This document shows, piece by piece, positions 1-64,000 of a stretch of 64,000 nt of DNA (the stretch's first letter is position 1; every line of letters begins with the position of its first letter). Under the pieces are notes generated by a model that was not told where the DNA came from, made no database searches, and saw only the letters and a list, made by a program, of their open reading frames with translations. A program made the translations under genes and the position numbers. Source of the DNA: Candidatus Hydrogenedentota bacterium. GTDB taxonomy: Bacteria > Hydrogenedentota > Hydrogenedentia > Hydrogenedentales > JAEUWI01. The stretch spans positions 1 through 64,000 of the forward strand of contig JAEUWI010000006.1 in assembly GCA_016791475.1 (NCBI GenBank), read 5' to 3'.

Positions 1-2
1 GG

Positions 3-80
3 GGCCAACTATTTCGGGACCTGAAGGCGCGTGGCCTCAACGGCGTGGAGATGTTGATTTCCGACGCGCACGAAGGCTGT
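3..80 (+). pseudogene. IS256-family (Mutator) transposase remnant
   Basis: Reading from base 3 gives about 26 residues including FRDLKARGLNGVEMLISDAH. This resembles the IS256/Mutator transposase core, where a similar 'LKARGL..V.LVISDAH.GL' stretch lies around the second catalytic Asp. The match stops at about base 80, where repeat copy A begins, so the 3' end is missing; the 5' end runs off the window. It is most likely a dead fragment truncated by the repeat. The family call rests on this short motif only. Confidence 0.6.
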
Positions 81-88
81 ACTTCCTC

Positions 89-195
89 CACGACGCGGCG
101 ATGTTGGAAGTGCGACGGCACGACTCGCTTCCCGCGCGGGTAGGGTGAGGGAGCACGCGACTTGTGTGTGCAATTATAGGTGGCTGTCCCTGTTT
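89..195 (+). repeat. Dispersed repeat, copy A (about 107 bp)
   Basis: It is nearly identical to 599-707. Both start with CACGACGCGGCG, pass through GTTGGAAG and CCCGCGCGGGTAGGGTGAGG, and end in GTGGCTGTCCCTGTTT. It begins where the transposase remnant stops and ends about 10 bp before the pyrophosphatase fragment, so it sits exactly at a scar between two broken genes. The terminal motif recurs at 691-707 and, inverted, at 2282-2298. No coding role is evident. Confidence 0.75.
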
Positions 196-205
196 ATCCC
201 TTCAG

Positions 206-457
206 GGCGACCCGTCCTACGGTTACTGGCAGGACATATCCCAGTGTCCCTCCATGCTGGTGGAGCGCCTGCGCCACTACTTCCTCACCTACAAGCAGGC
301 GCCAGACGCCATGCACAAGGCCTGCGAAATAACGCACGTTTATGGGGCGGAAGAGGCCCGGGAAGTCATCCGGCGCAGCCACGCGGACTGTCTCGAAAAG
401 TTCGAAAAGCTCGCCAAGCAACTGGCCGCCACCTTCGCCACCGCCGAAGACGACTGA
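206..457 (+). pseudogene. Inorganic pyrophosphatase, C-terminal fragment
   Basis: The 84 residues from GDPSYGYWQDISQ to the stop contain VERLRHYFLTYKQAP and CEITHVYGAEEAREVIRRS. These match the C-terminal part of soluble family I inorganic pyrophosphatases, which hydrolyse diphosphate to phosphate. The N-terminal two thirds, including most metal-binding aspartates, are missing. The open frame extends upstream to 164 only by running into repeat copy A, so those residues are not native. The fragment should be non-functional. A full-length copy elsewhere in the genome is expected, because the enzyme is normally essential. Confidence 0.75.
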
Positions 458-598
458 GCCACGGTACGGATCCGCGCGCTGGATCCGTAGATGTTTCCGG
501 CGGCGGAATATCGGGCGACGCCGTCGCACACCGCGGATGGCTCCCCGGTTATCCACGCCAGCCGGGGGCTCCCCACTGCCGAATACCTCCCGCCCCCA

Positions 599-707
599 CA
601 CGACGCGGCGGTGTTGGAAGAGCGACTGCGCGACTTGGCTTCCCGCGCGGGTAGGGTGAGGGAGCACGCGACTTGTGTGTGCAATTATAGGTGGCTGTCC
701 CTGTTTT
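599..707 (+). repeat. Dispersed repeat, copy B (about 107 bp)
   Basis: This is the second copy of the element at 89-195, with a few substitutions and a 1-bp length difference in the middle. Its last 17 bases (691-707, GTGGCTGTCCCTGTTTT) are matched in inverted orientation at 2282-2298, so the copies bracket the two genes between. One frame reads through it as VLEERLRDLASRAG, but the peptide belongs to the repeat and is not a gene. The stretch 458-598 between the fragment and this copy has no recognisable gene. Confidence 0.75.
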
Positions 708-733
708 CATAGGCGGCTGTCGTAGACATTGTC

Positions 734-1783
734 TCACTGTATGGTCTGCTTCTCTACTTTCTCAAACATTCTATAGAGCACCACATCTTTACCCACAGAT
801 TTTAGCTCCTCCCGTACAACGTCTACATTAGCACCATGCCGCACCAGGTACTTAAATAGCTCTGGCTTATCCAGAACGACCGCAGAAAAAAGACCTTGGG
901 TCGGATTGGCACCAAGACTAAGTAGATATTCCAACATCCCGGCGTTGTCATCGTCGATTGCCGCCGCCACCGAGTTTCGGGAAATAACATTGAGTCTCGT
1001 AAGGGTCTTCAGCGTCTCGTCGCTATATTCCTGGGGTTTAGCTAACAATACCTGCCTGGCCGTGAGCGAAATCTCCGCGCCGAACAAGTCGTTTGCCCCG
1101 ACGGGATTTAAATCAGCACCGTACTCTACAAGCAATTTAACCATTGCCTTGTTGTTCATCTCAACTGCGAGCGGCAGTAATGAAGACTGGGTAAAGCGTC
1201 CTCCCCCAATCTCGCGAATTCTGCCGTCAGCGGGTCCAACTCCTTCCAAGTTGAAAGCTAGCCTCCGTGCAGCCAGTTCCTCGTCACCGGATTCGACGGC
1301 ATACTGGAGCGACTTATAGCCACTCAAGAGCACGCAAACACCCCAAAGCAGCACCAGTAGCGCAAGGAAAAATTTCCCAACAGGCAATGGCTGCACTGTT
1401 TCCCCCCGAAAGTTCTTGCCGGGAAATCGCGAAACTATTTTCCATAGTAGAAAACCCATGAACGATGCGATTGTCATGTCCGTTCCAGCCGCCCAGGCGT
1501 GGCTTCCCGTAACCAAATCGGCCAGCGCCCAACGCTCCTTCGCAAGTAAGTTTCCAGATTGATACCCAAAAGAAAGCGTGAGCCATGACCATGCAGGAAC
1601 GAATGTCAGCCCCGCAATCGGTAGAGCCGCCCATCGCTTGTCAATTCTCCACAACAGCCATTGCAGAAGTGGCGTCAAGATTGATGTCCACACTATTGAG
1701 ACTTGAGCAAGATGCAGGAGTGCTTGAACCATAACTTGGATCACAAACTCAGTATGGGAAGAAACCAATGTAGGCACCAACAT
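734..1783 (-). CDS. Membrane protein with C-terminal ankyrin repeats
   Basis: The protein has up to 349 residues. The N-terminal half has about four hydrophobic segments (around residues 15-45, 50-72, 100-116 and 135-155). The C-terminal half carries ankyrin-like repeats such as MVKLLVEYGADLNP, MLEYLLSLGANP and LFKYLVRHGANVD, which normally mediate protein binding. The function is unknown. The start at 1783 has GGGAGGG just upstream; an ATG at 1732 is an alternative and would remove the 35-nt overlap with the preceding gene. It lies inside the segment bounded by the inverted 17-bp motif and is visibly less GC-rich than the rest of the window, which suggests transfer. Confidence 0.6.
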   Translation of the reverse strand: MLVPTLVSSHTEFVIQVMVQALLHLAQVSIVWTSILTPLLQWLLWRIDKRWAALPIAGLTFVPAWSWLTLSFGYQSGNLLAKERWALADLVTGSHAWAAGTDMTIASFMGFLLWKIVSRFPGKNFRGETVQPLPVGKFFLALLVLLWGVCVLLSGYKSLQYAVESGDEELAARRLAFNLEGVGPADGRIREIGGGRFTQSSLLPLAVEMNNKAMVKLLVEYGADLNPVGANDLFGAEISLTARQVLLAKPQEYSDETLKTLTRLNVISRNSVAAAIDDDNAGMLEYLLSLGANPTQGLFSAVVLDKPELFKYLVRHGANVDVVREELKSVGKDVVLYRMFEKVEKQTIQ

Positions 1784-2273
1784 ACCCTCCCGCCTTTTCT
1801 CTGTTCCAATTTACTAATTCATATTGCCGCTCTGCCCGACTTCTAACTGTAAGTTCACCGTCCACCCTTATGGCAAGTCCAACTGAAGCTTGGGGGTCCG
1901 TCCTGAGTAAACTCCCATCGAAATTCAGCACCTGGCTGGCAATAAATCGTTGCTTCAGTACCGTCCCGGCATCTCCCATCTGTTGCGAAAACAGTGGAAA
2001 ACGTGCGGTAGACCCGACTACCAGATAAGAATATTCACCGACCTCGTCTGTCGAGAGAGACAGCGCACCGACAAATCCCATTCGAACATCCATGACTGTT
2101 GGGGACATATCAAAAAGCTCAAGTCCATAGACCGCATTGTAGTCCAACGGATTGCCTAGTGCTGGATCCGATAAGGTATAATTTTTCGACTCCCACTCCT
2201 GCTGATTACTCTTGAAATACGGCTTCAACGTGGTAGGGTCACTTACTAGCCCATTCTTATCAGTTAGCTTCAA
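1749..2273 (-). pseudogene. Hypothetical protein, probably 5'-truncated
   Basis: The frame encodes 174 residues of unrecognised sequence with a mixed alpha/beta look and no signal peptide or membrane segment. The only available start is TTG at 2273. Just upstream, an in-frame TAG at 2298-2300 lies in the repeat arm at 2282-2298, so the ORF appears to begin at the junction with that repeat. This suggests that the original 5' end was replaced. It overlaps the ankyrin membrane protein gene by 35 nt, so the two were probably co-transcribed. It could be a genuine short gene with a TTG start, but no good ribosome site is visible. Confidence 0.45.
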
Positions 2274-2281
2274 CCTCGGAA

Positions 2282-2298
2282 AAAACAGGGACAGCCAC
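2282..2298 (-). repeat. Inverted copy of the 17-bp terminal motif
   Basis: The minus strand reads GTGGCTGTCCCTGTTTT, identical to 691-707 at the end of repeat copy B. Similarity does not extend further outward into the full 107-bp repeat. Together the two arms enclose 708-2281 as an inverted-repeat-bounded segment. Confidence 0.7.
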
Positions 2299-2621
2299 TA
2301 TTAACTTCCTTCCACAAAGCGCTAAAGCACGCTGTGATGGCACGGTGCGTTTTTCTAACTCCCCGGACCATTACGCATACCCCGACAATGGCGTGACTTT
2401 CGAGAAAGCCCTTGCCGCCACCTTGGTCTGTGCCGTTGTTACCATTGTGATGCACCCTCACCGTTGCTTCAACTCCCTGCGACCACCGCCACCGCGATTT
2501 CCACCATAGCAGCAGGCGCTGAACAAGTCAATACCCGTCCATATGAATACGCCTCTACCGAGAAGTGTCGGCCGCCCTCCCGCTATTTGTTCCCCTTGGG
2601 ACGACCATGGGGCCGTGCGCG

Positions 2622-2660
2622 GACGGGGCGGTGTTGGAAGAGCGCCTGCGGGACTGGCCC
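2622..2660 (+). repeat. Partial third copy of the dispersed repeat
   Basis: The stretch around GTGTTGGAAGAGCGCCTGCG closely matches the 5' third of repeat copies A and B (GTGTTGGAAGAGCGACTGCG in copy B) but lacks the GTGGCTGTCCC end. It sits about 15 bp before the 27-bp inverted repeat element. The surrounding 2301-2621 contains no gene I can support. Confidence 0.55.
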
Positions 2661-2675
2661 CGCATGCCACCAAAA

Positions 2676-2864
2676 GGGGTTGACCATTCCTGGTCGACAC
2701 AACCCACCCTGCGATTCGCGTCGTCACTTGAAGTCTGTGGTGCAGTCCGTCGGAATCGGTGGCCGCATTCGTCGGAATATACACAACCCGCAGTTGCCTT
2801 ACATTACCCCGGTGGGCCCGAGCATGCCGGGCCCCGCTTGTGTCGACCAGGAATGGTCAACCCC
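2676..2864. repeat. 189-bp element with perfect 27-bp terminal inverted repeats
   Basis: The left arm 2676-2702 begins GGGGTTGACCATTCCTGGTC. The right arm 2838-2864 is its exact reverse complement over 27 bases. Each arm also has its own small palindrome (GACCA-TTCC-TGGTC). The 135-bp interior has no plausible gene. The size and ends fit a MITE or another non-autonomous element, although I see no target-site duplication. Beside the right arm, minus-strand frames give a short peptide-like stretch (LLDLETWRAHVGDEARW) that may be a decayed gene end. Confidence 0.6.
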
Positions 2865-3027
2865 CTGTTCCAGGATCTCTCGCCAGCGCGCTTCGTCTCC
2901 GACGTGCGCGCGCCACGTTTCCAGGTCGAGCAGGCCATCGTGTCGCGCCGCGGAAGCCTGCTGGGGGGGGCCTCTTTCCTGTAGAGCAGCGGTGGAACAT
3001 TGTTGGTCTCTGCTTCGGCGATCCAAC

Positions 3028-3053
3028 AAAAAAAGCCCAGGCGCTGAGCCTGG
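3028..3053 (-). terminator. Rho-independent terminator of the HTH-receiver gene
   Basis: On the minus strand a stem CCAGGC/GCCTGG with a short loop is followed by GCTTTTTTT. It lies about 45 bp past the stop codon of the regulator ending at 3097. No other minus-strand gene ends nearby. Confidence 0.8.
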
Positions 3054-3096
3054 ACCTTGTGATTCAATATCTGCTGGATTCCGCAGGACGCCCGTG

Positions 3097-3675
3097 TCAG
3101 ACGACCTCCACCCCCACTTTGGCAAGCGCTCTTCGCAGATCGTCCGGGGTGAAGGGCTTCTGCATCAGCAGGGACGCGCCCATTTCGACGATGCGCTGGG
3201 CGACGTCGCCTTCATAGTAGCCGGTCATGGCGATGATGTGAGAGGCGGAGGTATCGGGGTCGGACTTGATGCGGCGGCACACCTCGAAGCCGTCCATCCC
3301 CGGCAGGCGCAGATCGAGGAAGATCACGTTGGGGCGGAAGGTGGCAATCTGGTGCCCCGCTTCGAAGCCGTCCAGCGCCACTTCGATCTGGAAGGGGGTC
3401 TGGGAACGTTCGAGGAAACGACGAATTACGGACACCACGGCCTTTTCGTCATCCACGACGAGCACCCGTATACCGGCATTGTCAAGATCTTCATGAATTG
3501 GGATCTTGTTCTCGCGCAGGAAGCGAACCAGATCATCGCGCCGGATGCGGCGGTGCCCGCCAGGCGTTTTGAACACGTGGATGCGCCCCGCTTCGGCCCA
3601 TTTGCGGATCGTGTCTGCCGTGACGTGACAGTACTTTGCCACCTCTGAGGTACTGAAAGACTGCTTCGATTCCAT
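3097..3675 (-). CDS. Excisionase/MerR-like HTH plus response-regulator receiver protein
   Basis: The protein has 192 residues. Residues 6-55 form a MerR/excisionase-type helix-turn-helix (STSEVAKYCHVTADTIRKW, then KTPGGHRR). Residues 69-190 form a receiver domain with acidic pair D75-D76, phosphoacceptor D121 (FLDLRLPGMDG), T151 and K173. The order is reversed from typical response regulators, with the DNA-binding domain first. It should bind DNA under control of phosphorylation by an unlinked histidine kinase, as no kinase is adjacent. ATG at 3675 is preferred over the upstream GTG at 3684 because the family begins near the HTH. It is monocistronic, with its own promoter and terminator. Confidence 0.85.
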   Translation of the reverse strand: MESKQSFSTSEVAKYCHVTADTIRKWAEAGRIHVFKTPGGHRRIRRDDLVRFLRENKIPIHEDLDNAGIRVLVVDDEKAVVSVIRRFLERSQTPFQIEVALDGFEAGHQIATFRPNVIFLDLRLPGMDGFEVCRRIKSDPDTSASHIIAMTGYYEGDVAQRIVEMGASLLMQKPFTPDDLRRALAKVGVEVV

Positions 3676-3723
3676 CCGGTGCACCCAACTTTGGTAGGTT
3701 TAATGGTTTTCGATACCGGGTAA

Positions 3724-3752
3724 ATATTAGCCCCTTGCCCCCGGAATTGCAA
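3724..3752 (-). promoter_or_regulatory. Sigma-70-type promoter for the HTH-receiver gene
   Basis: On the minus strand, TTGCAA (3747-3752) and TAATAT (3724-3729) are separated by 17 bp, close to the -35/-10 consensus. This predicts a leader of about 40 nt before ATG 3675. Confidence 0.65.
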
Positions 3753-4177
3753 GTTTTTTCATTTTGATGACCGTGATCGGAAGGAACGCCCCCGATACAC
3801 CGCTCCGGTTTCGATATTTTCACGTTTCACGCGTTCCGGCGCGCGCAGGGAGCGACTTGTCGGCGGGAGCGCGCCGGTTCAACGAGTATACGCGGGTACG
3901 TGAAGCCGCAATGAAGGTTTGCGCACGAAGGGACCCCGGGAATGTCCCATTTTGCCCGGCGGCGGCGTCTTTCAAGGTAATCGGGAAATCGGGCCCGGCT
4001 GCGGCACGTTGAATTAAAGCGCAAACGCTCGACCTGTTGGACCCGTCAGGTACCCGGATCGCCGCGCGGAATGCCGGGGCGAAAATTTCCATGGTGGTGT
4101 TCGTGCACCGTCAAGGTAAACTAGGTACCTGACGGGGCAGGACCCGCGGCAGTCCTAACATCGGAGAGGCAGCAAGG
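3753..4177. promoter_or_regulatory. Intergenic region with a 13-bp inverted repeat before the sigma gene
   Basis: This region lies between divergent genes and contains no supported ORF. It holds a perfect 13-bp inverted repeat, CCCGTCAGGTACC at 4042-4054 and its complement at 4124-4136, ending about 40 bp before the sigma start. It could be an operator, a long hairpin in the leader, or part of a repeat. A ribosome-site-like GGAGAGG follows at 4162-4168. Confidence 0.45.
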
Positions 4178-4867
4178 TTGACGGAACCCGACGTGGAGAT
4201 GGGCGTACCCGGCCCCGGCTGGTACACCGGGAATCAGCCCGGTCGCATCGACGACCGGAAGTTGGTGCGCCAGGCGCTGGCCGGCGATGAACGGGCATGC
4301 TCCATCATCGTCGAACGCTACACGCCCGCGGTCATGGGGTGTATCGCCGGTAAAGTCCGCAGCCGTTCCGACATGGAAGACCTGGCGCAGGAAGTCTTCC
4401 TGCGGGCCTTCCGCTTTCTCCACACCCTGCGCGATCAGGAGCGCTTCGCGCCCTGGCTCATGGGTATCGCCCGGCGAAGTGTGGCCGACTACTATCGCCG
4501 CCATGGCCGGCGCCTTCAGGTGATTCCCAGTCCGGACGGCGATGAAAACCAGCGTTGCCCTCTGGAGAATTTCCCCGACCCCGCGCCGGGCCCCGCCGAT
4601 CGGCTCATGGCGCGCCAGGAGCGGGAAATTGTCTTGGAGGAGTTGGCGCGGCTCGGTGAGAAGTACCGCGTCGTGCTGTATATGCGATTGGTCGGCGAGG
4701 AGTCTTCTTCGGACATCGCGCGGCTGATGGGGCTGGCCCCCGACGCGGTGCGCAAGCGCCTTCTCCGGGGTATGGAACAGTTGCGCAAAGGACTGAGGCG
4801 GCGCGGGCTTCACTTGGATGCGGGGATGGGTGCGGACTTTCAAGGTCGCGAGGAGGTGGATTCATGA
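4178..4867 (+). CDS. ECF-type RNA polymerase sigma factor
   Basis: The protein has 229 residues if it starts at TTG 4178, which has GGAGAGG about 9 nt upstream; the ATG at 4199 is an alternative. Region sigma2 (about residues 25-110) has the core-binding signature DMEDLAQEVFLRAFRFL. Region sigma4 (about 150-207) has a helix-turn-helix SSSDIARLMGLAPDAVRKRL. There is no region 1.1 or sigma3, as in extracytoplasmic-function sigma factors. The stop overlaps the next gene's start (ATGA at 4864-4867), so synthesis is coupled to the FecR-domain protein, the likely anti-sigma or signal-transfer partner. Confidence 0.9.
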   Translation: MTEPDVEMGVPGPGWYTGNQPGRIDDRKLVRQALAGDERACSIIVERYTPAVMGCIAGKVRSRSDMEDLAQEVFLRAFRFLHTLRDQERFAPWLMGIARRSVADYYRRHGRRLQVIPSPDGDENQRCPLENFPDPAPGPADRLMARQEREIVLEELARLGEKYRVVLYMRLVGEESSSDIARLMGLAPDAVRKRLLRGMEQLRKGLRRRGLHLDAGMGADFQGREEVDS

Positions 4868-6936
4868 AGCCCGTGAAGGTCGATACGCGCGAAATAGTCG
4901 ATGTGCTGCTGGGCCACGCCGAGCCCGCGCTGGAGAACCGCGTCCACCGCGCCGTCCAGCGCGACCTGAAGGCGGCGGCCACGTATGCGGCGTGGAGCGG
5001 CACGGCGGAAACGCTTCGCCGAGGACTTTCAGAGCAGCCGGCGGCCAGCCAGCGCATTCACGACGGGGTGATGGCCCGGCTGCGCACTCCGCTGCCGGGG
5101 GACGAAGCGCTGGATCGCGCGCTGGCCGAAGAGAGGTGGACGCCAGCGTTTCGCCCCGAAGTCATTCGACGCCGCCGGGCCCCGATTGCCGCCGCCGCCG
5201 TGGCCATGCTGGCCGGGTTGGCCGGGGTGGCGGGCTACCTTCGGAGTGGCGATCGGCTGGTGGCCGAGAGTGTCAAGGGCACGGTGATGGTGGCGCGGGG
5301 CAACGACCGGGAGGTCTTCGAGCCCCTGCCGGCGGCGACGGAGCTCCGGCTGCCCGTGGCGCTGCTGCTGAGCGAGGGCGCGGTCGCGGAGATGACGCTT
5401 CCACCGTCGACCCACCTCCGGGCGCGTGGCCCTGGCAGACTGGAAGTGACCAGCCGCGCGAAAGTCGACCAGGCCGCCGGTGTGGTGGATTACCGGGTTA
5501 CGACCCTGCCGGAAGACGGTTCGGGTTTCACCGTCCTCGTACCCCAGGGGGCGGTGGTGGATCTGGGCACGGAATTCGAAGTCCGTGTGAAGGAGTCCCA
5601 GCCCACCGTGGTACGGGTGCGCTCGGGCTCGGTGCGCGTGGAACCCGCGGACGGCGCACCGGCGATTATTCGCAAAGAGGAGCGGGCCATACTCAGCTCA
5701 AGTCGAGCGATACCGGAAGCGGATCCAGAAGTACCGCCGCCCGTCGACCCAGCACCCGCAATCGCCGCGGACGATCAGATTATCGTCGCCTATGAGCCCG
5801 TGGAGCGCGCCCTGGAATCCAACAGTCCACTCCTGACCTTTATCCGGCCACAGGAAATTACGCTGCACCCCCAGACGGGGCCATGGCGGGGCGTCAGCAA
5901 GGCACCGCCCTTCACATCGACTCCGGCCCGGGCTGGAACGGTCCGGACCTTCGTCAATGGCAGCCCGATGGAAATCGCGGTGGCCAGTGACGAAAAGGTC
6001 AATGGGAGCCTGTGGGTCTATCTCGATGAGAACGCCAACACCGATCTGACCGACGATGTACATTTTGAAGAGGGCATGGACTTCGCCAATGGCGGACTGT
6101 TTGCGGCGGGTCTCATGGGCCGCAACGACGCGCTCTGGCTGCGCCGCCCTATTGCCGTGGACACGTCCGTATCGCCGCCGCAGGCGAGGGTGGTCCGTGA
6201 TCGCATGGAATGCATCAACCGAATGTATCTTGATGGCGTGGTGCCCCTGCCCCGGACGGAGAACTCGCCTCAGGCGGGACAACACCGGTTCCTCCTGCTG
6301 GATACGGACGCCGACGGCGATCTGTCCGATGAAGACGGCGCGCTGGGGGTCTGGGTCTCCCGCGGCGCCGACGGGGGTGACCGTATCCACAACGCGGCGC
6401 CCCTGGGCCAGCCCAGCAGCTTCATGGGCTACCGCTGGACGTTGGCGCGAAAGCTGTCCGGCGAGTATGCCCTGATGGGCCGGAAACTCCCGGCTTCCAC
6501 CGCGCTGGCCCTGCGCGTGGGCGATGCCCTGCCCCGCGTGAAGGCGCGCGCGGTGGGCGGCGAGGAACTCGAAATTGCCCCGCCCGCCCAGGGCTACCTG
6601 CTGCTCTATGCCTGGTCCACGTGGTACAGCGCCTGCAACCGGGATGTACCTTTTGACATGAACGATTTGTATCCCAAGTTCAAGGATCGCGGACTGCGGA
6701 TGGTGGGGGTGTCCATGGATTATCGGAAGGAAGACCTGGAGCGTTATTTGGAGGAGCACAAGATCGCCTACCCGCAGGTGTTCAACGGGCCCGATGCAAC
6801 GCAGGGCGTTGCCGCGGAGCTGGGCCTGGTAAGCTGGCCCGCCGCGACCCTCGTGGACGCCGCCGGGGTCGTGGTGAAGACCGGTGAGAGTGGAGCGGAG
6901 ATCTGGTCTTTTCTGGATGCCAATTTACCGAAATAA
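4864..6936 (+). CDS. FecR-domain membrane protein with C-terminal thioredoxin-like domain
   Basis: The protein has 690 residues. Residues 1-100 are a cytoplasmic part that could bind the upstream sigma factor. A single membrane segment lies at about 106-125. A FecR domain at about 135-285 carries the hallmark VDLGTEFEV (232-240). The middle region includes a DxDxDG-type loop (DTDADGDLSDED). Residues 560-690 resemble TlpA/AhpC-type redoxins, with a cis-Pro at SWP (657-659). The active-site motif is WYSAC (587-591) rather than WCxxC: the first cysteine is Tyr588 and only Cys591 remains, so normal disulfide chemistry is unlikely. Translation is coupled to the sigma gene. Confidence 0.85.
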   Translation: MKPVKVDTREIVDVLLGHAEPALENRVHRAVQRDLKAAATYAAWSGTAETLRRGLSEQPAASQRIHDGVMARLRTPLPGDEALDRALAEERWTPAFRPEVIRRRRAPIAAAAVAMLAGLAGVAGYLRSGDRLVAESVKGTVMVARGNDREVFEPLPAATELRLPVALLLSEGAVAEMTLPPSTHLRARGPGRLEVTSRAKVDQAAGVVDYRVTTLPEDGSGFTVLVPQGAVVDLGTEFEVRVKESQPTVVRVRSGSVRVEPADGAPAIIRKEERAILSSSRAIPEADPEVPPPVDPAPAIAADDQIIVAYEPVERALESNSPLLTFIRPQEITLHPQTGPWRGVSKAPPFTSTPARAGTVRTFVNGSPMEIAVASDEKVNGSLWVYLDENANTDLTDDVHFEEGMDFANGGLFAAGLMGRNDALWLRRPIAVDTSVSPPQARVVRDRMECINRMYLDGVVPLPRTENSPQAGQHRFLLLDTDADGDLSDEDGALGVWVSRGADGGDRIHNAAPLGQPSSFMGYRWTLARKLSGEYALMGRKLPASTALALRVGDALPRVKARAVGGEELEIAPPAQGYLLLYAWSTWYSACNRDVPFDMNDLYPKFKDRGLRMVGVSMDYRKEDLERYLEEHKIAYPQVFNGPDATQGVAAELGLVSWPAATLVDAAGVVVKTGESGAEIWSFLDANLPK

Positions 6937-6937
6937 C

Positions 6938-6970
6938 GTGTCGGGGCGCGCCGAGCGGCGTTTCCGACAC
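6938..6970 (+). terminator. Weak hairpin after the FecR gene
   Basis: GTGTCGG (6938-6944) pairs with CCGACAC (6964-6970), and the loop has further GC-rich pairing. No U-tract follows, so it may attenuate rather than terminate transcription into the MoxR operon. Confidence 0.35.
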
Positions 6971-7019
6971 CCCGAGATCAAATTTAACCGTATACGCCGT
7001 AAGGAAAGGAATCCCGAAT

Positions 7020-8057
7020 ATGGAAGCGCAGCGCAGGCAGATCCCCGAGAACACCGGACCGGACGAAGCCGTGGTCCGGGAGGTCGCCGAATTCAGGAAA
7101 CGACTGCTGACCGAGATCTCCGAGGTGGTGGTGGGGCAGCAGGACGTGATTGACCTGATCCTTACCTGCCTCCTGTCGGGAGGGCATTGTCTCCTGACCG
7201 GCCTGCCGGGGCTGGCCAAGACCCTCATGGTGCGCTCCATTGGCCAGTTGCTGGCGCTGAAATTCAGTCGGATCCAGTTCACACCGGATCTCATGCCCTC
7301 GGACATAACCGGCACGGAAATTCTGGAAGAAGAGCGGGCCACGGGGCGGCGCGAATTCCGATTCGTCGAGGGGCCGATCTTCGCGAACTTAATCCTGGCG
7401 GACGAAATCAATCGAACGCCGCCGAAGACCCAGTCGGCGCTGCTGGAAGCCATGCAGGAGCGGCGCGTCACCACGTGCGGGCGCACGTTTTCGCTTGAGG
7501 AGCCCTTTTTCGTGCTGGCGACGCAGAACCCCATTGAGCAGGCCGGCACCTATCCCCTGCCCGAAGCCCAGTTGGACCGCTTCATGTTCAACCTCAAGGT
7601 GGGCTACCTCCAGGAAGACGACGAGGTGCAGGTGGTGCTCAACACAACCTCGCAATGGAGCGACACTATGACGCCGGTCCTCTCCGCGGAGAAACTCCGC
7701 TTCTATCAGGGTCTCGTGCGCGCCGTGCCGGTGTCGGACCACGTGGCGCGCTATGCGGTGCGCCTTGCCGCAGCCACGCGCCCGAGCGAGAACAATCCCT
7801 ACGCCTACGTGAACAAGTACGTGACCTGGGGCGCGGGCATTCGCGGCGGCCAGCAACTGGTGCTGGCGGCGAAGGCCTGGGCCCTGCTCCACGGCCACTA
7901 CCATGTGAGCATCAAGGACATTCAGCGCCTCGCCGGCCCGGCCCTGCGCCACCGGGTGCTCACCAACTACTTCGCGGAATCCGAAGGCGCATCCGCCGAC
8001 GGCATTATCGCGCGCCTGATCAAGGAACTGCCCGAGCCGTCTTCGGGCATTCGATGA
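7020..8057 (+). CDS. MoxR-family AAA+ ATPase
   Basis: The protein has 345 residues. Walker A is GLPGLAKT (61-68), Walker B is LILADEINR (124-132), and sensor 1 is ATQNP (167-171). This is the standard MoxR/RavA-like AAA_3 core followed by a helical lid. Such ATPases act as chaperones that assemble or activate VWA-domain partners, which the next genes encode. AAGGAAAGGAA lies just upstream of ATG 7020. It is the first gene of a contiguous operon that runs to 22108. Confidence 0.93.
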   Translation: MEAQRRQIPENTGPDEAVVREVAEFRKRLLTEISEVVVGQQDVIDLILTCLLSGGHCLLTGLPGLAKTLMVRSIGQLLALKFSRIQFTPDLMPSDITGTEILEEERATGRREFRFVEGPIFANLILADEINRTPPKTQSALLEAMQERRVTTCGRTFSLEEPFFVLATQNPIEQAGTYPLPEAQLDRFMFNLKVGYLQEDDEVQVVLNTTSQWSDTMTPVLSAEKLRFYQGLVRAVPVSDHVARYAVRLAAATRPSENNPYAYVNKYVTWGAGIRGGQQLVLAAKAWALLHGHYHVSIKDIQRLAGPALRHRVLTNYFAESEGASADGIIARLIKELPEPSSGIR

Positions 8058-8084
8058 GCACCACCCAGTCGAGGGGTTTGATGA

Positions 8085-8981
8085 ATGGCCGTAGCCAATA
8101 AACGTTTCTTGAGACCGGAGCTCGTGGCGCAACTGCGCACGATGGAGCTTCGGGCCGCCACCGTGGTGGAGGGTGTGCTGGCGGGGCTCCACCGAAGCCC
8201 GTTCCGGGGCCTCTCCATCGAGTTCGCGGAGTATCGCCGCTACCAGCCGGGGGACGACCCGAAGAAGGTGGACTGGAAAGCCTACGCCAGGAGTGATCGC
8301 TACTATATCAAGGAGTTCGAGGATGAGACCAACCTGGACGCCCATCTGGTCATCGACGCCAGCGCGTCCATGGGCTTCGGATCGGGCGCGGTGACGAAAT
8401 GGCAGTATGGCGGCATCCTCGCGGCGTCCCTCGCCTACCTGCTGCAACAGCAGAACGACGCGGTGGGCCTCGTCGTGATGGATGAAGCCATCCGGACCGA
8501 AATGCCGGCGAAAAACACGCGCGCCCACCTCATCGAATTGATCGGTCGCCTGGAGCAGGTGCAGCCTTCGCGGCAGACACGCCTCGCGGAGGCCCTCCAT
8601 CGCGTGGCGGCGCGGATCAAGCGTCGAGGTATGGTAATTATCATTTCCGACTTGCTGGACGAGCCCGCGGATGTGGTGGCGGCGCTGCGACACCTCAAGT
8701 TTGGCGGAAACGATGTGGTGGTCTTTCACACGCTGGACGCGGTCGAGCTGAATTTCGACTTCAACGGCCCCCACCACTTCGTCGATCCCGAATCGAACGC
8801 CATGACGCCCGCGCTGGCGGAAGACGTGCGAATGGCCTACCTCGAAGCCATGAGCAAGTTCACCGCGTTCTACAAGGAGGAACTGGGGCGCGTCAACATG
8901 TCCTACACCATCTTGAATACGTCCGACCCGCTGGATCGCGCGCTGCTGTCCTTTCTGGGCCAGCCGGGCCGGGGAGGGTGA
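8085..8981 (+). CDS. DUF58 domain protein (VWA-like)
   Basis: The protein has 298 residues. The DUF58 signature RRYQPGDDPKKVDWKAYAR lies at residues 51-69. A VWA-like metal site DASAS is at 91-95. DUF58 proteins accompany MoxR ATPases almost everywhere and are presumed MoxR clients. There is no membrane segment, so it should be cytoplasmic or peripheral. ATG 8085 has GAGGGG 8 nt upstream. It begins 27 bp after moxR ends. Confidence 0.92.
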   Translation: MAVANKRFLRPELVAQLRTMELRAATVVEGVLAGLHRSPFRGLSIEFAEYRRYQPGDDPKKVDWKAYARSDRYYIKEFEDETNLDAHLVIDASASMGFGSGAVTKWQYGGILAASLAYLLQQQNDAVGLVVMDEAIRTEMPAKNTRAHLIELIGRLEQVQPSRQTRLAEALHRVAARIKRRGMVIIISDLLDEPADVVAALRHLKFGGNDVVVFHTLDAVELNFDFNGPHHFVDPESNAMTPALAEDVRMAYLEAMSKFTAFYKEELGRVNMSYTILNTSDPLDRALLSFLGQPGRGG

Positions 8982-9048
8982 GTGTCATGGTTCGAAGGAA
9001 CATGAAAGGGCCAAGCGCCCCATGCCGGCGTGTCGCGGGAGTCGATCC

Positions 9049-11097
9049 ATGCTCTTCATGAACCCGCTCCTGTTATTCGCCGCGCTGGCGGCCGGCGGCC
9101 CCCTGCTGATCCACCTGATGCTGCGCAACCGACCGAAGCGGCAGGTGCTGCCGACCTTGCGTTTCCTGCCGGAGAGCGCGCTTCAGACGGTCGCCATGCA
9201 TCGCCTCAAGAATTTGCTGCTGCTGCTCCTTCGCGTCCTCGTCGTACTGCTCATCGCGGCCGCCTTCGCACGGCCCTACCTGGGCGCGTCCACTGCGACG
9301 GAAGACGGGCCCCGGGCGGAAATCGGCGCGGTCTTCGCCGTGGACACTTCGCTGAGCATGCGCTCGGGCGAACGATGGAACAAGGCTTTGGAATCGGTAC
9401 GCACCCAGGCTTCGCGACTGCCCGCAGGCAGCCCCATGGCCCTGCTCTTCTTTGACGAAAGCGCCCGCGTCGCCGTCGAAGGCGCGACGGATCTGATCGC
9501 CCTGTCGGCCGCGCTGGATGGCGCGAAGCCGGGCTATGGCGGAACGAACCTCGTCGCGGCCATGCGCGCGGGCGCCAGCCTGGGCATGAAACAAGAGGCG
9601 GCCAGACGAACGGTCTATCTCATCAGCGATTTCCAACGCTCGGGATTTCAACAGGTCGCGGAGCGGGTGGAGATCGCGGAGGATGTGGACTTCGTCATGG
9701 TGCCGGTCGGCGAGGGTCCCCTGTGGAACGCCGCAATCACCGGAGTATCAGAGCGGGATACTGAGACGGGCCGTTCGATCCGGGTGCAACTGGAGAGCTT
9801 CGGGACGGGCGGCGCCTCGGGCACCCTGACGCTCTCGCGCGACGGTACGGCTGTCGAAACGCGCGAAATCGCTTTTTTAGATACGGGGCGACTTGTGGAA
9901 GATATCGAACTGAACGCAAAGCTGAACGAAGATTGCCTCCTGAGCGCCGAGCTCACCATTCGCGACGGGCTGAAAGAAGACAATCGCTTCACCGCCCTGA
10001 TTCCGGGCCGGGTGCCTCTCCGTGTCATGGTCAGCGCACCGGGACGCCGAGTCCTCGCCGACAACAAGAGTCCGGGCGGTTACACGGACAATCCCTACCT
10101 GAAGGCCGCCGTCGCCGCGTTTGGCGATCACGTGGAGGCTGCGTGGATCGAGCCGACGCGCCTGGCGGAGCTTTCTGTTGAGAAGCACCCCGTGGCGATC
10201 ATTTGCGGTGCGGAGTCGGCAACACCGGCGATTCTCGCTCACCTCAAGGAGTACGTGATCTCGGGCGGCAACCTCATTCTGTTTCCCGATGGCGATTCGC
10301 GTCAGGCGCTCCCCTCGGAGGGGGCCTATCCGGAGTTGTGCGGTGTCTCCGTACGGGGGTGGAAATCCACCAATCGGGCGTCGGGCGAATACCGTCTTGT
10401 CACCTCCCACAAGACCCGCAACACGCTTGCCGGTTCCGAAGAGCGCGACGCAGCCGCACACCTTTACCCCCGAGCCTACCGCTATCTCGAAGTGGGTCTT
10501 CCGGAAGGGGTCGAGGCCGTCCAGGCCCTCATGCGTTACGACGACGCCAGCCCCTTCCTCGTGGAGCACACGCTGGGCGCGGGCAACGTGTTCCTATGCA
10601 CCACCTCCCTCGATCCCCGCGCCAGTGACCTGGTGCTGCGCCCCACCTTTTCCCCGTTCCTCCACCAGTTGATTTCCGAGTGCGCGGAGCGGACAACACC
10701 CCGTGTGGTCTACCACGTGGGAGAGGTCGTGCAGGAACTGCTGACTGCGCCACAGGCCACGCTGGAGCCGCTGGATGGCGGGATGGTCCCGGACAATGGC
10801 GATGATGGGATCATGAAAGCGCCCGGGGCCTATCGCCTCCGCACTGGAGACCTGGAACGCGTCTTGGCCGTACGCCTGCGTCCGGAAGAATCGGACCTGG
10901 CGTCCATGGAGCCTTCGCATATCAAGGTCGTCGGCTCGGCGGGCGCGGAGGCGGCCCGGGTGGCTGGGGTCAACACCGAAACGCTGGAGTCACCACCGGA
11001 GCCCGATGCCGGAGGGCGATTCGGACACTATCTGCTGGTCGTCGCGCTGGCCTGCATGGCGGCGGAAACTCTCATCGCAAGCCGGACGGTACGATAA
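9049..11097 (+). CDS. BatA-like membrane protein with VWA domain
   Basis: The protein has 682 residues from ATG 9049, which has GGGAG upstream; the frame also opens at 9022. The N-terminus has the BatA pattern: a membrane helix (5-24), a short basic loop with NRPKRQVLPTLRFL, and a second helix (55-73). A VWA domain follows with the MIDAS motif DTSLS (99-103). The rest resembles BatA/aerotolerance-operon periplasmic regions, ending in a last membrane helix (HYLLVVALACMAAE). It probably works with the MoxR and DUF58 proteins in an envelope complex. The substrate is unknown. Confidence 0.88.
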   Translation: MLFMNPLLLFAALAAGGPLLIHLMLRNRPKRQVLPTLRFLPESALQTVAMHRLKNLLLLLLRVLVVLLIAAAFARPYLGASTATEDGPRAEIGAVFAVDTSLSMRSGERWNKALESVRTQASRLPAGSPMALLFFDESARVAVEGATDLIALSAALDGAKPGYGGTNLVAAMRAGASLGMKQEAARRTVYLISDFQRSGFQQVAERVEIAEDVDFVMVPVGEGPLWNAAITGVSERDTETGRSIRVQLESFGTGGASGTLTLSRDGTAVETREIAFLDTGRLVEDIELNAKLNEDCLLSAELTIRDGLKEDNRFTALIPGRVPLRVMVSAPGRRVLADNKSPGGYTDNPYLKAAVAAFGDHVEAAWIEPTRLAELSVEKHPVAIICGAESATPAILAHLKEYVISGGNLILFPDGDSRQALPSEGAYPELCGVSVRGWKSTNRASGEYRLVTSHKTRNTLAGSEERDAAAHLYPRAYRYLEVGLPEGVEAVQALMRYDDASPFLVEHTLGAGNVFLCTTSLDPRASDLVLRPTFSPFLHQLISECAERTTPRVVYHVGEVVQELLTAPQATLEPLDGGMVPDNGDDGIMKAPGAYRLRTGDLERVLAVRLRPEESDLASMEPSHIKVVGSAGAEAARVAGVNTETLESPPEPDAGGRFGHYLLVVALACMAAETLIASRTVR

Positions 11098-11100
11098 GCC

Positions 11101-14100
11101 ATGGAACGATTCACGAGCATACCTCGAAGCGCCTCCAGCGCCCAGATGATTTCCATTACCCACGAACTGGCCCACATCTTCGGCAAGATTCACGATCTGC
11201 GCCGCCGCGTGCTGCTGCTTGCGCTGGGCCGCGCGCTGACGCGGGCCGCGTGGTGCTGGCTAGGCTCGCTGCTTTTCCTGGGCACGATGATCCTGATCAT
11301 TCCCTTTCCGGAGCTACTGCGCCAGGCAATACTCCTCCTGCATTTTATCGCCATGGGCGTCGGCGCCTGGTATGGCGCGCGCTACCTGTTCCAGGGCCGC
11401 GATTCGGGCGGCAGGAATCGACTGCGGCGCTGGGCCCTGCGCTGCGAAGAGATGTTCCCCCCGCTTGGGGATCGCCTCGTGACCTGCGTGGACTTTGCCC
11501 AGGAGGGCGATGGTGCGGATCGTTTCCGGCGGAGCCCCGTGGCGCTGGCGTTGCTCCATGACACGGCGCGCCACCTCGGCGGCTTCAACCCCGCCCAGGC
11601 TGTTCCGAAGCGCGGTATTCAGCGCGCCTTCGGCCTGGCGCTGATTCCCTTCTTTATTTTCTTCGTGCTGGAAGTGTTGCTTGCCCCGTGGCCGGGCAGG
11701 ATGGCGGCGGCGCTGTACCTCTACAAGAGCGAACCGGCGTGGCTGATTTCGGGAGCCGGAACCATTGAGGGCCTCGTCATTCGGCCGGGCACTGTCGAGA
11801 CCCCTCGCGGCTCCAGTCTGACTATCGAAGCTGAGCTGGAGACTGCCGGTACGCTTGATCTCGCGTCGTTTCCGCCCATATTGAAGACGAGCACCGCGTC
11901 GACGGTTGAAGGCGCCGCGGACGAACGGGGCGAACAGAACATGCTGGCGGACGCGAACCGTCCCGCTGTGTACTATGTGGCGCTGCACGACATCCAGACG
12001 GTGACGGCGTATCAGGTCAGCGTGGTGGTGCCACCCGGGGAGCGGAGCTACGGGGACCGCCTCGGCGCGTGGCTCGCATCCTTTTCGCGCGACTACGAGG
12101 CCCGCGATGCGAATGCGCGGGAGAGCGAAACGTACACCATCACACCCTTCGATCCTCCGTCCATCACCGCCATGCGGGCCACGCTCCGGCACCCGGCCTA
12201 TACCCGACTGCCGGAGGAAATTCAGGAAGGCTCCTATATCGCGGGTCTTCCCGGCACCTCGGTGGCCTTCCATGTGGAGTCGGATCGGCCTCTGGCCTCG
12301 GCGCAACTCCTTGACGAGCAGGGCAAGACGATCCACGCGGTGGTGGAGGATGGACCGGCGGGCATGGCCACGGTGGCGCGCTTCGATTTCCGTATCGAGG
12401 CGGACGCCTCCATGCGCCTCGACCTGACCGACCAAGCCGGGCACAACAACCTGGAGCCGCCGCTGGTGGTGGTCCACGCCCGGAAAGACGAAGCTCCGAC
12501 AGTAACGGTCAAGCGCCCTGGCGCGGACTGGTCCGTCCATCCCGTGGCGGAGATCACCTTTGAGGCGACGGCCGCCGACGACTTTGGTGTAGTCCGGTTC
12601 AAGCTGGAGTACCAGGTCAATGGCGGTCCAGCCGAGACCCACATGCTCTACGAATCGCCCGCAGACAGCGGGGGCGAGCGTAATGCCGTTGGCAACCATG
12701 TGCTGGCCCTGGAAACGCTGGGCGTGAAGCCCGGCGACAGTATCCTCTACCGCTTCATCGCGGAAGACGCACGCATCGATCTTCCCGAGGCGGGCGCGGA
12801 CCTCGATGCCCTGCGCGGCTTCTCTCAGCCCTATTTTCTCGCCGTCCGTCCTTTTGACGAGGAACTCTTCAAAGGCTCCGCCAGCGCGGGCGGTTCGGGC
12901 CCCCCGCCCCCCACGGAACGGAAGGTCATCGTGGCGACGCTTCGCTTCGACGAACGCCAGGGCATCCTGACGGACGAAGAGCGGCGCACGACGGCGGATG
13001 ACATTGCGCGGACACAGCGGGAAGTACGGGTGGAAACGGAGCGCATGAAGGAGAGGCTTTCGGCGATGTCCGACATCCCCAACAAGGCCGAGCGCCTCAA
13101 GCACCTGGATGACGCCATTGCCGAGATGAGCACCGCCGAGAGCCTGTTGTCGGCCATGGAGCCCGACGCTGCCCTGCCCCATGAGAACTCAGCCCTGCAG
13201 CACCAGATCGCCGCGCTGGTGGGTCTGCCCATTTACCAGAACTGGATGCAGGACGCCATGCCCTCCTCCTTTCCACCGGATCCGGAGACGGCCCTGGCCG
13301 GCCAGAAGGTGGAGTTTGAGAAGGATAAATACGAGCTCTTCCAACCGGCTCAGGGCAAGGAACTGGACCAGGCGCTGCTGAAGGCCCTCGAACAGACCCG
13401 CGATTTGGCGCAGCGCCAGAAGGAGTTCCTCGAAGAGATCTCCCGCGAAGTGGAGGAGCAAAACCCCGGCGGTGGCGCTGGCGCGTCTTCCAGTTCGGCG
13501 CAGGGCGGCGCAAGCCTTCCCCCCGGCGCGCGCTATGCCGAGATGCGCCAGAAGGCGGAGGAGCAGCGCAGGGAACTGGAGCGTCTTCGCGAGTCCTTGC
13601 GCGAACTGGACGGCCTGGACACGGAAACGGCGGATAAAATCCGCGAGGCCATCGAGCGCACGGCCCGGGAACTGGCGAAGGCCAGCGAGGAGATGGCCCA
13701 GGAAAAACTCGACGAGGCAAAGACCGCCAACGCGCGTGCGGAGCAGGAACTGCTCGATCTGCAACAGGTGTTGGCGCAGGCAAAGAACGCCAACACGAAG
13801 GCCCAGGCGGAGGCGCTCGCGAAAATGATCGACGCTTGGAAGAAGGAGCAGCAGGCGCTGCGCGCCGACACGGCGAAGGGCGGAAAATCGCCGGAATCGC
13901 TTGAAGACGGTGCTCGTCGGCAGGAAGCGCTGGGCGCGCAGGTAGCGCAGGCGGCGGGGGCACTGGAGGGGTCCACAGGTGGAATGGAACCGGTTGAACA
14001 GAGCCTGGAGGCCGCGGCGCGCTGGATGGACCAGGCGGCGCAGAATCTCGCGGACGATCGGCAGCGCGAAGCGCTGAAGGGTCAGGACGCCACCTTGAAG

Positions 14101-14700
14101 CAGCTTCAGGCGGCCCAGGAAGCGATTGCGGGACACCTGGCCAAGTTGGAGGGCAACGGCCACGAGCCTATCCTCCAGGCACTCGCGGAAATAGAGGAGT
14201 TTAGGGAGTACCTGGAGCGGGAGGCGGAGGCCTATGCCGATCGCCAGTACATCCCCGACGTGAATGGAACGCCGCAAGAACAGGACTCCGCGCCGAGCGC
14301 CCCCCCGGCGCAAGCCCCGGACAGCGCGGTGCCGCCGCCCTCGGAGGGGCCGCCGATGGCGCCGGAAGCGGGCGATCCCCCAGCCGTCATCGCCACGAAA
14401 ATGGCCCGCTTGCAGGGCCTCCTGCAGCAGCACGGCCAGGTCGGCGGGATGCTGAGCGAACTCGACCGAACCGTACGCGCGGGTAGCTCCAGTTGGGGTG
14501 ATTCCGGCGTGACGGAGCTGATTCCCCAGATTATGGCCTCCCTGGAAACCATCGAGGACATCCTCCGTACCCAGGTGGAGGCGGCGGACGAACTACAGCG
14601 TCTGCGGCAGACGCGCTCGCAGGAGTTGCCCCCGCAGTTCCGCGCGATGGCGACAAAGTACTTCGAAGCGCTGGGCGCGGCGCCAGCGAGCACTCCCTGA
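11101..14700 (+). CDS. Large DUF4175-like membrane protein with coiled coils
   Basis: The protein has 1199 residues. Membrane helices lie at about 47-95 (two) and 175-200. An extracytoplasmic beta-rich region (about 200-600) is followed by long charged helical stretches rich in Glu, Lys, Ala and Gln (about 625-710 and 780-1000) that look like coiled coils, then a proline-rich linker (about 1060-1100) and a final helical part. The layout matches DUF4175-type proteins seen beside MoxR/BatA genes. It starts 3 bp after the batA-like stop. ATG 11146 is a possible alternative start. The function is unknown; a structural part of the VWA envelope complex is plausible. Confidence 0.75.
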   Translation: MERFTSIPRSASSAQMISITHELAHIFGKIHDLRRRVLLLALGRALTRAAWCWLGSLLFLGTMILIIPFPELLRQAILLLHFIAMGVGAWYGARYLFQGRDSGGRNRLRRWALRCEEMFPPLGDRLVTCVDFAQEGDGADRFRRSPVALALLHDTARHLGGFNPAQAVPKRGIQRAFGLALIPFFIFFVLEVLLAPWPGRMAAALYLYKSEPAWLISGAGTIEGLVIRPGTVETPRGSSLTIEAELETAGTLDLASFPPILKTSTASTVEGAADERGEQNMLADANRPAVYYVALHDIQTVTAYQVSVVVPPGERSYGDRLGAWLASFSRDYEARDANARESETYTITPFDPPSITAMRATLRHPAYTRLPEEIQEGSYIAGLPGTSVAFHVESDRPLASAQLLDEQGKTIHAVVEDGPAGMATVARFDFRIEADASMRLDLTDQAGHNNLEPPLVVVHARKDEAPTVTVKRPGADWSVHPVAEITFEATAADDFGVVRFKLEYQVNGGPAETHMLYESPADSGGERNAVGNHVLALETLGVKPGDSILYRFIAEDARIDLPEAGADLDALRGFSQPYFLAVRPFDEELFKGSASAGGSGPPPPTERKVIVATLRFDERQGILTDEERRTTADDIARTQREVRVETERMKERLSAMSDIPNKAERLKHLDDAIAEMSTAESLLSAMEPDAALPHENSALQHQIAALVGLPIYQNWMQDAMPSSFPPDPETALAGQKVEFEKDKYELFQPAQGKELDQALLKALEQTRDLAQRQKEFLEEISREVEEQNPGGGAGASSSSAQGGASLPPGARYAEMRQKAEEQRRELERLRESLRELDGLDTETADKIREAIERTARELAKASEEMAQEKLDEAKTANARAEQELLDLQQVLAQAKNANTKAQAEALAKMIDAWKKEQQALRADTAKGGKSPESLEDGARRQEALGAQVAQAAGALEGSTGGMEPVEQSLEAAARWMDQAAQNLADDRQREALKGQDATLKQLQAAQEAIAGHLAKLEGNGHEPILQALAEIEEFREYLEREAEAYADRQYIPDVNGTPQEQDSAPSAPPAQAPDSAVPPPSEGPPMAPEAGDPPAVIATKMARLQGLLQQHGQVGGMLSELDRTVRAGSSSWGDSGVTELIPQIMASLETIEDILRTQVEAADELQRLRQTRSQELPPQFRAMATKYFEALGAAPASTP

Positions 14701-14723
14701 TCCGAAACGGAAAGATTTCGAGC

Positions 14724-16964
14724 ATGGCATTATTATTGGAACAGTTCTGGAGCGGCGGCCAGGTGGTCTATCGCGGCTGGCCGGTCGCCTGGTGGCTCGC
14801 GGGCCTCGGCGTGGCGGTGGCCATCGTCGTTGCGGCGTACGTCATGCAGCGCGCGGGCGGTGGCGTCTGGATCAAGCGCATTTCCTACGGCCTGCGAATG
14901 ATGGCCTGTATGCTGCTGCTCTTTCTGCTCATGGAGCCGGTGCTTCGCGCGGAAGAGGTACTGCCGCAGCAGTCCTTCCTGATCCACCTCTTCGATACGT
15001 CGGGCAGCATGGGCATCGAAGACTTTGAAGGTCAGGGACGCCTGGCGGCGGTCGACGGGTTGACCCGCACTTCCGAGGCGCGCGGGGAACTTGACCGTCT
15101 CTATCGCCCCATCGAGTTTGGCTTTGATGTGGACCTCCGGACCCGGGCGCCGGAAGACACCCTGGATGTAACCAAGAACACGACCGATCTGGCCACGGCC
15201 TTCCAGCAACTTCATGTTCAGACCAGCGGCCTGCCTCTGTCCGGTGTGGTCCTCTACTCCGACGGGGTAGCCACGATCAATGCGCGGCAGGAACAAATCG
15301 TGGAAGCCGCGCTGGCGCTGAATGCGCCGATCTACGCCGTGGGCGGTGCGCCGGAGAGGCCCGGGCCGGATATCTGGATTGAAGACGTGATGCACCCGGC
15401 CCAGGCGGTGAAGGGATCGGCCACACCCGTCACGGTGCTGGTTGGCGCCCGCGATATGAAGGGCGGCGCGACGGTCACCCTTTATCAGGAAGCGACAAAG
15501 GTGGAAGAGAAAACCCTTCGGCCCCGGTCGGGCGAGCAGACCATCAGTGCGGAATTCCAGCTTTCCATCAACGATACGGGCACCAGCGCCTATCGGGTGG
15601 AAGTGACCACCGAGAGCGAGGAGACCTATCCGTGGAACAACACGGAGAACTTCTTCATCAACGTCGTCCAGGAACGGCAGCGATTGCTCTATGTAGAGGG
15701 GTATCCGCGCTACGAGTATCGCTCCCTGCGCGCGGCCTTTGAAAACGACGAGCGCTTCCAGGTCACGTCCTACGTGATGGTGGACCGTCAGGACAACATT
15801 TATCGGCAGGGCTTGAACACGGCGGGCGAGCTGGAGCAGGGCTTCCCGAAAACCGAAGCGGAGTTGTTCGCCTACGATGTGGTGGTCATCGGCGATGTGG
15901 AGGCCGCCAAGTTCACGACGGACCAGTTGACGAATCTCCGGGAATTCGTACGACGCAAGGGCGGTGGACTGCTCTTTCTCGCGGGGGACAGCTCCTTCGC
16001 GCCCGGAGGCTTCAACGTCACGCCCCTGGCCGATGTGCTGCCTTTTTCCGTCGGCAATACGCAGCGGCTCACGGAAGAGTTTCGGGTTTCCCCCACGCCG
16101 GAAGGAATCGAACGGGGCATCTTCGGTCCCCTTAATACCGCCTCCGGCAGCGCACCCTGGGATGTTCTCCCGCCGGTGAAGGGCCTCTTTCCCCTGCAAG
16201 GCTTGAAACCGGGGGCGGTGGCCCTGTGCCGCATCGATCAGGGGCGGGGAGAAGACGATCCGCCGGTGGTGGCTTTCCAACGCTACGGCGGCGGGGTCAG
16301 CCTCATTTGTGGCGTCTCGGGCACGTGGCCCTGGCGCTTTCAGACGAAATCGGACAACCCATCGTACAACGCCTTCTGGAAGCAGATGTCCCTTATTTTG
16401 AGCGACCGCCTCAACAACCGGTTGAACGTTACCGCGGAGCCGCCCATCTCCCCCGTCGGCACCGAAGTGAAACTTTCAGTGGTGGCGCGCAACGCCGCTT
16501 TCGAGATGGACCCGGTGGCAAAGATAACGCTGGAAATCACGGCGCCGGACGGCAGCGCATCCTCCTTCACGCCCCAGCCCTCGGCGGAGGGTGGACCCGG
16601 CGCCTACGACTACACGCTTAAGGGTTCTGGCGCGGGCCTATACAAGGTCAGGGCTTTCACGACACCCGCCGCGGATGATCAGGCGCAGGAAGCTTCCAGC
16701 GTCTTTGTGGTGGAAGATGACTCACCGGAGTTGCGGGCTGTGGATCTCAACGAGGGACTGCTGCGCCAGCTCGCCAGCGCCACGGGCGGGAACTATGTGC
16801 ATGCACTGGACTATGACCAGCTTCCAAAGCTGGTAAAGCCCGCCGAGGGCTCCCTCACCCAGGTTCGGGAAACCGCCATCTGGGATCAGCCGGCCTTCCT
16901 CATCGGACTGCTGGCCCTGCTGTTGAGTGAGTGGACCTTACGGCGCTGGGGAAATCTGGCATGA
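14724..16964 (+). CDS. VWA membrane protein with glutamine-amidotransferase-like domain
   Basis: The protein has 746 residues. Two N-terminal membrane helices lie at about 21-41 and 55-72. A VWA domain carries the MIDAS motif DTSGS (91-95). A Rossmann-like region around residues 310-430 (RLLYVEGYPRYEYRSL, then GGGLLFLAGDSSF) is the amidotransferase-like fold common in these operon members. It lacks an obvious catalytic cysteine, so it is probably non-enzymatic. A C-terminal helix (FLIGLLALLLSEW) ends the chain. GGAAAG precedes ATG 14724. It overlaps the DUF4159 gene by 4 nt. Confidence 0.82.
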   Translation: MALLLEQFWSGGQVVYRGWPVAWWLAGLGVAVAIVVAAYVMQRAGGGVWIKRISYGLRMMACMLLLFLLMEPVLRAEEVLPQQSFLIHLFDTSGSMGIEDFEGQGRLAAVDGLTRTSEARGELDRLYRPIEFGFDVDLRTRAPEDTLDVTKNTTDLATAFQQLHVQTSGLPLSGVVLYSDGVATINARQEQIVEAALALNAPIYAVGGAPERPGPDIWIEDVMHPAQAVKGSATPVTVLVGARDMKGGATVTLYQEATKVEEKTLRPRSGEQTISAEFQLSINDTGTSAYRVEVTTESEETYPWNNTENFFINVVQERQRLLYVEGYPRYEYRSLRAAFENDERFQVTSYVMVDRQDNIYRQGLNTAGELEQGFPKTEAELFAYDVVVIGDVEAAKFTTDQLTNLREFVRRKGGGLLFLAGDSSFAPGGFNVTPLADVLPFSVGNTQRLTEEFRVSPTPEGIERGIFGPLNTASGSAPWDVLPPVKGLFPLQGLKPGAVALCRIDQGRGEDDPPVVAFQRYGGGVSLICGVSGTWPWRFQTKSDNPSYNAFWKQMSLILSDRLNNRLNVTAEPPISPVGTEVKLSVVARNAAFEMDPVAKITLEITAPDGSASSFTPQPSAEGGPGAYDYTLKGSGAGLYKVRAFTTPAADDQAQEASSVFVVEDDSPELRAVDLNEGLLRQLASATGGNYVHALDYDQLPKLVKPAEGSLTQVRETAIWDQPAFLIGLLALLLSEWTLRRWGNLA

Positions 16965-17785
16965 AGCAACACGACACGACACTCGACAGGCCGACGCGAC
17001 GCACCTTTCTTGCGCGGGGCTTCCAGGCCTCGGCCACACTCCTGGCGGCGGCGCAGGGCGGCGCGCAGGCCCAACCCGGTCGTGGAGTACGGCGCGATGA
17101 GGACAGCGCGGCGGCCCCCTCCCTGCATGGCGGTCGACGCCCGCTGGATGATGAAGATCCGAACGTCTTCGTGTTTTCGCGCTTCAAATTCAAGGGAAAG
17201 CAGCGCACCCAGGACGAATGGGATACGTTGCCAAGCGGCGATGACAACCTGCTCCGCCACATCGCCCAGGCAACCAACATCAAGCTCACGAGTCGACGCT
17301 GGGAAGAGCGTGTGGTGGAGATAGACGATTTCGAGAAGCTGTACAACACGCCCTTCCTGTTCATGACGGGCCAGGTCGATTTCAAATTCGAGGAAGACGA
17401 GGCGGAGGCCCTGCGCGAGTACTTCAAGCGCGGCGGATTTCTCTATGCCGACGACTGCGACGCGGACGTGGGACGGCTCCTTTTCTACGAGGCCTTCACA
17501 CGAGAAATACAGAAGGTGCTGCCCGGCCACAAAATGGAGCGGCTCCCCCATGACCACGAACTCTACCACTGCTTCTACGATATTCCCGACGGATCCTCGT
17601 GGTCGCCGCGCCAGCGGGCCTGGGAGCCGAAATACCCGGACTCCGCCCTGTTTGTCGATGATCGGATGGTCTGCTTTCTCACCGGCAGCGACCAGCATTG
17701 CGGCTGGGCGCAGCGGCGCAGGGAACTTTACAATGACGCACTTAAGCTGGGCACCAACATCGTGGTCTACGCTTTGACCCACTGA
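16961..17785 (+). CDS. DUF4159 protein with a Tat-type signal
   Basis: The protein has 274 residues. ATG 16961 overlaps the preceding stop (ATGA), so the GTG at 16931 is not needed. The N-terminus contains RRTFLARGFQASATLLAAA, a twin-arginine-like signal. The mature part (FVFSRFKFKG to the C-terminus) matches DUF4159, including the GGFLYADDCDAD stretch and a C-terminal LGTNIVVYALTH. DUF4159 often accompanies MoxR/VWA operons and has an amidotransferase-like fold of unknown activity. Its place between the VWA and caspase-like genes supports a role in the same envelope system. Confidence 0.85.
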   Translation: MKQHDTTLDRPTRRTFLARGFQASATLLAAAQGGAQAQPGRGVRRDEDSAAAPSLHGGRRPLDDEDPNVFVFSRFKFKGKQRTQDEWDTLPSGDDNLLRHIAQATNIKLTSRRWEERVVEIDDFEKLYNTPFLFMTGQVDFKFEEDEAEALREYFKRGGFLYADDCDADVGRLLFYEAFTREIQKVLPGHKMERLPHDHELYHCFYDIPDGSSWSPRQRAWEPKYPDSALFVDDRMVCFLTGSDQHCGWAQRRRELYNDALKLGTNIVVYALTH

Positions 17786-17795
17786 GGGAGTACCC

Positions 17796-20700
17796 ATGAA
17801 TGGAATCAAGTCTTTCGCGTGTCGCACCGGACTGGCCGCGGCACTCTGCCTGAGTGCGGCCGGCGCGCGCGGGGCGGATCATGTCCTTCTCGTCGGAGGA
17901 CTGGGTGGAGAAGCGAAGTACGAGGCGGAATTTGCGGGCGCTTTGTCCTCACTGCGGGCCGCACTCGTGGACCGGCACGGATACAACCCCGCGCAGGTTC
18001 ATGTCCTCGCGGCAGCCTCCGGCACGGCGCCCGCCGGGGCGGAGAACAGCACCCTCGAGAGCATTCGCGCCACCGTGACGCAGATTGCGATCGAGGCCCG
18101 AGAAGGAGACACCTTCCTGGCCGTCCTCGTCGGCCATGGGCAGTCGGACTTTCAAGAGGCCAAGTTTAATCTGCCCGGACCGGACATGACCGCGGTGGTG
18201 CTGAAGGAATTGCTGGACGTCGTGCCCTGCACGGATCAGCGGGTGATTCTCTCCTTTCCCTGCTCGGGACACTTCTCCCCTTTCATCGCCCGGACGGGCC
18301 GCGCCATCCTTGCCTCCACCGATGGGCCGAGACAGATCTACCATGCCAAAATGACCGCATATCTCGCACGCGCCTTCGAGTCTGATTTACCGGACGCCAA
18401 CGGAGATAGTCGGCTCTCGGTATATGAGCTGTATAACTTTCTCAGCGAACAGGTGGAGGGCTACTTCATCTCCAGCGGCTCTCTGCAAACGGAAAACCCG
18501 TCGCTCGATGACAACGGCGACGGCAAAGTGACGACCCTCGCCGAAGGGATGGACGCGGGAGATGGCGAATACGCCCGTACCGTGTTGCTGACGCCCGCGC
18601 CTTCGACCCCGCCCGCCACCTCGCCCGCCACCTCGCCCGCAGCGCCAGAGTCGGCTGCGCCGGAGGCACTTGAGGCACCGGAAGCGCAAACAAGGGCGCC
18701 GATTATTCCACCCGCCGCGCTCCTGCTCTTGAATGCGGCTGCGGGTGCTCTGCCCCCGACCGACGACACCCTCCCCCTCGGTGAAAGCCCGGCGGAGGTG
18801 GGCCAGCAACTCGAGAAGGCCTGGACGGCGGACCCGAAAAGTGTGGAGAAGGCCGCACCCTACATTCGCTATCTGAACCGCCAGGGACAGGGCGACGACG
18901 CCATCCTGGTCCTGCGGGCCCTGGGTGATCGCGGCGATCTCGGTCTGCTGTGGGGCGAGACCTATTGGTATCGGGGCGAGCTGGAGCCCTGTCGCGATAC
19001 CCTGAACAAGATCCCACCAGACGATCCCGCCTCCTGGTGCGCCGCGCAGATCTGGTTGCTGCGCACCGACTACCTCATGGGCGCGATGGATTCACTCGAA
19101 AGGCGTTGCCAGGCCATCCTCGCGGTAGATCCCCTGAACAAGGCCGCCCGGCTGTATCTGGCCGAGGCGCTGATGCGCCGGGGCAATCTTGAAGAAGCCG
19201 AGGCCACGCTGAACGCCCTGTCGGATTCGCTCGCCGACGACGTGGAGCTTCTCGAAGCCAAAGCTGTACTCTTGGACGCCTGGGATCGTCCCGACGAAGC
19301 CGCAACCCTTCGCGCGTCGATAGAAACTATCGTCACCACACAGCCGCCCCTCGGCGCCGATGGGCTCCGGGCCGCCGCCGCCGCTCTGCGCGCGAGACAC
19401 CAGCCCCAGGCCGCTTCCCAGTGCCTGGAGGCCGCGCTCCGCTTCTGTCCCGCCGAGCCATTTCTGCTCCTCGAAAAGGCCCGGCTCTACCTCGCGGTTG
19501 CGGACACCGGTATTGCGGCCGCCTGCGCAAACAATGTACTCGGGCGCTACACCAACGCCCCGCTGGCGCTGAACCTCATGGCGGACATCCAATGGGCGCT
19601 GCGCAAGGACGGGACCGCCGTCGAAGCGCTGTGTCAGGGCGCCCTGAAGGGCGACCCCACCCTGCTTGACGCGCGGTGCGCCCTGATTCGGCAACGCCTG
19701 ATCGCGGGCGCGTGGGATACCGCCGCCGAGTTGATCGCGGAGAATCGAGCGTTTAATCCGCGCCACCTGGGGACCATCATGCTGGATGCTGCAACGCGGC
19801 AACTTAAGGCGGAAGGTGGCGGGGAGCCCGGCGCGGAAGATTCCGCCACCTACGCCGCATTGGTGGCCGATCTCCTCGCCGCCAGGGCCGACTACGCCCG
19901 AAGCAGCGCCTGGTTCGCGCGGGCGTTGCAGGCTGGAACGCGGGATGGCACGGTGTTGAAGCACGCCGGGCTGGCGGAATTTCGAAGCGCACGTTTCGAT
20001 TCGGCCGCCAGCCTGCTGGAGAAGGCCTTCGCAACCAACCCCTATGATGTCGGCACGAAGAACATGCTTGATCTCCTGGATACCGTACGGGCATCCGGCT
20101 CGGTTGCTCAAGGCGGGGTTACGGTGCATTTCGGCCCCGGCGACGAGGCCGCCGCCCACTACGGGCTCTATCTCGCCACGACCTATCTCGCGGAGGAGTC
20201 GAAACGCCTCGCCGTGGATCCCCAGGGCACGCTGCGAATTCAGCTTTGCAGCTCAAGAAACGACATCAATATCATCACCCAGGGCATCCCCGCATGCTGC
20301 GCCGTGGGCTGCGCGCCCTTTGGCTCCCTCTATCTCCCGTCGGCCGTATTCGTTTGGACCCCGGAGGCCGCGGGTGGCCAGGAGAAATCCTACCGCTATG
20401 ACGAAGCGCTGCACCGGGGGGTCACGGAATATCTGCTCGATATGGCGGCGGGCGCCGCTATACCGCGCTGGTTTCGCGAGGGCCTGGCGCGCCATGAAGC
20501 CGAAGCCCTGAATCCGGAATGGCAAGCCCCCGGAATCCGGGAGCTGATCGTGGCCCTCCGCGCGGGTTACCAGCTCCCCCTCGCCACCATTGAAACCGAA
20601 TATCTCGGAGAGCGCAATCCCCTCGTTCGTACCTATGCCGGACTGGTGGTGGACGACTGGGTGGCGCAAACGAGTTTCGATACGGTGCGCGGGCTGCTCG

Positions 20701-21611
20701 GCCGACTGCGTGACGGTGAGACATGGCCACAGGCGACGGAGGCGACTCTTGGCGCCCCCCTGGAAACCGTGGACCTCGACACGCGCGCGCGCATTCTGGA
20801 GCGCTTCCGGGAGATCCGCGTGGATGACGTCCAGCCGGTGGGGCTGAACGCGCTGGTGGCCGACGGCGTTCAGACGGAGCGGAGTCGCCTCGATATGGCG
20901 TCGGTGTTCTTTCAAAGCCATCGGCTGAGTGATGCGCGGAGCGCTCTCGCGCCCCTGCTGGAAACCGAAGCCCCGCCGACGCGCGCCCTGCTGATTTCGG
21001 GCCGGATCGCGGCAGCCGAAGGGCGCTATGAGGCGGCGCGCGACCAACTTGATCTCGCCCTGCAACTGGAGAATCTTCGCAATGAAAACCTGGCCACCGC
21101 GGAAGATTTTGCGGCGCTGGGTGCGGCCCTGGCCGAGTTGGGCGCGCGTGATGCGGCGGTGGAGGCGCTCAAGAAATCGATAGCGCTCAATCCTTATGAC
21201 ACCGCCGGAACCGGACCTTCCGTACTGTTGCTGGAACTGCTCGCGGCCACCGACCCAAGACCGACCGAGTACTACACCCTGCTGGAATCACGACTACCCG
21301 CCTCAAGGACGGATACTCGGGGTCGCGTTGAGCTAGCGCGATGGCTGGAGAGAAAGGGCGAAAGGGAAGCGGCGCTGCGCTGGTACAAATCCGCCGCGGC
21401 GATCCGGCCCGACTGGATCGAGGCGCATCAGGCCCTGGCGCCCCTGGCGGAATCCCTCGGCAACCACGGTCTCGCCTGCGCCTCCTATCGCATTCAATTG
21501 CTGAAGCAGCCGGAAAACCTGCGAATCCAGCAACGGATCGCTGTTTGTGAAGCCGCGCTGAGAAACAGCGAGGAAAGCGTGGCCCACGTCGAAAATGTCA
21601 AAGCGCAATAA
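17796..21611 (+). CDS. Secreted caspase-like/TPR protein with degenerate peptidase-MA-like region
   Basis: The protein has 1271 residues with a signal peptide (about 1-26). Residues 27-195 resemble the caspase/C13 fold: catalytic-type His114 in LVGHGQ and Cys156 in SFPCSGHF. Two EF-hand-like loops follow (DANGDSRLS near 200 and DDNGDGKVT near 238), then a Pro/Ala-rich linker and many TPR-like helices (about 330-760). Around 870-900, HRGVTEY and PRWFREGLARHEAE resemble a peptidase-MA gluzincin, but HExxH is lost. More TPRs run to the end. It may be a periplasmic protease-scaffold for the VWA complex. GGGAG precedes ATG 17796. Confidence 0.7.
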   Translation: MNGIKSFACRTGLAAALCLSAAGARGADHVLLVGGLGGEAKYEAEFAGALSSLRAALVDRHGYNPAQVHVLAAASGTAPAGAENSTLESIRATVTQIAIEAREGDTFLAVLVGHGQSDFQEAKFNLPGPDMTAVVLKELLDVVPCTDQRVILSFPCSGHFSPFIARTGRAILASTDGPRQIYHAKMTAYLARAFESDLPDANGDSRLSVYELYNFLSEQVEGYFISSGSLQTENPSLDDNGDGKVTTLAEGMDAGDGEYARTVLLTPAPSTPPATSPATSPAAPESAAPEALEAPEAQTRAPIIPPAALLLLNAAAGALPPTDDTLPLGESPAEVGQQLEKAWTADPKSVEKAAPYIRYLNRQGQGDDAILVLRALGDRGDLGLLWGETYWYRGELEPCRDTLNKIPPDDPASWCAAQIWLLRTDYLMGAMDSLERRCQAILAVDPLNKAARLYLAEALMRRGNLEEAEATLNALSDSLADDVELLEAKAVLLDAWDRPDEAATLRASIETIVTTQPPLGADGLRAAAAALRARHQPQAASQCLEAALRFCPAEPFLLLEKARLYLAVADTGIAAACANNVLGRYTNAPLALNLMADIQWALRKDGTAVEALCQGALKGDPTLLDARCALIRQRLIAGAWDTAAELIAENRAFNPRHLGTIMLDAATRQLKAEGGGEPGAEDSATYAALVADLLAARADYARSSAWFARALQAGTRDGTVLKHAGLAEFRSARFDSAASLLEKAFATNPYDVGTKNMLDLLDTVRASGSVAQGGVTVHFGPGDEAAAHYGLYLATTYLAEESKRLAVDPQGTLRIQLCSSRNDINIITQGIPACCAVGCAPFGSLYLPSAVFVWTPEAAGGQEKSYRYDEALHRGVTEYLLDMAAGAAIPRWFREGLARHEAEALNPEWQAPGIRELIVALRAGYQLPLATIETEYLGERNPLVRTYAGLVVDDWVAQTSFDTVRGLLGRLRDGETWPQATEATLGAPLETVDLDTRARILERFREIRVDDVQPVGLNALVADGVQTERSRLDMASVFFQSHRLSDARSALAPLLETEAPPTRALLISGRIAAAEGRYEAARDQLDLALQLENLRNENLATAEDFAALGAALAELGARDAAVEALKKSIALNPYDTAGTGPSVLLLELLAATDPRPTEYYTLLESRLPASRTDTRGRVELARWLERKGEREAALRWYKSAAAIRPDWIEAHQALAPLAESLGNHGLACASYRIQLLKQPENLRIQQRIAVCEAALRNSEESVAHVENVKAQ

Positions 21612-21628
21612 CCTCGGGGAGTGAAACG

Positions 21629-22108
21629 ATGTACAGAACCATGACACTTGTTTTTTTTGTTCTCTTCGCCGGTTGCGGGCCCTCCGAGAATGAATCGATG
21701 ACGCAATCGGTGCGCCTTCGTTTCGTGCCCGGCTCGGCACCGTCGAGCCCTATGGAATCCAGCTCCGGCGCGGTATGGTCTTCCTTCTCGCCCCCGCCCA
21801 TCCCGGGCGCCGCCTACGTGATGCTCAATGGTCGCGCCGCTTTGGGCGACAAGTTTCCGGTTGGTCACCGGAATGAACCCGCGCTCTTCGAGATCCGGCT
21901 TGTGGACGGCGACGACAGCCACCTTGCTCTGGAACTGCTCTTTGACGGGGGCACGAAATTGATCGACGTGAAGCGAGACTCGCCCGAGGAAGTCATGGTC
22001 GGTGGAGTAGCGTACCGCATCAATTACCCGTCTATAGAGGTATCCTCTGCCGAAGGCAAGTCGACGACGAACAAGGCGATGATCGTGGTCACGAAATCGA
22101 AATCGTGA
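21629..22108 (+). CDS. Small predicted lipoprotein
   Basis: The protein has 159 residues. The N-terminus MYRTMTLVFFVLFAGC is a lipoprotein signal with lipobox LFAGC (Cys16). The remainder is an unrecognised beta-rich domain. GGGGAG lies 8 nt before ATG 21629, which is 17 bp after the caspase-like gene, so it is the likely last gene of the MoxR/VWA operon. It could anchor that complex to the outer membrane, but this rests on position only. Confidence 0.7.
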   Translation: MYRTMTLVFFVLFAGCGPSENESMTQSVRLRFVPGSAPSSPMESSSGAVWSSFSPPPIPGAAYVMLNGRAALGDKFPVGHRNEPALFEIRLVDGDDSHLALELLFDGGTKLIDVKRDSPEEVMVGGVAYRINYPSIEVSSAEGKSTTNKAMIVVTKSKS

Positions 22109-22264
22109 CCGTAACGCGGGACACCGCAGCCTGCTTGCCGCGCGCGAATTCAAGACGAGGTATGTCGGATCATTAAGCCCGAACCCGGTATGAGGGGTGG
22201 TATAAGATGCGAAGGCCCACGCCTTTGCAGTATCATGTCCGGCGAGCAACCGAAAGGAGAGGGG

Positions 22265-22315
22265 ACCTGACGGGTCACCCGCTTCGCTGCGGGCCTCGCT
22301 CCGCTCCCCGCATGC
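22265..22315 (+). repeat. Palindromic GC-rich insert in the leader of the oxidoreductase gene
   Basis: A strong ribosome site AAGGAGAGGGG ends about 50 nt before ATG 22316, far too distant to serve it. Between them lies a hairpin (CCCGC-TTCGCT-GCGGG) followed by CCTCGCTCCGCTCCCCGC. An in-frame TGA at the insert's 5' edge excludes an upstream start. The simplest reading is a short palindromic repeat inserted between ribosome site and start. A structured regulatory leader is the alternative. Confidence 0.4.
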
Positions 22316-24649
22316 ATGTTCTCGATTATCGAAACCAATCGCCTGTCCGAAGGCCTCACGGAAGTTGAGGTCAGTGCGCCGCTTATTGCCAATGCCGCGA
22401 AGCCGGGCAATTTTGTTCTGGTTCGCGGCGATGAGTATGGCGAGCGCATCCCGCTTACGATTGCAGATTCCAGCCCCGCCCGGGGCAGCATCACACTGGT
22501 GATGCAGGAAATCGGCAAGGGAACCAAGGCCCTGGGCGCTTTTCAGCCGGGCCAGGCTTACCTCGATGTGGTGGGTCCGCTGGGGAAGAACACGGAAATT
22601 CACGGTCCGGGGAAAACGATCTGCTGCGTGTGCGGCGGCGTCGGCCTGGCGCCCATGTTCCCCCAGATGAAGGCGCACCACGCGGCGGGCAATCGCGTCA
22701 TTTCCATTCTGGGTGCGCGCGACGCCTCCATCCTGTTCTGGCAGGAGAAAGTGGAGGCGATCAGCGATCAGGTTTTCTATACCACGGACAACGGCTCGTT
22801 CGGTCGCAAGGGTTTCGCCACCCAGGTACTGGACGAACTGATCACCGGCGGCGAGCACATCGACGAGGTGATCGCCATCGGCCCGGTACCCCACATGAAG
22901 GCGGTCACCGATTGCTGCAAGAAGCACGGTGTGCCGGTCATCGTGAGCCTGAACCCCATCATGGTGGATGGCACGGGCATGTGCGGCGGCTGCCGCGTGA
23001 GCGTGGACGGTCAGGTGCGCTATGCCTGCGTGGATGGTCCGGAGTTTGACGGCGCGCTGGTAGATTTCGACGAACTCATCCTGCGCCAGCGCACCTACAA
23101 GCCCCAGGAGGCCGACGCGAATGCCGGAGTGGCGCCGCACCGGGAAGAAAATCACGCCTGCCGCTTTGAACAGCGCATCCAGGAAATGGTGGATGAGCTG
23201 GAGGCGGCGAAGCCGAAGTACAATACGAACTACTTTGAGGAAGCTTCCGCCCTCTTTGTACTCCATACGGTTGCGGAGTTGATGAAGCGGCGGAGCAACT
23301 TTGATGAAGTCACGCCGACCTTTTCGCCGGAGGAGGCCCTGGCCGAAGCGCAGCGCTGCCGCTGCTGCGAATCGGCCACCTGTATCGACGGTTGCCCGGT
23401 TGGCGTGAACATCCGGGACTTCATCTGGTCGATTCAGAAGGGCGACATCGCGGAAGCGGCCCGCATCCTGAAGAACAAGAACAATCTCCCTGCGGTTTGT
23501 GGTCGAGTCTGCCCTCAGGAGACCCAGTGCGAAAAACACTGTGTGCTGGCAAAGACGGGCAAGGAGCCTGTGGCGATTGGCAAGCTGGAGCGCTTCGTGG
23601 CCGACTGGGAGGCGGAGCATGTTCCGTCCAAAGTGCCGTATGTTGCCCCGCGGGGCCAGAAGGTGGCCGTCATCGGGTGTGGGCCGGGCGGCTTGACCTG
23701 TGCGGGCGATCTGGCGCGACTGGGCTATGAAGTCACGATTTACGAGGCCTTCCACGACACAGGCGGTGTCCTTCGCTACGGCATTCCCGAATTCCGACTG
23801 CCCAAGGCCATCGTGGATCGGGAAGTGAACTATATCAAGAGCCTGGGCGTGCATATCGAGCTCAACATGGTCATCGGGAAGGTGCTCACGATTGAGGGGC
23901 TGTTCGAGAGCGGCTATGAGTCGGTGTTTATCGCCGTGGGCGCGGGTGCCCCCATGTTTATCGGCGTGCCCGGCGAGAATCTGGTCGGTGTTTACAGCGC
24001 CAACGAGTTCCTCACCCGCGTCAATCTCATGAAGGCCTACCGCTTTGGCGAGTACCAGACCCCCGTTATCGTGGGTAATCATATTGCCGTGGTGGGCGCG
24101 GGCAATGTGGCCATGGACGCGGCCCGTGTCGCGGTGCGGCTGGGCGCGAAGCGCGTGACGATCATTTATCGCCGCTCTGAAGTGGAGATTCCGGCGCGCG
24201 CCGAGGAGGTGCGTCACGCCCGGGAAGAGGGCGTATTTTTCCAGTTGCTCACCGCCCCGGTCCGCATTGTGGGCGATGCGGAAGGCCGCGTCTGCGCGAT
24301 GGAGTGCATGCGGATGGCGCTGGGCGAACCCGACGCATCGGGGCGACGCCGACCGGTGCCGGTGCCGAATAGTGAATTCACGATCGACTGCGACATGGTC
24401 ATCCCGGCGCTGGGCTCCCAGGCGAACCCGCTGCTCACCGGAAATACGGAAGGCATCCACTTGAACAAGTGGGGAAATATTGTGGCGGATCCCGTCACCG
24501 GGGCCACCAACCTGCCCGGCGTCTACGCGGGTGGCGACATCGTCACCGGCGCGGCCACGGTCATCGAGGCCATGGGCGCGGGCAAGCGCGCGGCGGAGGC
24601 TATCGATGCTTACCTGCGTGCGCGAACTGGAAACGCGACACTGGTCTGA
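22316..24649 (+). CDS. Fused NfnAB/SudBA-like flavin oxidoreductase
   Basis: The protein has 777 residues. Residues 1-280 resemble the ferredoxin-NADP reductase/dihydroorotate dehydrogenase electron-transfer subunit, with FAD- and NAD-binding folds and a 2Fe-2S cysteine set (MCGGCRVSVDGQVRYAC). Residues 320-777 resemble the NADPH-dependent glutamate synthase small subunit: 4Fe-4S cysteines (CRCCESATCIDGCPVG, then CGRVCPQETQCEKHC) and two dinucleotide motifs (VIGCGPGGLTCAG near 450, VVGAGNVAMDAARV near 590). The two parts match NfnA and NfnB or SudB and SudA. The fused form likely transfers electrons between NAD(P)H and ferredoxin. It stands alone, with no glutamate synthase large subunit nearby. 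Confidence 0.88.
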   Translation: MFSIIETNRLSEGLTEVEVSAPLIANAAKPGNFVLVRGDEYGERIPLTIADSSPARGSITLVMQEIGKGTKALGAFQPGQAYLDVVGPLGKNTEIHGPGKTICCVCGGVGLAPMFPQMKAHHAAGNRVISILGARDASILFWQEKVEAISDQVFYTTDNGSFGRKGFATQVLDELITGGEHIDEVIAIGPVPHMKAVTDCCKKHGVPVIVSLNPIMVDGTGMCGGCRVSVDGQVRYACVDGPEFDGALVDFDELILRQRTYKPQEADANAGVAPHREENHACRFEQRIQEMVDELEAAKPKYNTNYFEEASALFVLHTVAELMKRRSNFDEVTPTFSPEEALAEAQRCRCCESATCIDGCPVGVNIRDFIWSIQKGDIAEAARILKNKNNLPAVCGRVCPQETQCEKHCVLAKTGKEPVAIGKLERFVADWEAEHVPSKVPYVAPRGQKVAVIGCGPGGLTCAGDLARLGYEVTIYEAFHDTGGVLRYGIPEFRLPKAIVDREVNYIKSLGVHIELNMVIGKVLTIEGLFESGYESVFIAVGAGAPMFIGVPGENLVGVYSANEFLTRVNLMKAYRFGEYQTPVIVGNHIAVVGAGNVAMDAARVAVRLGAKRVTIIYRRSEVEIPARAEEVRHAREEGVFFQLLTAPVRIVGDAEGRVCAMECMRMALGEPDASGRRRPVPVPNSEFTIDCDMVIPALGSQANPLLTGNTEGIHLNKWGNIVADPVTGATNLPGVYAGGDIVTGAATVIEAMGAGKRAAEAIDAYLRARTGNATLV

Positions 24650-24669
24650 GCACCGCCCCTGCCGCGCGG

Positions 24670-24774
24670 GACAAACCCGCACGGCGGGGTTTGACACGAT
24701 ATAAGAGCGGAACGCCTTGCGTCCACCGGTGTTTTCTCCCCCAGGGAGCATTGGGCGGTTTTCGCAAGGCGTTC
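24670..24774. terminator. Hairpins between convergent genes
   Basis: The first hairpin is CAAACCCGC/GCGGGGTTTG at about 24672-24693. The second is a perfect 12-bp inverted repeat, GAACGCCTTGCG at 24710-24721 and its complement at 24763-24774. They sit between the plus-strand oxidoreductase and the minus-strand TPR gene, so they probably stop transcription from both sides. Neither has a strong U-tract. Confidence 0.5.
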
Positions 24775-24795
24775 AGCCTTTATTCTTGGTGCTTC

Positions 24796-27700
24796 TCAGG
24801 AACTGGCGCCTCCCCCCGCCGGGGCGCCTTCACCCTGCTGCGATTTCAAAAGCTCCAGCCGGTCGGTCCACTGTCGATTGCCCGGCTCAAGTTCGGCGGC
24901 TTTCTGAATCGAAGTGATCGCGGCATCGAGATTCCCCAGTGCGGCATGGGCCTGGGACAGGGTATCCTGGACGTTGGCGCTGTTGGGTGCGGACACAGCG
25001 GCCTCCTGAGCGAGTTTCAACGCCTCTTCAAGATTCTTGTTGGAAGTGATGTAACGCATCGCGAGGTTGTTCTTCGCCGCGATCATGTCCGGCGCGAGGC
25101 TGATAGCCCGCTTGTAGTTCTCCTCGGCGAGCTCCGCCACGCCACTGACATCATAGACCATCCCAAGACGGAACAGCAGGTCCGCGGTGACGTCGGGCCG
25201 TTTGGCGAGCTCTTCCAGGATGCTCCGCGACTGGTCGCGGTAGGCGGTATTCTTGAGCCGATCCGAAAGCTGATACCAGGCAAGTGCGAGGGCGCCGCGC
25301 TCGTCGAGCGACTCCGTCGGAACGAGCGCCGCGGCTTCATTCAACCACCGTGCGGCCGTGGCTTCGTCTTGGATAACGAGGGTGGCGAGTTCGACCCACG
25401 CCATCCGAAATACCGGCTCGGCGAGACGGGGACGAAGCAGATTCTCAGCCTCTTCAACGCGACCGCCCGCGATGAACGCCTGGGCCTGGCGTGTAACCAC
25501 CATGGGATTGTCAGGAGATTCCTCGGCATAGGTCTTTATGGTCTCCAAGGCTTCGGAGGATTGACCTAACTGGATCTGGGCATTGGCGATCATGAAGTCT
25601 GCGGACTGAGCGCCGAGGGGTGCTCGACGGCGCCACTCCTGGGAAGCGGCCAGGGCCTCGGTCCAATTACCCGCCGCCGCATAGGCCTGCGCAGCCAAGA
25701 CGGCCGGCTCGACGGCCTCGGGAAACTCGCGCATGGACCGGGAGGCCACCTCCGCGGCTTCCGCGTGGCGGTTCAGCGCGCTGTAGATACGCACCAGTTG
25801 AGTTTCCAGGAGCAAATAGCGGCTCTGATCGGCGATTCGCTTGAAATCCGACGCGAGCCCGGCCAGGTCTCCGGCATTCTTGTCGATGGATTCGAGGGCC
25901 TGAACGGCGTCTTTGAACTGTCCGGGGTTCTCAAACATCGACAGGACGAACGGAAGCGCTTGATTGTTGTCGAGGAGTTTTTGAATCAAGGGAACCTGGG
26001 CGCTTAAGTCTTTGATCGCGGAATCTTCCGGGCATGCCGCACTGGCGTCGGCGATGCGCCGCACAGCCGCGGCGGGGTCGCCGCCGCGCGCCAGGAAGGC
26101 CAGCAGCCTGCGCCACGCGTTGGGGTCAGACTTCGCTTCGGTGACGGCCTGCTCGTACCAGCGGGCGGCCTCTTCCACGGTGCCATGGACGCGGTTGTAC
26201 TCCGCAAGGATCGCGGGACGCTGGCCCGGCTTTAGCTCCAGGGCGTCAAGTCCTTGAAGCACCGCCAGGGCTTCGTCTTTTCGGCCCTGCGTGGCGTAGA
26301 GATCCGCGGCGAGGCCGATGGCGAATTCATTGGGGCTCTCCGCGAGGAAACGCTTGAAAATCGCTTCGGCCTTGTCGAGTTGACCCGCGCTACGATAGAG
26401 TTGGGCCAACTGCAAATCGAGCGGCACCGTATCGCCCTTTTCTTGGTGAAAGGTCTCCAGTATCCCTATCGCCCGGCCAACATCGTTGCCTCGAGCCAGA
26501 ATTCCAGCGGCCCGGCGTCGATCCTCGTCGGTGAGCGACTTGCTCGCAAGCGCCTTTTCCACCTCCGCCTTCGCTCGGTCTGATTCACCGCGAGTGGAGA
26601 GCAGCCGCGCGAGCTCAAAATGCACGCCGGCCATCTCCGGAGCGACTTGCACGGCCTGTTCCAGGCTATCGATAGCGCCCTGAATGTTTCCCAGCTTCTC
26701 CAATGCGGACGCCAGCAAGGTATAGCGCTGGGCCTCCGGCACGGAAATCTGCATGGTCTCGTTGAGCAGTGCGGCCGCTTCCGCGGCGGCCTTGGGTGAG
26801 CTATCGCTCAGCATCATCCATCGGGCCCGGGCGACACGCCAGTTTACCGCGTTCTCTCCGGTTGCGCTCTTCAGACGCTCGATCACGCGGTCGATCAGGG
26901 CCAAATCATTCCAGGCGGATCTGGAATCCAGGATCGTGCGCAGCAACGCGGCGTCGTCGGGCGCCTTTTCCGCTATCGCGACCCAAAGCTTGAGCGCATC
27001 GGCGGAGCCCGTCAGGTCGAGAAACTGAGCCATCGCCGTCTGCCAGCGCAGATCGTCCCCACCCTTGGACGCCGCCTCGGTCAAGAACGCCTTGGCGCCT
27101 TCGGGATCTCCGCTGCGAAGGCGCGACACGGCCTGTGCATAGGCCAGGCCGGGCGTCATGCCGCCGCTCGTGCTGTTCAGTTTTGCGAAGCAGGCTTCAG
27201 ACAGACCCAAGCCGTGCTGGTCGCTGAGCTGCGCGAGCTTCAGCAGTGTGCTCTCGGGAAGCTTCGCATCGCCCTGCAACGCGGACTGCACCAACTCCGT
27301 TGCGGCAGTCTTGTTGCCCTCCAGGGCGCGCAAATGAATCAAGATGGGCAGCGTACGCGGCTCGAAAGGCTGAACGGACTGGACCTGCTCGCAGAGCTTG
27401 AACAGCTTTGCCCTGTTTTCCTCGTTCAGACCTTCGACGTTGGCGCCGATGATCTCGGCGCCGGCCGCGGCCACGCCCGCGTTCTGGGGCGCGCGCTGCA
27501 TCGCCGCCTGCACCAGGGCGAAGGCCTCGCCATGGCCACCGCTCGCGGCGAAGAGGGTGGCGCTTCGAAGGATGGGGTCAATCCAGGCGGGTGACGCTTT
27601 GATAGCATTTTGCAGGGAGGCGAGAGCGTTGTCGCGCTCCCCCAGTCGCTCATGGGCCAACCCGACGAAATAGTGAAAATAGGGATTGCCCTGATCATTC

Positions 27701-28836
27701 GCCAACGCAGCGGAGCAAATGTCCATGACTTCCTTGGGCGAGGCGTTGTCTCGCAACCACACAACCTCCAGCACGGGAGCCCAGGCATCCGCCTGGGTGT
27801 CGTCAGAACGCCCCTTGAGCTCGCCGACAACTTCTTCAAGAACGGCTTTGTTCCCCTCACGTCCGGCGGCCATACCGCGAACCGCAAGCAAGCCCGACGA
27901 GAGCGTTGAAATCTGCTCCGCTCCCGTCAGCTTCAAGACCTCCGGCGTGTTTCCCACTTCGAAGAGGCGCTGACAATAGAACTGAAGCAGGTCCGGGTTC
28001 TTCGACGCAGGGGCCGTTCGCGCGAGCAGGTTGAGGGACTCACTGTAGAGGCCAAACTGCGCCATGATGGTATTTACGAGCAATACATCTTCCGATTCCG
28101 GCTGCACGATTTCGCCGGCACGCTTCGCCGCTTCCGTGGCTTCATTTCGCCGGCCGGCCATTTCCAGTGCTAATGCGCGAATAATAGAGTAGCCCGCCTG
28201 CTCATGGTTCAGAGCGGCCTGAGAATCCGGGTAAGCGAGTAATTCCGGTGTCTCGGCTCCATTGCTCTGCATCAGGGTGAGCACCAGCACGTGGTCACGG
28301 GTGCTTTCCGGCGCCAGTTCCGTAAGCCTCCGGGCGATTTCCAAGGCTTCGTCAAACTTGCGATTCCGTGTCAGCGCTCCGGCCTTGGCGCGCAAGGCTT
28401 CCAGGTTCTCGGGCTCATCCTGCAGGATTTTGTCCGCGAGATCCAGGGCCTCCTGGCCGTAGCCGGTGAGCGAGTAGAGTTTCATCAAATCCAGCCTGGC
28501 CTCCCGGTGCCCGGGATCAACCGACAAGACCTGAAGGAATAGGCCTATGGCCTGGCCAATATGCTTGCCGTTGGGGAGCGGTACGTTCATACGGGCCCGG
28601 GCGTACTCGTAGACCGCCTCGGGATCTTTATCCTGGCCATAGCGCTGAAGATAGCTGCCGATTTGATGTAGTGCGTTGCTGTAGTCCTCGCGCGCGATGG
28701 ATGCCATGCCGAGCTCCCTGTTTTCCAGAGCTCGCGAATTCAGCATCTGCTGGCGGACCAATACAGCGCCACCGCCGCCGACGATTACCACCGTGAAAAG
28801 TGTGGTCACAGCAATAATGCGGTGTTTCTTGCGCAT
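24796..28836 (-). CDS. Giant TPR protein, PrsT-like, of the exosortase/EPS locus
   Basis: The protein has 1346 residues. A single N-terminal membrane helix (about 8-27, VTTLFTVVIVGGGGAVLV) is followed by TPR-type helix pairs almost throughout, for example EALDLADKILQDEPENLEALRAKAGAL. The C-terminus is Gly/Ala-rich. Large TPR proteins of this kind (PrsT family) recur in exosortase/EPS loci and are thought to scaffold export machinery in the periplasm. CAGGAG lies 7 nt before ATG 28836. It is the last gene of the long minus-strand EPS cluster, with a possible terminator between it and the kinase-like gene upstream, so it may have its own promoter. Confidence 0.8.
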   Translation of the reverse strand: MRKKHRIIAVTTLFTVVIVGGGGAVLVRQQMLNSRALENRELGMASIAREDYSNALHQIGSYLQRYGQDKDPEAVYEYARARMNVPLPNGKHIGQAIGLFLQVLSVDPGHREARLDLMKLYSLTGYGQEALDLADKILQDEPENLEALRAKAGALTRNRKFDEALEIARRLTELAPESTRDHVLVLTLMQSNGAETPELLAYPDSQAALNHEQAGYSIIRALALEMAGRRNEATEAAKRAGEIVQPESEDVLLVNTIMAQFGLYSESLNLLARTAPASKNPDLLQFYCQRLFEVGNTPEVLKLTGAEQISTLSSGLLAVRGMAAGREGNKAVLEEVVGELKGRSDDTQADAWAPVLEVVWLRDNASPKEVMDICSAALANDQGNPYFHYFVGLAHERLGERDNALASLQNAIKASPAWIDPILRSATLFAASGGHGEAFALVQAAMQRAPQNAGVAAAGAEIIGANVEGLNEENRAKLFKLCEQVQSVQPFEPRTLPILIHLRALEGNKTAATELVQSALQGDAKLPESTLLKLAQLSDQHGLGLSEACFAKLNSTSGGMTPGLAYAQAVSRLRSGDPEGAKAFLTEAASKGGDDLRWQTAMAQFLDLTGSADALKLWVAIAEKAPDDAALLRTILDSRSAWNDLALIDRVIERLKSATGENAVNWRVARARWMMLSDSSPKAAAEAAALLNETMQISVPEAQRYTLLASALEKLGNIQGAIDSLEQAVQVAPEMAGVHFELARLLSTRGESDRAKAEVEKALASKSLTDEDRRRAAGILARGNDVGRAIGILETFHQEKGDTVPLDLQLAQLYRSAGQLDKAEAIFKRFLAESPNEFAIGLAADLYATQGRKDEALAVLQGLDALELKPGQRPAILAEYNRVHGTVEEAARWYEQAVTEAKSDPNAWRRLLAFLARGGDPAAAVRRIADASAACPEDSAIKDLSAQVPLIQKLLDNNQALPFVLSMFENPGQFKDAVQALESIDKNAGDLAGLASDFKRIADQSRYLLLETQLVRIYSALNRHAEAAEVASRSMREFPEAVEPAVLAAQAYAAAGNWTEALAASQEWRRRAPLGAQSADFMIANAQIQLGQSSEALETIKTYAEESPDNPMVVTRQAQAFIAGGRVEEAENLLRPRLAEPVFRMAWVELATLVIQDEATAARWLNEAAALVPTESLDERGALALAWYQLSDRLKNTAYRDQSRSILEELAKRPDVTADLLFRLGMVYDVSGVAELAEENYKRAISLAPDMIAAKNNLAMRYITSNKNLEEALKLAQEAAVSAPNSANVQDTLSQAHAALGNLDAAITSIQKAAELEPGNRQWTDRLELLKSQQGEGAPAGGGASS

Positions 28837-28906
28837 TGGGATTCTCCTGAAAGATTACGTGTTGTGGTCGTTTATGTTTGCGCGCCCCGCCCCGCCCCGG
28901 CAACAG

Positions 28907-28944
28907 AAAAGCCCGGGCACGCATCGAAAGACGCGCCTCCGGGA
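28907..28944 (-). terminator. Possible terminator after the Wzz/BY-kinase gene
   Basis: On the minus strand, CCCGG and CCGGG arms with an inner CGC/GCG pairing form a hairpin followed by CTTTTCTG. It lies about 12 bp past the stop at 28956. The short, interrupted U-tract makes it a moderate candidate. Confidence 0.4.
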
Positions 28945-28955
28945 TTCCCATAAGC

Positions 28956-31424
28956 TCACGATGAGACTTCGGTCGGATTCATGGACGCCGAGTGTACCGT
29001 GGAGAGCCATACGGACTGGGCCAGCGGTCCATAACCGGAGACGGGCTCAAGCAGCTCGTCCCACGGGACACTCTCGTCCGCCATCTTCGCATTGGCCTGG
29101 GAGAGCTTTTCCCGCCCATTGCTGGATACGGTCGAAGACGAGAACTTGGACCGCTCGAGATCCATCGCATCGGCGCGATTGAACACCAGGCCCACCACGG
29201 GAACACTCAGCTCATTCAAATGTTTCAAGGCGCGCTGGACATCGCTCTCCGAGTCGCCGCGCGACGCCATCATAATCACTCCGTCGGCACACATGCACAT
29301 TATCATCGCATCCGACAGGCCGGGCACCGGTCCCGAGTCGATCAGAATTATATCGAACATCGGACGCAATTCATCGAGCAGCTTGCGAAAAGCAACGGGC
29401 GACATGCTGTGTGAGTTGGCCATGGTTCTCCGCGAAGAGGGAAGAATGCTCAGACCGGGGATTCCAATATCGGCGAGACAGTTTTCGACATGTTCGCCGT
29501 TCAGCGCGTCGGCAAGGCCGAGACCAACATCCTTCTGCATCGCAAGGCCGTCTTGCAAATCATTCTCACTGATATAGCCCAGTTCAATCAAGGCATGGCC
29601 TATTGGACGTCCCGTCTGCCGGGCCACCTGAAGCGCGTGGCGCGACTCCTCCTCCGTGATCACCTCATAGGTTCGAAGTACGTGGCCCAGCTTGCGCCGG
29701 CCCGTGGCGCCCGTCCGCCGCGTCAACCCGGTACCCACCACATCCCCATCGATGATCAACGTACGCGTGCCGGCGGTGGCGAAGGAGATACCCAGGGAAA
29801 GAGCGAAGCTGGTCTTTCCCGCACCACTGCAGGACGCGGTGACGGTCAAACACAGGGACTCATTGGGGGGCATGTGCGCATGGAGAATGGTTCGAATATG
29901 GTGGACCGAATGGGCCGCCGCGATCACCTCGGAGGTGCTCCCGAGCGCCTGGGGAAGCAGCGGAAGCGCCCCAAGCATACGCGGCTGAATCGCCTGCGCA
30001 TCGGTGATGTCGCGGATGTTCGACCGGAGGAATCCGAGCCCCATTACGAGCGCAACGCCAAGACCGGCGCCGGCAAGGCCGCCCAGTATGGTCAACTGCA
30101 TACGGCGTTTTGCGTTTGAGGGACTTCCAGGGACCTCCGCCTCGCTCAAAATGCTCACACGCCCGCTTTCAGAACCTTCCAGCGAAAGCTGTTCTATGCG
30201 GGAATTGGTCAACTCGAGATCGGCTTCAAGACGCGCCAATTCCTTTTGATGGGACTTCAGCGTGTAGTCCTTGCCCCCTATCTCGATCATCTTCTTGTTG
30301 GCGTCTTCGAATAACTTCTGGAGACCCTCCACTTTTGATCTCAGTTGGGCCACAGTCGCGGCCGTAGGCGCGATACGTTCCGAGTCGACTGAAGGTTGTG
30401 TCGCCAGAAGTGGACTTTCCCGAAACGCGGTTGCATATGTTTCAATTTCAGAGTTCTGCTTCTCCAGGTCCGTAACCGCCTGCCGGTATTCCGAGCGAGT
30501 TTCGGGACGTCGCAATGTGGATTCGAATGCCCCTATTTGGCGCTCCAATTGGCTGCGCTGCTCGAGCAGACTCCGCATGTGGCCGTCGATCAACGCGATT
30601 TCTTCCACCGTCAGAGTGGAATAGTCAAGCACATCGGGTGAGTCCTCACCTCCGGCGACCGCTTCGAGGGAGTTCAGCAGGAGTTTTGACGCTTCCAATT
30701 CGGTTTGTATGGTCTGCAGGTTACTCATTTCAAACTCGAATCTGCCTGCCAGATCGTCGGAACCATACTCCTCCGAAATCTTCTTGATCTGCTCATCCAG
30801 CGCCGCGATCTGTTTGCGCAGGGCATTCGCCCGGTCATCAAGAATCTTAAAGCGCTCACCTTCACGCTGTACATCGCTATCCACATAAACACGTCTGTAG
30901 GCGTCTACGATCGACTTGGAACCCGCCCGAGCCCGCTTTGGGTCCTTATCGCTGAAGTTGACCACAATCAACTGACTGCTCTTGGGCTGAACCACAGACA
31001 GTCCCTTTGTGAACTGCTCCAGTTCTTCAAGCGAGAATTTGCCGCCAGCTTCCCGCCAAGGCTCGCTCTGCATCGCCATCTCCATCACTCGCCTGCTGCT
31101 TATCAACGAAATCTGAGTCTGGACAAAGGAATCGAACATGGGGACCATGCTGTTCGCGTCGGTCTCGAACAGGATCTTCGGAAGCACGGGAGCAATTCGA
31201 ATCGTCGACGTACTCGTATATTCAAGCTGTACGGCCATGAAGCCGATAGCGGCACCGATTGGCCCTAAGACTATCGCCAGTCCGATGGCTAGCAGGTAAC
31301 GTCCCCGCAAGAACTTGTGCAGGAGCAGCAGAGGATTTTCGGCGGGTTTCTGCTGGTCCGTGTATTGGTAGGTGTGGCCACCCCCTGCCCCCCCCCCGGA
31401 GGAGGGAATAAGTGCGTTGCTCAT
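28956..31424 (-). CDS. Wzz/BY-kinase-like polysaccharide co-polymerase with inserted MshEN-like region
   Basis: The protein has 822 residues from ATG 31424, which overlaps epsI by 4 nt (ATGA). A Wzz domain with flanking membrane helices (about 40-62 and 440-460) and long coiled coils comes first. A CpsD/BY-kinase-type ATPase follows: Walker A SCSGAGKTS (531-539, K537), Walker A' LIIDGD (556-561), Walker B IILIDSG (692-698). Between A' and the usual GL.D.L.GE motif lies an extra stretch (about 579-631) with LGHVL, ITEEESRHALQ, GRPIGHALIELGYISENDLQ and LAMQ, the pattern of MshEN/GspE-N c-di-GMP-binding repeats. The usual C-terminal tyrosine cluster is absent. A G10 tract lies in codons 10-14. 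Confidence 0.85.
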   Translation of the reverse strand: MSNALIPSSGGGAGGGHTYQYTDQQKPAENPLLLLHKFLRGRYLLAIGLAIVLGPIGAAIGFMAVQLEYTSTSTIRIAPVLPKILFETDANSMVPMFDSFVQTQISLISSRRVMEMAMQSEPWREAGGKFSLEELEQFTKGLSVVQPKSSQLIVVNFSDKDPKRARAGSKSIVDAYRRVYVDSDVQREGERFKILDDRANALRKQIAALDEQIKKISEEYGSDDLAGRFEFEMSNLQTIQTELEASKLLLNSLEAVAGGEDSPDVLDYSTLTVEEIALIDGHMRSLLEQRSQLERQIGAFESTLRRPETRSEYRQAVTDLEKQNSEIETYATAFRESPLLATQPSVDSERIAPTAATVAQLRSKVEGLQKLFEDANKKMIEIGGKDYTLKSHQKELARLEADLELTNSRIEQLSLEGSESGRVSILSEAEVPGSPSNAKRRMQLTILGGLAGAGLGVALVMGLGFLRSNIRDITDAQAIQPRMLGALPLLPQALGSTSEVIAAAHSVHHIRTILHAHMPPNESLCLTVTASCSGAGKTSFALSLGISFATAGTRTLIIDGDVVGTGLTRRTGATGRRKLGHVLRTYEVITEEESRHALQVARQTGRPIGHALIELGYISENDLQDGLAMQKDVGLGLADALNGEHVENCLADIGIPGLSILPSSRRTMANSHSMSPVAFRKLLDELRPMFDIILIDSGPVPGLSDAMIMCMCADGVIMMASRGDSESDVQRALKHLNELSVPVVGLVFNRADAMDLERSKFSSSTVSSNGREKLSQANAKMADESVPWDELLEPVSGYGPLAQSVWLSTVHSASMNPTEVSS
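31388..31397 (-). repeat. Poly-G(10) tract near the start of the Wzz/BY-kinase gene
   Basis: Ten consecutive Cs on the plus strand (Gs in the coding strand) encode the Gly run in SSGGGAGGG, about nine codons after ATG 31424. Slippage by one base would truncate the protein. Such tracts are typical of phase-variable genes but are also a common site of sequencing error. Confidence 0.7.
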
Positions 31425-32179
31425 GAGTCTAATCCCGCCCGGACAACCTCTATCCAGGGCGCTGCTGCCTGGAAGAGCATGTCGTAGGCCTCGTTTTGTT
31501 CGCTTTCCGAGAGACCGGAATCCACGATCAATTGTACACTGGCGCCGCCACAAAAGGTGTAACGGCGATCGCGAGCGGCCGTTTCGAGCAGGCCCATGTC
31601 CGGGGCGATGCGCCCGTCGGGCAGCACGGTAAAGTGGGTCACATGGAGTGAATTGGACTGCTGCATGAGGTCGTATGCAAAAGCGTAACGGGTCGTGCTG
31701 AACGCACCGTAGCTCTTTGGGACGGAGCCGGGTTCGGAGGAGATCTCACTCCAGCCCTGCGACGGATAGCAAACCGGCGGGTAGTGACCGAGCAGACTTC
31801 GGGCATCGGCGCATTGAACCAATAACAGGGTCGCGGTGTGCTGGGTCTTGTAGTTGCGGTATACACGACTCAACGTGCAGTTCGCGTCGAGGATTTTGAG
31901 CGCCTCCTGCCGGATTTCGGTATCTTTACCAATCCAGTCGCCGATGTTGTACGGGATCTTGTCGAGGGCCGCACGAACACGGGCGTGATACTCGTCCACG
32001 CCGGCCGGGGCAACTTCCCGCGCAGCCTGGTCCGCGGCAATGCCCGCCAACAGGGCGCAGGTGATTATGGGGACGATAAATCTTAACACTTCGGGCTCCA
32101 CAACGGGTTGTCCGGACACCGCAGGTTTCAATGAGACAGTTTCGATGCGACGCGGACGCCGCGCTATTCGCACGCTCAT
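31421..32179 (-). CDS. epsI: Exosortase-associated protein EpsI
   Basis: The protein has 252 residues from ATG 32179; an in-frame GTG at 32188 is also possible. One membrane helix (about 33-49) anchors a periplasmic domain with the EpsI hallmark GHYPPVCYPSQGW (about 131-143), preceded by the DWIGKD region that also recurs in EpsI. EpsI is either fused to or encoded beside exosortases and is needed for EPS production in some systems. Here it follows the exosortase fusion by 27 bp and overlaps the kinase-like gene, which confirms an exosortase-type EPS locus. The biochemical role is unknown. Confidence 0.88.
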   Translation of the reverse strand: MSVRIARRPRRIETVSLKPAVSGQPVVEPEVLRFIVPIITCALLAGIAADQAAREVAPAGVDEYHARVRAALDKIPYNIGDWIGKDTEIRQEALKILDANCTLSRVYRNYKTQHTATLLLVQCADARSLLGHYPPVCYPSQGWSEISSEPGSVPKSYGAFSTTRYAFAYDLMQQSNSLHVTHFTVLPDGRIAPDMGLLETAARDRRYTFCGGASVQLIVDSGLSESEQNEAYDMLFQAAAPWIEVVRAGLDS

Positions 32180-32206
32180 CTGAGGCACACAGGCACCCAG
32201 ATTTCT

Positions 32207-34831
32207 TCAGACTTCTGAGGGACGCACGTCCGACAAGGGGGTGGGTTTCGACGCTTCCGGCGGGTCCGGATCATCCTTCAAAGCCCACGAGATCAACGCT
32301 CGAAAACCGATCAGGCCAAACAATGCGACGGGCATCATCGCCCAGCCCATGAGATCGTGAAATTGCTCCGCAAACTCAACCTCGGTGTGCCCGTACAGCC
32401 AGACCGTGGGCACCAGACGAATAATATTCACGACGATGGCGATAAGGGGACTGGCGAGCACAATCGCGAATCGAGCCCGCGTGCTCAGATCCGTGGAAAA
32501 CGCATAGAAGAAGCAAACCAGCGCGAGGGCGAACACCATGCGTATACCATTGCAGGCTTCGGCAATGCCCACCGAGACTCCGTTCACAATCAGCACTTTC
32601 CCGCTCAACGTAACCGGTTCGCCAAAGGTCTGCAACAGGTACGCCGTTATCTGGGCGGTGACCGTCTGCATCGGGGGCGCGATCTGCGCCCGCAGGATGG
32701 CCGGAACGGGAATCAGGAAGATGAGCACGGCAAAGGCCGGCCAAAGGCGAAGGAATGCCTCGCGTCCAACGATGGTTACGATACAGCCGACCACGATACA
32801 AATCGCACCAAAATGCCAGATACTCTGGAAAAGTTGAAGGTCGCCATAGGCAAATAGCAACCAGCCGAGCGCAACCAACGCCGGACCCAGCCAGGTACCC
32901 ACGCGCCGGGCTCCCGCCGCAAAAGTTCGTCTCGTCCACGCTATCCAGATCGCGGCTGGAATCGCCAGGAGCACGTGGCTGGATTCTTCGTCGGTAGTGC
33001 CCAGGCGATAGATGTCGCGCCACGCGTCGGCGGTCACCCAGAAGCCCACGAGGGCGAGTAAGGCCGTGACAATCAGTATCGGCTTCCGCCAATACCCGCG
33101 TGGTGCGAGTGCCGCATCGGCCTGTTTTGTCGGTGAATTCTCCGCAACCTGCATCGTTGTATCGCCCTCAGATTCTGCCGCAACGGGACTAAACGAATTC
33201 CTGAAACTGACGCCTGACTCCTCAATTGCGGAGAATGCGCTCTCCGCTTTGGCCGCCCACGTCTCGCGGACAACACGCTCGCGCAACCGCGACGCCTCGG
33301 GGGGACTCTCCAACACGCGACGGATTGCCTGAACAAAGCCCTCCGCATCCTCCGCAACTTCCACATGGTCGCTGTAGCGCGACAGCTCATCGAAGGGCGT
33401 GCTGACAACCGGACGTCCAGCCGCCAGATACTCCTTCAGCTTGACCGGGTTACAGGCCTTGATCCACGGGCTCCGGTTCCACGGCATGATCAGCACGTCG
33501 CAGGCCGCCATATACGACGCGACCTCTTCATAGGGCTTGCGCCCCAGAAAGTGGACATTGCCCAGCGTGCACCAGTCCGGCGGCAAAGAACACCCGCCCA
33601 CCATCACAAAAGAACAATCCGGCATCGCTTCCGCCACCCGCACAAACAGCGCCGGGTCAAAGGTGTGAATGTCGATTCCACCCACAAACCCAATCCGCGG
33701 ACGCGCAATCTCCCGAAGGTCCTCCGGCCCATCCCCCGCCGGCGCCGACGCAAACGAATCATAGTCCACGCCGTGATCCACAAAAACCGCCTTGCGACAT
33801 TCCCCCTGCTCATCCGAAAAGACGCTGGTGGAACAGAAAAGCGTCAAATCGGCACGCGACTTTAGAGAAAGGTCATATTCTCTGATCAGCTTGGTATCCA
33901 CACCAGGAAAGTGTTCCATCCGGTCGGTTCGCTGATAGACCATGCCCCTGGCCGGTAGACGATCAACGATCTCGGCCGCAGGAGGACAGGCCACCCAGAT
34001 CAAGGGGTTCTTGATTCCCATCCAGCGGGCCGCATCCATCACCTGCTCCGCCAGCATAGCCTTTCCCCAAGCCGTGCGGTGGAATACCGGTATTGTTACC
34101 GGACTAAACACACCGAAATTCTCTCGAATCAAGCTGAGCCCGCGGTTCCAGCTCCGCAGCTTGCGGGCAACTCGCTTGAAAAAAACCCGCCCCTCGCCAA
34201 CCGACGGCGTTCGCATCCCAATGGAATTCACGTACATCACCGGCATACGCCGACTGAATTCCCGCATCATTTGGATGTCATGTTCGTCGCTATCAACTGC
34301 GCTCCATACCGACCCACCAAAACAAATAATTCCATCAACATCTTTAAGGCTGCGAGCGTCGTCCAGAAAACCACCAATCACGCCCAGCAACTCCTCCGAG
34401 GCCTCCAGAGTCGTGGCATCAAACTGCGACGCGGCCAGCGCCGCATCGATCTTTTCCGGTATCTCCTGATCCGTATTCGCCACGAAGACATTCGGAAGAT
34501 TGCAGAAACGTTCGCAAGTAGCCACCTGGTGATCGTTTCTGTGCTCCCCAAAATCCACGCGACGAGGTAGGATGACCAGGGGCTTGCCCGCCTCAATCGC
34601 CGAAATTATCGTGCCCATCCCCGCATGCGCAACCACAATGTCCGCTCGGTTGAAATAATCCCGGCATTCCGCAGGCGAAATGCGGGCCCGATTCGCCATG
34701 TGGGCCGGACGGTAGGTTCCTCCGCAAGTCTGAGCAAAAACATCACCCCGACCTGCCGACTCTGCCCAATGGTCCACTGCAGCGATCAGCCGGTCAAAAG
34801 GTAACTGCGTCCCGACGGTAACGAAGATCAC
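32207..34831 (-). CDS. Three-part fusion: Alg13/PssE-like glycosyltransferase, GT-B glycosyltransferase, exosortase
   Basis: The protein has 874 residues from GTG 34831, overlapping the PssD-like gene (GTGA). Residues 1-150 are an Alg13/PssE-type catalytic domain (FVTVGTQLPFDRLI, HAGMGTI at 69-75). Residues 165-540 form a GT-B glycosyltransferase with IGFVGGID (380-387) and the C-terminal donor-site region NPVKLKEYLAAGRPVV; it is paralogous to the enzyme at 37471-38688. Residues 580-850 are a multi-helix exosortase with catalytic-type Cys760 (EACNGIR), Arg805 (NIIRLVPTVWLYGH) and His825 (FHDLMGW). The frame is open throughout. An internal ATG at 33154 (M560) with a weak GAGGG could allow the exosortase to be made separately. 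Confidence 0.88.
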   Translation of the reverse strand: MIFVTVGTQLPFDRLIAAVDHWAESAGRGDVFAQTCGGTYRPAHMANRARISPAECRDYFNRADIVVAHAGMGTIISAIEAGKPLVILPRRVDFGEHRNDHQVATCERFCNLPNVFVANTDQEIPEKIDAALAASQFDATTLEASEELLGVIGGFLDDARSLKDVDGIICFGGSVWSAVDSDEHDIQMMREFSRRMPVMYVNSIGMRTPSVGEGRVFFKRVARKLRSWNRGLSLIRENFGVFSPVTIPVFHRTAWGKAMLAEQVMDAARWMGIKNPLIWVACPPAAEIVDRLPARGMVYQRTDRMEHFPGVDTKLIREYDLSLKSRADLTLFCSTSVFSDEQGECRKAVFVDHGVDYDSFASAPAGDGPEDLREIARPRIGFVGGIDIHTFDPALFVRVAEAMPDCSFVMVGGCSLPPDWCTLGNVHFLGRKPYEEVASYMAACDVLIMPWNRSPWIKACNPVKLKEYLAAGRPVVSTPFDELSRYSDHVEVAEDAEGFVQAIRRVLESPPEASRLRERVVRETWAAKAESAFSAIEESGVSFRNSFSPVAAESEGDTTMQVAENSPTKQADAALAPRGYWRKPILIVTALLALVGFWVTADAWRDIYRLGTTDEESSHVLLAIPAAIWIAWTRRTFAAGARRVGTWLGPALVALGWLLFAYGDLQLFQSIWHFGAICIVVGCIVTIVGREAFLRLWPAFAVLIFLIPVPAILRAQIAPPMQTVTAQITAYLLQTFGEPVTLSGKVLIVNGVSVGIAEACNGIRMVFALALVCFFYAFSTDLSTRARFAIVLASPLIAIVVNIIRLVPTVWLYGHTEVEFAEQFHDLMGWAMMPVALFGLIGFRALISWALKDDPDPPEASKPTPLSDVRPSEV

Positions 34832-35466
34832 AGGATTGCTCCCTCATAGTACGGCCCCTCATTGCTCCGCAGGTGCTTCCACTGGGTCAGCCAAAGGTCG
34901 GCAAAGCGTCCCACATGGCGACCGGAAGCAGAAAGTCGCTCGGAATTGGCAATGCTGTCTACCCAGATCGTCCGTGAACCGAGCAGCAACTTGGACCACG
35001 CCAGCCCGAAGAAGCCCGGCGCGGCGCCCGTAGAAATGACTACATCGGGCCGCTCACGCAAAACCACAAAAACCATCTGGGCCGCAAGCAAAACCAACGC
35101 AAACTTATCGGTAAGGTTGGCGTCTATTACAGAATAGAACCGCGCGCCATCAACCTCCACCCGATAATCGCGGCTCACCGTGACGTAAGAGACATCATGA
35201 CCATCAAAAGCTCTGGAAAGTTTGCGTAATTGCACCCAATGCCCCCCGCACGATGCGATTGCCATCACCCGCAGACGGGCATTGGGCGAGTACACCTCAC
35301 CCCCCCCCAATCGCCCCGCGTCAAACAACGACACTACGCCCAAAGCCTCTTCGCACATAGCCTCAAACCCTCTGGATGCTAATCCCCTGACGGCGATCAC
35401 CATCCCCTTGTTGCGCACAGCGCAGCACCTAAATACCGGCCCTTCGCATGACCGATCCGACCGCAC
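34828..35466 (-). CDS. PssD/Alg14-like glycosyltransferase membrane subunit
   Basis: The frame encodes up to 212 residues. The conserved part starts near residue 66 with MAIASCGGHWVQLRKL, followed by DVVISTGAAPGFFGL, the Alg14/PssD pattern. In yeast Alg13/14 and bacterial PssE/PssD, the Alg14 partner anchors the Alg13 catalytic subunit at the membrane. Here the Alg13-like partner is the first domain of the overlapping downstream fusion, so the pair fits. The start is uncertain: GTG 35466, ATG 35403 or ATG 35265 are possible, and the family usually begins just before the ASCGGHW motif. A G9 tract lies within the N-terminal extension. Confidence 0.82.
   Translation of the reverse strand: MRSDRSCEGPVFRCCAVRNKGMVIAVRGLASRGFEAMCEEALGVVSLFDAGRLGGGEVYSPNARLRVMAIASCGGHWVQLRKLSRAFDGHDVSYVTVSRDYRVEVDGARFYSVIDANLTDKFALVLLAAQMVFVVLRERPDVVISTGAAPGFFGLAWSKLLLGSRTIWVDSIANSERLSASGRHVGRFADLWLTQWKHLRSNEGPYYEGAIL
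35300..35308 (-). repeat. Poly-G(9) tract in the 5' part of the PssD-like gene
   Basis: Nine consecutive Cs on the plus strand (coding-strand Gs) encode the Gly run in RLGGGEVYS. The tract lies about 35 bp before the ATG at 35265, so slippage would alter an extended protein or the leader of a shorter one. Confidence 0.65.
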
Positions 35467-35650
35467 TGTTCACCCTGCAAAATTCCCCATCCACGCCCGA
35501 TAGGATCTTACCCGTAAATCTCGGTCCTGTCAAAAAAATGGCATCTCGTAAGCAATAAAGTAATCTATTGACACAGGGGTTGTGTTCGCATTTCTGGGTA
35601 TTGCTACGGATGCGCATCCTTGGAAGTTCCCTTCCATGGTTTGTCTGGGT

Positions 35651-37483
35651 TCACATCACCAAGAATCTTCTGTGCCATATTTCCAATCCAAGAAGAGTCC
35701 AGATTTTCAGTTCCTCATTCTTGCCTGAGAGATGTCGCGAATAAATATCCGCGATGACTTTGCGCGACAAATACTCCCCGACGAAGGAGTTTGTCCCCAG
35801 TAAATGATCCCAGACGTATTCGCGCATTTCTCCTCGAAACCACTGATCGATTGGCACCTTAAATCCTATCTTTCTTCGCTCAATGATTTGTGGAGGAAGC
35901 AAATCCTTTGCTATGTTTCGAAGGACGATCTTTCCGGTTCCGCGCTTGCATTTCAATGAACTGGGAATTTGAAAGGCGAGTTCGACCAGATTATGATCCA
36001 TGAATGGCGGACGGCACTCTATGGACGCGGCCATTGACATACGATCTCCCCGTTCGAGAAGATTGTCCCCCAGCCACTGCCCGCAATCGTTTCTGAGCAT
36101 GGCGTTCAAATAATCAGAGTCCACATCAGACGACTCATCGAGGATCCCACCAAATCCTTCCCGCATGGCTTCAAGTTCGTACCAGGTAAATGGCGCGAAC
36201 CAGTTCAGCCACCGCTCTTGGCGCGATCTGGCGCTCAATGCTCGAACTGCCACACGCAGTCTGGACGCTCTCTGTGCGAGCCTGCGTTCAAGGAAGGGAA
36301 CAATATATTTTCGGAGTCCGATTGGAAGGCGCTGAAGGGCATCCAGTTGCTGGTCGATTCGGTGCTTGGGATACCCTGCAAACAGCTCGTCCGCCCCTTC
36401 TCCGCTCAACATGACCTTTACACGTGAGGCTGCCTGTATTGCTATGTGGTAGACCGCCACATCTCCAGGTTCCGAGAGTGGTGCATCGCGATTCCAAGTC
36501 AACTTCTCGTAAGATGATATAAAGGCCCCGGGGTCTAGCAGAACAACTTCCAATTCAAGTCCGTAGTGCTCCGCTACACTTTGAGCGTAAGGCACCTCAT
36601 CGAATCGAGCATCACCAAAACCCGCAACGAAACACGTGACGGGTTTCTCGTTGATAGTTGCTGCCAGCGCCGTAATCAGGCTGCTATCAAGCCCCCCACT
36701 GAGAAACGCGCCAACTGGAACATCTGCCACCAACCTGGCCTTTACCGCACTGGTAAGCGCATCTCTGACCAAACACTCCGCCTCCTGCGGGCCACTTACG
36801 TTGGAAACAGGACCAGGCAAACACCACCACTGCGTTTTCTTCAATTCGCCAGAGGCACTAAGAATCAGGTGGGTGCCTGGCTCCAGTTTATGGATTCCGC
36901 GAAACAGCGTTTGTGGTGCGCGTGTGGACCGCGTTGCCAGATAGCGCTCAACCGCATCGGGGTTAAGCTCCGCGTCGATCCAAGGCAAAGCCAGCAGCGC
37001 CTTTATTTCCGATGCGAAAGAAAAGCGTCTCCCGTCAAAGTGGTAAAAGAGCGGTAAAATACCCATTCGATCGCGGCACACCATCAGCTCGTGCTGACTT
37101 TCATCATAGAACGCGAAAGCGAATTGTCCGTTGAGCTTATGAAGCCCCGCTGGCCCCCAGTATCTTAGGACCTGAAGCAGCACCTCCGTGTCCCCTGCCG
37201 TCCTAAAGGTTGCCCCGTCCTTTTCCAACACAGCGCGCAATTCCTTGTAGTTGAAAATCTCTCCGTTATAGGTCAGGTGGAAACGCCCCTCACTTGTACT
37301 CATCGGTTGGATCGAATGAGAGAGGTCGATAATTGAAAGTCGCCGGTGTCCCAGCGCGACATCCTCTAGCAGGAGACTCCCAGAGCCGTCAGGGCCGCGA
37401 TGCGCCAATTGATCAGTCATCGCGTGCACCCATTCCTGGCGTGCTTGCATTCCAAAGCATCTGAATCCGGCTATTCCGCACAT
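35651..37483 (-). CDS. Glutamine-dependent amidotransferase, asparagine synthase type
   Basis: The protein has 610 residues from ATG 37483, chosen so that the nucleophile is Cys2 (MCGIAG). The N-terminal class II glutaminase domain contains RGPDGSG and YNGEIFNYKEL. The C-terminal synthetase domain has the ATP-pyrophosphatase P-loop SGGLDSS (262-268) and LSGEGADELFAGY. Asparagine synthase-like amidotransferases recur in exosortase/EPS loci, where they probably amidate a sugar acid or peptide rather than make bulk asparagine. It overlaps the upstream glycosyltransferase by 13 nt. The 184-bp gap after it (35467-35650) has no gene. Confidence 0.9.
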   Translation of the reverse strand: MCGIAGFRCFGMQARQEWVHAMTDQLAHRGPDGSGSLLLEDVALGHRRLSIIDLSHSIQPMSTSEGRFHLTYNGEIFNYKELRAVLEKDGATFRTAGDTEVLLQVLRYWGPAGLHKLNGQFAFAFYDESQHELMVCRDRMGILPLFYHFDGRRFSFASEIKALLALPWIDAELNPDAVERYLATRSTRAPQTLFRGIHKLEPGTHLILSASGELKKTQWWCLPGPVSNVSGPQEAECLVRDALTSAVKARLVADVPVGAFLSGGLDSSLITALAATINEKPVTCFVAGFGDARFDEVPYAQSVAEHYGLELEVVLLDPGAFISSYEKLTWNRDAPLSEPGDVAVYHIAIQAASRVKVMLSGEGADELFAGYPKHRIDQQLDALQRLPIGLRKYIVPFLERRLAQRASRLRVAVRALSARSRQERWLNWFAPFTWYELEAMREGFGGILDESSDVDSDYLNAMLRNDCGQWLGDNLLERGDRMSMAASIECRPPFMDHNLVELAFQIPSSLKCKRGTGKIVLRNIAKDLLPPQIIERRKIGFKVPIDQWFRGEMREYVWDHLLGTNSFVGEYLSRKVIADIYSRHLSGKNEELKIWTLLGLEIWHRRFLVM

Positions 37484-38688
37484 AACGCCTCGCTCACCTT
37501 GTCCAAATGCGCCAAACACTCGCAGCTACGATCATCCCAGCTTGCGTGCTGGAGCAGCAGCCGCCTGGCCTTGGAATCAACTTTTCGCGCACTGTGGTCT
37601 AGAATATCGTGAACCATAGCAATAAACTGCTCGTGAGACTCCGCAATATACATGTGCTCCCTGTAAAACTCCGCCTCGGGGAAATACGTTGTCACGATCT
37701 CCAAGTCCAGCGCTAAATACTCTTTCATCTTGATCGGATTGCAGTACCTGATCCACTCGTTCTGAAGCCACGGCATGATCGCCACGTCAAACAGACTTCC
37801 ATACGCGGGAATTTCCGCGTAGGGCTTCGCTCCCGTCAACACAATATTCGGATAGCGCTCCAGCCTTTCCAACGACAATGTCGCATCACCGATTAGAAGA
37901 ATCGTAGCATCGGGGAAGCGTTGAGCCAGCAATTCAATGAGATCAAAGTCCACAATATAATCATCCAGCCCGCCGAAGAAGCCAATCACCGCCCCGTGGA
38001 GCGTCAAGCGAGGAAGGGACTCGCCGACAACACGCTTAAAGTGCTCGATATCAAGACCGTGATCTAGAAAATACGCCCGGTCGCCCGATTGCGCCGCCTC
38101 CTTCTCCATAAGGCTGTGACTCGAATAAAACACCGCATCCGCACCCGCGAGCAGCTCGTTCTCAAGCGGGACGATATAGTCCTTGTCGACCTCGTCGAAC
38201 GCCGAGTGAATATCTGATCGATTGTACACAAGGCAACTCCTCTCCATATGCCGAGCCACCTCTATGCCCGTGGGGACGGTGATAAAAACGTGCGGACATT
38301 GGATTCCCATTAGTCGAGCGACCAGTTGAATCTGTAGCCGGATAAACAGAAAATTAAGTCGACGGAGCAGCGGCACTCCATAAAGCGGTACCATGATTGG
38401 CGTCATCACAATGAAGCCGGGCGTGGACGGCAACGGGCGGCGCACGTAGCGCAACATGCTCAACGCTTTCCGCAGAATTCGTCTTAACGGCATCGTTGAC
38501 TTGCCCGGCATCGGCATACGCATCCCGATGCTGTTAATCAGCAACACCTTCCGCTCCCGCGCGATTCGCGTCATAAGCTGCAAGTCCGAATGCGCCCGGT
38601 TGTGATACCACCAGTCATGGCTCGAAAAGCAGATCACATTCCGCTGATGCTCGCTTCCAGCCTTTGGTGTCCCATTCTTGTCTAGCAA
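37471..38688 (-). CDS. GT-B glycosyltransferase, paralogue of the middle domain of the exosortase fusion
   Basis: The protein has 405 residues from TTG 38688, supported by GAGGAG 8 nt upstream. It shares motifs with residues 165-540 of the 32207-34831 fusion: ICFSSHDWWYHNRAHSD, VLLINSIGMRMP, VYNRSDI, FLDHGLD, GFFGGLDD and CNPIKMKEYLA. The C-terminal Rossmann half fits GT4-like retaining glycosyltransferases that use nucleotide-sugar donors in the cytoplasm. Donor and acceptor are unknown. It overlaps the asparagine synthase-type gene. Confidence 0.85.
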   Translation of the reverse strand: MLDKNGTPKAGSEHQRNVICFSSHDWWYHNRAHSDLQLMTRIARERKVLLINSIGMRMPMPGKSTMPLRRILRKALSMLRYVRRPLPSTPGFIVMTPIMVPLYGVPLLRRLNFLFIRLQIQLVARLMGIQCPHVFITVPTGIEVARHMERSCLVYNRSDIHSAFDEVDKDYIVPLENELLAGADAVFYSSHSLMEKEAAQSGDRAYFLDHGLDIEHFKRVVGESLPRLTLHGAVIGFFGGLDDYIVDFDLIELLAQRFPDATILLIGDATLSLERLERYPNIVLTGAKPYAEIPAYGSLFDVAIMPWLQNEWIRYCNPIKMKEYLALDLEIVTTYFPEAEFYREHMYIAESHEQFIAMVHDILDHSARKVDSKARRLLLQHASWDDRSCECLAHLDKVSEALCAE

Positions 38689-38745
38689 TCTCGTTTCTCC
38701 TCGTGTCCCTGACGAAACCGAATGGACAATCTTAGCAACTACTTC

Positions 38746-39675
38746 CTACGCGCGCCATTGCGATCGGGCGGCCCAAATTCGCTTCCAACAGCCATACTCC
38801 TCGCACCGAACGCCCAGGATGAGACATGACGCACCATACCCCACCAGGCGAACAATAACCCACAGGGACAAGAGAGCCACCCCCGCCATGCGCCGCAGCT
38901 TCCCCCAGCGCTTCCGGAAAAGCAGCACCTTTGTCTGAAGCAACCGCACAATCCGCCCATCCTGCAGCGGCTCTGACGCCCCCCCATAGTGCACGATTTC
39001 CGCCTCCGGGCAAATCAAGCACTTGTGACCAAGCGCCCGCGCACGCATGCAAAGATCCCAGTCCTCCCCATACATGAAATAATCCGTGTCAAAGCCCCCC
39101 AACTCCCGCCAGAGCCCCGACCGGATCAGCAAAAAGCAACCGCTGACAATATCGACCTCTCGAACTGTGTCACGAGCCCAGCCGCCATAGCAGTCTGGAT
39201 TGAACAGCACAGAATCAGGAAAAGTCACGTCAAGCGCTACCGCCCGACAAAATAGCCCCCAAAGGGACGGCGCCCGAAAACACGAAGCCGGATTCAACGT
39301 CCCGTCCCCGAAAAACGTCCGCCCGCCAAAAATACTCGCCTCCGGGTGGGCCTCCGCAAACGCCACCAGCCGGTCGATAGCGCTATTCAGCACCAGCGTA
39401 TCAGGATTCAACAGTAGAACGTACTTCCCTCGAGCCTCCCGCGCGGCCAGGTTGTTTGCTCCCGCAAAGCCGTGGTTTTGCTCACTTGAGATTAGAGCTG
39501 CGCCTGGGAAATCCTTCCGGATCATGTCGGCAGAGCCGTCTTCCGATGCGTTGTCTATTACAATTATTTCAATACTAAGTTCTTGCGCGCCTTCACGTAA
39601 TGAAGTCAAACATGCCTGGGTCATCTCCCGCGTGTTATAAGTCACCACTATGACTGTTACATCATGGACGCTCAT
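38746..39675 (-). CDS. GT2 family glycosyltransferase (rhamnosyltransferase-like)
   Basis: The protein has 309 residues from ATG 39675, which has GGAG 5 nt upstream; ATG 39693 has none. The GT-A fold begins VTVIVVTYNTREMTQACL, with NASEDGS, the NHGFAGANN motif and the metal-binding LNPDT. The ED.DLC.R region (GEDWDLCMRARALGHK) and HYGG follow, as in rhamnosyltransferase-type GT2 enzymes. C-terminal hydrophobic stretches (about 260-290) suggest membrane association. It should add one sugar during repeat-unit assembly. Confidence 0.88.
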   Translation of the reverse strand: MSVHDVTVIVVTYNTREMTQACLTSLREGAQELSIEIIVIDNASEDGSADMIRKDFPGAALISSEQNHGFAGANNLAAREARGKYVLLLNPDTLVLNSAIDRLVAFAEAHPEASIFGGRTFFGDGTLNPASCFRAPSLWGLFCRAVALDVTFPDSVLFNPDCYGGWARDTVREVDIVSGCFLLIRSGLWRELGGFDTDYFMYGEDWDLCMRARALGHKCLICPEAEIVHYGGASEPLQDGRIVRLLQTKVLLFRKRWGKLRRMAGVALLSLWVIVRLVGYGASCLILGVRCEEYGCWKRIWAARSQWRA

Positions 39676-39755
39676 ACTACTCCACCCGTTCATTTCAAAT
39701 TGACACTTCGACTGCTACGAGATCAACTCCCGTGCAGAGCGGCCAGTGCGAACTA

Positions 39756-40691
39756 TTACGCGTCCTCGTTACGCAACGATTGCGGTATACCCTGAGTAAA
39801 CATACGCGGACGAACCGTAGGAACGCCAACATAATGACGAGCAACACAATTCTTTCGAGAGTTAATCCCAACCTCGTAATTCGGCGGCAGCGTTCTATAT
39901 GCATATTTTGCCGCAATAAGCGCATACACTGTCTGCTCGATCCAGAAATGCCTCACCCATTCTTGCGGAAACGAATTGACAATACTTGATATCGTCGCCC
40001 AGGCCTCTTTGTCGAAACGCGGCAGAAAAAGTGCACCGGCATTGAATCGTGAGACCGGCTCCCACCCAACGCGCTCTGACAGCTCCTGAGAGGATGCTGC
40101 CAATCCATCGGCCGCATTCCAACTTATGTAGGTCAGTTCCTCTTTACTGACTGCGCCATTGAACATCTCCAACATTCTCACGGGCTCTTCAAAAAAGAGA
40201 ATATCTGTATCCATCAAGAATAGCCACTTGGACTCTCCGAAGAGGTGAGGGTCCACCAATTTTCGGCCACAATGTGCGTCGCGGCGAAACGTATCGAGAT
40301 GAGCGTGGGCGCTAGACTGTTGCTGTTTCCAAGTTCGATCCGCCTCCGATTTATCGACTATCTTCACCCCTGGAAAGAGGCGAGAAAGAAGCGCAGAATC
40401 TTCCTCAGTTAAGCTTCCATCGCTGTGGACATAGACCGGCATTGACACGGACCCATACCTGCACAAGCTTCGAAGGCTCCAGACCGCCATGTCGACCTGG
40501 TTGTGTCCACATAAGGTATGAATTTCCAATTCACCCTTGTCAGGAAGTGGTAATGGTTGCATGTTATCAAATCGCTCGCGCAGTCTTGCACGTACTGTGT
40601 GTGAACGCCACTGGTGAAACAACGTCTGTGGAGAATGACACTGCAACCACCATTTTGCCGCCCCCGCTCGTTTTCGAATGCTGGAAGTCAT
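39756..40691 (-). CDS. Putative GT-A glycosyltransferase, DxD type
   Basis: The protein has 311 residues from ATG 40691, with AGGA about 9 nt upstream. It contains VYVHSDGSLTEEDSALL, LFLMDTDILFFEEP (a DxD metal-binding motif in the usual GT-A context) and RFNAGALFLPRF (the NAG motif seen in GT8-like enzymes). I cannot assign a CAZy family with confidence. The flanking DNA is clearly lower in GC than the operon ends. The 262-bp gap upstream (40692-40953) shows no gene and may mark a rearrangement boundary. Confidence 0.65.
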   Translation of the reverse strand: MTSSIRKRAGAAKWWLQCHSPQTLFHQWRSHTVRARLRERFDNMQPLPLPDKGELEIHTLCGHNQVDMAVWSLRSLCRYGSVSMPVYVHSDGSLTEEDSALLSRLFPGVKIVDKSEADRTWKQQQSSAHAHLDTFRRDAHCGRKLVDPHLFGESKWLFLMDTDILFFEEPVRMLEMFNGAVSKEELTYISWNAADGLAASSQELSERVGWEPVSRFNAGALFLPRFDKEAWATISSIVNSFPQEWVRHFWIEQTVYALIAAKYAYRTLPPNYEVGINSRKNCVARHYVGVPTVRPRMFTQGIPQSLRNEDA

Positions 40692-40953
40692 TGTGCGAAT
40701 CCTAGTTTGGTTCAGTTTCGGCGCTAGCGAAAAGTTCTACAACTCAATCGTCCAGTTGCCTACGCCCAAAAATATTCTGTACGCCTGATGCCTGTGTCAT
40801 CGATACTAAGAAACTCCAAGCGCCCTAGCACTTCACCCACCACATGACTTCGACAAAGCAAAACCCAAGATATTGAAAATAGTCGGCGACCACTTAGGAT
40901 TTGGCATTCCACGCCATCCAAAATTCTTATTGGCGCTCTCGATCAATATCAAA

Positions 40954-42168
40954 CTAGGCTCCGTTTGCCGTCTTTGCACTAACCGCTTCTATGAGATAGG
41001 AAAACACAACTTTAGCAGTCTCTTCCCAGGTATGCTTTTCAAGAACATTTGCACGTGCACGCTCTCCCATACTTGCGAGACGGTCCGGATCATTCAGCAT
41101 CTCTATGAGCACATCCGCCAGTTGGTCTGGACATGGCTCACTTACATGTATGGCGGTATCTGAGGGAAAGATTTCTTCTCGCCCCTGGCCCGCAAGCATT
41201 ATCGATGGAAGACCATACATGGCTGACTCAAGAAAAACAATACCAGTAGTGTCAAAATGTGTTGGCATGCAAAACACAGACGCATTGGAAAGCGCTTGCT
41301 CGATCAGTCGCGCCTCATTCGGATTCGCTTTGCTCAGGTATCCCAGGATCTCCACGCCCTCGTCTGACACTTGTGGCGAGCAGCCGATGATCGTCAGGCG
41401 GGCATCGGCAAGTTGCCTTCGAACCCGTCGAAAAGCCTCAACGAGCAAAGGCCCACCTTTTCGCTCCCAGTCTACACCAATAAATAGTATTCGCCGTTGA
41501 CTCCACTCTCTATCGACAACTCCAGGATCGCGTACACCGCATGCTGGCGGGTATACTCGAATCCGATCCTCTGACACACCCTGAGCGATGAGGCCTTGCG
41601 CGGTCCAACGCGAATTAGTCCATATCAGAGTACATTGGCCAAGGAAGTATTGCTCGCCTTGTATTGCCCGTTCAATGGAAAGATCACTCGCGTCGCTGAA
41701 GCCATACGTACGTGCGTAAATTGAATTTGAGACTGCTTGTGCTACGGACATCTCGACATGCGCGACCGTTGGCAATGGTAAAATTCCAGCTACTCCAAAT
41801 TGGAGGTGGACATTCCGTGATGAAATGTCAGGCAATACCTGTTTATAACGCTTGGTTAGACGTTCAATAGTCTCGGGCCAATACCGCCACAGTGCGTTCG
41901 CACGAGGCCTCCGTGATTCTAGAGAACGTCTAACACTTAGAATACCCGAGCCAATATCTAGCGGCTTCGTCTGCCGAAGGTCAAGACACACTACATCCGA
42001 CAGGTAGTTACTCAACTCCGAAGCGAGTCGCTTGGGTGCCCCGCAGTATGTACTCTCAAGCTCTGGATGTCCCCAGGCAGATAGTATCAGGCGAAGGTGC
42101 TCTGACTTGCATCTGGTGGGGTTACCTTTCGGGGCCCGTATCCGCGCCTTTGACAACTCGCCCGTCAT
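40954..42168 (-). CDS. GT4 family glycosyltransferase
   Basis: The protein has 404 residues from ATG 42168, which has GGAG 7 nt upstream and clears the preceding stop at 42185. The Rossmann C-terminal half has ILFIGVDWERKGG, LTIIGCSP and the GT4 EX7E-like region FDTTGIVFLESAMYGLPSI. The N-terminal half is less conserved. It should transfer a sugar from a nucleotide donor to the lipid-linked oligosaccharide at the inner face of the membrane. Specificity is unknown. Confidence 0.88.
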   Translation of the reverse strand: MTGELSKARIRAPKGNPTRCKSEHLRLILSAWGHPELESTYCGAPKRLASELSNYLSDVVCLDLRQTKPLDIGSGILSVRRSLESRRPRANALWRYWPETIERLTKRYKQVLPDISSRNVHLQFGVAGILPLPTVAHVEMSVAQAVSNSIYARTYGFSDASDLSIERAIQGEQYFLGQCTLIWTNSRWTAQGLIAQGVSEDRIRVYPPACGVRDPGVVDREWSQRRILFIGVDWERKGGPLLVEAFRRVRRQLADARLTIIGCSPQVSDEGVEILGYLSKANPNEARLIEQALSNASVFCMPTHFDTTGIVFLESAMYGLPSIMLAGQGREEIFPSDTAIHVSEPCPDQLADVLIEMLNDPDRLASMGERARANVLEKHTWEETAKVVFSYLIEAVSAKTANGA

Positions 42169-42184
42169 AAAACTACTCCAATGC

Positions 42185-43606
42185 CTACTTGTGGGGAAAA
42201 ACGTCACGATTTAGCCACGACGACCTACTTGGTATCGCTTTGAGGGGAAATGGCTTCTGAGAAGCGCGGCCATCGCGGATCCGGGTAGTTCCATATTCTT
42301 CGTTTGATACCGTTTGAGTCCTTAGCGAGCTCGCGTAAAGCGAACCAATCCCACCGAGAACCATGTACCAGCCCAACCAAATCTGGCCGTAGTAACTCAC
42401 ACCGATAAAATTCACAATGTGCACAAACAGCGATACCCCAACGCCCCACACCACAACGAGTTCGGTGCCAGACCCCTCCGCAGCGATACGCATTCTACCG
42501 ACATACGCGAATGCAATCGCAATCAACCAGAACCATAGGCCCAGTTGGACAATTCCCCCTGTCAGCCCTTGTACAACGTAGAAATTGGTGACATCGTGAG
42601 CCATGTATCCCCAATGAGAAGTGCCCACATTGCTGCCGATTGCCCACCATTCATTCCAATGCCTAATGAACCCATCAATAAGCACATAGCGATGCCATCC
42701 GCTACTTCCTCCTATCGCGCTCACACGGCTAATCAGGTGCCAGACTGGAGCCTGCATGACCAAGTGAAGGAAGACAAGCAAAAGGACGAACGCCCATCTT
42801 GCGAACCGGAGGTGGCTTCTAAAGGGAAACATGGCCCCGCAGAATCCAGCTGCCAGTACGCCAAAGATGGGGGTGGAAGAGGCCGATGCGAAGACTATGA
42901 GAAGGCATGCGACTGCAGAAGCCTTCACAATCCACCTGTTGCTAAATGAGCCCCGCCATTCGCAGACTACTAGGGGCAAAATAGCCGCCCAGAATGCGCC
43001 TGCAAGAATTGGATGTGAAAAAGCGCCCTGGCACCGTAGACGCCCCTCCCGAACTCCAGTAATTTCTGGAACGCCGCCGAATATCGCAAAAACATTCCTT
43101 CCTGTTGCCATTTCTAAAGCAAAGAAGGCCGCAACCAGTAGGCTGATATAGATAACCGATCTGATCGTTGCCCGAAAATCATCTAAAGTGTGGAGAAGCA
43201 CACGAAAAAGAAAGTACATGCCAAGGTTGTCGTAGGCCATTCCGAGCCTACCAATCAAAACAGCCGAAAGCCCAAAGAGAAGTATCGGAAAGAACACACC
43301 AGCCATTACCCAAAGCACGACTGCGGTGTCAAGTCCTATCCAGCGAAAGCCGAGGTACTCTCGTCGCGCAAAAATTCGCATACTTCCAAATACCATCAAT
43401 ATCCGTAAAAAGTCGAAGTCTATTCCAGCCACCACAATCCGCTGCACTGAGGGTACCAAGCATGCCATAAGAAGCAAAGGTATAGTCGCTGATCGCCTGG
43501 GAAATACAATCAGTAACAGTCCCAAAATCACAAGCACGCTCGCGCCTACCGGGTGAACTGTGGTTTGGTTGGCCCATTCGAACTTAAACGGCGAAGATGA
43601 TTCCAT
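42185..43606 (-). CDS. O-antigen/EPS polymerase (Wzy/ligase-like) membrane protein
   Basis: The protein has 473 residues with about ten to twelve hydrophobic helices and a large loop near 290-340 (WHRYVLIDGFIRHWNEWWAI), the Wzy_C/O-antigen ligase pattern in which conserved residues lie in a long periplasmic loop. SHPILAGAFWA in the middle is also typical of these polymerases. It would join flipped repeat units in the periplasm. It starts 2 bp after the preceding stop; the ribosome site is weak, so coupling is likely. Confidence 0.82.
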   Translation of the reverse strand: MESSSPFKFEWANQTTVHPVGASVLVILGLLLIVFPRRSATIPLLLMACLVPSVQRIVVAGIDFDFLRILMVFGSMRIFARREYLGFRWIGLDTAVVLWVMAGVFFPILLFGLSAVLIGRLGMAYDNLGMYFLFRVLLHTLDDFRATIRSVIYISLLVAAFFALEMATGRNVFAIFGGVPEITGVREGRLRCQGAFSHPILAGAFWAAILPLVVCEWRGSFSNRWIVKASAVACLLIVFASASSTPIFGVLAAGFCGAMFPFRSHLRFARWAFVLLLVFLHLVMQAPVWHLISRVSAIGGSSGWHRYVLIDGFIRHWNEWWAIGSNVGTSHWGYMAHDVTNFYVVQGLTGGIVQLGLWFWLIAIAFAYVGRMRIAAEGSGTELVVVWGVGVSLFVHIVNFIGVSYYGQIWLGWYMVLGGIGSLYASSLRTQTVSNEEYGTTRIRDGRASQKPFPLKAIPSRSSWLNRDVFPHK

Positions 43607-43608
43607 AC

Positions 43609-45633
43609 CTATTGGCGCCGCTGGTCGGTGAAGGCGTCTTGAACCATACGTGTACCGCCGCCGCTCTCTACGAACTCACTGACAAGTACATGCACCGACG
43701 CCGTTGTGGCCTCTATTCCCATGTTTGCGCGCGCATCCTCATACGCGTGCATAACTAAGCCATCATACTCCGCGATCGAACCGAAAAGTCGCCTCAGTTT
43801 ACGTGCCGTACCATCAACATCGCTCTTATCGAACGAAATGCAGTTTACTCCTGGGGCCAAATAGTCTACTGTACCGTTCGTTTCATTCGTAACGAGAAGC
43901 GTCCGCAGGCTCATAGCCTGCACTATTGCAATTTGTCCATTGGCTGTCTCGGTGTTTGCAATCGGAAGAAGACACAGCCGAGCCCTCGCGATCCAGCGGC
44001 AGAATTCCAATTCAGGCATACTGTGACGCACATCTACATTCTCGGGTAATGTCGCATCAATAAAATCGGGGTAGGCCAAGACGACAAATCGAAGTTCAGG
44101 TGTGCGGCTGGCGACTTCGGCAAGAAATCGGAAGTCTCGCCCCGAGTAGCCGGGTGATACTACATAATCCTCCTTCTCCTCTGACAAGAGCGACTGATAG
44201 CGAATATCATCCAGATAGGGGCCGCTTAGCAGCATTGTATAAAACTTGTTCTCTTCTACCCCAAAATGTGCCGCATAGCATCGTTTCTCATGGTTGGAGT
44301 ACACGACCACCCGGTCGACCGCTCGAAGTCCCCATCGAGCTACCCAGTAACGCATTCCTCCATAAAGGGACTGCATATTAAAATTCCAGATAACCATTGG
44401 CACGCGGACGCCTGTCAGGCGCGCAAACAGGCAGGTCGGAAGCCCTGTACGAGGATCCCCGCAGAAGACCATGTGTGGGCGAGCTAGCAGAATCGCCCAT
44501 CGAATTGCGAGTATGTTTCGCAGTATCGACCAAATACGACCAACTTTGCTCCGTCCGGTCGATTGCGTACACACAGTCCGGTAGTCATACGTCTCATCCT
44601 GATGGAAAAACTGATAGCGCTCGGGATCACTGCGCTCAAATGGATTCTCAACAAGAATGCGGATTCGCCCGGATGAAGAGTCTTTGGGTCGCCCTTGTTT
44701 CTGCCGCCGCAGTCGTCGAATAAGCCACCACGGAAGGGCAGCTCCTGCCAGTGGTCGATAGTATCGTATATGCCTGGGCTGAAAGGCAATACTTGCAAGG
44801 GCGGTCTTCCACGCGGCCAAAAGGTTGCCTTTCTCGCGTAAACTCAAGACACTCTGCATGAAGTGAGCGTGAAGGCCATTGTCTGCGAAAATGGTAGCCC
44901 GTCCGGATATTGACAAGATTGGAAACTGATTTTCGAAAACCAACCCACGCCGCTGGCAGGCTTTACTCAAGGTCTTAATCATGAGGTGGTGGCGTTTTAC
45001 CGGGTCACTGCGAGTTATCGAATCATCGTGAATCCGGTAACCGTACAGCACGTCTGGAATGACACAAAGTGGGTATCGCTCACCGAGTCGAAGTATAAAA
45101 TCATAGCCCTCTGTTCCGCGCAATTCCTCATCAAAACCCAACTCTCTTCCAATCGCAGCGCGAAACATGATTGTCGGATCGTGGGAGGGCATACGAAACT
45201 GTTCAATGTCTTCTCGACAAGCTACCCTATTCTTCTTCTCCGATAGAGGAGCCAGGGAGTGGTGGTTCACTACCAAGTAGTAGCCGCTAAATACGGCACC
45301 CAAGTCCGGCTCGCCCTTAACCGCCTGGACCAGCCTTTCGATACGCTCGGGGTGGGCTATGTCGTCCGCATCCTGCATCACTATCCACTCTCCGACGGCC
45401 TCTCGCATCGCCCTGTTCATTGCCGCCGGCTTTCCAGAGTTCGGCTGGCGTATTACACGCAGTCGTGAATCAAAGCGGCTCTTCGCCAACAAATCCACGT
45501 AGCCGTCCGTACTTCCGTCGTCGACTATCAATAATTCAAGGTCGTCGAAATCCTGCGCGAGGATACTGTCCACTGCCGGACCCAGATACTCTCCAGGATT
45601 ATAAGCCGGCATGATGACGGAAACATAAGGCAA
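43609..45633 (-). CDS. Bifunctional GT2-GT4 glycosyltransferase
   Basis: The protein has 675 residues from TTG 45633, which places GAGAGGGG 8 nt upstream and gives the canonical GT2 start PYVSVIMPAYN. ATG 45657 is an alternative that overlaps the upstream gene. Residues 1-250 are a GT2 domain (VDDGSTDG, QDADDIAHPERI). A linker (about 260-330) is followed by a GT4-like domain (about 340-650: GYSGRDFRFLAEVA, ANGQIAIVQAMSLRTLLVT). Two transferases on one chain could add consecutive sugars. AT-rich patches resemble its neighbours. Confidence 0.82.
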   Translation of the reverse strand: MPYVSVIMPAYNPGEYLGPAVDSILAQDFDDLELLIVDDGSTDGYVDLLAKSRFDSRLRVIRQPNSGKPAAMNRAMREAVGEWIVMQDADDIAHPERIERLVQAVKGEPDLGAVFSGYYLVVNHHSLAPLSEKKNRVACREDIEQFRMPSHDPTIMFRAAIGRELGFDEELRGTEGYDFILRLGERYPLCVIPDVLYGYRIHDDSITRSDPVKRHHLMIKTLSKACQRRGLVFENQFPILSISGRATIFADNGLHAHFMQSVLSLREKGNLLAAWKTALASIAFQPRHIRYYRPLAGAALPWWLIRRLRRQKQGRPKDSSSGRIRILVENPFERSDPERYQFFHQDETYDYRTVCTQSTGRSKVGRIWSILRNILAIRWAILLARPHMVFCGDPRTGLPTCLFARLTGVRVPMVIWNFNMQSLYGGMRYWVARWGLRAVDRVVVYSNHEKRCYAAHFGVEENKFYTMLLSGPYLDDIRYQSLLSEEKEDYVVSPGYSGRDFRFLAEVASRTPELRFVVLAYPDFIDATLPENVDVRHSMPELEFCRWIARARLCLLPIANTETANGQIAIVQAMSLRTLLVTNETNGTVDYLAPGVNCISFDKSDVDGTARKLRRLFGSIAEYDGLVMHAYEDARANMGIEATTASVHVLVSEFVESGGGTRMVQDAFTDQRRQ

Positions 45634-45637
45634 AATG

Positions 45638-46489
45638 TTATCCCCTCTCCTTGACATGACGTGAAATAACTCGCCCGACCTTCCCGATGACGCGACGGGC
45701 GAAAGCGCGCGGGCCAATGTGTTGACGGATATCATAGGGAGTCATTTGCACACCAATCGCTTGCTCCCTGATCGTACTAACAAGTTCTTCCACTGTGAAT
45801 AACCCAAGGACTTGATTCGAAAGCCCCGCGTAACGCTTGGCATCCTCGTCCGTTTTTATCCTGCAGAATTCGCTACGCGGGTCATCTAGATTCTCACAAA
45901 CAATAAACGGATACAGCCAGCCAACATTGTATCCCTTCGCACAGGCACGCATCATCCACCGCGGAAATGATTCCTTCTTTCGGATCAGACCGATCTTCTT
46001 AACCAGTTCCTTCTTGACGACCACTCCGTTCCCACCCACCCAGCAGTTGAGCATCATGCTATCCCCACCCTGTAAGGGAACTACTTTTCTTTCCGCAAGC
46101 TCCGGCCGAATATCTTCCGCCATAAATGGCCATGTTCCCAATACGCCCACATCCGGATTGGCTTGGTACGCGGACACTATTCGCTGAATCCACCCGGCAG
46201 GCATCAGCAGGTCATCATCAACTTTTGCCAGATACGGTCCCTCTGCCTCGGTCAAGAACCAGTTGGTTGGCTCGCGAAGCTTCTTGTTCTCATTGCTGTG
46301 ATGAAACCTGAAAAGTCGAGGGTGATCAAGATATGAACGTACTACGTTGAGGGTCGGCTGATGGTTGCCGTTATGCCAGATCCATATACGGGTACCCTCG
46401 GTAGACGTGTCAAGCAGTTGATTGAGTGTAATGCGGGTATACTCAGCACGGTCATAAGTAACCATCAGAATATCAACGTCGCCGCTCAC
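45638..46489 (-). CDS. GT2-like glycosyltransferase
   Basis: The protein has 283 residues from GTG 46489, overlapping the upstream methyltransferase stop (GTGA). A GT-A fold begins VDILMVTYDRAEYTRITL; the metal-binding motif is AKVDDDLLMPAGW. The middle (NCWVGGNGVVVKKELV) fits a GT2-like acceptor region. It lacks membrane helices and ends in a basic tail. It should act at the cytoplasmic face, with the sugar unknown. Confidence 0.8.
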   Translation of the reverse strand: MSGDVDILMVTYDRAEYTRITLNQLLDTSTEGTRIWIWHNGNHQPTLNVVRSYLDHPRLFRFHHSNENKKLREPTNWFLTEAEGPYLAKVDDDLLMPAGWIQRIVSAYQANPDVGVLGTWPFMAEDIRPELAERKVVPLQGGDSMMLNCWVGGNGVVVKKELVKKIGLIRKKESFPRWMMRACAKGYNVGWLYPFIVCENLDDPRSEFCRIKTDEDAKRYAGLSNQVLGLFTVEELVSTIREQAIGVQMTPYDIRQHIGPRAFARRVIGKVGRVISRHVKERG

Positions 46490-47127
46490 GAGTTCTCCAA
46501 TCTAAAAAATCGGTGCCAACTCATTTCCGTTACACGCCAGGTTGAATCTAGACGCCAACCTACTTCACGAATTTCACGAAGAATTCTAGTGAGTGGATAT
46601 TCAGAGTAGCCAATTTCCCAATAGTGACCGGCGCCTTCCAACGCGTGATCGGGAACCGGTGCCCAACGTCGAAGTTGGAACGGGATTTTAAACTCCGGAA
46701 GTTTCGGTAGCCTTCCGGCAATATACCAATGTCTGGAAGCATCTGGGAGACTGAGTACGAGGCCTCGTTTGGAAACTCTCCGAAGTTCGCTAAGGGCAGG
46801 CGCAAATTGTTCGAATGGCAAGTGCTCCAGTACCTGGCTACATAGTGTGACATCGAAGGATTTGTCGCTGCATGGAATCTCAGTAACTGACGCCGTGATG
46901 TCTGCCCGAAGCTCCGTCTGCACATCCAACGTTGTCACTCCCAACCCCAGAGCTCTTAACGCGGACGTCACCACGCCGCCGCCAGCGCCAATCTCGAGCA
47001 CCGTAACTGGTTCGAAGGAAATCACCGAATCAATCTGATGCGCATAGCTGAAAATTCGTCCACCCTTAACGTAGTCGATTGAGTAGTGAACCCGTCCTGG
47101 GACATAGCGAAGATCTTGTTGCTTCAT
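46486..47127 (-). CDS. SAM-dependent methyltransferase, class I
   Basis: The protein has 213 residues from ATG 47127, with AGGA 6-7 nt upstream, overlapping the Wzx stop by one base (TAATG). The Rossmann core shows motif I VLEIGAGGG, motif II-like VTTLDVQTELRADI and QVLEHLPFEQF, as in Methyltransf_11 enzymes. In this context it could methylate a sugar or a lipid-linked intermediate. The substrate is not evident from sequence. Confidence 0.85.
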   Translation of the reverse strand: MKQQDLRYVPGRVHYSIDYVKGGRIFSYAHQIDSVISFEPVTVLEIGAGGGVVTSALRALGLGVTTLDVQTELRADITASVTEIPCSDKSFDVTLCSQVLEHLPFEQFAPALSELRRVSKRGLVLSLPDASRHWYIAGRLPKLPEFKIPFQLRRWAPVPDHALEGAGHYWEIGYSEYPLTRILREIREVGWRLDSTWRVTEMSWHRFFRLENS

Positions 47128-48716
47128 TAAATTTCCTGACTCTTCGGAGCTACAAGTGCTTTGAATCCATCCCGCCATAGCCAATTGAGACGAACTCGTC
47201 CCGAGGGCAGAAAAGCGAACAAGGAAAAATAGACTGTCGCAAAAATTCCTAAGTTAACTAGAACACTCCCTAGAACACTAAAGCGTAAATCAGCAGTTAA
47301 TTGTACGAATAGTAGGGATATGAATACCGCAAAGAATGCGGCAACTAGCGGCATGAGTAGGCAACCAGCCGTTTGCAAGAATGTCACGGGTGAGTGACGG
47401 CAGGCCATAGCAACGAATAGAGTAAAAAGCCCGCACCAACTTATAGAGAATCCCACCGCCACTCCTATAATTCCCCAGTAAGCACCTATTAGGAAGGCTA
47501 CGATACTGATCGGTGCCGAGATCGCAGACCAAATGAGCGGTACCTTCGTCCTACCGAGCGAGACGCATAACCAACCCGGCGCAACATTGATGGTACCCAA
47601 AAGAGCGGCGGGCATTAGGCAGCGAAAGACAGCTGCTGCCCCCTCCCATTGGCTCCCGAGGATAATATACACTATCTCGTCTGCGACCACGAAAAGAAAA
47701 GCGACTATAGGTATACCAACGAACGACAACATACTAACTGCGCGCAAGAAGGCGCTCCGATAGCGATCTGGCTCAAACCGCAAACGACTGAGGGTGGGGA
47801 GTATAACACTATCAATTGGTCCGTTAATCTGCCGCATAGGCATCATTAGTAAACCGTAAGCCTTAGAATATACTCCGAGCGAGGGGCCACCTAAAGCATA
47901 ACCGATTATAATACTGTCAGCATTACGAGTGAAGTAATTCAAAAAACTAAATCCCGTCAAGCCACCGCCGAAGCGTAGCATATCCGCGACACCACTGCGC
48001 AGAGAAGGTGCGCCTGGCCGCCAACCACATCTCAACCATACCAACACGCAATTGGCGGCAGCACACGCGATAGTCATCCCAACAAGTGACCAATACCCCA
48101 ATCCTTGCAGCGACATGAAAATGGCAATGAATATGCCAGCAGCCATAGACAAGATATCGACAATCGCCAACTCTTTGAAGCGCATCTGTCGACGCATAAG
48201 TGCCTGATGCTGCACGGTGAGGCCGCTAAAAATGAAAGCGGTCGCAAGTGCGGCGGTAATAGTAATGAGACGAGATTCGCCATAGAACCAAGCAATTGCA
48301 GGGCCTGACGCGATAACAACAAACATAACAACGATAGATAGGAGAACATTGATCCAGAAGAGGGTCGAGACTTGATCATGATTGACATGCTCTCGTTGGA
48401 TCGTGGCGACGGAGAGACCGGCGTCTTTGAATATTTCAACGAAGCCAGTTACTGCTGTAACCATAGCAATAAGCCCAAAGTCACCAGGGGACAGTAGGCG
48501 CGCAAGGACCATGGTTGAGCCAAATTGCAGTATGAATTTTACAGCTTGGGAGGCTAGCGTGACAGCGCCACCACGAACGGAACGACCTCTGATGTCATCC
48601 ATAAGATGGCCGGTAGCAAAATGACCATTGTCGAAGCCGATTGGGATCGCAACTGCTTGGTCTGCCGCGAGAGAAGCGGCGGGGGTGTCAGGGGTGGTAG
48701 ATTCGAGACGTGTCAT
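47127..48716 (-). CDS. Wzx-like polysaccharide flippase (WzxC/TuaB type)
   Basis: The protein has 529 residues from ATG 48716, overlapping the FkbM gene (ATGA). It has 12-14 predicted helices. The N-terminus after a 35-residue hydrophilic lead shows GGAVTLASQAVKFILQFGS and VLARLLSPGDFGLIAMVTA, the pattern of the MOP-superfamily WzxC/TuaB branch. It would flip undecaprenyl-linked repeat units to the periplasm for polymerisation. Together with the Wzy- and Wzz-like genes it completes a Wzx/Wzy-dependent pathway. Confidence 0.9.
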   Translation of the reverse strand: MTRLESTTPDTPAASLAADQAVAIPIGFDNGHFATGHLMDDIRGRSVRGGAVTLASQAVKFILQFGSTMVLARLLSPGDFGLIAMVTAVTGFVEIFKDAGLSVATIQREHVNHDQVSTLFWINVLLSIVVMFVVIASGPAIAWFYGESRLITITAALATAFIFSGLTVQHQALMRRQMRFKELAIVDILSMAAGIFIAIFMSLQGLGYWSLVGMTIACAAANCVLVWLRCGWRPGAPSLRSGVADMLRFGGGLTGFSFLNYFTRNADSIIIGYALGGPSLGVYSKAYGLLMMPMRQINGPIDSVILPTLSRLRFEPDRYRSAFLRAVSMLSFVGIPIVAFLFVVADEIVYIILGSQWEGAAAVFRCLMPAALLGTINVAPGWLCVSLGRTKVPLIWSAISAPISIVAFLIGAYWGIIGVAVGFSISWCGLFTLFVAMACRHSPVTFLQTAGCLLMPLVAAFFAVFISLLFVQLTADLRFSVLGSVLVNLGIFATVYFSLFAFLPSGRVRLNWLWRDGFKALVAPKSQEI

Positions 48717-49516
48717 CGGATATGAGAGTCCGAAGTGCTGGCCCATGGCGAGCAAATTACATGAGAGGGACCCCGACCAACCTGAACGAAGAGGCAGTCT
48801 CCCCAAACCCATCCCGAACGATCTACGCCACCTGAATAAAAAGCCCCGACTCGGAATTCATATTGCCTCAAAAACGACCATATCTCATCAAATAGTCCAT
48901 GCGGCTCGTCTTCGCGGCGAGTGAATTCACATTCTGCTAGGATTGCTCGTATATTTCTAGCTTCGAGCATGCGCTGTGCGCCCCGGAGAACATTTGGCTC
49001 TCCGCCTTCAACGTCGATCTTAAGTAAGTCGATTAAGGGTATTTTGGTCGCCGTACAGAATTCATCAATTGTTGTCAGGGGAACAGTAACCGTTGGCAGA
49101 TTCGTCCCTGTTCGCGGAATCGTCGTATTGCTGCCGGAACCAGGTTCATACGTTATACTAATGACGCCACTTTCTTCGCCAACGGCAGAGTTGATGGCTT
49201 CGATGTTCGGATGAGAGCAGATGTTCGCGCATAACATTTCGAAAGTGGATGGAACCGGTTCAAATGAATAAATTTGACAGTTAGAAAATTCTTCGCTAAG
49301 TCTCAGCGCAGTCTGCCCACGATTTGCTCCCACATCAAAAACACACATAGGCTCCTTGCCGCCCATTATGCCACGCACATCCCAACACCAATCCACACCG
49401 AATGGAATACTGGTCTGTGGTCGCAATTCAAAGCCTAAACTGCGAACACAACGCTTAACTAAGTTTCTATATCTCACACTTAACTCCGTGGTCGTGTTTT
49501 CGCAGCACAGACACAT
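48713..49516 (-). CDS. FkbM family methyltransferase
   Basis: The protein has 267 residues from ATG 49516. The FkbM signature includes VFDVGANRGQTAL, IYSFEPVPSTFEML and LLKIDVEGGEPNVLRG. These enzymes methylate hydroxyls of sugars or polyketides using SAM. The C-terminus (GDCLFVQVGR) is typical. It is the first clear gene of the tightly packed EPS run. The 149-bp gap upstream (49517-49665) could hold a promoter, although I cannot pick a convincing one. Confidence 0.88.
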   Translation of the reverse strand: MCLCCENTTTELSVRYRNLVKRCVRSLGFELRPQTSIPFGVDWCWDVRGIMGGKEPMCVFDVGANRGQTALRLSEEFSNCQIYSFEPVPSTFEMLCANICSHPNIEAINSAVGEESGVISITYEPGSGSNTTIPRTGTNLPTVTVPLTTIDEFCTATKIPLIDLLKIDVEGGEPNVLRGAQRMLEARNIRAILAECEFTRREDEPHGLFDEIWSFLRQYEFRVGAFYSGGVDRSGWVWGDCLFVQVGRGPSHVICSPWASTSDSHIR

Positions 49517-49665
49517 TGTTGGGTCTCGAGAGTATAGTCAATGCACACGTGCCTCTCCTTATGGAGACGACAGAGAGTTTTTAAAAGAATCTATTTGCGC
49601 GGTCGCGAGATTCAACGCTACCCTGACTCGCCAGTGGCACGTGTGAAATGCGCCATTTTAAAATT

Positions 49666-52600
49666 TTACGGTGATGATGGTTGCAGTGCACCGATCGCGG
49701 CGGGCATTCGCAATGGCCGACCAATCAGGTCTACTGGGACCAGGGGTTCTGTTACTCGAGCCCGGAGAGGAGAGCCGAAACCAGGCCTGTAATCGCCGAA
49801 GGCGACATCCGTAAAGCCGGGATCTCCGGTAGTGAAAGTGACGCCCCAAGTCGTATTTGTATTGGCAACTGCACCTTCTACAAAGTGGTTGTTCTCAACG
49901 TCGAGATTCGTAAACGAACCAAGAGCTAGCGCCCCCGTGATTGCCTCTAGCACGCAGTTCTTGATGCTAAGGTTGGCGATAGTATCATTTTGACTGATGA
50001 ACCCAAATCTCCTCCACGTGACGTGCCAGAAGACGATGTGATTCACCACCGTACCCGTAGGTCCCCATTGCCACATGCCTGAACCCGCAGTCTGCTCAAG
50101 TAGCGCGTTGGCAACGGCCACATTCGAACACTGCGAGGCAGGATCCCCGATACTGATCCCTTGCGCCACCACGTCCCGCGCTTCCAATCCATAGAAGATT
50201 ACATTGTCAACAACCGGAAATATTTGAACGACATCAGGGTGGACACCTGCATTGTGTCGCATGTGGGTCACCGAGGCATTTATTGTTATGCCGTGGCAGT
50301 TGTTGAAGTCGGCACCGAGGTTACGTGCTGAAACATTTCTTATCAGTCGGGTATTAGCGCCTAAGTCGGTATTCTGAATATCGTGGATTTCTACGTCCGT
50401 ATAGAACGTAGGTCGATTCCCACCAGTTATGACAGTCGACACATTGAGGTTTTCTCCAATAAACCCGTTGCCTATGATCTCACATTCATCCACCCAGAAG
50501 TGATTGTTGTAAGGGTCGCTCAGGTTCTTGAAGACGGTACCGGCGTCTGGGAGTTGGAGTGTCACCCCTTGTACGTGAAGCATCCTCTGCCTTACACCGA
50601 GCTGCGGCCCCGTGAGCACCACCGCGGTGTGTTCCACGCCCTCGGCGGCCCGGAGCGTCATCCACCGATCCCCCGCACGGAGGCCAGCATCGCCGGTGTC
50701 ATTCGGGTAGATATAGGTCCCCTCAAGGAGCGATATTGTTGCACCAGCCAAGGTGCCTCCGGCGTTGGCGCGCGAGGTTTCCACCGCACGTTTGATCGTC
50801 TGAAAGGGATTCGTGCGCGTACCATCGCCGCCCGAATCGCTACCCTCGGGAGATACGAAGACCTTCACGCCGGTGTTGGGGAGGGTTCCCCCCGCGTTCG
50901 TATACAGCTTGAGCGATTGCTCGCCGAGATCATCGCCGGACGCGTCTTGCAGCACCCTCGGCACCCCCACCTTCGGATAGGCCACGGCCCTTACCTCTAT
51001 CGGCCCATCTTCGAAATCTCTCGCATCCAATCCAATCCAGTATTCCACCACGTCCGTCTCGGGGTTGAGGGTCATTTCGCGGACGGCCTGCCAGGGGCCG
51101 CCTTCTACGGAGAAGGCTACCCGGTCGATGTCGTTGATGTGGAAGGCGACGACGCCGACGTTGAAGTATTTTTCGAAGGTCTGGTAGGGGACGACGTCCC
51201 ACCTTGCGATGGCTTTGGCGTCGATGCCGGGGGCGCCGGGGTCGCCGACGGGGTCGGGCTGGGGCGTTGGGCCGGTGAAGCCGCTGCCGGGTTCGAGGAG
51301 TGGGCTGACGGTGAGGGGGGCGCTGGGGCCTGCGGCGGGGGCCTGGTTGGCATCGCCGTCCTGGGCGGTGCCGGCGGCGATGGATATGGTGACTTCGCCG
51401 AGGCCGCTGAAGGCGCTGAGGGTGACGGTGCGTTCGGTGTTTCCGCTGCCGGTGACGGCGATGGTGGCGGTGACGCCGTCTTCGCTGTTGAGGGTGATGT
51501 CGGCCGGGGCGAGGTCTATTGCGGTGGCGTCGGCGTAGGTGACGGTGTAGCTGACGGGTTCTTCGAAGGTGTGTGTGGCGGAGGGCGGCCCGATGAGGAG
51601 CGTGGGGCCGGTGTTCTCCACCTGGACGGTGGCGCTGGGCCCGGCGGCGGGCGCGTCGTTGTCGGCGGCGTCGGTGGCGGTGCCAGCGGCGATGCCGATG
51701 CCCACCGTGCCGTTCCCGATAAAGTTGGCGAGGGTGACGTCGTAGCGACCACCGTCGGCCTCGGTAATCGCGGTGACCTGGGCGTTGGCGGTGCCGGTGC
51801 GGTTCAGGGTCACGTCCGCGGTCTTAAGCGTGACGTCGCTCGCGCCTTCGTAGGTCACGGGGTAGGTGACGGGCCCGGCGCTGGTGTTGTCGGTGGAGGG
51901 ATCGCCGATGGTGATGGTCGGCGCGGTGTTGTCCACGGTGGCGGTGTCGCTGGGCCCGGCGGCCGGGGCCTGGTTGCCAGCGACGTCGGTGGCGGTGCCG
52001 GCAGCGAGGGATATGCCCAGGGTGCCGTCGCCCGCGATGGTGGAGAAGCGGATGGTGCGGACGGTGTCGCTGGTGGCCTCGATTTCGTCGAGGACCGCCA
52101 CGACCCCGGCGCTGCCGTTGATCTGCACGTCAGACTCGGCCAGGGTGATCGCGCTGGCGCCTTCATAGGTCACGCGGAAGGTGAGGGGGCCGTTGTTCGT
52201 GGTCGAAGGGCTGGGCGCGCTGATGGTCGCGGTGGGGGGCGTGTTGTCCACCACCACTTCCCCGCTGGGCCCGGCGGCGGCGGCGGTGTTGCCCGCCTGG
52301 TCCGAGGCGGTGGCCGCGGCAATGGAGATGCCGAGGGTTCCGTCGCCATCGATACTGGAAAAGCTGACTGTGCGCTCGGTTTCGCTGGTCGCGGCCACAT
52401 CCGCCAGGGTCGCGGCCACGGTGCCCGTGCCGTTCACGAGCACATCGGCGGTGGAAAGAGTAATATTGTCGGCGCCGGTGTAGTTGACCAGATAGTCCAC
52501 GGGGCCCGTGTTCGTGGTGCTGACCGAGGGCGCGCTGATCTCCAGCGTGGGCACGGTGTTGTCCACGGTTACTTCGGCGCTCGGCCCTGCGGCGGGTGCG

Positions 52601-53187
52601 GTGTTGCCCTCGGTGTCCGTGGCGGTGCCGGCGGCGATGGAGATGCTCAGGGTGCCGTCTCCGGCGATGGAATCGATGGGGATGCTGCGGACGACATCGC
52701 TCGTCGCGACGGGTTCGCCCAGTACGGCGGTCGCGGTGCCGGTGGTATTCAGGGTGATATCGGCGGCGGCAAGCGTAATTTCGGCGGCACCGCCATAGGC
52801 CACAGCAAAGGAGACCGGCTCCTGGCGCGTGACGGCGGCGGAGGGCTCACCGATGGTGATGGCGGGCGGCAGATTCTCGGCCACGGTGACGGCGGTAGTG
52901 TCGGTCAGCTCGGTGCGGCGGCTGGTGACGGTGATCTGGGCCGAACCGACGGCGACGGCGGTAACGCGCCCCTGAGGGGACACGGACGCGATGCTCGGCT
53001 TGTCGGAGGTCCAGGTCAACGTATCCAGCGTCGCACTGGAGTCGGCGGTCAATTCGGCGCTCTGCCCCACTTCCAAATGAACGGACGCTGGACTCAGCGT
53101 GAGAAAGCTCTCCCCTCCATCGGGAGGGCAGCCCGTCAGGGACAGGGCGATACCAATTGATACCGCCATAAAGCTCTTACGCCACAT
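49666..53187 (-). CDS. Beta-helix lipoprotein with Big_2-like domain and five tandem repeats
   Basis: The protein has 1173 residues from ATG 53187, supported by GAGGAAG 6-7 nt upstream; the open frame extends to 53451. A lipoprotein signal ends at LSLTGC. A Big_2-like domain (about 30-105; SLTLS-type strands, WTSDKPSIASVS) comes next. Five repeats of about 105 residues (about 106-635) share AITL..ADI.LN, GDGTLGISIAAGTATD and APAAGPS motifs. A right-handed beta-helix follows (about 790-1150; GTRTNPFQTIKRAVE). This fold is shared by polysaccharide lyases, epimerases and adhesins, so it may bind or modify the EPS. The repeats create strong GC-rich shadow frames. Confidence 0.8.
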   Translation of the reverse strand: MWRKSFMAVSIGIALSLTGCPPDGGESFLTLSPASVHLEVGQSAELTADSSATLDTLTWTSDKPSIASVSPQGRVTAVAVGSAQITVTSRRTELTDTTAVTVAENLPPAITIGEPSAAVTRQEPVSFAVAYGGAAEITLAAADITLNTTGTATAVLGEPVATSDVVRSIPIDSIAGDGTLSISIAAGTATDTEGNTAPAAGPSAEVTVDNTVPTLEISAPSVSTTNTGPVDYLVNYTGADNITLSTADVLVNGTGTVAATLADVAATSETERTVSFSSIDGDGTLGISIAAATASDQAGNTAAAAGPSGEVVVDNTPPTATISAPSPSTTNNGPLTFRVTYEGASAITLAESDVQINGSAGVVAVLDEIEATSDTVRTIRFSTIAGDGTLGISLAAGTATDVAGNQAPAAGPSDTATVDNTAPTITIGDPSTDNTSAGPVTYPVTYEGASDVTLKTADVTLNRTGTANAQVTAITEADGGRYDVTLANFIGNGTVGIGIAAGTATDAADNDAPAAGPSATVQVENTGPTLLIGPPSATHTFEEPVSYTVTYADATAIDLAPADITLNSEDGVTATIAVTGSGNTERTVTLSAFSGLGEVTISIAAGTAQDGDANQAPAAGPSAPLTVSPLLEPGSGFTGPTPQPDPVGDPGAPGIDAKAIARWDVVPYQTFEKYFNVGVVAFHINDIDRVAFSVEGGPWQAVREMTLNPETDVVEYWIGLDARDFEDGPIEVRAVAYPKVGVPRVLQDASGDDLGEQSLKLYTNAGGTLPNTGVKVFVSPEGSDSGGDGTRTNPFQTIKRAVETSRANAGGTLAGATISLLEGTYIYPNDTGDAGLRAGDRWMTLRAAEGVEHTAVVLTGPQLGVRQRMLHVQGVTLQLPDAGTVFKNLSDPYNNHFWVDECEIIGNGFIGENLNVSTVITGGNRPTFYTDVEIHDIQNTDLGANTRLIRNVSARNLGADFNNCHGITINASVTHMRHNAGVHPDVVQIFPVVDNVIFYGLEARDVVAQGISIGDPASQCSNVAVANALLEQTAGSGMWQWGPTGTVVNHIVFWHVTWRRFGFISQNDTIANLSIKNCVLEAITGALALGSFTNLDVENNHFVEGAVANTNTTWGVTFTTGDPGFTDVAFGDYRPGFGSPLRARVTEPLVPVDLIGRPLRMPAAIGALQPSSP
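51290..52875 (-). repeat. Five in-frame tandem repeats of about 315 bp
   Basis: The DNA encoding the five 105-residue repeats of the beta-helix lipoprotein is itself repetitive: GGCCCGGCGGCGGG-like and GTGGCGGTGCCGGCGGCGAT-like strings recur about every 315 bp. The units differ enough to be old duplications. Copy number could vary by recombination between strains. Confidence 0.65.
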
Positions 53188-53447
53188 GCAACGCTTCCTC
53201 GAAAAACTCCCGGAACAAAGGCCGCCACGATCCCAACGGCCAAAAGTCCACCCGTCCCGTTGGAGTGTACCACAGAAGTGACAGAAATTTGCAACCCGGA
53301 TAAAGCAATCTTGCGAAGGTTTCCGCGCGCTTGGCTGCGAAAGCCTTTCACTGCCGAATTGCTCATAACGCGCCAACATCGGGCTCATGAACGACCAACG
53401 CATACGGCGACTAACCGACGCGGTTCCCCCTTTCGAACTATCGTCCG

Positions 53448-55787
53448 TCAAACTTCCGCCTTCATCAGCATCGACTTCTCGACTCGATGGGCGAGTTCCG
53501 CCGCGAGCACCTGCCCCTCCAGCACCTGATCCGGGGTCAAGGCGGCGGCAAACTGGTCACGGGCGGTCCTCGCTATATCAAGTGTCGTCGCGGCGAGACT
53601 GTACCACGCATAGGCCTGAGCAAAGTTTTGAATGACTCCCCGCCCGGTTTCGTAGCAACCGCCGAGGGCGAGCTGGGCCTCGCGGTGCCCCTGTTCCGCC
53701 GCCAGGGTAAACCATTCCGCCGCACGGCGGTCATCCTGGGGCAGTTGGATGCCATTTCGGAGCAACTTGCCCATTTCATACTGTGCGGCGGCGTGACCCC
53801 GTTTGGCGGCGCGCTCAAAGCAGCGCCGGGCCCTGGCCAGATCCATATGAGCCCCATTTTCCGTGGCATGGAGTTGCCCAAGCAGGTAATAGCCCAGCGC
53901 ATCTTCTTTCTCGGCGGCCTGACCAAACCACTGCAGGGCCTCCCCTTCATCCTGCGCCACACCGATACCCTGGAGATACATCTTGCCAATTTCACACTCC
54001 GCACGGGCATTTCCGTGGAGGGCGGCCATGCGATACCAGCGCAGCGCCATCCCGAAGTCCTGAAGCACACCGCGTCCTTCCGCGTGCATCTGCCCCAGGT
54101 GATGCTGCGCGCCCGCGTGGCCATCTTCGGCGGCCCGTGTGAGCCAGCGAATGGCCTCGGCCTCGTTCCGTTCGACGCCGAGCCCCTGCTCATAGCGAAC
54201 CCCCAGGCGGTACTGCGCCTTGGTCGCCCCTTCCTTCTCCGCCTCCCGGTGCCAGCGTTCCACGAAGCTCGCCCGGCTTCGGTCCGCACCGTTAGCCCCT
54301 TCCAGTGCTTCATCATCTCCGCCATTTTCCTGCACGGGGACGAGTTCCCGTCCGGCGGGCGATTCCGACTTTGCCTGGCCGGACTCAGTCACCGCCGCGC
54401 CCCCAGTGCCATTGCTTCCGGCACCGGTAAACGTGTCGAGAATCCTGGCGACGGCCCCGGCATCCAGTTCGGAGGCCCCCGGGCCATGATTCGTCTCCAG
54501 GCTGCGCAGGGCCTCTCCTCCGGCGTCCCCGGTTTCCGACGGAATTTCCCGACTTTGTCGCTCCGATGCCGACTCGATTAGTGTGTCGACGCGAAGCTTC
54601 AACGCGTCCCGCTCTTCTTCGGCTTCTCGAAGCCTGTCACCCAGCCGACCGAGCTCGACCGCCAATTGCGCCACCCGTTCTCGATCCGCCGCGCCTTCCG
54701 CGCGGAGCTTCTCCCGTTCCGTTTCCAGACTTGCCAATAATTCCCGAGCGGCTTCCAGCTCCCCGTCGGCCTGGGCCAGCCCCCTGCGGTCCTCATCCGC
54801 CGCCGCCTTGAGCGCGTCCCGCTCGGCGGTCAATTCGGCGATCAGCGCCTGCTGGGCCGACAAATCGGCCTCCAGTTTCAAAGACTTTTCCTCGTTCAAG
54901 CGCGCAGCCCCCGTATACTCATCCACAAGCCCCTCGGCCGCAGCCACACGTCGACCGAGGTCGTCCCGCTCTGCCTCCAAGGTATGGAGCATCTCCTGCA
55001 GACGTTCCACTTCTTCCCGATGCAAATCCCGGTCCAGATCCACCTCACGCAGGTGGTTGACCGCGTCCAGACGCGCCGCCTCCATCCCTTCATACTCATT
55101 GCGCAGCGCCTTCAGCGCATCCGTGCACACGCGGGCCTCTTCTCGCGCGCTGTCAAGATTGCGACTGGCCTCTTCCAGCATCTGCCGGGCGCAGGCCAGT
55201 TCTTCCTCCAGCGACAGCACCTGGCTCGTCGCCGCCACTTCCGCCCCGCGCGCACCCTCCAGCGCCTCCTTCAGCGCCTTGATTTCGGCGCTTTGTTTCT
55301 CCAGCTCGGCCTCCAGCGCAGCCCGGTTTTCACGGGCCAGGGCCAGATCGGACTCCAGGGTGGTGATCAGGGCCGCAGCCTCTTCGCGCGCTTTTTCCGC
55401 TTCAAGGGGGCCCTCGAGATCGATGTCGTCAAGCAGGGGGGATGGCTCCAGAGGTATCGCCTTAATGCGATCCAACTCGGCCGAAAGCGCAGCGGAGCGC
55501 CGCTGTTCCTCCACCAGGTTCGCCGCCAGGCGTGCCCGCGCTTCATCCTCCGCCGCCTTCTCCGCGAGATACTGCTTGTATTGATCCGCCTTGCGCGCGG
55601 CGTAGCTCAGCAGGTGCTGCAGGCGGCCAATAGCCTCCCCGGGCGGCAGGTCCTCCACCCGTATGACCTGGTTCCCCGAAGGAATAATGACCATTTGCTT
55701 GCATTCACGGCACCAGCCATCGCGCCCTGCAAACGAGTCATCCATTCGCAGCAACGTACCGCAGTGCTGGCAGGTGAGTTCGATCAT
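53448..55787 (-). CDS. Zinc-ribbon, coiled-coil, Sel1-repeat protein
   Basis: The protein has 779 residues from ATG 55787, with GGGAG upstream; TTG 55790 is possible. An N-terminal zinc ribbon has CQHC and CREC (about residues 6-9 and 26-29). A long coiled coil runs about 65-420, rich in Glu, Ala and Leu. A low-complexity linker follows (about 430-520). Seven Sel1-type repeats (about 525-770) have A..G...AQY.LG..Y..G.GV patterns. No signal or membrane segment is present. Sel1 proteins act as adaptors. It lies upstream of the EPS genes on the same strand, 260 bp from the lipoprotein. Confidence 0.8.
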   Translation of the reverse strand: MIELTCQHCGTLLRMDDSFAGRDGWCRECKQMVIIPSGNQVIRVEDLPPGEAIGRLQHLLSYAARKADQYKQYLAEKAAEDEARARLAANLVEEQRRSAALSAELDRIKAIPLEPSPLLDDIDLEGPLEAEKAREEAAALITTLESDLALARENRAALEAELEKQSAEIKALKEALEGARGAEVAATSQVLSLEEELACARQMLEEASRNLDSAREEARVCTDALKALRNEYEGMEAARLDAVNHLREVDLDRDLHREEVERLQEMLHTLEAERDDLGRRVAAAEGLVDEYTGAARLNEEKSLKLEADLSAQQALIAELTAERDALKAAADEDRRGLAQADGELEAARELLASLETEREKLRAEGAADRERVAQLAVELGRLGDRLREAEEERDALKLRVDTLIESASERQSREIPSETGDAGGEALRSLETNHGPGASELDAGAVARILDTFTGAGSNGTGGAAVTESGQAKSESPAGRELVPVQENGGDDEALEGANGADRSRASFVERWHREAEKEGATKAQYRLGVRYEQGLGVERNEAEAIRWLTRAAEDGHAGAQHHLGQMHAEGRGVLQDFGMALRWYRMAALHGNARAECEIGKMYLQGIGVAQDEGEALQWFGQAAEKEDALGYYLLGQLHATENGAHMDLARARRCFERAAKRGHAAAQYEMGKLLRNGIQLPQDDRRAAEWFTLAAEQGHREAQLALGGCYETGRGVIQNFAQAYAWYSLAATTLDIARTARDQFAAALTPDQVLEGQVLAAELAHRVEKSMLMKAEV

Positions 55788-56006
55788 CAATAGCTCCCTT
55801 TTGGATGTGCCCCTCCTCCGATACAGTTTGCCATGTTTTCGTCGAATTTACAAAAGGCACCCCAAAAAAACGACTCCACACGCCTGGATTGCCGGACGTC
55901 TTTTCTCTCAGTCACGCCTCCCCGGCACTACTGCTTGAGATTGCGCCCCGTGTTCCCATCAATCTATAGTGAGTGCGTCTGGGAAAATGCCGGGAGGTCC
56001 AAACAC

Positions 56007-56876
56007 ATGTTACTGGTACGCGCAACCCTGGTCGGTCTCACTATCCTGGGACTCGTCGCCTCGGCCCAGCCTCAGGAAACCGCTTCGCCACAACAGCAGA
56101 CCACTGGAAAGATCAATGTCTTCATCTTCGCCGGACAGTCCAATATGGAGGGCCGCGCCGATGGCGCGAAACTGTCCGACGCGGATCGGGAGCGACTCGC
56201 CCGGGTAAGAGATCGCATTACCCTCGCCTATAACGGCGAATCGGTTCGCCCGCTTGGTCCTGTCGCGCCCTCGCCCGAAATCGGTGAGATCTATAAGTGC
56301 GAGCAGATCTTCGGACCGGAGCTTTTCTTCGGAATTGCTCTGGCCGAGGCCTGGCCCCAGGAACGCTTTCTCTTCATCAAACGGACGGCCGGCGCCACAA
56401 CGCTCCATGGCGCGTGGAATCCGGATTGGAGCCCTGAGAAAGCCGCCACGACCAAGGAGACGGAGGCCCCAAAACTCTATGGCGAACTGGTGGCCTATAC
56501 ACGGGCGGTACTCGCCGGATATCCCCCCGAGGACTACGAACTGCGTGGAATGCTATGGGTGCAGGGTGAGAGCGATGGCAACATTCCCGAGGCTGCTCGC
56601 GCCTATGGGGACAATCTGAAGACGCTGATTGCCCGGATCCGAGCGGACACAAACCAGAATTCCCTCCCCTTCCTGCTCTTTGAAGTGGGCGGTCCCGACG
56701 TCGTTCGCGGGATGCGGCGCGTGGCGGGGGAAACACCCGACGTCCACCTGATCCCCCAGCGCCCGGAGCCACACTCCCCCGATTTTTATGAGAAACTGGA
56801 GAATGGCCACTACGACCACGAAGGCCTCAAGAAGCTCGGTCTGCGCTTTGCAGAGGTCTACCTGGAAGCCCACTGA
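56007..56876 (+). CDS. Secreted SGNH hydrolase, sialate O-acetylesterase-like
   Basis: The protein has 289 residues from ATG 56007, with GGGAGG 10 nt upstream; the frame opens at 55833 but those residues look non-coding. A signal peptide (about 1-20) precedes INVFIFAGQSNMEGRAD, where Ser45 of GQSNM is the SGNH nucleophile. WVQGESD is the family's second signature. GHYDHEGLKKLG near the end supplies the Asp and His. These enzymes remove acetyl groups from sugars, including sialic acids and xylan. It is monocistronic and points away from the EPS cluster. Confidence 0.88.
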   Translation: MLLVRATLVGLTILGLVASAQPQETASPQQQTTGKINVFIFAGQSNMEGRADGAKLSDADRERLARVRDRITLAYNGESVRPLGPVAPSPEIGEIYKCEQIFGPELFFGIALAEAWPQERFLFIKRTAGATTLHGAWNPDWSPEKAATTKETEAPKLYGELVAYTRAVLAGYPPEDYELRGMLWVQGESDGNIPEAARAYGDNLKTLIARIRADTNQNSLPFLLFEVGGPDVVRGMRRVAGETPDVHLIPQRPEPHSPDFYEKLENGHYDHEGLKKLGLRFAEVYLEAH

Positions 56877-56910
56877 CGAGCACCCAAGTAAGCGCGATTC
56901 AATCGGCCCC

Positions 56911-56954
56911 AAAAACAAAACCACCAAACAACGAATCTCGTAAGTTGTTTGGTG
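56911..56954 (-). terminator. Rho-independent terminator of the tRNA transcript
   Basis: An 11-bp perfect stem, CACCAAACAAC (56922-56932) with its complement at 56944-56954, is followed on the minus strand by GTTTTGTTTTT. It lies 12 bp past the tRNA-Thr 3' end. Confidence 0.85.
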
Positions 56955-56966
56955 ATAAGGATATAC

Positions 56967-57042
56967 TGGGGCTGGAACGGGGAATCGAACCCCGGACCTC
57001 TTCATTACGAGTGAAGCGCTCTACCGACTGAGCTATTCCAGC
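56967..57042 (-). tRNA. tRNA-Thr (CGT)
   Basis: The minus strand folds as a cloverleaf: acceptor GCTGGAA/TTCCAGC, D-arm AGCTCAGTCGGTAGAGC, anticodon stem CTTCA/TGAAG with loop CTCGTAA (anticodon CGT, reading ACG), and T-loop GGTTCGATTCC. The 3' CCA is encoded (56967-56969). The discriminator base reads C. It is co-transcribed with tRNA-Phe just upstream. Confidence 0.95.
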
Positions 57043-57060
57043 ATAAGAGAGGCAAAAAAA

Positions 57061-57136
<76 letters not shown>

Positions 57137-57149
57137 ACCGGGAAGCAGT

Positions 57150-57179
57150 AGTCTACAAAATATCCGGAGGCCGAGTCAA
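57150..57179 (-). promoter_or_regulatory. Promoter of the tRNA-Phe/tRNA-Thr transcript
   Basis: The minus strand reads TTGACT (57174-57179), an 18-bp spacer and TAGACT (57150-57155), ending 13 bp before the tRNA-Phe 5' end. The stretch 57180-57432 beyond it has no supported gene. Confidence 0.6.
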
Positions 57180-57432
57180 GAAAGTGACCGAATTTAGCGC
57201 GATGACGACGATGCAGGGACGGACTCGCGCCCCTTACGCTTGCGAGCACGCGCCGCGAGGGCTGCCCCAGCGCGCCAATCGTTGCCACATGGGCCTTTTC
57301 GCGCGTGCCCGTCCCCGTGGACGCGTGGGGTGACCTGGACCCGTTTCGCACGGCACATTGGGTCTACTTTGGGACGCGTCGTGACGGAAATCAATAGTGG
57401 CGCGTCTTGCCGCATCGTTGTATAGTGGCGCT

Positions 57433-58179
57433 ATGGACGTTCACGATGACGCAAACGCCACCCCGCGCGAGCCAAGGCTGGAGCAATTGCTGTGGCCGTG
57501 GCGCTCGTTGAAGCACAAGAAAGAAGCCCCGCCGCTCGGACAAACCCCACTCGGGCACTTCGTAGCGGTGACGTTCATCTCTTGCGGTGTGATCAACAGC
57601 TTCGTGTTCTTGAACGACCTGCCCCAGATCGACTGGACCTACCGCGCCGGGCTATGGGCGGGGACGGCGATAACGGCAATGCTATCGCTGCCGATGCTTT
57701 TTCTTGCCACTCCCTGCGGCCTCGTATTCCTGCTGATACCGAAATCGCGCAGCCTCGGTCTTCGGCTCTTACTGGGCAGCGCGATCTACTTCGCCACGCT
57801 GTTCGGATCGGGCTGGGCGGGCGCAACAATCCGCATGGCTTCCTTTAGCAGCCTTGCGGAGCGCAGCATGCCGCTCGTGGAAGCGGTGAAGGCGTTCGAA
57901 GCGAAGGAGGGCCGACTTCCCGAGCGACTGGAGGAATTGGTGCCGGCGTATATCAGCGCGATCCCCGGCACGGGCTTGGCCGCCTTTCCGCGAATCGAGT
58001 ATTCGACCGGCAAGGAGGCAGCTTACTGGCTCGGCAATCCGTGGGTGCTTGATGTGCGGGCGAACCGCGGCCTGGGAAGCTTCGACCGATTCTTATATTT
58101 TCCCCTGCAGAACTACCCCGAAGAATTTGAAGGCAACGGTTTTGAACGCTTGGGCGCATGGGGCTACATGCATGAGTAA
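57433..58179 (+). CDS. Membrane protein, first of a tandem paralogous pair
   Basis: The protein has 248 residues from ATG 57433. It has about three hydrophobic segments in the N-terminal half (near residues 43-63, 75-100 and 108-128). A conserved block follows that is shared with the next gene: SFSSLAERSMPLVEAVKAFE, then LEELVPAYISAIPGTGLAAFP. The block resembles the G/TxxP..LEELVP region found in some pilin-like and substrate-binding domains, but no family is certain. The C-terminus ends FERLGAWGYMHE. It overlaps its paralogue by 8 nt, so the two are co-translated. The function is unknown. Confidence 0.7.
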   Translation: MDVHDDANATPREPRLEQLLWPWRSLKHKKEAPPLGQTPLGHFVAVTFISCGVINSFVFLNDLPQIDWTYRAGLWAGTAITAMLSLPMLFLATPCGLVFLLIPKSRSLGLRLLLGSAIYFATLFGSGWAGATIRMASFSSLAERSMPLVEAVKAFEAKEGRLPERLEELVPAYISAIPGTGLAAFPRIEYSTGKEAAYWLGNPWVLDVRANRGLGSFDRFLYFPLQNYPEEFEGNGFERLGAWGYMHE

Positions 58180-58843
58180 AGCGCGTCCCCCGGACATTCC
58201 GCCCTTCGACCAAATCCCCTTGGGCCGCTTTATAGTGCTCTCTTTCCTCGCTTGCGGCGCGATCAATGCCTGCGTATTTCTGAGTGTCATTCCGCAAGCC
58301 CCCAAAGCCTTCCACAGCATTGACTTTATCGGCGTGCTGATGACGATTGCGCTGGCCACCGGGACCCTTTTCCTGGTCATCCCGTGCAGTATCGTGTTTC
58401 TATTGTTTGCCAAGTTGCGCGCGCTCGGCCTGCGCCTGCTGCTACTCAGCGTCATTTACCTGGCCACCGGCACCGCGCTGAGATCGGCGGCAAATACGAT
58501 CCGAACCGTCAGCTTTCACTCCCTGGCCGAGCGCAGCATGCCTCTGGTCGAAGCGGTCACGGCATTTGAGAAGGCGAAAGGCCACCCCCCGAAATCACTG
58601 GAGGAACTTGTCCCCCAGTACTTGGATTCCGTGCCGTCTACGGGGTTGGCGGCCTATCCAAAGTATGAGCTACACATGGGCAACGAATCTTCCATATGGA
58701 AGGGCAATCCCTGGGTACTTTGTGTGCCGGTCGGTCGCGGGCTAAACTTTGACCTGTTCCTGTACTTCCCGAATCAGAATTACCCGCCCGAAGAGAGCAG
58801 CGCATTTGAGCGCATGGGCGCTTGGGCCTATTGGCATGAATAG
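58172..58843 (+). CDS. Membrane protein, second of a tandem paralogous pair
   Basis: The protein has 223 residues from ATG 58172. It is clearly paralogous to the preceding protein: the same helices, SFHSLAERSMPLVEAVTAFE, LEELVPQYLDSVPSTGLAAYP and a C-terminal FERMGAWAYWHE. The pair arose by tandem duplication and has diverged to roughly half identity by eye. No enzyme motif is visible. A heteromeric membrane assembly is plausible because of the 8-nt gene overlap. The 231-bp gap after it (58844-59074) holds only a 10-bp inverted repeat (AACCTCAAAG at about 58921 and its complement at about 58978). Confidence 0.7.
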   Translation: MSKARPPDIPPFDQIPLGRFIVLSFLACGAINACVFLSVIPQAPKAFHSIDFIGVLMTIALATGTLFLVIPCSIVFLLFAKLRALGLRLLLLSVIYLATGTALRSAANTIRTVSFHSLAERSMPLVEAVTAFEKAKGHPPKSLEELVPQYLDSVPSTGLAAYPKYELHMGNESSIWKGNPWVLCVPVGRGLNFDLFLYFPNQNYPPEESSAFERMGAWAYWHE

Positions 58844-59074
58844 CAATCCGGGACGACAATTGCGGGACTGACGCCCTCGCGGGCTCGCAGCCTGATTTTC
58901 ATTAAGCCAACGAAAAATGGAACCTCAAAGAACTCAAAGAGCGCAAAGGCGGTCCTGTAATCGTTCTATTTGCGTGCTTTGAGGTTGAATCTCTTCCGCC
59001 TTCTCCTTCACTGTCCGTGTCACTGATGATTCCAACATTGCCAAGAGCTGCAACCTTTCCCCACAGGAATCCCC

Positions 59075-60421
59075 ATGGAACGCAGAACGTTTATCCAATC
59101 CATTGCCGTAGGCGGCCTTCTCCCCGCCGCATCGGCCAGCGCACGAGCGCCGAAGAAAACATCGCCCATCCCCATTTCCGCGACGGAGTCTGCTGTCTAT
59201 ACCTCGCCCGATCCCGCGCGGGTCTGGGCGTATAGTCCCGGCCTGACGCTGCTGCCCTCGGGGCGTCTCGTGGCCACGATGGATCAGGGTGGCGATGGCG
59301 TTAAGGAACTTCCCGGTATTGAGACCGACGCCGATGGACGCCTGTGGGACGGCAAGGCCTACACCAGCGATGATCGGGGCAAAACCTGGCAGCACCGGAG
59401 TGACATGCCGCTGATTCATGCGCGGCCTTTCGCGGCTGGCGATGCGGTCTATGTCATCGGGCACAAGCGCGACCTGGGCATCATGCGCTCCACAGATGGT
59501 GGGGAAACTTGGGAGGAACCGGTGTGGTTTTCCAAAGGCGAGAAGTGGCACCAGGCGCCGTCGAACGTTCACTACACGCGCGGGCGGGTCTACCTGGTCA
59601 TGGAGCGGGTGCTGGAGCCGAATCTGCCCTATTGGGATGTCCACGTGATGGCGCCCGTGCTCATGTCCGCCGATGTAAACGACGATCTGTCGAAGCGGGA
59701 ATCGTGGACCTTCTCCAACGAACTCACCTTCAACGAGGCCATCGCGCAGCATGGCGCGCCGAATCTGATGGGTGTGCCCTTTTTCAGCGTGGGCAGCGTG
59801 GAAGCGCCCGGCTCAAAGATCAAACGGCCCATGTCGCCCATCGGTTGGCTGGAAACGAACGTGGTGCAGTTTGTGGACCCAGATCACCTGTGGTGCGATC
59901 CCTCGGGCCGCACCTTCCACCTCTGGGCCCGGGCGCACACGGGCGGCTCGGGCTATGCCTGCATTGCGAAGGTGGTGGAGGACGAACAGGGTGCACTCAC
60001 CGTGTCGCTGGAGCAGGCCCCTTCCGGCGCGACGATGCTCTATGTGCCGTGTCCCGGCGGCCAGATGAAGTTTCATATTCTCTACGACGACAAAACGAAG
60101 TTGTACTGGCTCCTCTCAACCCAGGCAACGGATTCCATGACACGCCCGGATCGTCTGCCGGAAAATCGCTTCAACCTGCCGAATAACGAGCGGCAGCGGC
60201 TGGTGCTCCATTTTTCGAAGAACTGCATCGACTGGATCTTCGCCGCGCGCGTGGCCGACACAGGCAACTTTGGCCAGAGTCGCCACTATGCCTCCATGGT
60301 CATCGACGGCGACGACATCCACGTGCTCAGTCGCTCCGGCGACCACCGCGCCCACGACGCGCACAATGGGAACTTGATCACCTTTCATACGGTGAAGGAT
60401 TTCCGGGATTTGGTGTACTGA
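59075..60421 (+). CDS. Tat-exported sialidase-like (BNR/Asp-box) protein
   Basis: The protein has 448 residues from ATG 59075, with AGGAA upstream. The N-terminus ERRTFIQSIAVGGLLPAASA is a twin-arginine signal. Asp-box motifs SDDRGKTW and STDGGETW mark a sialidase-type beta-propeller, and HARPFAAGDAVYVIG lies between them. Many such proteins in this kind of lineage are glycoside hydrolases or exo-sialidase-like proteins with unproven substrates. It stands before a DapA/NanA-family lyase, which would fit sialic-acid or related sugar breakdown, but this is inference. Confidence 0.8.
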   Translation: MERRTFIQSIAVGGLLPAASASARAPKKTSPIPISATESAVYTSPDPARVWAYSPGLTLLPSGRLVATMDQGGDGVKELPGIETDADGRLWDGKAYTSDDRGKTWQHRSDMPLIHARPFAAGDAVYVIGHKRDLGIMRSTDGGETWEEPVWFSKGEKWHQAPSNVHYTRGRVYLVMERVLEPNLPYWDVHVMAPVLMSADVNDDLSKRESWTFSNELTFNEAIAQHGAPNLMGVPFFSVGSVEAPGSKIKRPMSPIGWLETNVVQFVDPDHLWCDPSGRTFHLWARAHTGGSGYACIAKVVEDEQGALTVSLEQAPSGATMLYVPCPGGQMKFHILYDDKTKLYWLLSTQATDSMTRPDRLPENRFNLPNNERQRLVLHFSKNCIDWIFAARVADTGNFGQSRHYASMVIDGDDIHVLSRSGDHRAHDAHNGNLITFHTVKDFRDLVY

Positions 60422-60442
60422 GAGATGAGCTTTAAACCGGGC

Positions 60443-60510
60443 CGATAGGACCGATACGACGAATAGGACAGATGCTCAGGTCAATCGGTCCTATCCGTCC
60501 TATCCGTCCA
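60443..60510. repeat. Palindromic array of 9-bp units, copy 1
   Basis: The left half has three 9-bp units (CGATAGGAC, CGATACGAC, GAATAGGAC). The right half has three inverted units (ATCGGTCCT, ATCCGTCCT, ATCCGTCCA). The whole can fold into one hairpin. It sits between the sialidase-like gene and the DapA-family gene. A related array lies at 61654-61749. Confidence 0.7.
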
Positions 60511-60622
60511 CGACAGCCGCCGCCCGAAACATGCACCCAATGTTTCCCCTATGGCATAATTCCGCGCTGGCTCGATTTTTTTCACCAGCCCCGTAACACT
60601 CAACCGTAGGTAATCTTCCCCC

Positions 60623-61597
60623 ATGAAAGTTCCCGATCACATCCGCGGCAGCATCTCCCCCACCTTTACCGCGTTTAACGAAGACGGCACCCTGGACGAT
60701 CAGGGCCAGCGCAATTTCCTGGACTTCCTGGAGCGGCAGGGCGGCATCAACGCCTACTTCATCCGCGCGGGCATGGGCCAGATGTATTCCTTCAGCGTGG
60801 ACGATGTGAAGCAGCTCACGACCAACGTTTGCACGCACCTCAAGGGTAAGAAACCCGTGCTGGTCGGCTGCAACGGGGCCTGGAACCGGGACTACACCAA
60901 GCGGCCCGATCCCCAGGTCTTCATCCAGCAGGGCATCGAGCTGGGTAAATTTGCGAAGGACGCGGGCGCGGCGGGCGTGGTGCACACGATCCCCGAGGCC
61001 CTCTCCCTCGAAGGCACGAACCGGGAAGACCTGTTCATGCACTATTTCGGCACGCTGGCCGAAGCGGTCGATCTGCCGCTTTACATTTACCAGCCACCGG
61101 GCTCCAAAGCGGAATACCACCTCACCGGTCTCCTGCTGGCGAAGCTGGCGGCCATTGACAATGTCTGCGGCGCGAAGGTCTCTTCGCCCGATGCGGAGTT
61201 GATCTTCAACCTCGCCCATGGCACACGAAACGAAGAGTTCAGCTACATCGTGGGCTGCGAGACCGCCTTCTACGCCGGCCTCTATGCCGGCGCGAAAGCC
61301 GCCATCGGCCAGGGCACCATCCTCAACCCCCACATCCTCAACGCCGTGCAGAACCGCTACGACGCGGGCGACCGCGAAGGCGCCCTGGCGGCGCAAGAGT
61401 CGGTCAACGCCCTGTGCTACGGCTGCGGCAATCCCGTGGACTTCCTCAAGCGCTATTCCACGGAGCAGGGCTTCCCCATCAAGCCCTGCTTCCGCTCCAT
61501 GAACCCCAACCCCTACGGCACCGACCCCGTGCCCCTCACGGACGACGCCTACAACCGTTTCAAGGCGCAGTACGAAGCGGAAATCGCGAAGTACTGA
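60623..61597 (+). CDS. DapA/NanA-family (dihydrodipicolinate synthase-like) aldolase
   Basis: The protein has 324 residues, a TIM-barrel aldolase. The Schiff-base lysine is K185 in GAKVSSPD, and the catalytic-type Tyr is Y156 in YIYQPPG. The N-terminus GSISPTFTAFNEDGTLD matches the family. Members include dihydrodipicolinate synthase, N-acetylneuraminate lyase and keto-deoxy-sugar aldolases. The sequence departs from bona fide DapA around the substrate loop, and the neighbour is sialidase-like, so a sugar-acid lyase role is more likely. A strong terminator follows. Confidence 0.82.
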   Translation: MKVPDHIRGSISPTFTAFNEDGTLDDQGQRNFLDFLERQGGINAYFIRAGMGQMYSFSVDDVKQLTTNVCTHLKGKKPVLVGCNGAWNRDYTKRPDPQVFIQQGIELGKFAKDAGAAGVVHTIPEALSLEGTNREDLFMHYFGTLAEAVDLPLYIYQPPGSKAEYHLTGLLLAKLAAIDNVCGAKVSSPDAELIFNLAHGTRNEEFSYIVGCETAFYAGLYAGAKAAIGQGTILNPHILNAVQNRYDAGDREGALAAQESVNALCYGCGNPVDFLKRYSTEQGFPIKPCFRSMNPNPYGTDPVPLTDDAYNRFKAQYEAEIAKY

Positions 61598-61621
61598 TTA
61601 ACTTACATGAAATGCGCACGG

Positions 61622-61646
61622 CCCGGAAGCGATTCCGGGTTTTTTG
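61622..61646 (+). terminator. Rho-independent terminator after the DapA-family gene
   Basis: A perfect 7-bp stem CCCGGAA-GCGA-TTCCGGG is followed by TTTTTTGTTTT, 25 bp past the stop codon. Confidence 0.92.
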
Positions 61647-61653
61647 TTTTACG

Positions 61654-61749
61654 ATGGGTCTAATGGGTCCTATGAGTCGAATGGGTCTTATGAGAAAGAA
61701 AACCTATCGGATCCGACCCATACGACCCATACGACCCATACGACCCATC
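61654..61749. repeat. Palindromic array of 9-bp units, copy 2
   Basis: The left half has four units of the form ATGGGTCNT (61654-61689). The right half has four inverted units of CGACCCATA type (61714-61749). The array starts just past the terminator and reaches the LysR stop codon at 61748. The unit length and inverted layout match 60443-60510, although the bases differ in part. Confidence 0.75.
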
Positions 61750-62626
61750 AGCCCGCTTGCGCGGCCCGCTCCTTCAACATCTCCAGAAAAGCCCGCTGCG
61801 CCTTCGAGCAATAGGCACCGCGTCGCCAGACCGCGCCAAGGTTCACCGCCGGTAATCCCGCCATAGGGATGGCGCGCAGCTCCGTGTCGCCGGGGCGGAT
61901 GACCATCTCCGGCAGGAAGGACAAGCCCACGCCCTCGGCCACGTAGCGCTTGATCACTTCGAAGCTGCCGCTGTCCATCACCACCTGGGGCGTGAAATCG
62001 TGGCGCTGGAAATAGGCCCGTAGCATGGCGCCGGTGCGGGTCTCCTCTTCCAGCAGGATGAGTGGCTCCTTCACCAGCTTTTTGAGGGTGACTCTGCTCT
62101 GCGAGGCCAGGGCATGCCCGCGCGGTGCCACAAGCACGAAGCGCTGGCGGAAGAGCTGCGCTTCCTCCAGTTCGGGGTGGCCCGTGGGCAGCGTCACGAT
62201 GCCCAAATCCAGCGCGCCCGCCAGCACCTGCTCCGCAATCGCCGCGCTGCTCCGGTTCACCAGCACCAGATGGGTCTCCGGCATGATCGCCGAGAACTCA
62301 CGCACCAGCGGCGGCAACACATAGAGCGCCGTCGTGTCGCTCGTCCCCACGCGCAGCTCTCGGCTCGCGGCCGAATCAAAATCCGCCACCTCGTGGGACA
62401 GGCTCTCGACGGCCTGAAGGATGTCCCGCGCACGGGCATAGAGCAGCGCGCCCATGGGCGTCGGCCCGCCCGACTTTCGGTCGATGAGCGGATGTCCCGC
62501 CTCCCGCTCCAGTACTTTTAGTGCCTGGCTGATCGCCGGCTGGGAACGGTGCAAACGCTCCGCCGCCGCACGGAAGCTCCGGGTTTCGATAATGGCGCAA
62601 AGGCACCGCAGGGATTCCAGGGTCAC
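61748..62626 (-). CDS. LysR-family transcriptional regulator
   Basis: The protein has 292 residues from GTG 62626, which gives the usual start VTLESLRCLCAIIETRSF; the open frame extends to 62686. The N-terminal winged helix-turn-helix includes SFRAAAERLHRSQPAISQALKV. The C-terminal LysR substrate-binding domain covers about residues 90-280. It is convergent with the DapA-family gene, so regulation of that gene is possible but not shown. LysR regulators usually control a divergent neighbour, and the upstream gene here is on the same strand. Confidence 0.9.
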   Translation of the reverse strand: MTLESLRCLCAIIETRSFRAAAERLHRSQPAISQALKVLEREAGHPLIDRKSGGPTPMGALLYARARDILQAVESLSHEVADFDSAASRELRVGTSDTTALYVLPPLVREFSAIMPETHLVLVNRSSAAIAEQVLAGALDLGIVTLPTGHPELEEAQLFRQRFVLVAPRGHALASQSRVTLKKLVKEPLILLEEETRTGAMLRAYFQRHDFTPQVVMDSGSFEVIKRYVAEGVGLSFLPEMVIRPGDTELRAIPMAGLPAVNLGAVWRRGAYCSKAQRAFLEMLKERAAQAG

Positions 62627-62700
62627 TTCGGCAATTCCAATCCACGAGGCGCCACTAACGTGTTTCGCCCAGAGAACTTTGTCCAAACATTTGTGACCAT

Positions 62701-63864
62701 CTATCTCTCGTCCTCAATATTGCGCCACGTATCGATTACCACGGGTATGCCAGGGGTAATCACCGTTCCCGACCAGCCAAATGGATTCGGGGCGCGCTGG
62801 GCGTAGGAACATTCCAGCCAAAAGTTGTACTCTCCAGCGAAGACCCATCCGACGTCCCGTGGAAATTCAGTCTCGAATTCCAATGCATTGTCGCCCGAAA
62901 CCGCCCAACGTAGTTTTCGGGCCTGTTCGACGCCCGCCAAGGATGAGGCATCGTCGGATACGAATCCGACACTCCATTTCATGAAGTAGTCCCGCCAGGG
63001 CTTTAGGTCGGCTATTCCGCTACCTTCATTCGCCGACAGTTCGACCCTGAACCGGTAAGTCGTGACTTCAAACCCCTTTTCGTCTGGTGCGTTCATTTTA
63101 GAGGACACCGCGGTCAGGGTGGCAGACACTGGAGCGGGGCCTTTGTCGAACTTCGCGCGAGTCTGTCTTAGATAAGTCAGCGTAGCGCTCAAAGACATTA
63201 GTTCGCTTAACGGATTCTTGGCCTTCCATTGCGACTTTGGGGTACCAAATACATACGCCTTTGGCACGTCCCAATAGGCCTCTGAAAACCAGACCAGTAC
63301 TTCCTGCGCGCCATCCTTATCCAGATCGGTGACTTGAAATCGCTCGAATGCATAGATCTCTTTGAACTCATCTTTGAAAAGAACGGCGTCGCCTTGCACG
63401 AGACGCAGCTCACAACGCTCGGGAAAGAACACGTCGGTGCCCATCGTCGTCTCGACGACAAGACTGTCTTGAACGCCGTCGCTGCTGAAATCGCCGTCGA
63501 CTTTTTGTACAGAAACAGTACCCGGTTTCATCACCTCGCTGGATTTGTCTGCTTCCGTGTCGTCCTCAGAATCGTTCGGGCCATGCGCGCTGCCGATGAA
63601 AGCCTGAACGATGGCCCACTTCCCCTCTCTGGGCTCGAAGATTTTCACAAGATAGAGGTCCCAGCTCGCGTGGGACGAGTAAGGCTGTTCGATCTCATCT
63701 TCATGTATCAGCTCCAGATCACCATCGCCGTCCCAATCCTCCATGTGCAAGGACGCTCTGGAGCCCGTTGCGGGAAGCTCCCCTATCCGTCGAAATTCAC
63801 CAGCACCGGCCTGTGCGACCAGCAAAGCCACCAATGTTAAAACCAGCATCCACTTTGTCCGCAT
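62701..63864 (-). CDS. Secreted protein with VCBS/FG-GAP-like calcium loop
   Basis: The protein has 387 residues from ATG 63864, with a signal peptide (MRTKWMLVLTLVALLVAQAGAG). Near residue 44 is a calcium-loop-like DWDGDGDLELIHED; DLDKDGAQEVLVWF repeats the pattern near 175, as in VCBS/FG-GAP beta-propeller blades. The C-terminus RAPNPFGWSGTVITPGI is shared with the truncated gene upstream. The function is unknown. The start ATG follows the preceding stop directly (TAGATG). Confidence 0.75.
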   Translation of the reverse strand: MRTKWMLVLTLVALLVAQAGAGEFRRIGELPATGSRASLHMEDWDGDGDLELIHEDEIEQPYSSHASWDLYLVKIFEPREGKWAIVQAFIGSAHGPNDSEDDTEADKSSEVMKPGTVSVQKVDGDFSSDGVQDSLVVETTMGTDVFFPERCELRLVQGDAVLFKDEFKEIYAFERFQVTDLDKDGAQEVLVWFSEAYWDVPKAYVFGTPKSQWKAKNPLSELMSLSATLTYLRQTRAKFDKGPAPVSATLTAVSSKMNAPDEKGFEVTTYRFRVELSANEGSGIADLKPWRDYFMKWSVGFVSDDASSLAGVEQARKLRWAVSGDNALEFETEFPRDVGWVFAGEYNFWLECSYAQRAPNPFGWSGTVITPGIPVVIDTWRNIEDER

Positions 63865-64000
63865 CTATTCCGCCTCCTCTTTCGGCCCGGCATTCTCGAT
63901 CTTCACTTCTATGCGCGGCGTGATCAAGGTGCCGAACCACCCGAAAGGATTCGGCGCCCGCTCCACGCAGGGGCACTCCATCCAGAGTTCATACTCGCCG
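63865..64000 (-). CDS. Partial paralogue of the downstream secreted protein (C-terminus only)
   Basis: The minus strand from the window edge encodes 44 residues ending EEAE and a TAG at 63865-63867. GEYELWMEC and RAPNPFGWFGTLITPRI match GEYNFWLEC and RAPNPFGWSGTVITPGI of the next gene. It is therefore a tandem paralogue whose 5' part lies beyond 64000. Translation is probably coupled to the next gene because stop and start abut. Confidence 0.75.
   Translation of the reverse strand, partial: GEYELWMECPCVERAPNPFGWFGTLITPRIEVKIENAGPKEEAE

Follow-up and report, generated by a model that had tools for sequence, protein, structure and literature searches.

Polysaccharide synthases are known targets of cyclic di-GMP (c-di-GMP), and control of such an enzyme through an MshEN domain has been proven for NfrB of Escherichia coli (PMC8669469). 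MshEN has also been reported in the exopolysaccharide biosynthesis of Methylobacillus (Wang et al. 2016, PMC5013675); judging by the origin of the EpsG family, the protein concerned is probably EpsG. The N-terminal stretch of the EpsG model TIGR03029 (model positions ~4–75) matches many ORFs of secretion-ATPase size at about residues 2–79, and EpsG-type kinases appear, from their sequence, to carry an MshEN-like N terminus. The open-licence literature yielded no paper describing MshEN in a BY-kinase.

The tolerance of the MshEN ligand site to substitution has been studied in MshE of Vibrio cholerae, where substitution of Q32 carries a penalty of about fivefold at most, and a lost hydrophobic contact one of more than tenfold (PMC5013675). 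In the GSPII-B domain of PilF, K or L is possible in place of the first Arg; K9 and a residue other than Arg at position 38 are tolerated (PMC11731258). GSPII-A of the same protein is a non-binder in which the two Gln, along with other residues of motif II, are substituted; a return to the consensus was not by itself enough to recover binding (PMC12002112).

The window analyzed here is a 64,000-nucleotide stretch from a Candidatus Hydrogenedentota bacterium (contig JAEUWI010000006.1, positions 1 to 64,000). One of its ORFs, whose boundaries are exactly those given in Table 1, encodes a Wzz/GNVR-like chain-length protein fused to a BY-kinase-fold ATPase. The N-terminal half matches the NCBIfam models for EpsF (E=2.2e-11) and for the XrtA-system chain length determinant (E=9.8e-7), both below cut-off, while Pfam Wzz and GNVR match the same part under their gathering scores. 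The C-terminal half matches the NCBIfam polysaccharide tyrosine-autokinase-type domain with a score under the curated cut-off, and the domain surrounding the insert has profile matches to solved BY-kinases (CapAB, E=3e-17). Against the EpsG model, the full protein scores 57 bits, far below the cut-off of 313.8, and the part of that model matched by the insert described below is the N-terminal one.

Table 1. Features of the insert-bearing ATPase gene and its neighbors (window positions; aa, amino acids).
Feature	Position	Strand	Basis and remarks
Chain-length-determinant/BY-kinase-fold ATPase with internal MshEN-like module, 822 aa	28956..31424	-	Sequence, NCBIfam, fold and profile matches
N-terminal co-polymerase part (Wzz/EpsF-like, coiled coil, GNVR, TM), residues ~30-470	30015..31337	-	NCBIfam, Pfam
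Walker A SGAGKT, residues 533-538	29811..29828	-	Sequence; G536, K537, T538 invariant across orthologs
Walker A' LIIDGD, residues 556-561	29742..29759	-	Alignment; both Asp (D559xD561) kept, following Arg of DxDxR lost
Inserted MshEN-like module, residues 578-630	29535..29693	-	NF053729, phmmer, AlphaFold and Foldseek
MshEN motif I KLGHVLRTYEVITEEESRHALQVA, residues 578-601	29622..29693	-	Degenerate: G18E, L25S, Q32A (MshE numbering)
MshEN motif II PIGHALIELGYISENDLQDGLAMQ, residues 607-630	29535..29606	-	Mostly intact; R38P, L39I
Walker B IILIDSGP, residues 692-699	29328..29351	-	Alignment; DSGP in place of canonical DxPP
C-terminal tail, residues 756-822, without tyrosine cluster, with conserved GPL..SV motif	28959..29159	-	Ortholog comparison
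EpsI-like exosortase-associated protein	31421..32188	-	TIGR02914 E=9.6e-7, below cut-off; start/stop overlap with ATPase gene
Fusion of PssE-like glycosyltransferase, GT4-like part and exosortase	32207..34831	-	8TM_EpsH above cut-off
PssD-like glycosyltransferase	34828..35466	-	Match below cut-off; synteny
Large TPR protein, PrsT-like	24796..28836	-	TIGR02917 E=3.3e-50, below cut-off; synteny

An earlier, sequence-only reading of this gene had placed an MshEN-like stretch between Walker A' and the GL.D.L.GE motif, at about residues 579–631. Profile, sequence and predicted fold all bear out its presence there, with the boundaries shifted by one residue. The NCBIfam model NF053729 ("c-di-GMP_motif, MshE-related"; cyclic di-GMP-binding domain-containing protein) covers the module at all 53 model positions, scoring 41.7 bits in the full protein and 47.1 bits (E=1.4e-12) for the isolated module against a curated cut-off of 38 bits. 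When PDB sequences were searched by phmmer, the module matched PilF of Thermus thermophilus (E=2.8e-7) and MshE of V. cholerae (5HTL, E=7.3e-6). Pfam, by contrast, returned no MshEN match for the region; its best match there, FumaraseC_C (E=0.02), was set aside, as fumarases ranked below MshE and PilF in the fold search. AlphaFold predicted the module alone as four helices with a core pLDDT of about 90, and the top PDB match of this model in Foldseek was MshE with c-di-GMP (5HTL_B; 54 columns, rmsd 0.7 Å, 37% identity, probability 1.00), followed by 5HTL chain A and then the GSPII domains of PilF. The Foldseek E-values were weak (best 0.036), as commonly happens with modules of this size, and the significance of these matches rests on the sequence evidence. 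Residues 578–630 thus exceed the profile cut-off and form a predicted four-helix bundle while lacking the full set of motif contact residues; fold and profile make the module an MshEN member, although its ligand-binding site is incomplete.

The surroundings of the module are of BY-kinase type by profile and fold. In an alignment of the protein with ten BY-kinases of the ordinary type, the insertion stands out as a single clean block of about 58 residues, absent from all ten, lying past the helix after Walker A' and ahead of the GL.D.L motif (GLADALNGE in the window protein). A profile built from the orthologs gave the same picture: BY-kinase chains match both flanks of the block, and MshE (5HTL) matches inside it (106–160, E=1.9e-5). 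The AlphaFold model of the ATPase domain with its insert, made from six sequences, is of modest confidence (mean pLDDT 59, pTM 0.60); it places helices 109–115, 121–134, 138–144 and 150–160 between the Walker A' strand (85–89) and the remaining domain, and Foldseek matches it to the kinase domains of CapAB, Wzc and VpsO (E ~1e-10). It is hardly credible, given these results, that the segment is an ordinary BY-kinase loop with a chance similarity to MshEN, or an assembly artefact. The missing Pfam match would fit that reading, which is refuted as regards a chance loop by the NF053729 and 5HTL matches, the predicted MshE-like bundle and the alignment with ordinary BY-kinases. An assembly chimera was rejected because the same insertion occurs in eight separately assembled genomes, and a frameshift was also rejected as its source.

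Orthologs were found in 8 of 68 Hydrogenedentota genomes, representing 4 of 44 genera and three families, each with E <= 1.2e-164; at 1e-25, these 68 genomes contained no other matches. A wider search of 386 relative genomes at 1e-20, in which five candidates per genome were scored, yielded no further orthologs. A single-protein scan of genome contigs found no relatives, and an alignment-based scan of genome contigs found six. A match on a Paludisphaera plasmid seemed to span the insertion, and the protein proved to be an ordinary BY-kinase without it. All eight orthologs carry an insertion at the same place, which suggests a single ancestral event. NF053729 scores above cut-off in five of the eight and reaches 37.4 bits in a sixth.

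Conservation of the insert also bears on whether it might be a relic, that is, a structural spacer without a regulatory role that has been drifting since ligand binding was lost. In one genus (g33; orthologs G044 and G050), motif II is eroded and shortened and the insert is only 30% identical to that of the window protein, which speaks for drift. Outside this genus, however, the insert is as well conserved (53–81% identity) as the kinase core (48–83%), and it has invariant positions, such as K10, G12, H13, L55, G58 and Q62 (alignment numbering). A mere relic is therefore improbable.

The leading rival to the docking or regulatory account that we favor is c-di-GMP gating. According to this explanation, the module is a functional sensor through which bound c-di-GMP turns the co-polymerase's ATP hydrolysis or ring assembly on or off, making polysaccharide export track the c-di-GMP level. 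Numbered as in MshE (Wang et al. 2016, PMC5013675), the window insert reads K9, L10, G11, E18, S25, L29, A32, P38, I39, G40, G47, L54, L58 and Q61, keeping 9 of the 14 key positions. Six orthologs with alignable motifs, the window protein included, have K9, L10, G11, L29, A32, G40, L54, L58 and Q61 in common; retention of L10, G11 and L29, along with the motif II residues Gly40, Leu54, Leu58 and Gln61, speaks for a sensor, as do the above-cut-off NF053729 scores and the NfrB precedent. With nine key positions and the MshEN fold kept, the ligand site may still work, which counts against the account we favor, as do the tolerance of PilF GSPII-B for K9 and a non-Arg residue 38 and the limited effect of Q32 changes in MshE. 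Moreover, the host genome has 17 GGDEF and 23 MshEN matches, and c-di-GMP signaling is therefore likely present, although none of the GGDEF matches lies on the window's contig. Two loci of the same genome, G000:C64:15844-17349 and G000:C21:367-525 (L053, L057), hold further MshEN fusions: one is a 636-aa frame that combines MshEN and GGDEF, the other a frame starting like a Ser/Thr kinase and containing MshEN.

Set against a working sensor are the motif I losses shared by the same six orthologs (Q32 to A, G18 to E, D or N, and L25 to S, A or F), the decay of motif II in genus g33, the more than tenfold cost of losing hydrophobic contacts in MshE and the failure of PilF GSPII-A to bind. The window insert is intermediate between the changes tolerated in MshE and PilF GSPII-B and the non-binding GSPII-A. 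Judged from the residues kept and lost, physiological c-di-GMP binding by the insert is possible but rather doubtful, and gating of the co-polymerase by c-di-GMP is likewise a serious minority prospect. Of the c-di-GMP-gated BY-kinase proposed from sequence, what stands is a real and conserved insertion; the gating is putative.

A further question is whether the ATPase is a kinase at all. BY-kinases are defined by the motifs EX2RX2R, DxDxR and DxPP. The window protein shows the P-loop fold of BY-kinases, including Walker A and variant forms of Walker A' and B. It keeps GAGKT in Walker A, the two Asp of Walker A' and the Asp of Walker B. Alignment with BY-kinases shows that DxPP, EX2RX2R and the Arg that follows Walker A' have been lost, the positions aligned with EX2RX2R being mostly HxxHxxR or QxxHxxR. 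None of the eight ortholog tails has a C-terminal tyrosine cluster, each having zero to three scattered Tyr, as compared with at least three Tyr within 15 residues in 36 of 40 other BY-kinase-like ORFs sampled, many of them with runs of seven or eight. In the insert ATPases, the tail (28956-29159, minus strand, in the window) ends in a conserved motif, GPL..SV(WLS), which was unseen in the sampled tails of ordinary BY-kinases. Among other fused BY-kinases of Hydrogenedentota (L076-L090, L099-L102), many end in an unusually regular run of seven or eight consecutive Tyr, e.g., RRHYYYYYYYYDD. The missing cluster makes the label "kinase", which the sequence-only reading had applied, doubtful in its functional sense: from the residues present, ATP binding by the insert ATPase is likely and tyrosine autophosphorylation unlikely.

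The gene belongs to a recurring neighborhood. Its start codon overlaps, within the sequence ATGA, with the stop codon of the EpsI-like gene upstream, and a PrsT-like TPR gene lies directly downstream of it at the orthologous loci examined. As far as contig ends allow, the recurring order is PssD-like glycosyltransferase, PssE/GT/exosortase fusion, EpsI-like protein, insert ATPase and PrsT-like TPR protein. The glycosyltransferase-exosortase fusion and the insert ATPase occur in an identical set of 8 of the 68 genomes, and this co-occurrence, together with the conserved gene order, indicates that the ATPase is a fixed component of one exosortase-linked polysaccharide system. The fusion itself is one unbroken ORF, and its full-length glycosyltransferase/GT4/exosortase form is conserved across several genera.

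The explanation that we favor, with moderate confidence, is that a tyrosine-less BY-kinase-fold ATPase hosts an MshEN-derived regulatory or docking module whose ligand site is half-degenerate. The co-polymerase of the exosortase-linked cassette would consist of a Wzz-type periplasmic part and a cytoplasmic BY-kinase-fold ATPase. A complete MshEN_N four-helix module would have been gained once, in the ancestor of a few Hydrogenedentota genera, at the loop immediately after the Walker A' helix. With the ATP-binding residues retained and the autophosphorylation tail lost, and kinase activity presumably lost with it, the protein is most likely an ATP-dependent, phosphorylation-independent regulator of assembly or export. 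Lying beside the nucleotide site, the module, with its origin in a c-di-GMP sensor, would most likely modulate ATP turnover or ring assembly by docking or allostery; its first half-site is degenerate, and it may still be capable of residual or weak c-di-GMP binding.

It is also conceivable, though on balance unlikely, that a BY-kinase-derived co-polymerase working without tyrosine phosphorylation is under the control of c-di-GMP, or of some other ligand, by way of the MshEN module set into its catalytic domain beside the nucleotide site. If true, this would be a direct second-messenger gate on a polysaccharide chain-length and export ATPase. A c-di-GMP-sensor fold inside a co-polymerase ATPase would shift the control point to export and chain length, and that these very proteins have lost the tyrosine cluster suggests replacement of the customary phosphorylation switch. 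The finding further brings into view the MshEN-like N terminus of EpsG-type kinases, which has been little studied.

The sequence-only reading had regarded such a control mechanism as not described for this family. The internal insertion is new, but the pairing of an MshEN-like stretch with a BY-kinase has precedents in N-terminal form, apparently in EpsG and in a protein of another Hydrogenedentota genome (L088:5903-6805), and MshEN in Methylobacillus and in NfrB provides further precedent. Like the window protein, EpsG (TIGR03029; chain length determinant tyrosine kinase, Methylobacillus methanolan type) joins MshEN-like and BY-kinase parts within an exopolysaccharide system; its MshEN-like stretch is N-terminal, whereas the window module is internal. 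The L088 protein, a stand-alone 300-aa MshEN and BY-kinase (NF053729, 52.4 bits; TIGR01007, 150.8 bits; both above cut-off), is the only N-terminal combination of this kind among the 68 Hydrogenedentota genomes. It has the same two domains and lies beside an exosortase and a chain-length protein, but differs in its N-terminal MshEN with motif I intact, its separate chain-length protein and its tyrosine-rich tail. The last Gln of its motif II is Ala, and an EpsI-like gene adjoins it as well. When plasmids were searched with the N-terminal stretch of MshEN and kinase, no match emerged, and of the Cupriavidus plasmid matches, the one examined in full (L096) has no EpsG-like N terminus.

Finally, the comparison can be extended to each part of the protein. 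With MshEN_N of V. cholerae MshE (5HTL; NF053729), the module shares its 53 residues, two 24-residue motifs, 5-residue spacer and predicted four-helix bundle; it differs in lying within another catalytic domain rather than at a terminus, in having no MshEN_C subdomain and in its degenerate motif I. With Wzc, CapAB and VpsO, the ATPase shares its fold, Walker A, the acidic residues of Walker A' and B and the Wzz-type fusion, but it has the insertion after Walker A' and is without the Tyr cluster, EX2RX2R, DxDxR and DxPP. NfrB likewise ties MshEN to polysaccharide synthesis (PMC8669469), although it is a glycosyltransferase with a C-terminal MshEN, conserved motifs and measured binding (Kd 1 µM). 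What sets the window protein apart from all of these is an MshEN insertion within the catalytic domain of a tyrosine-less BY-kinase homologue.
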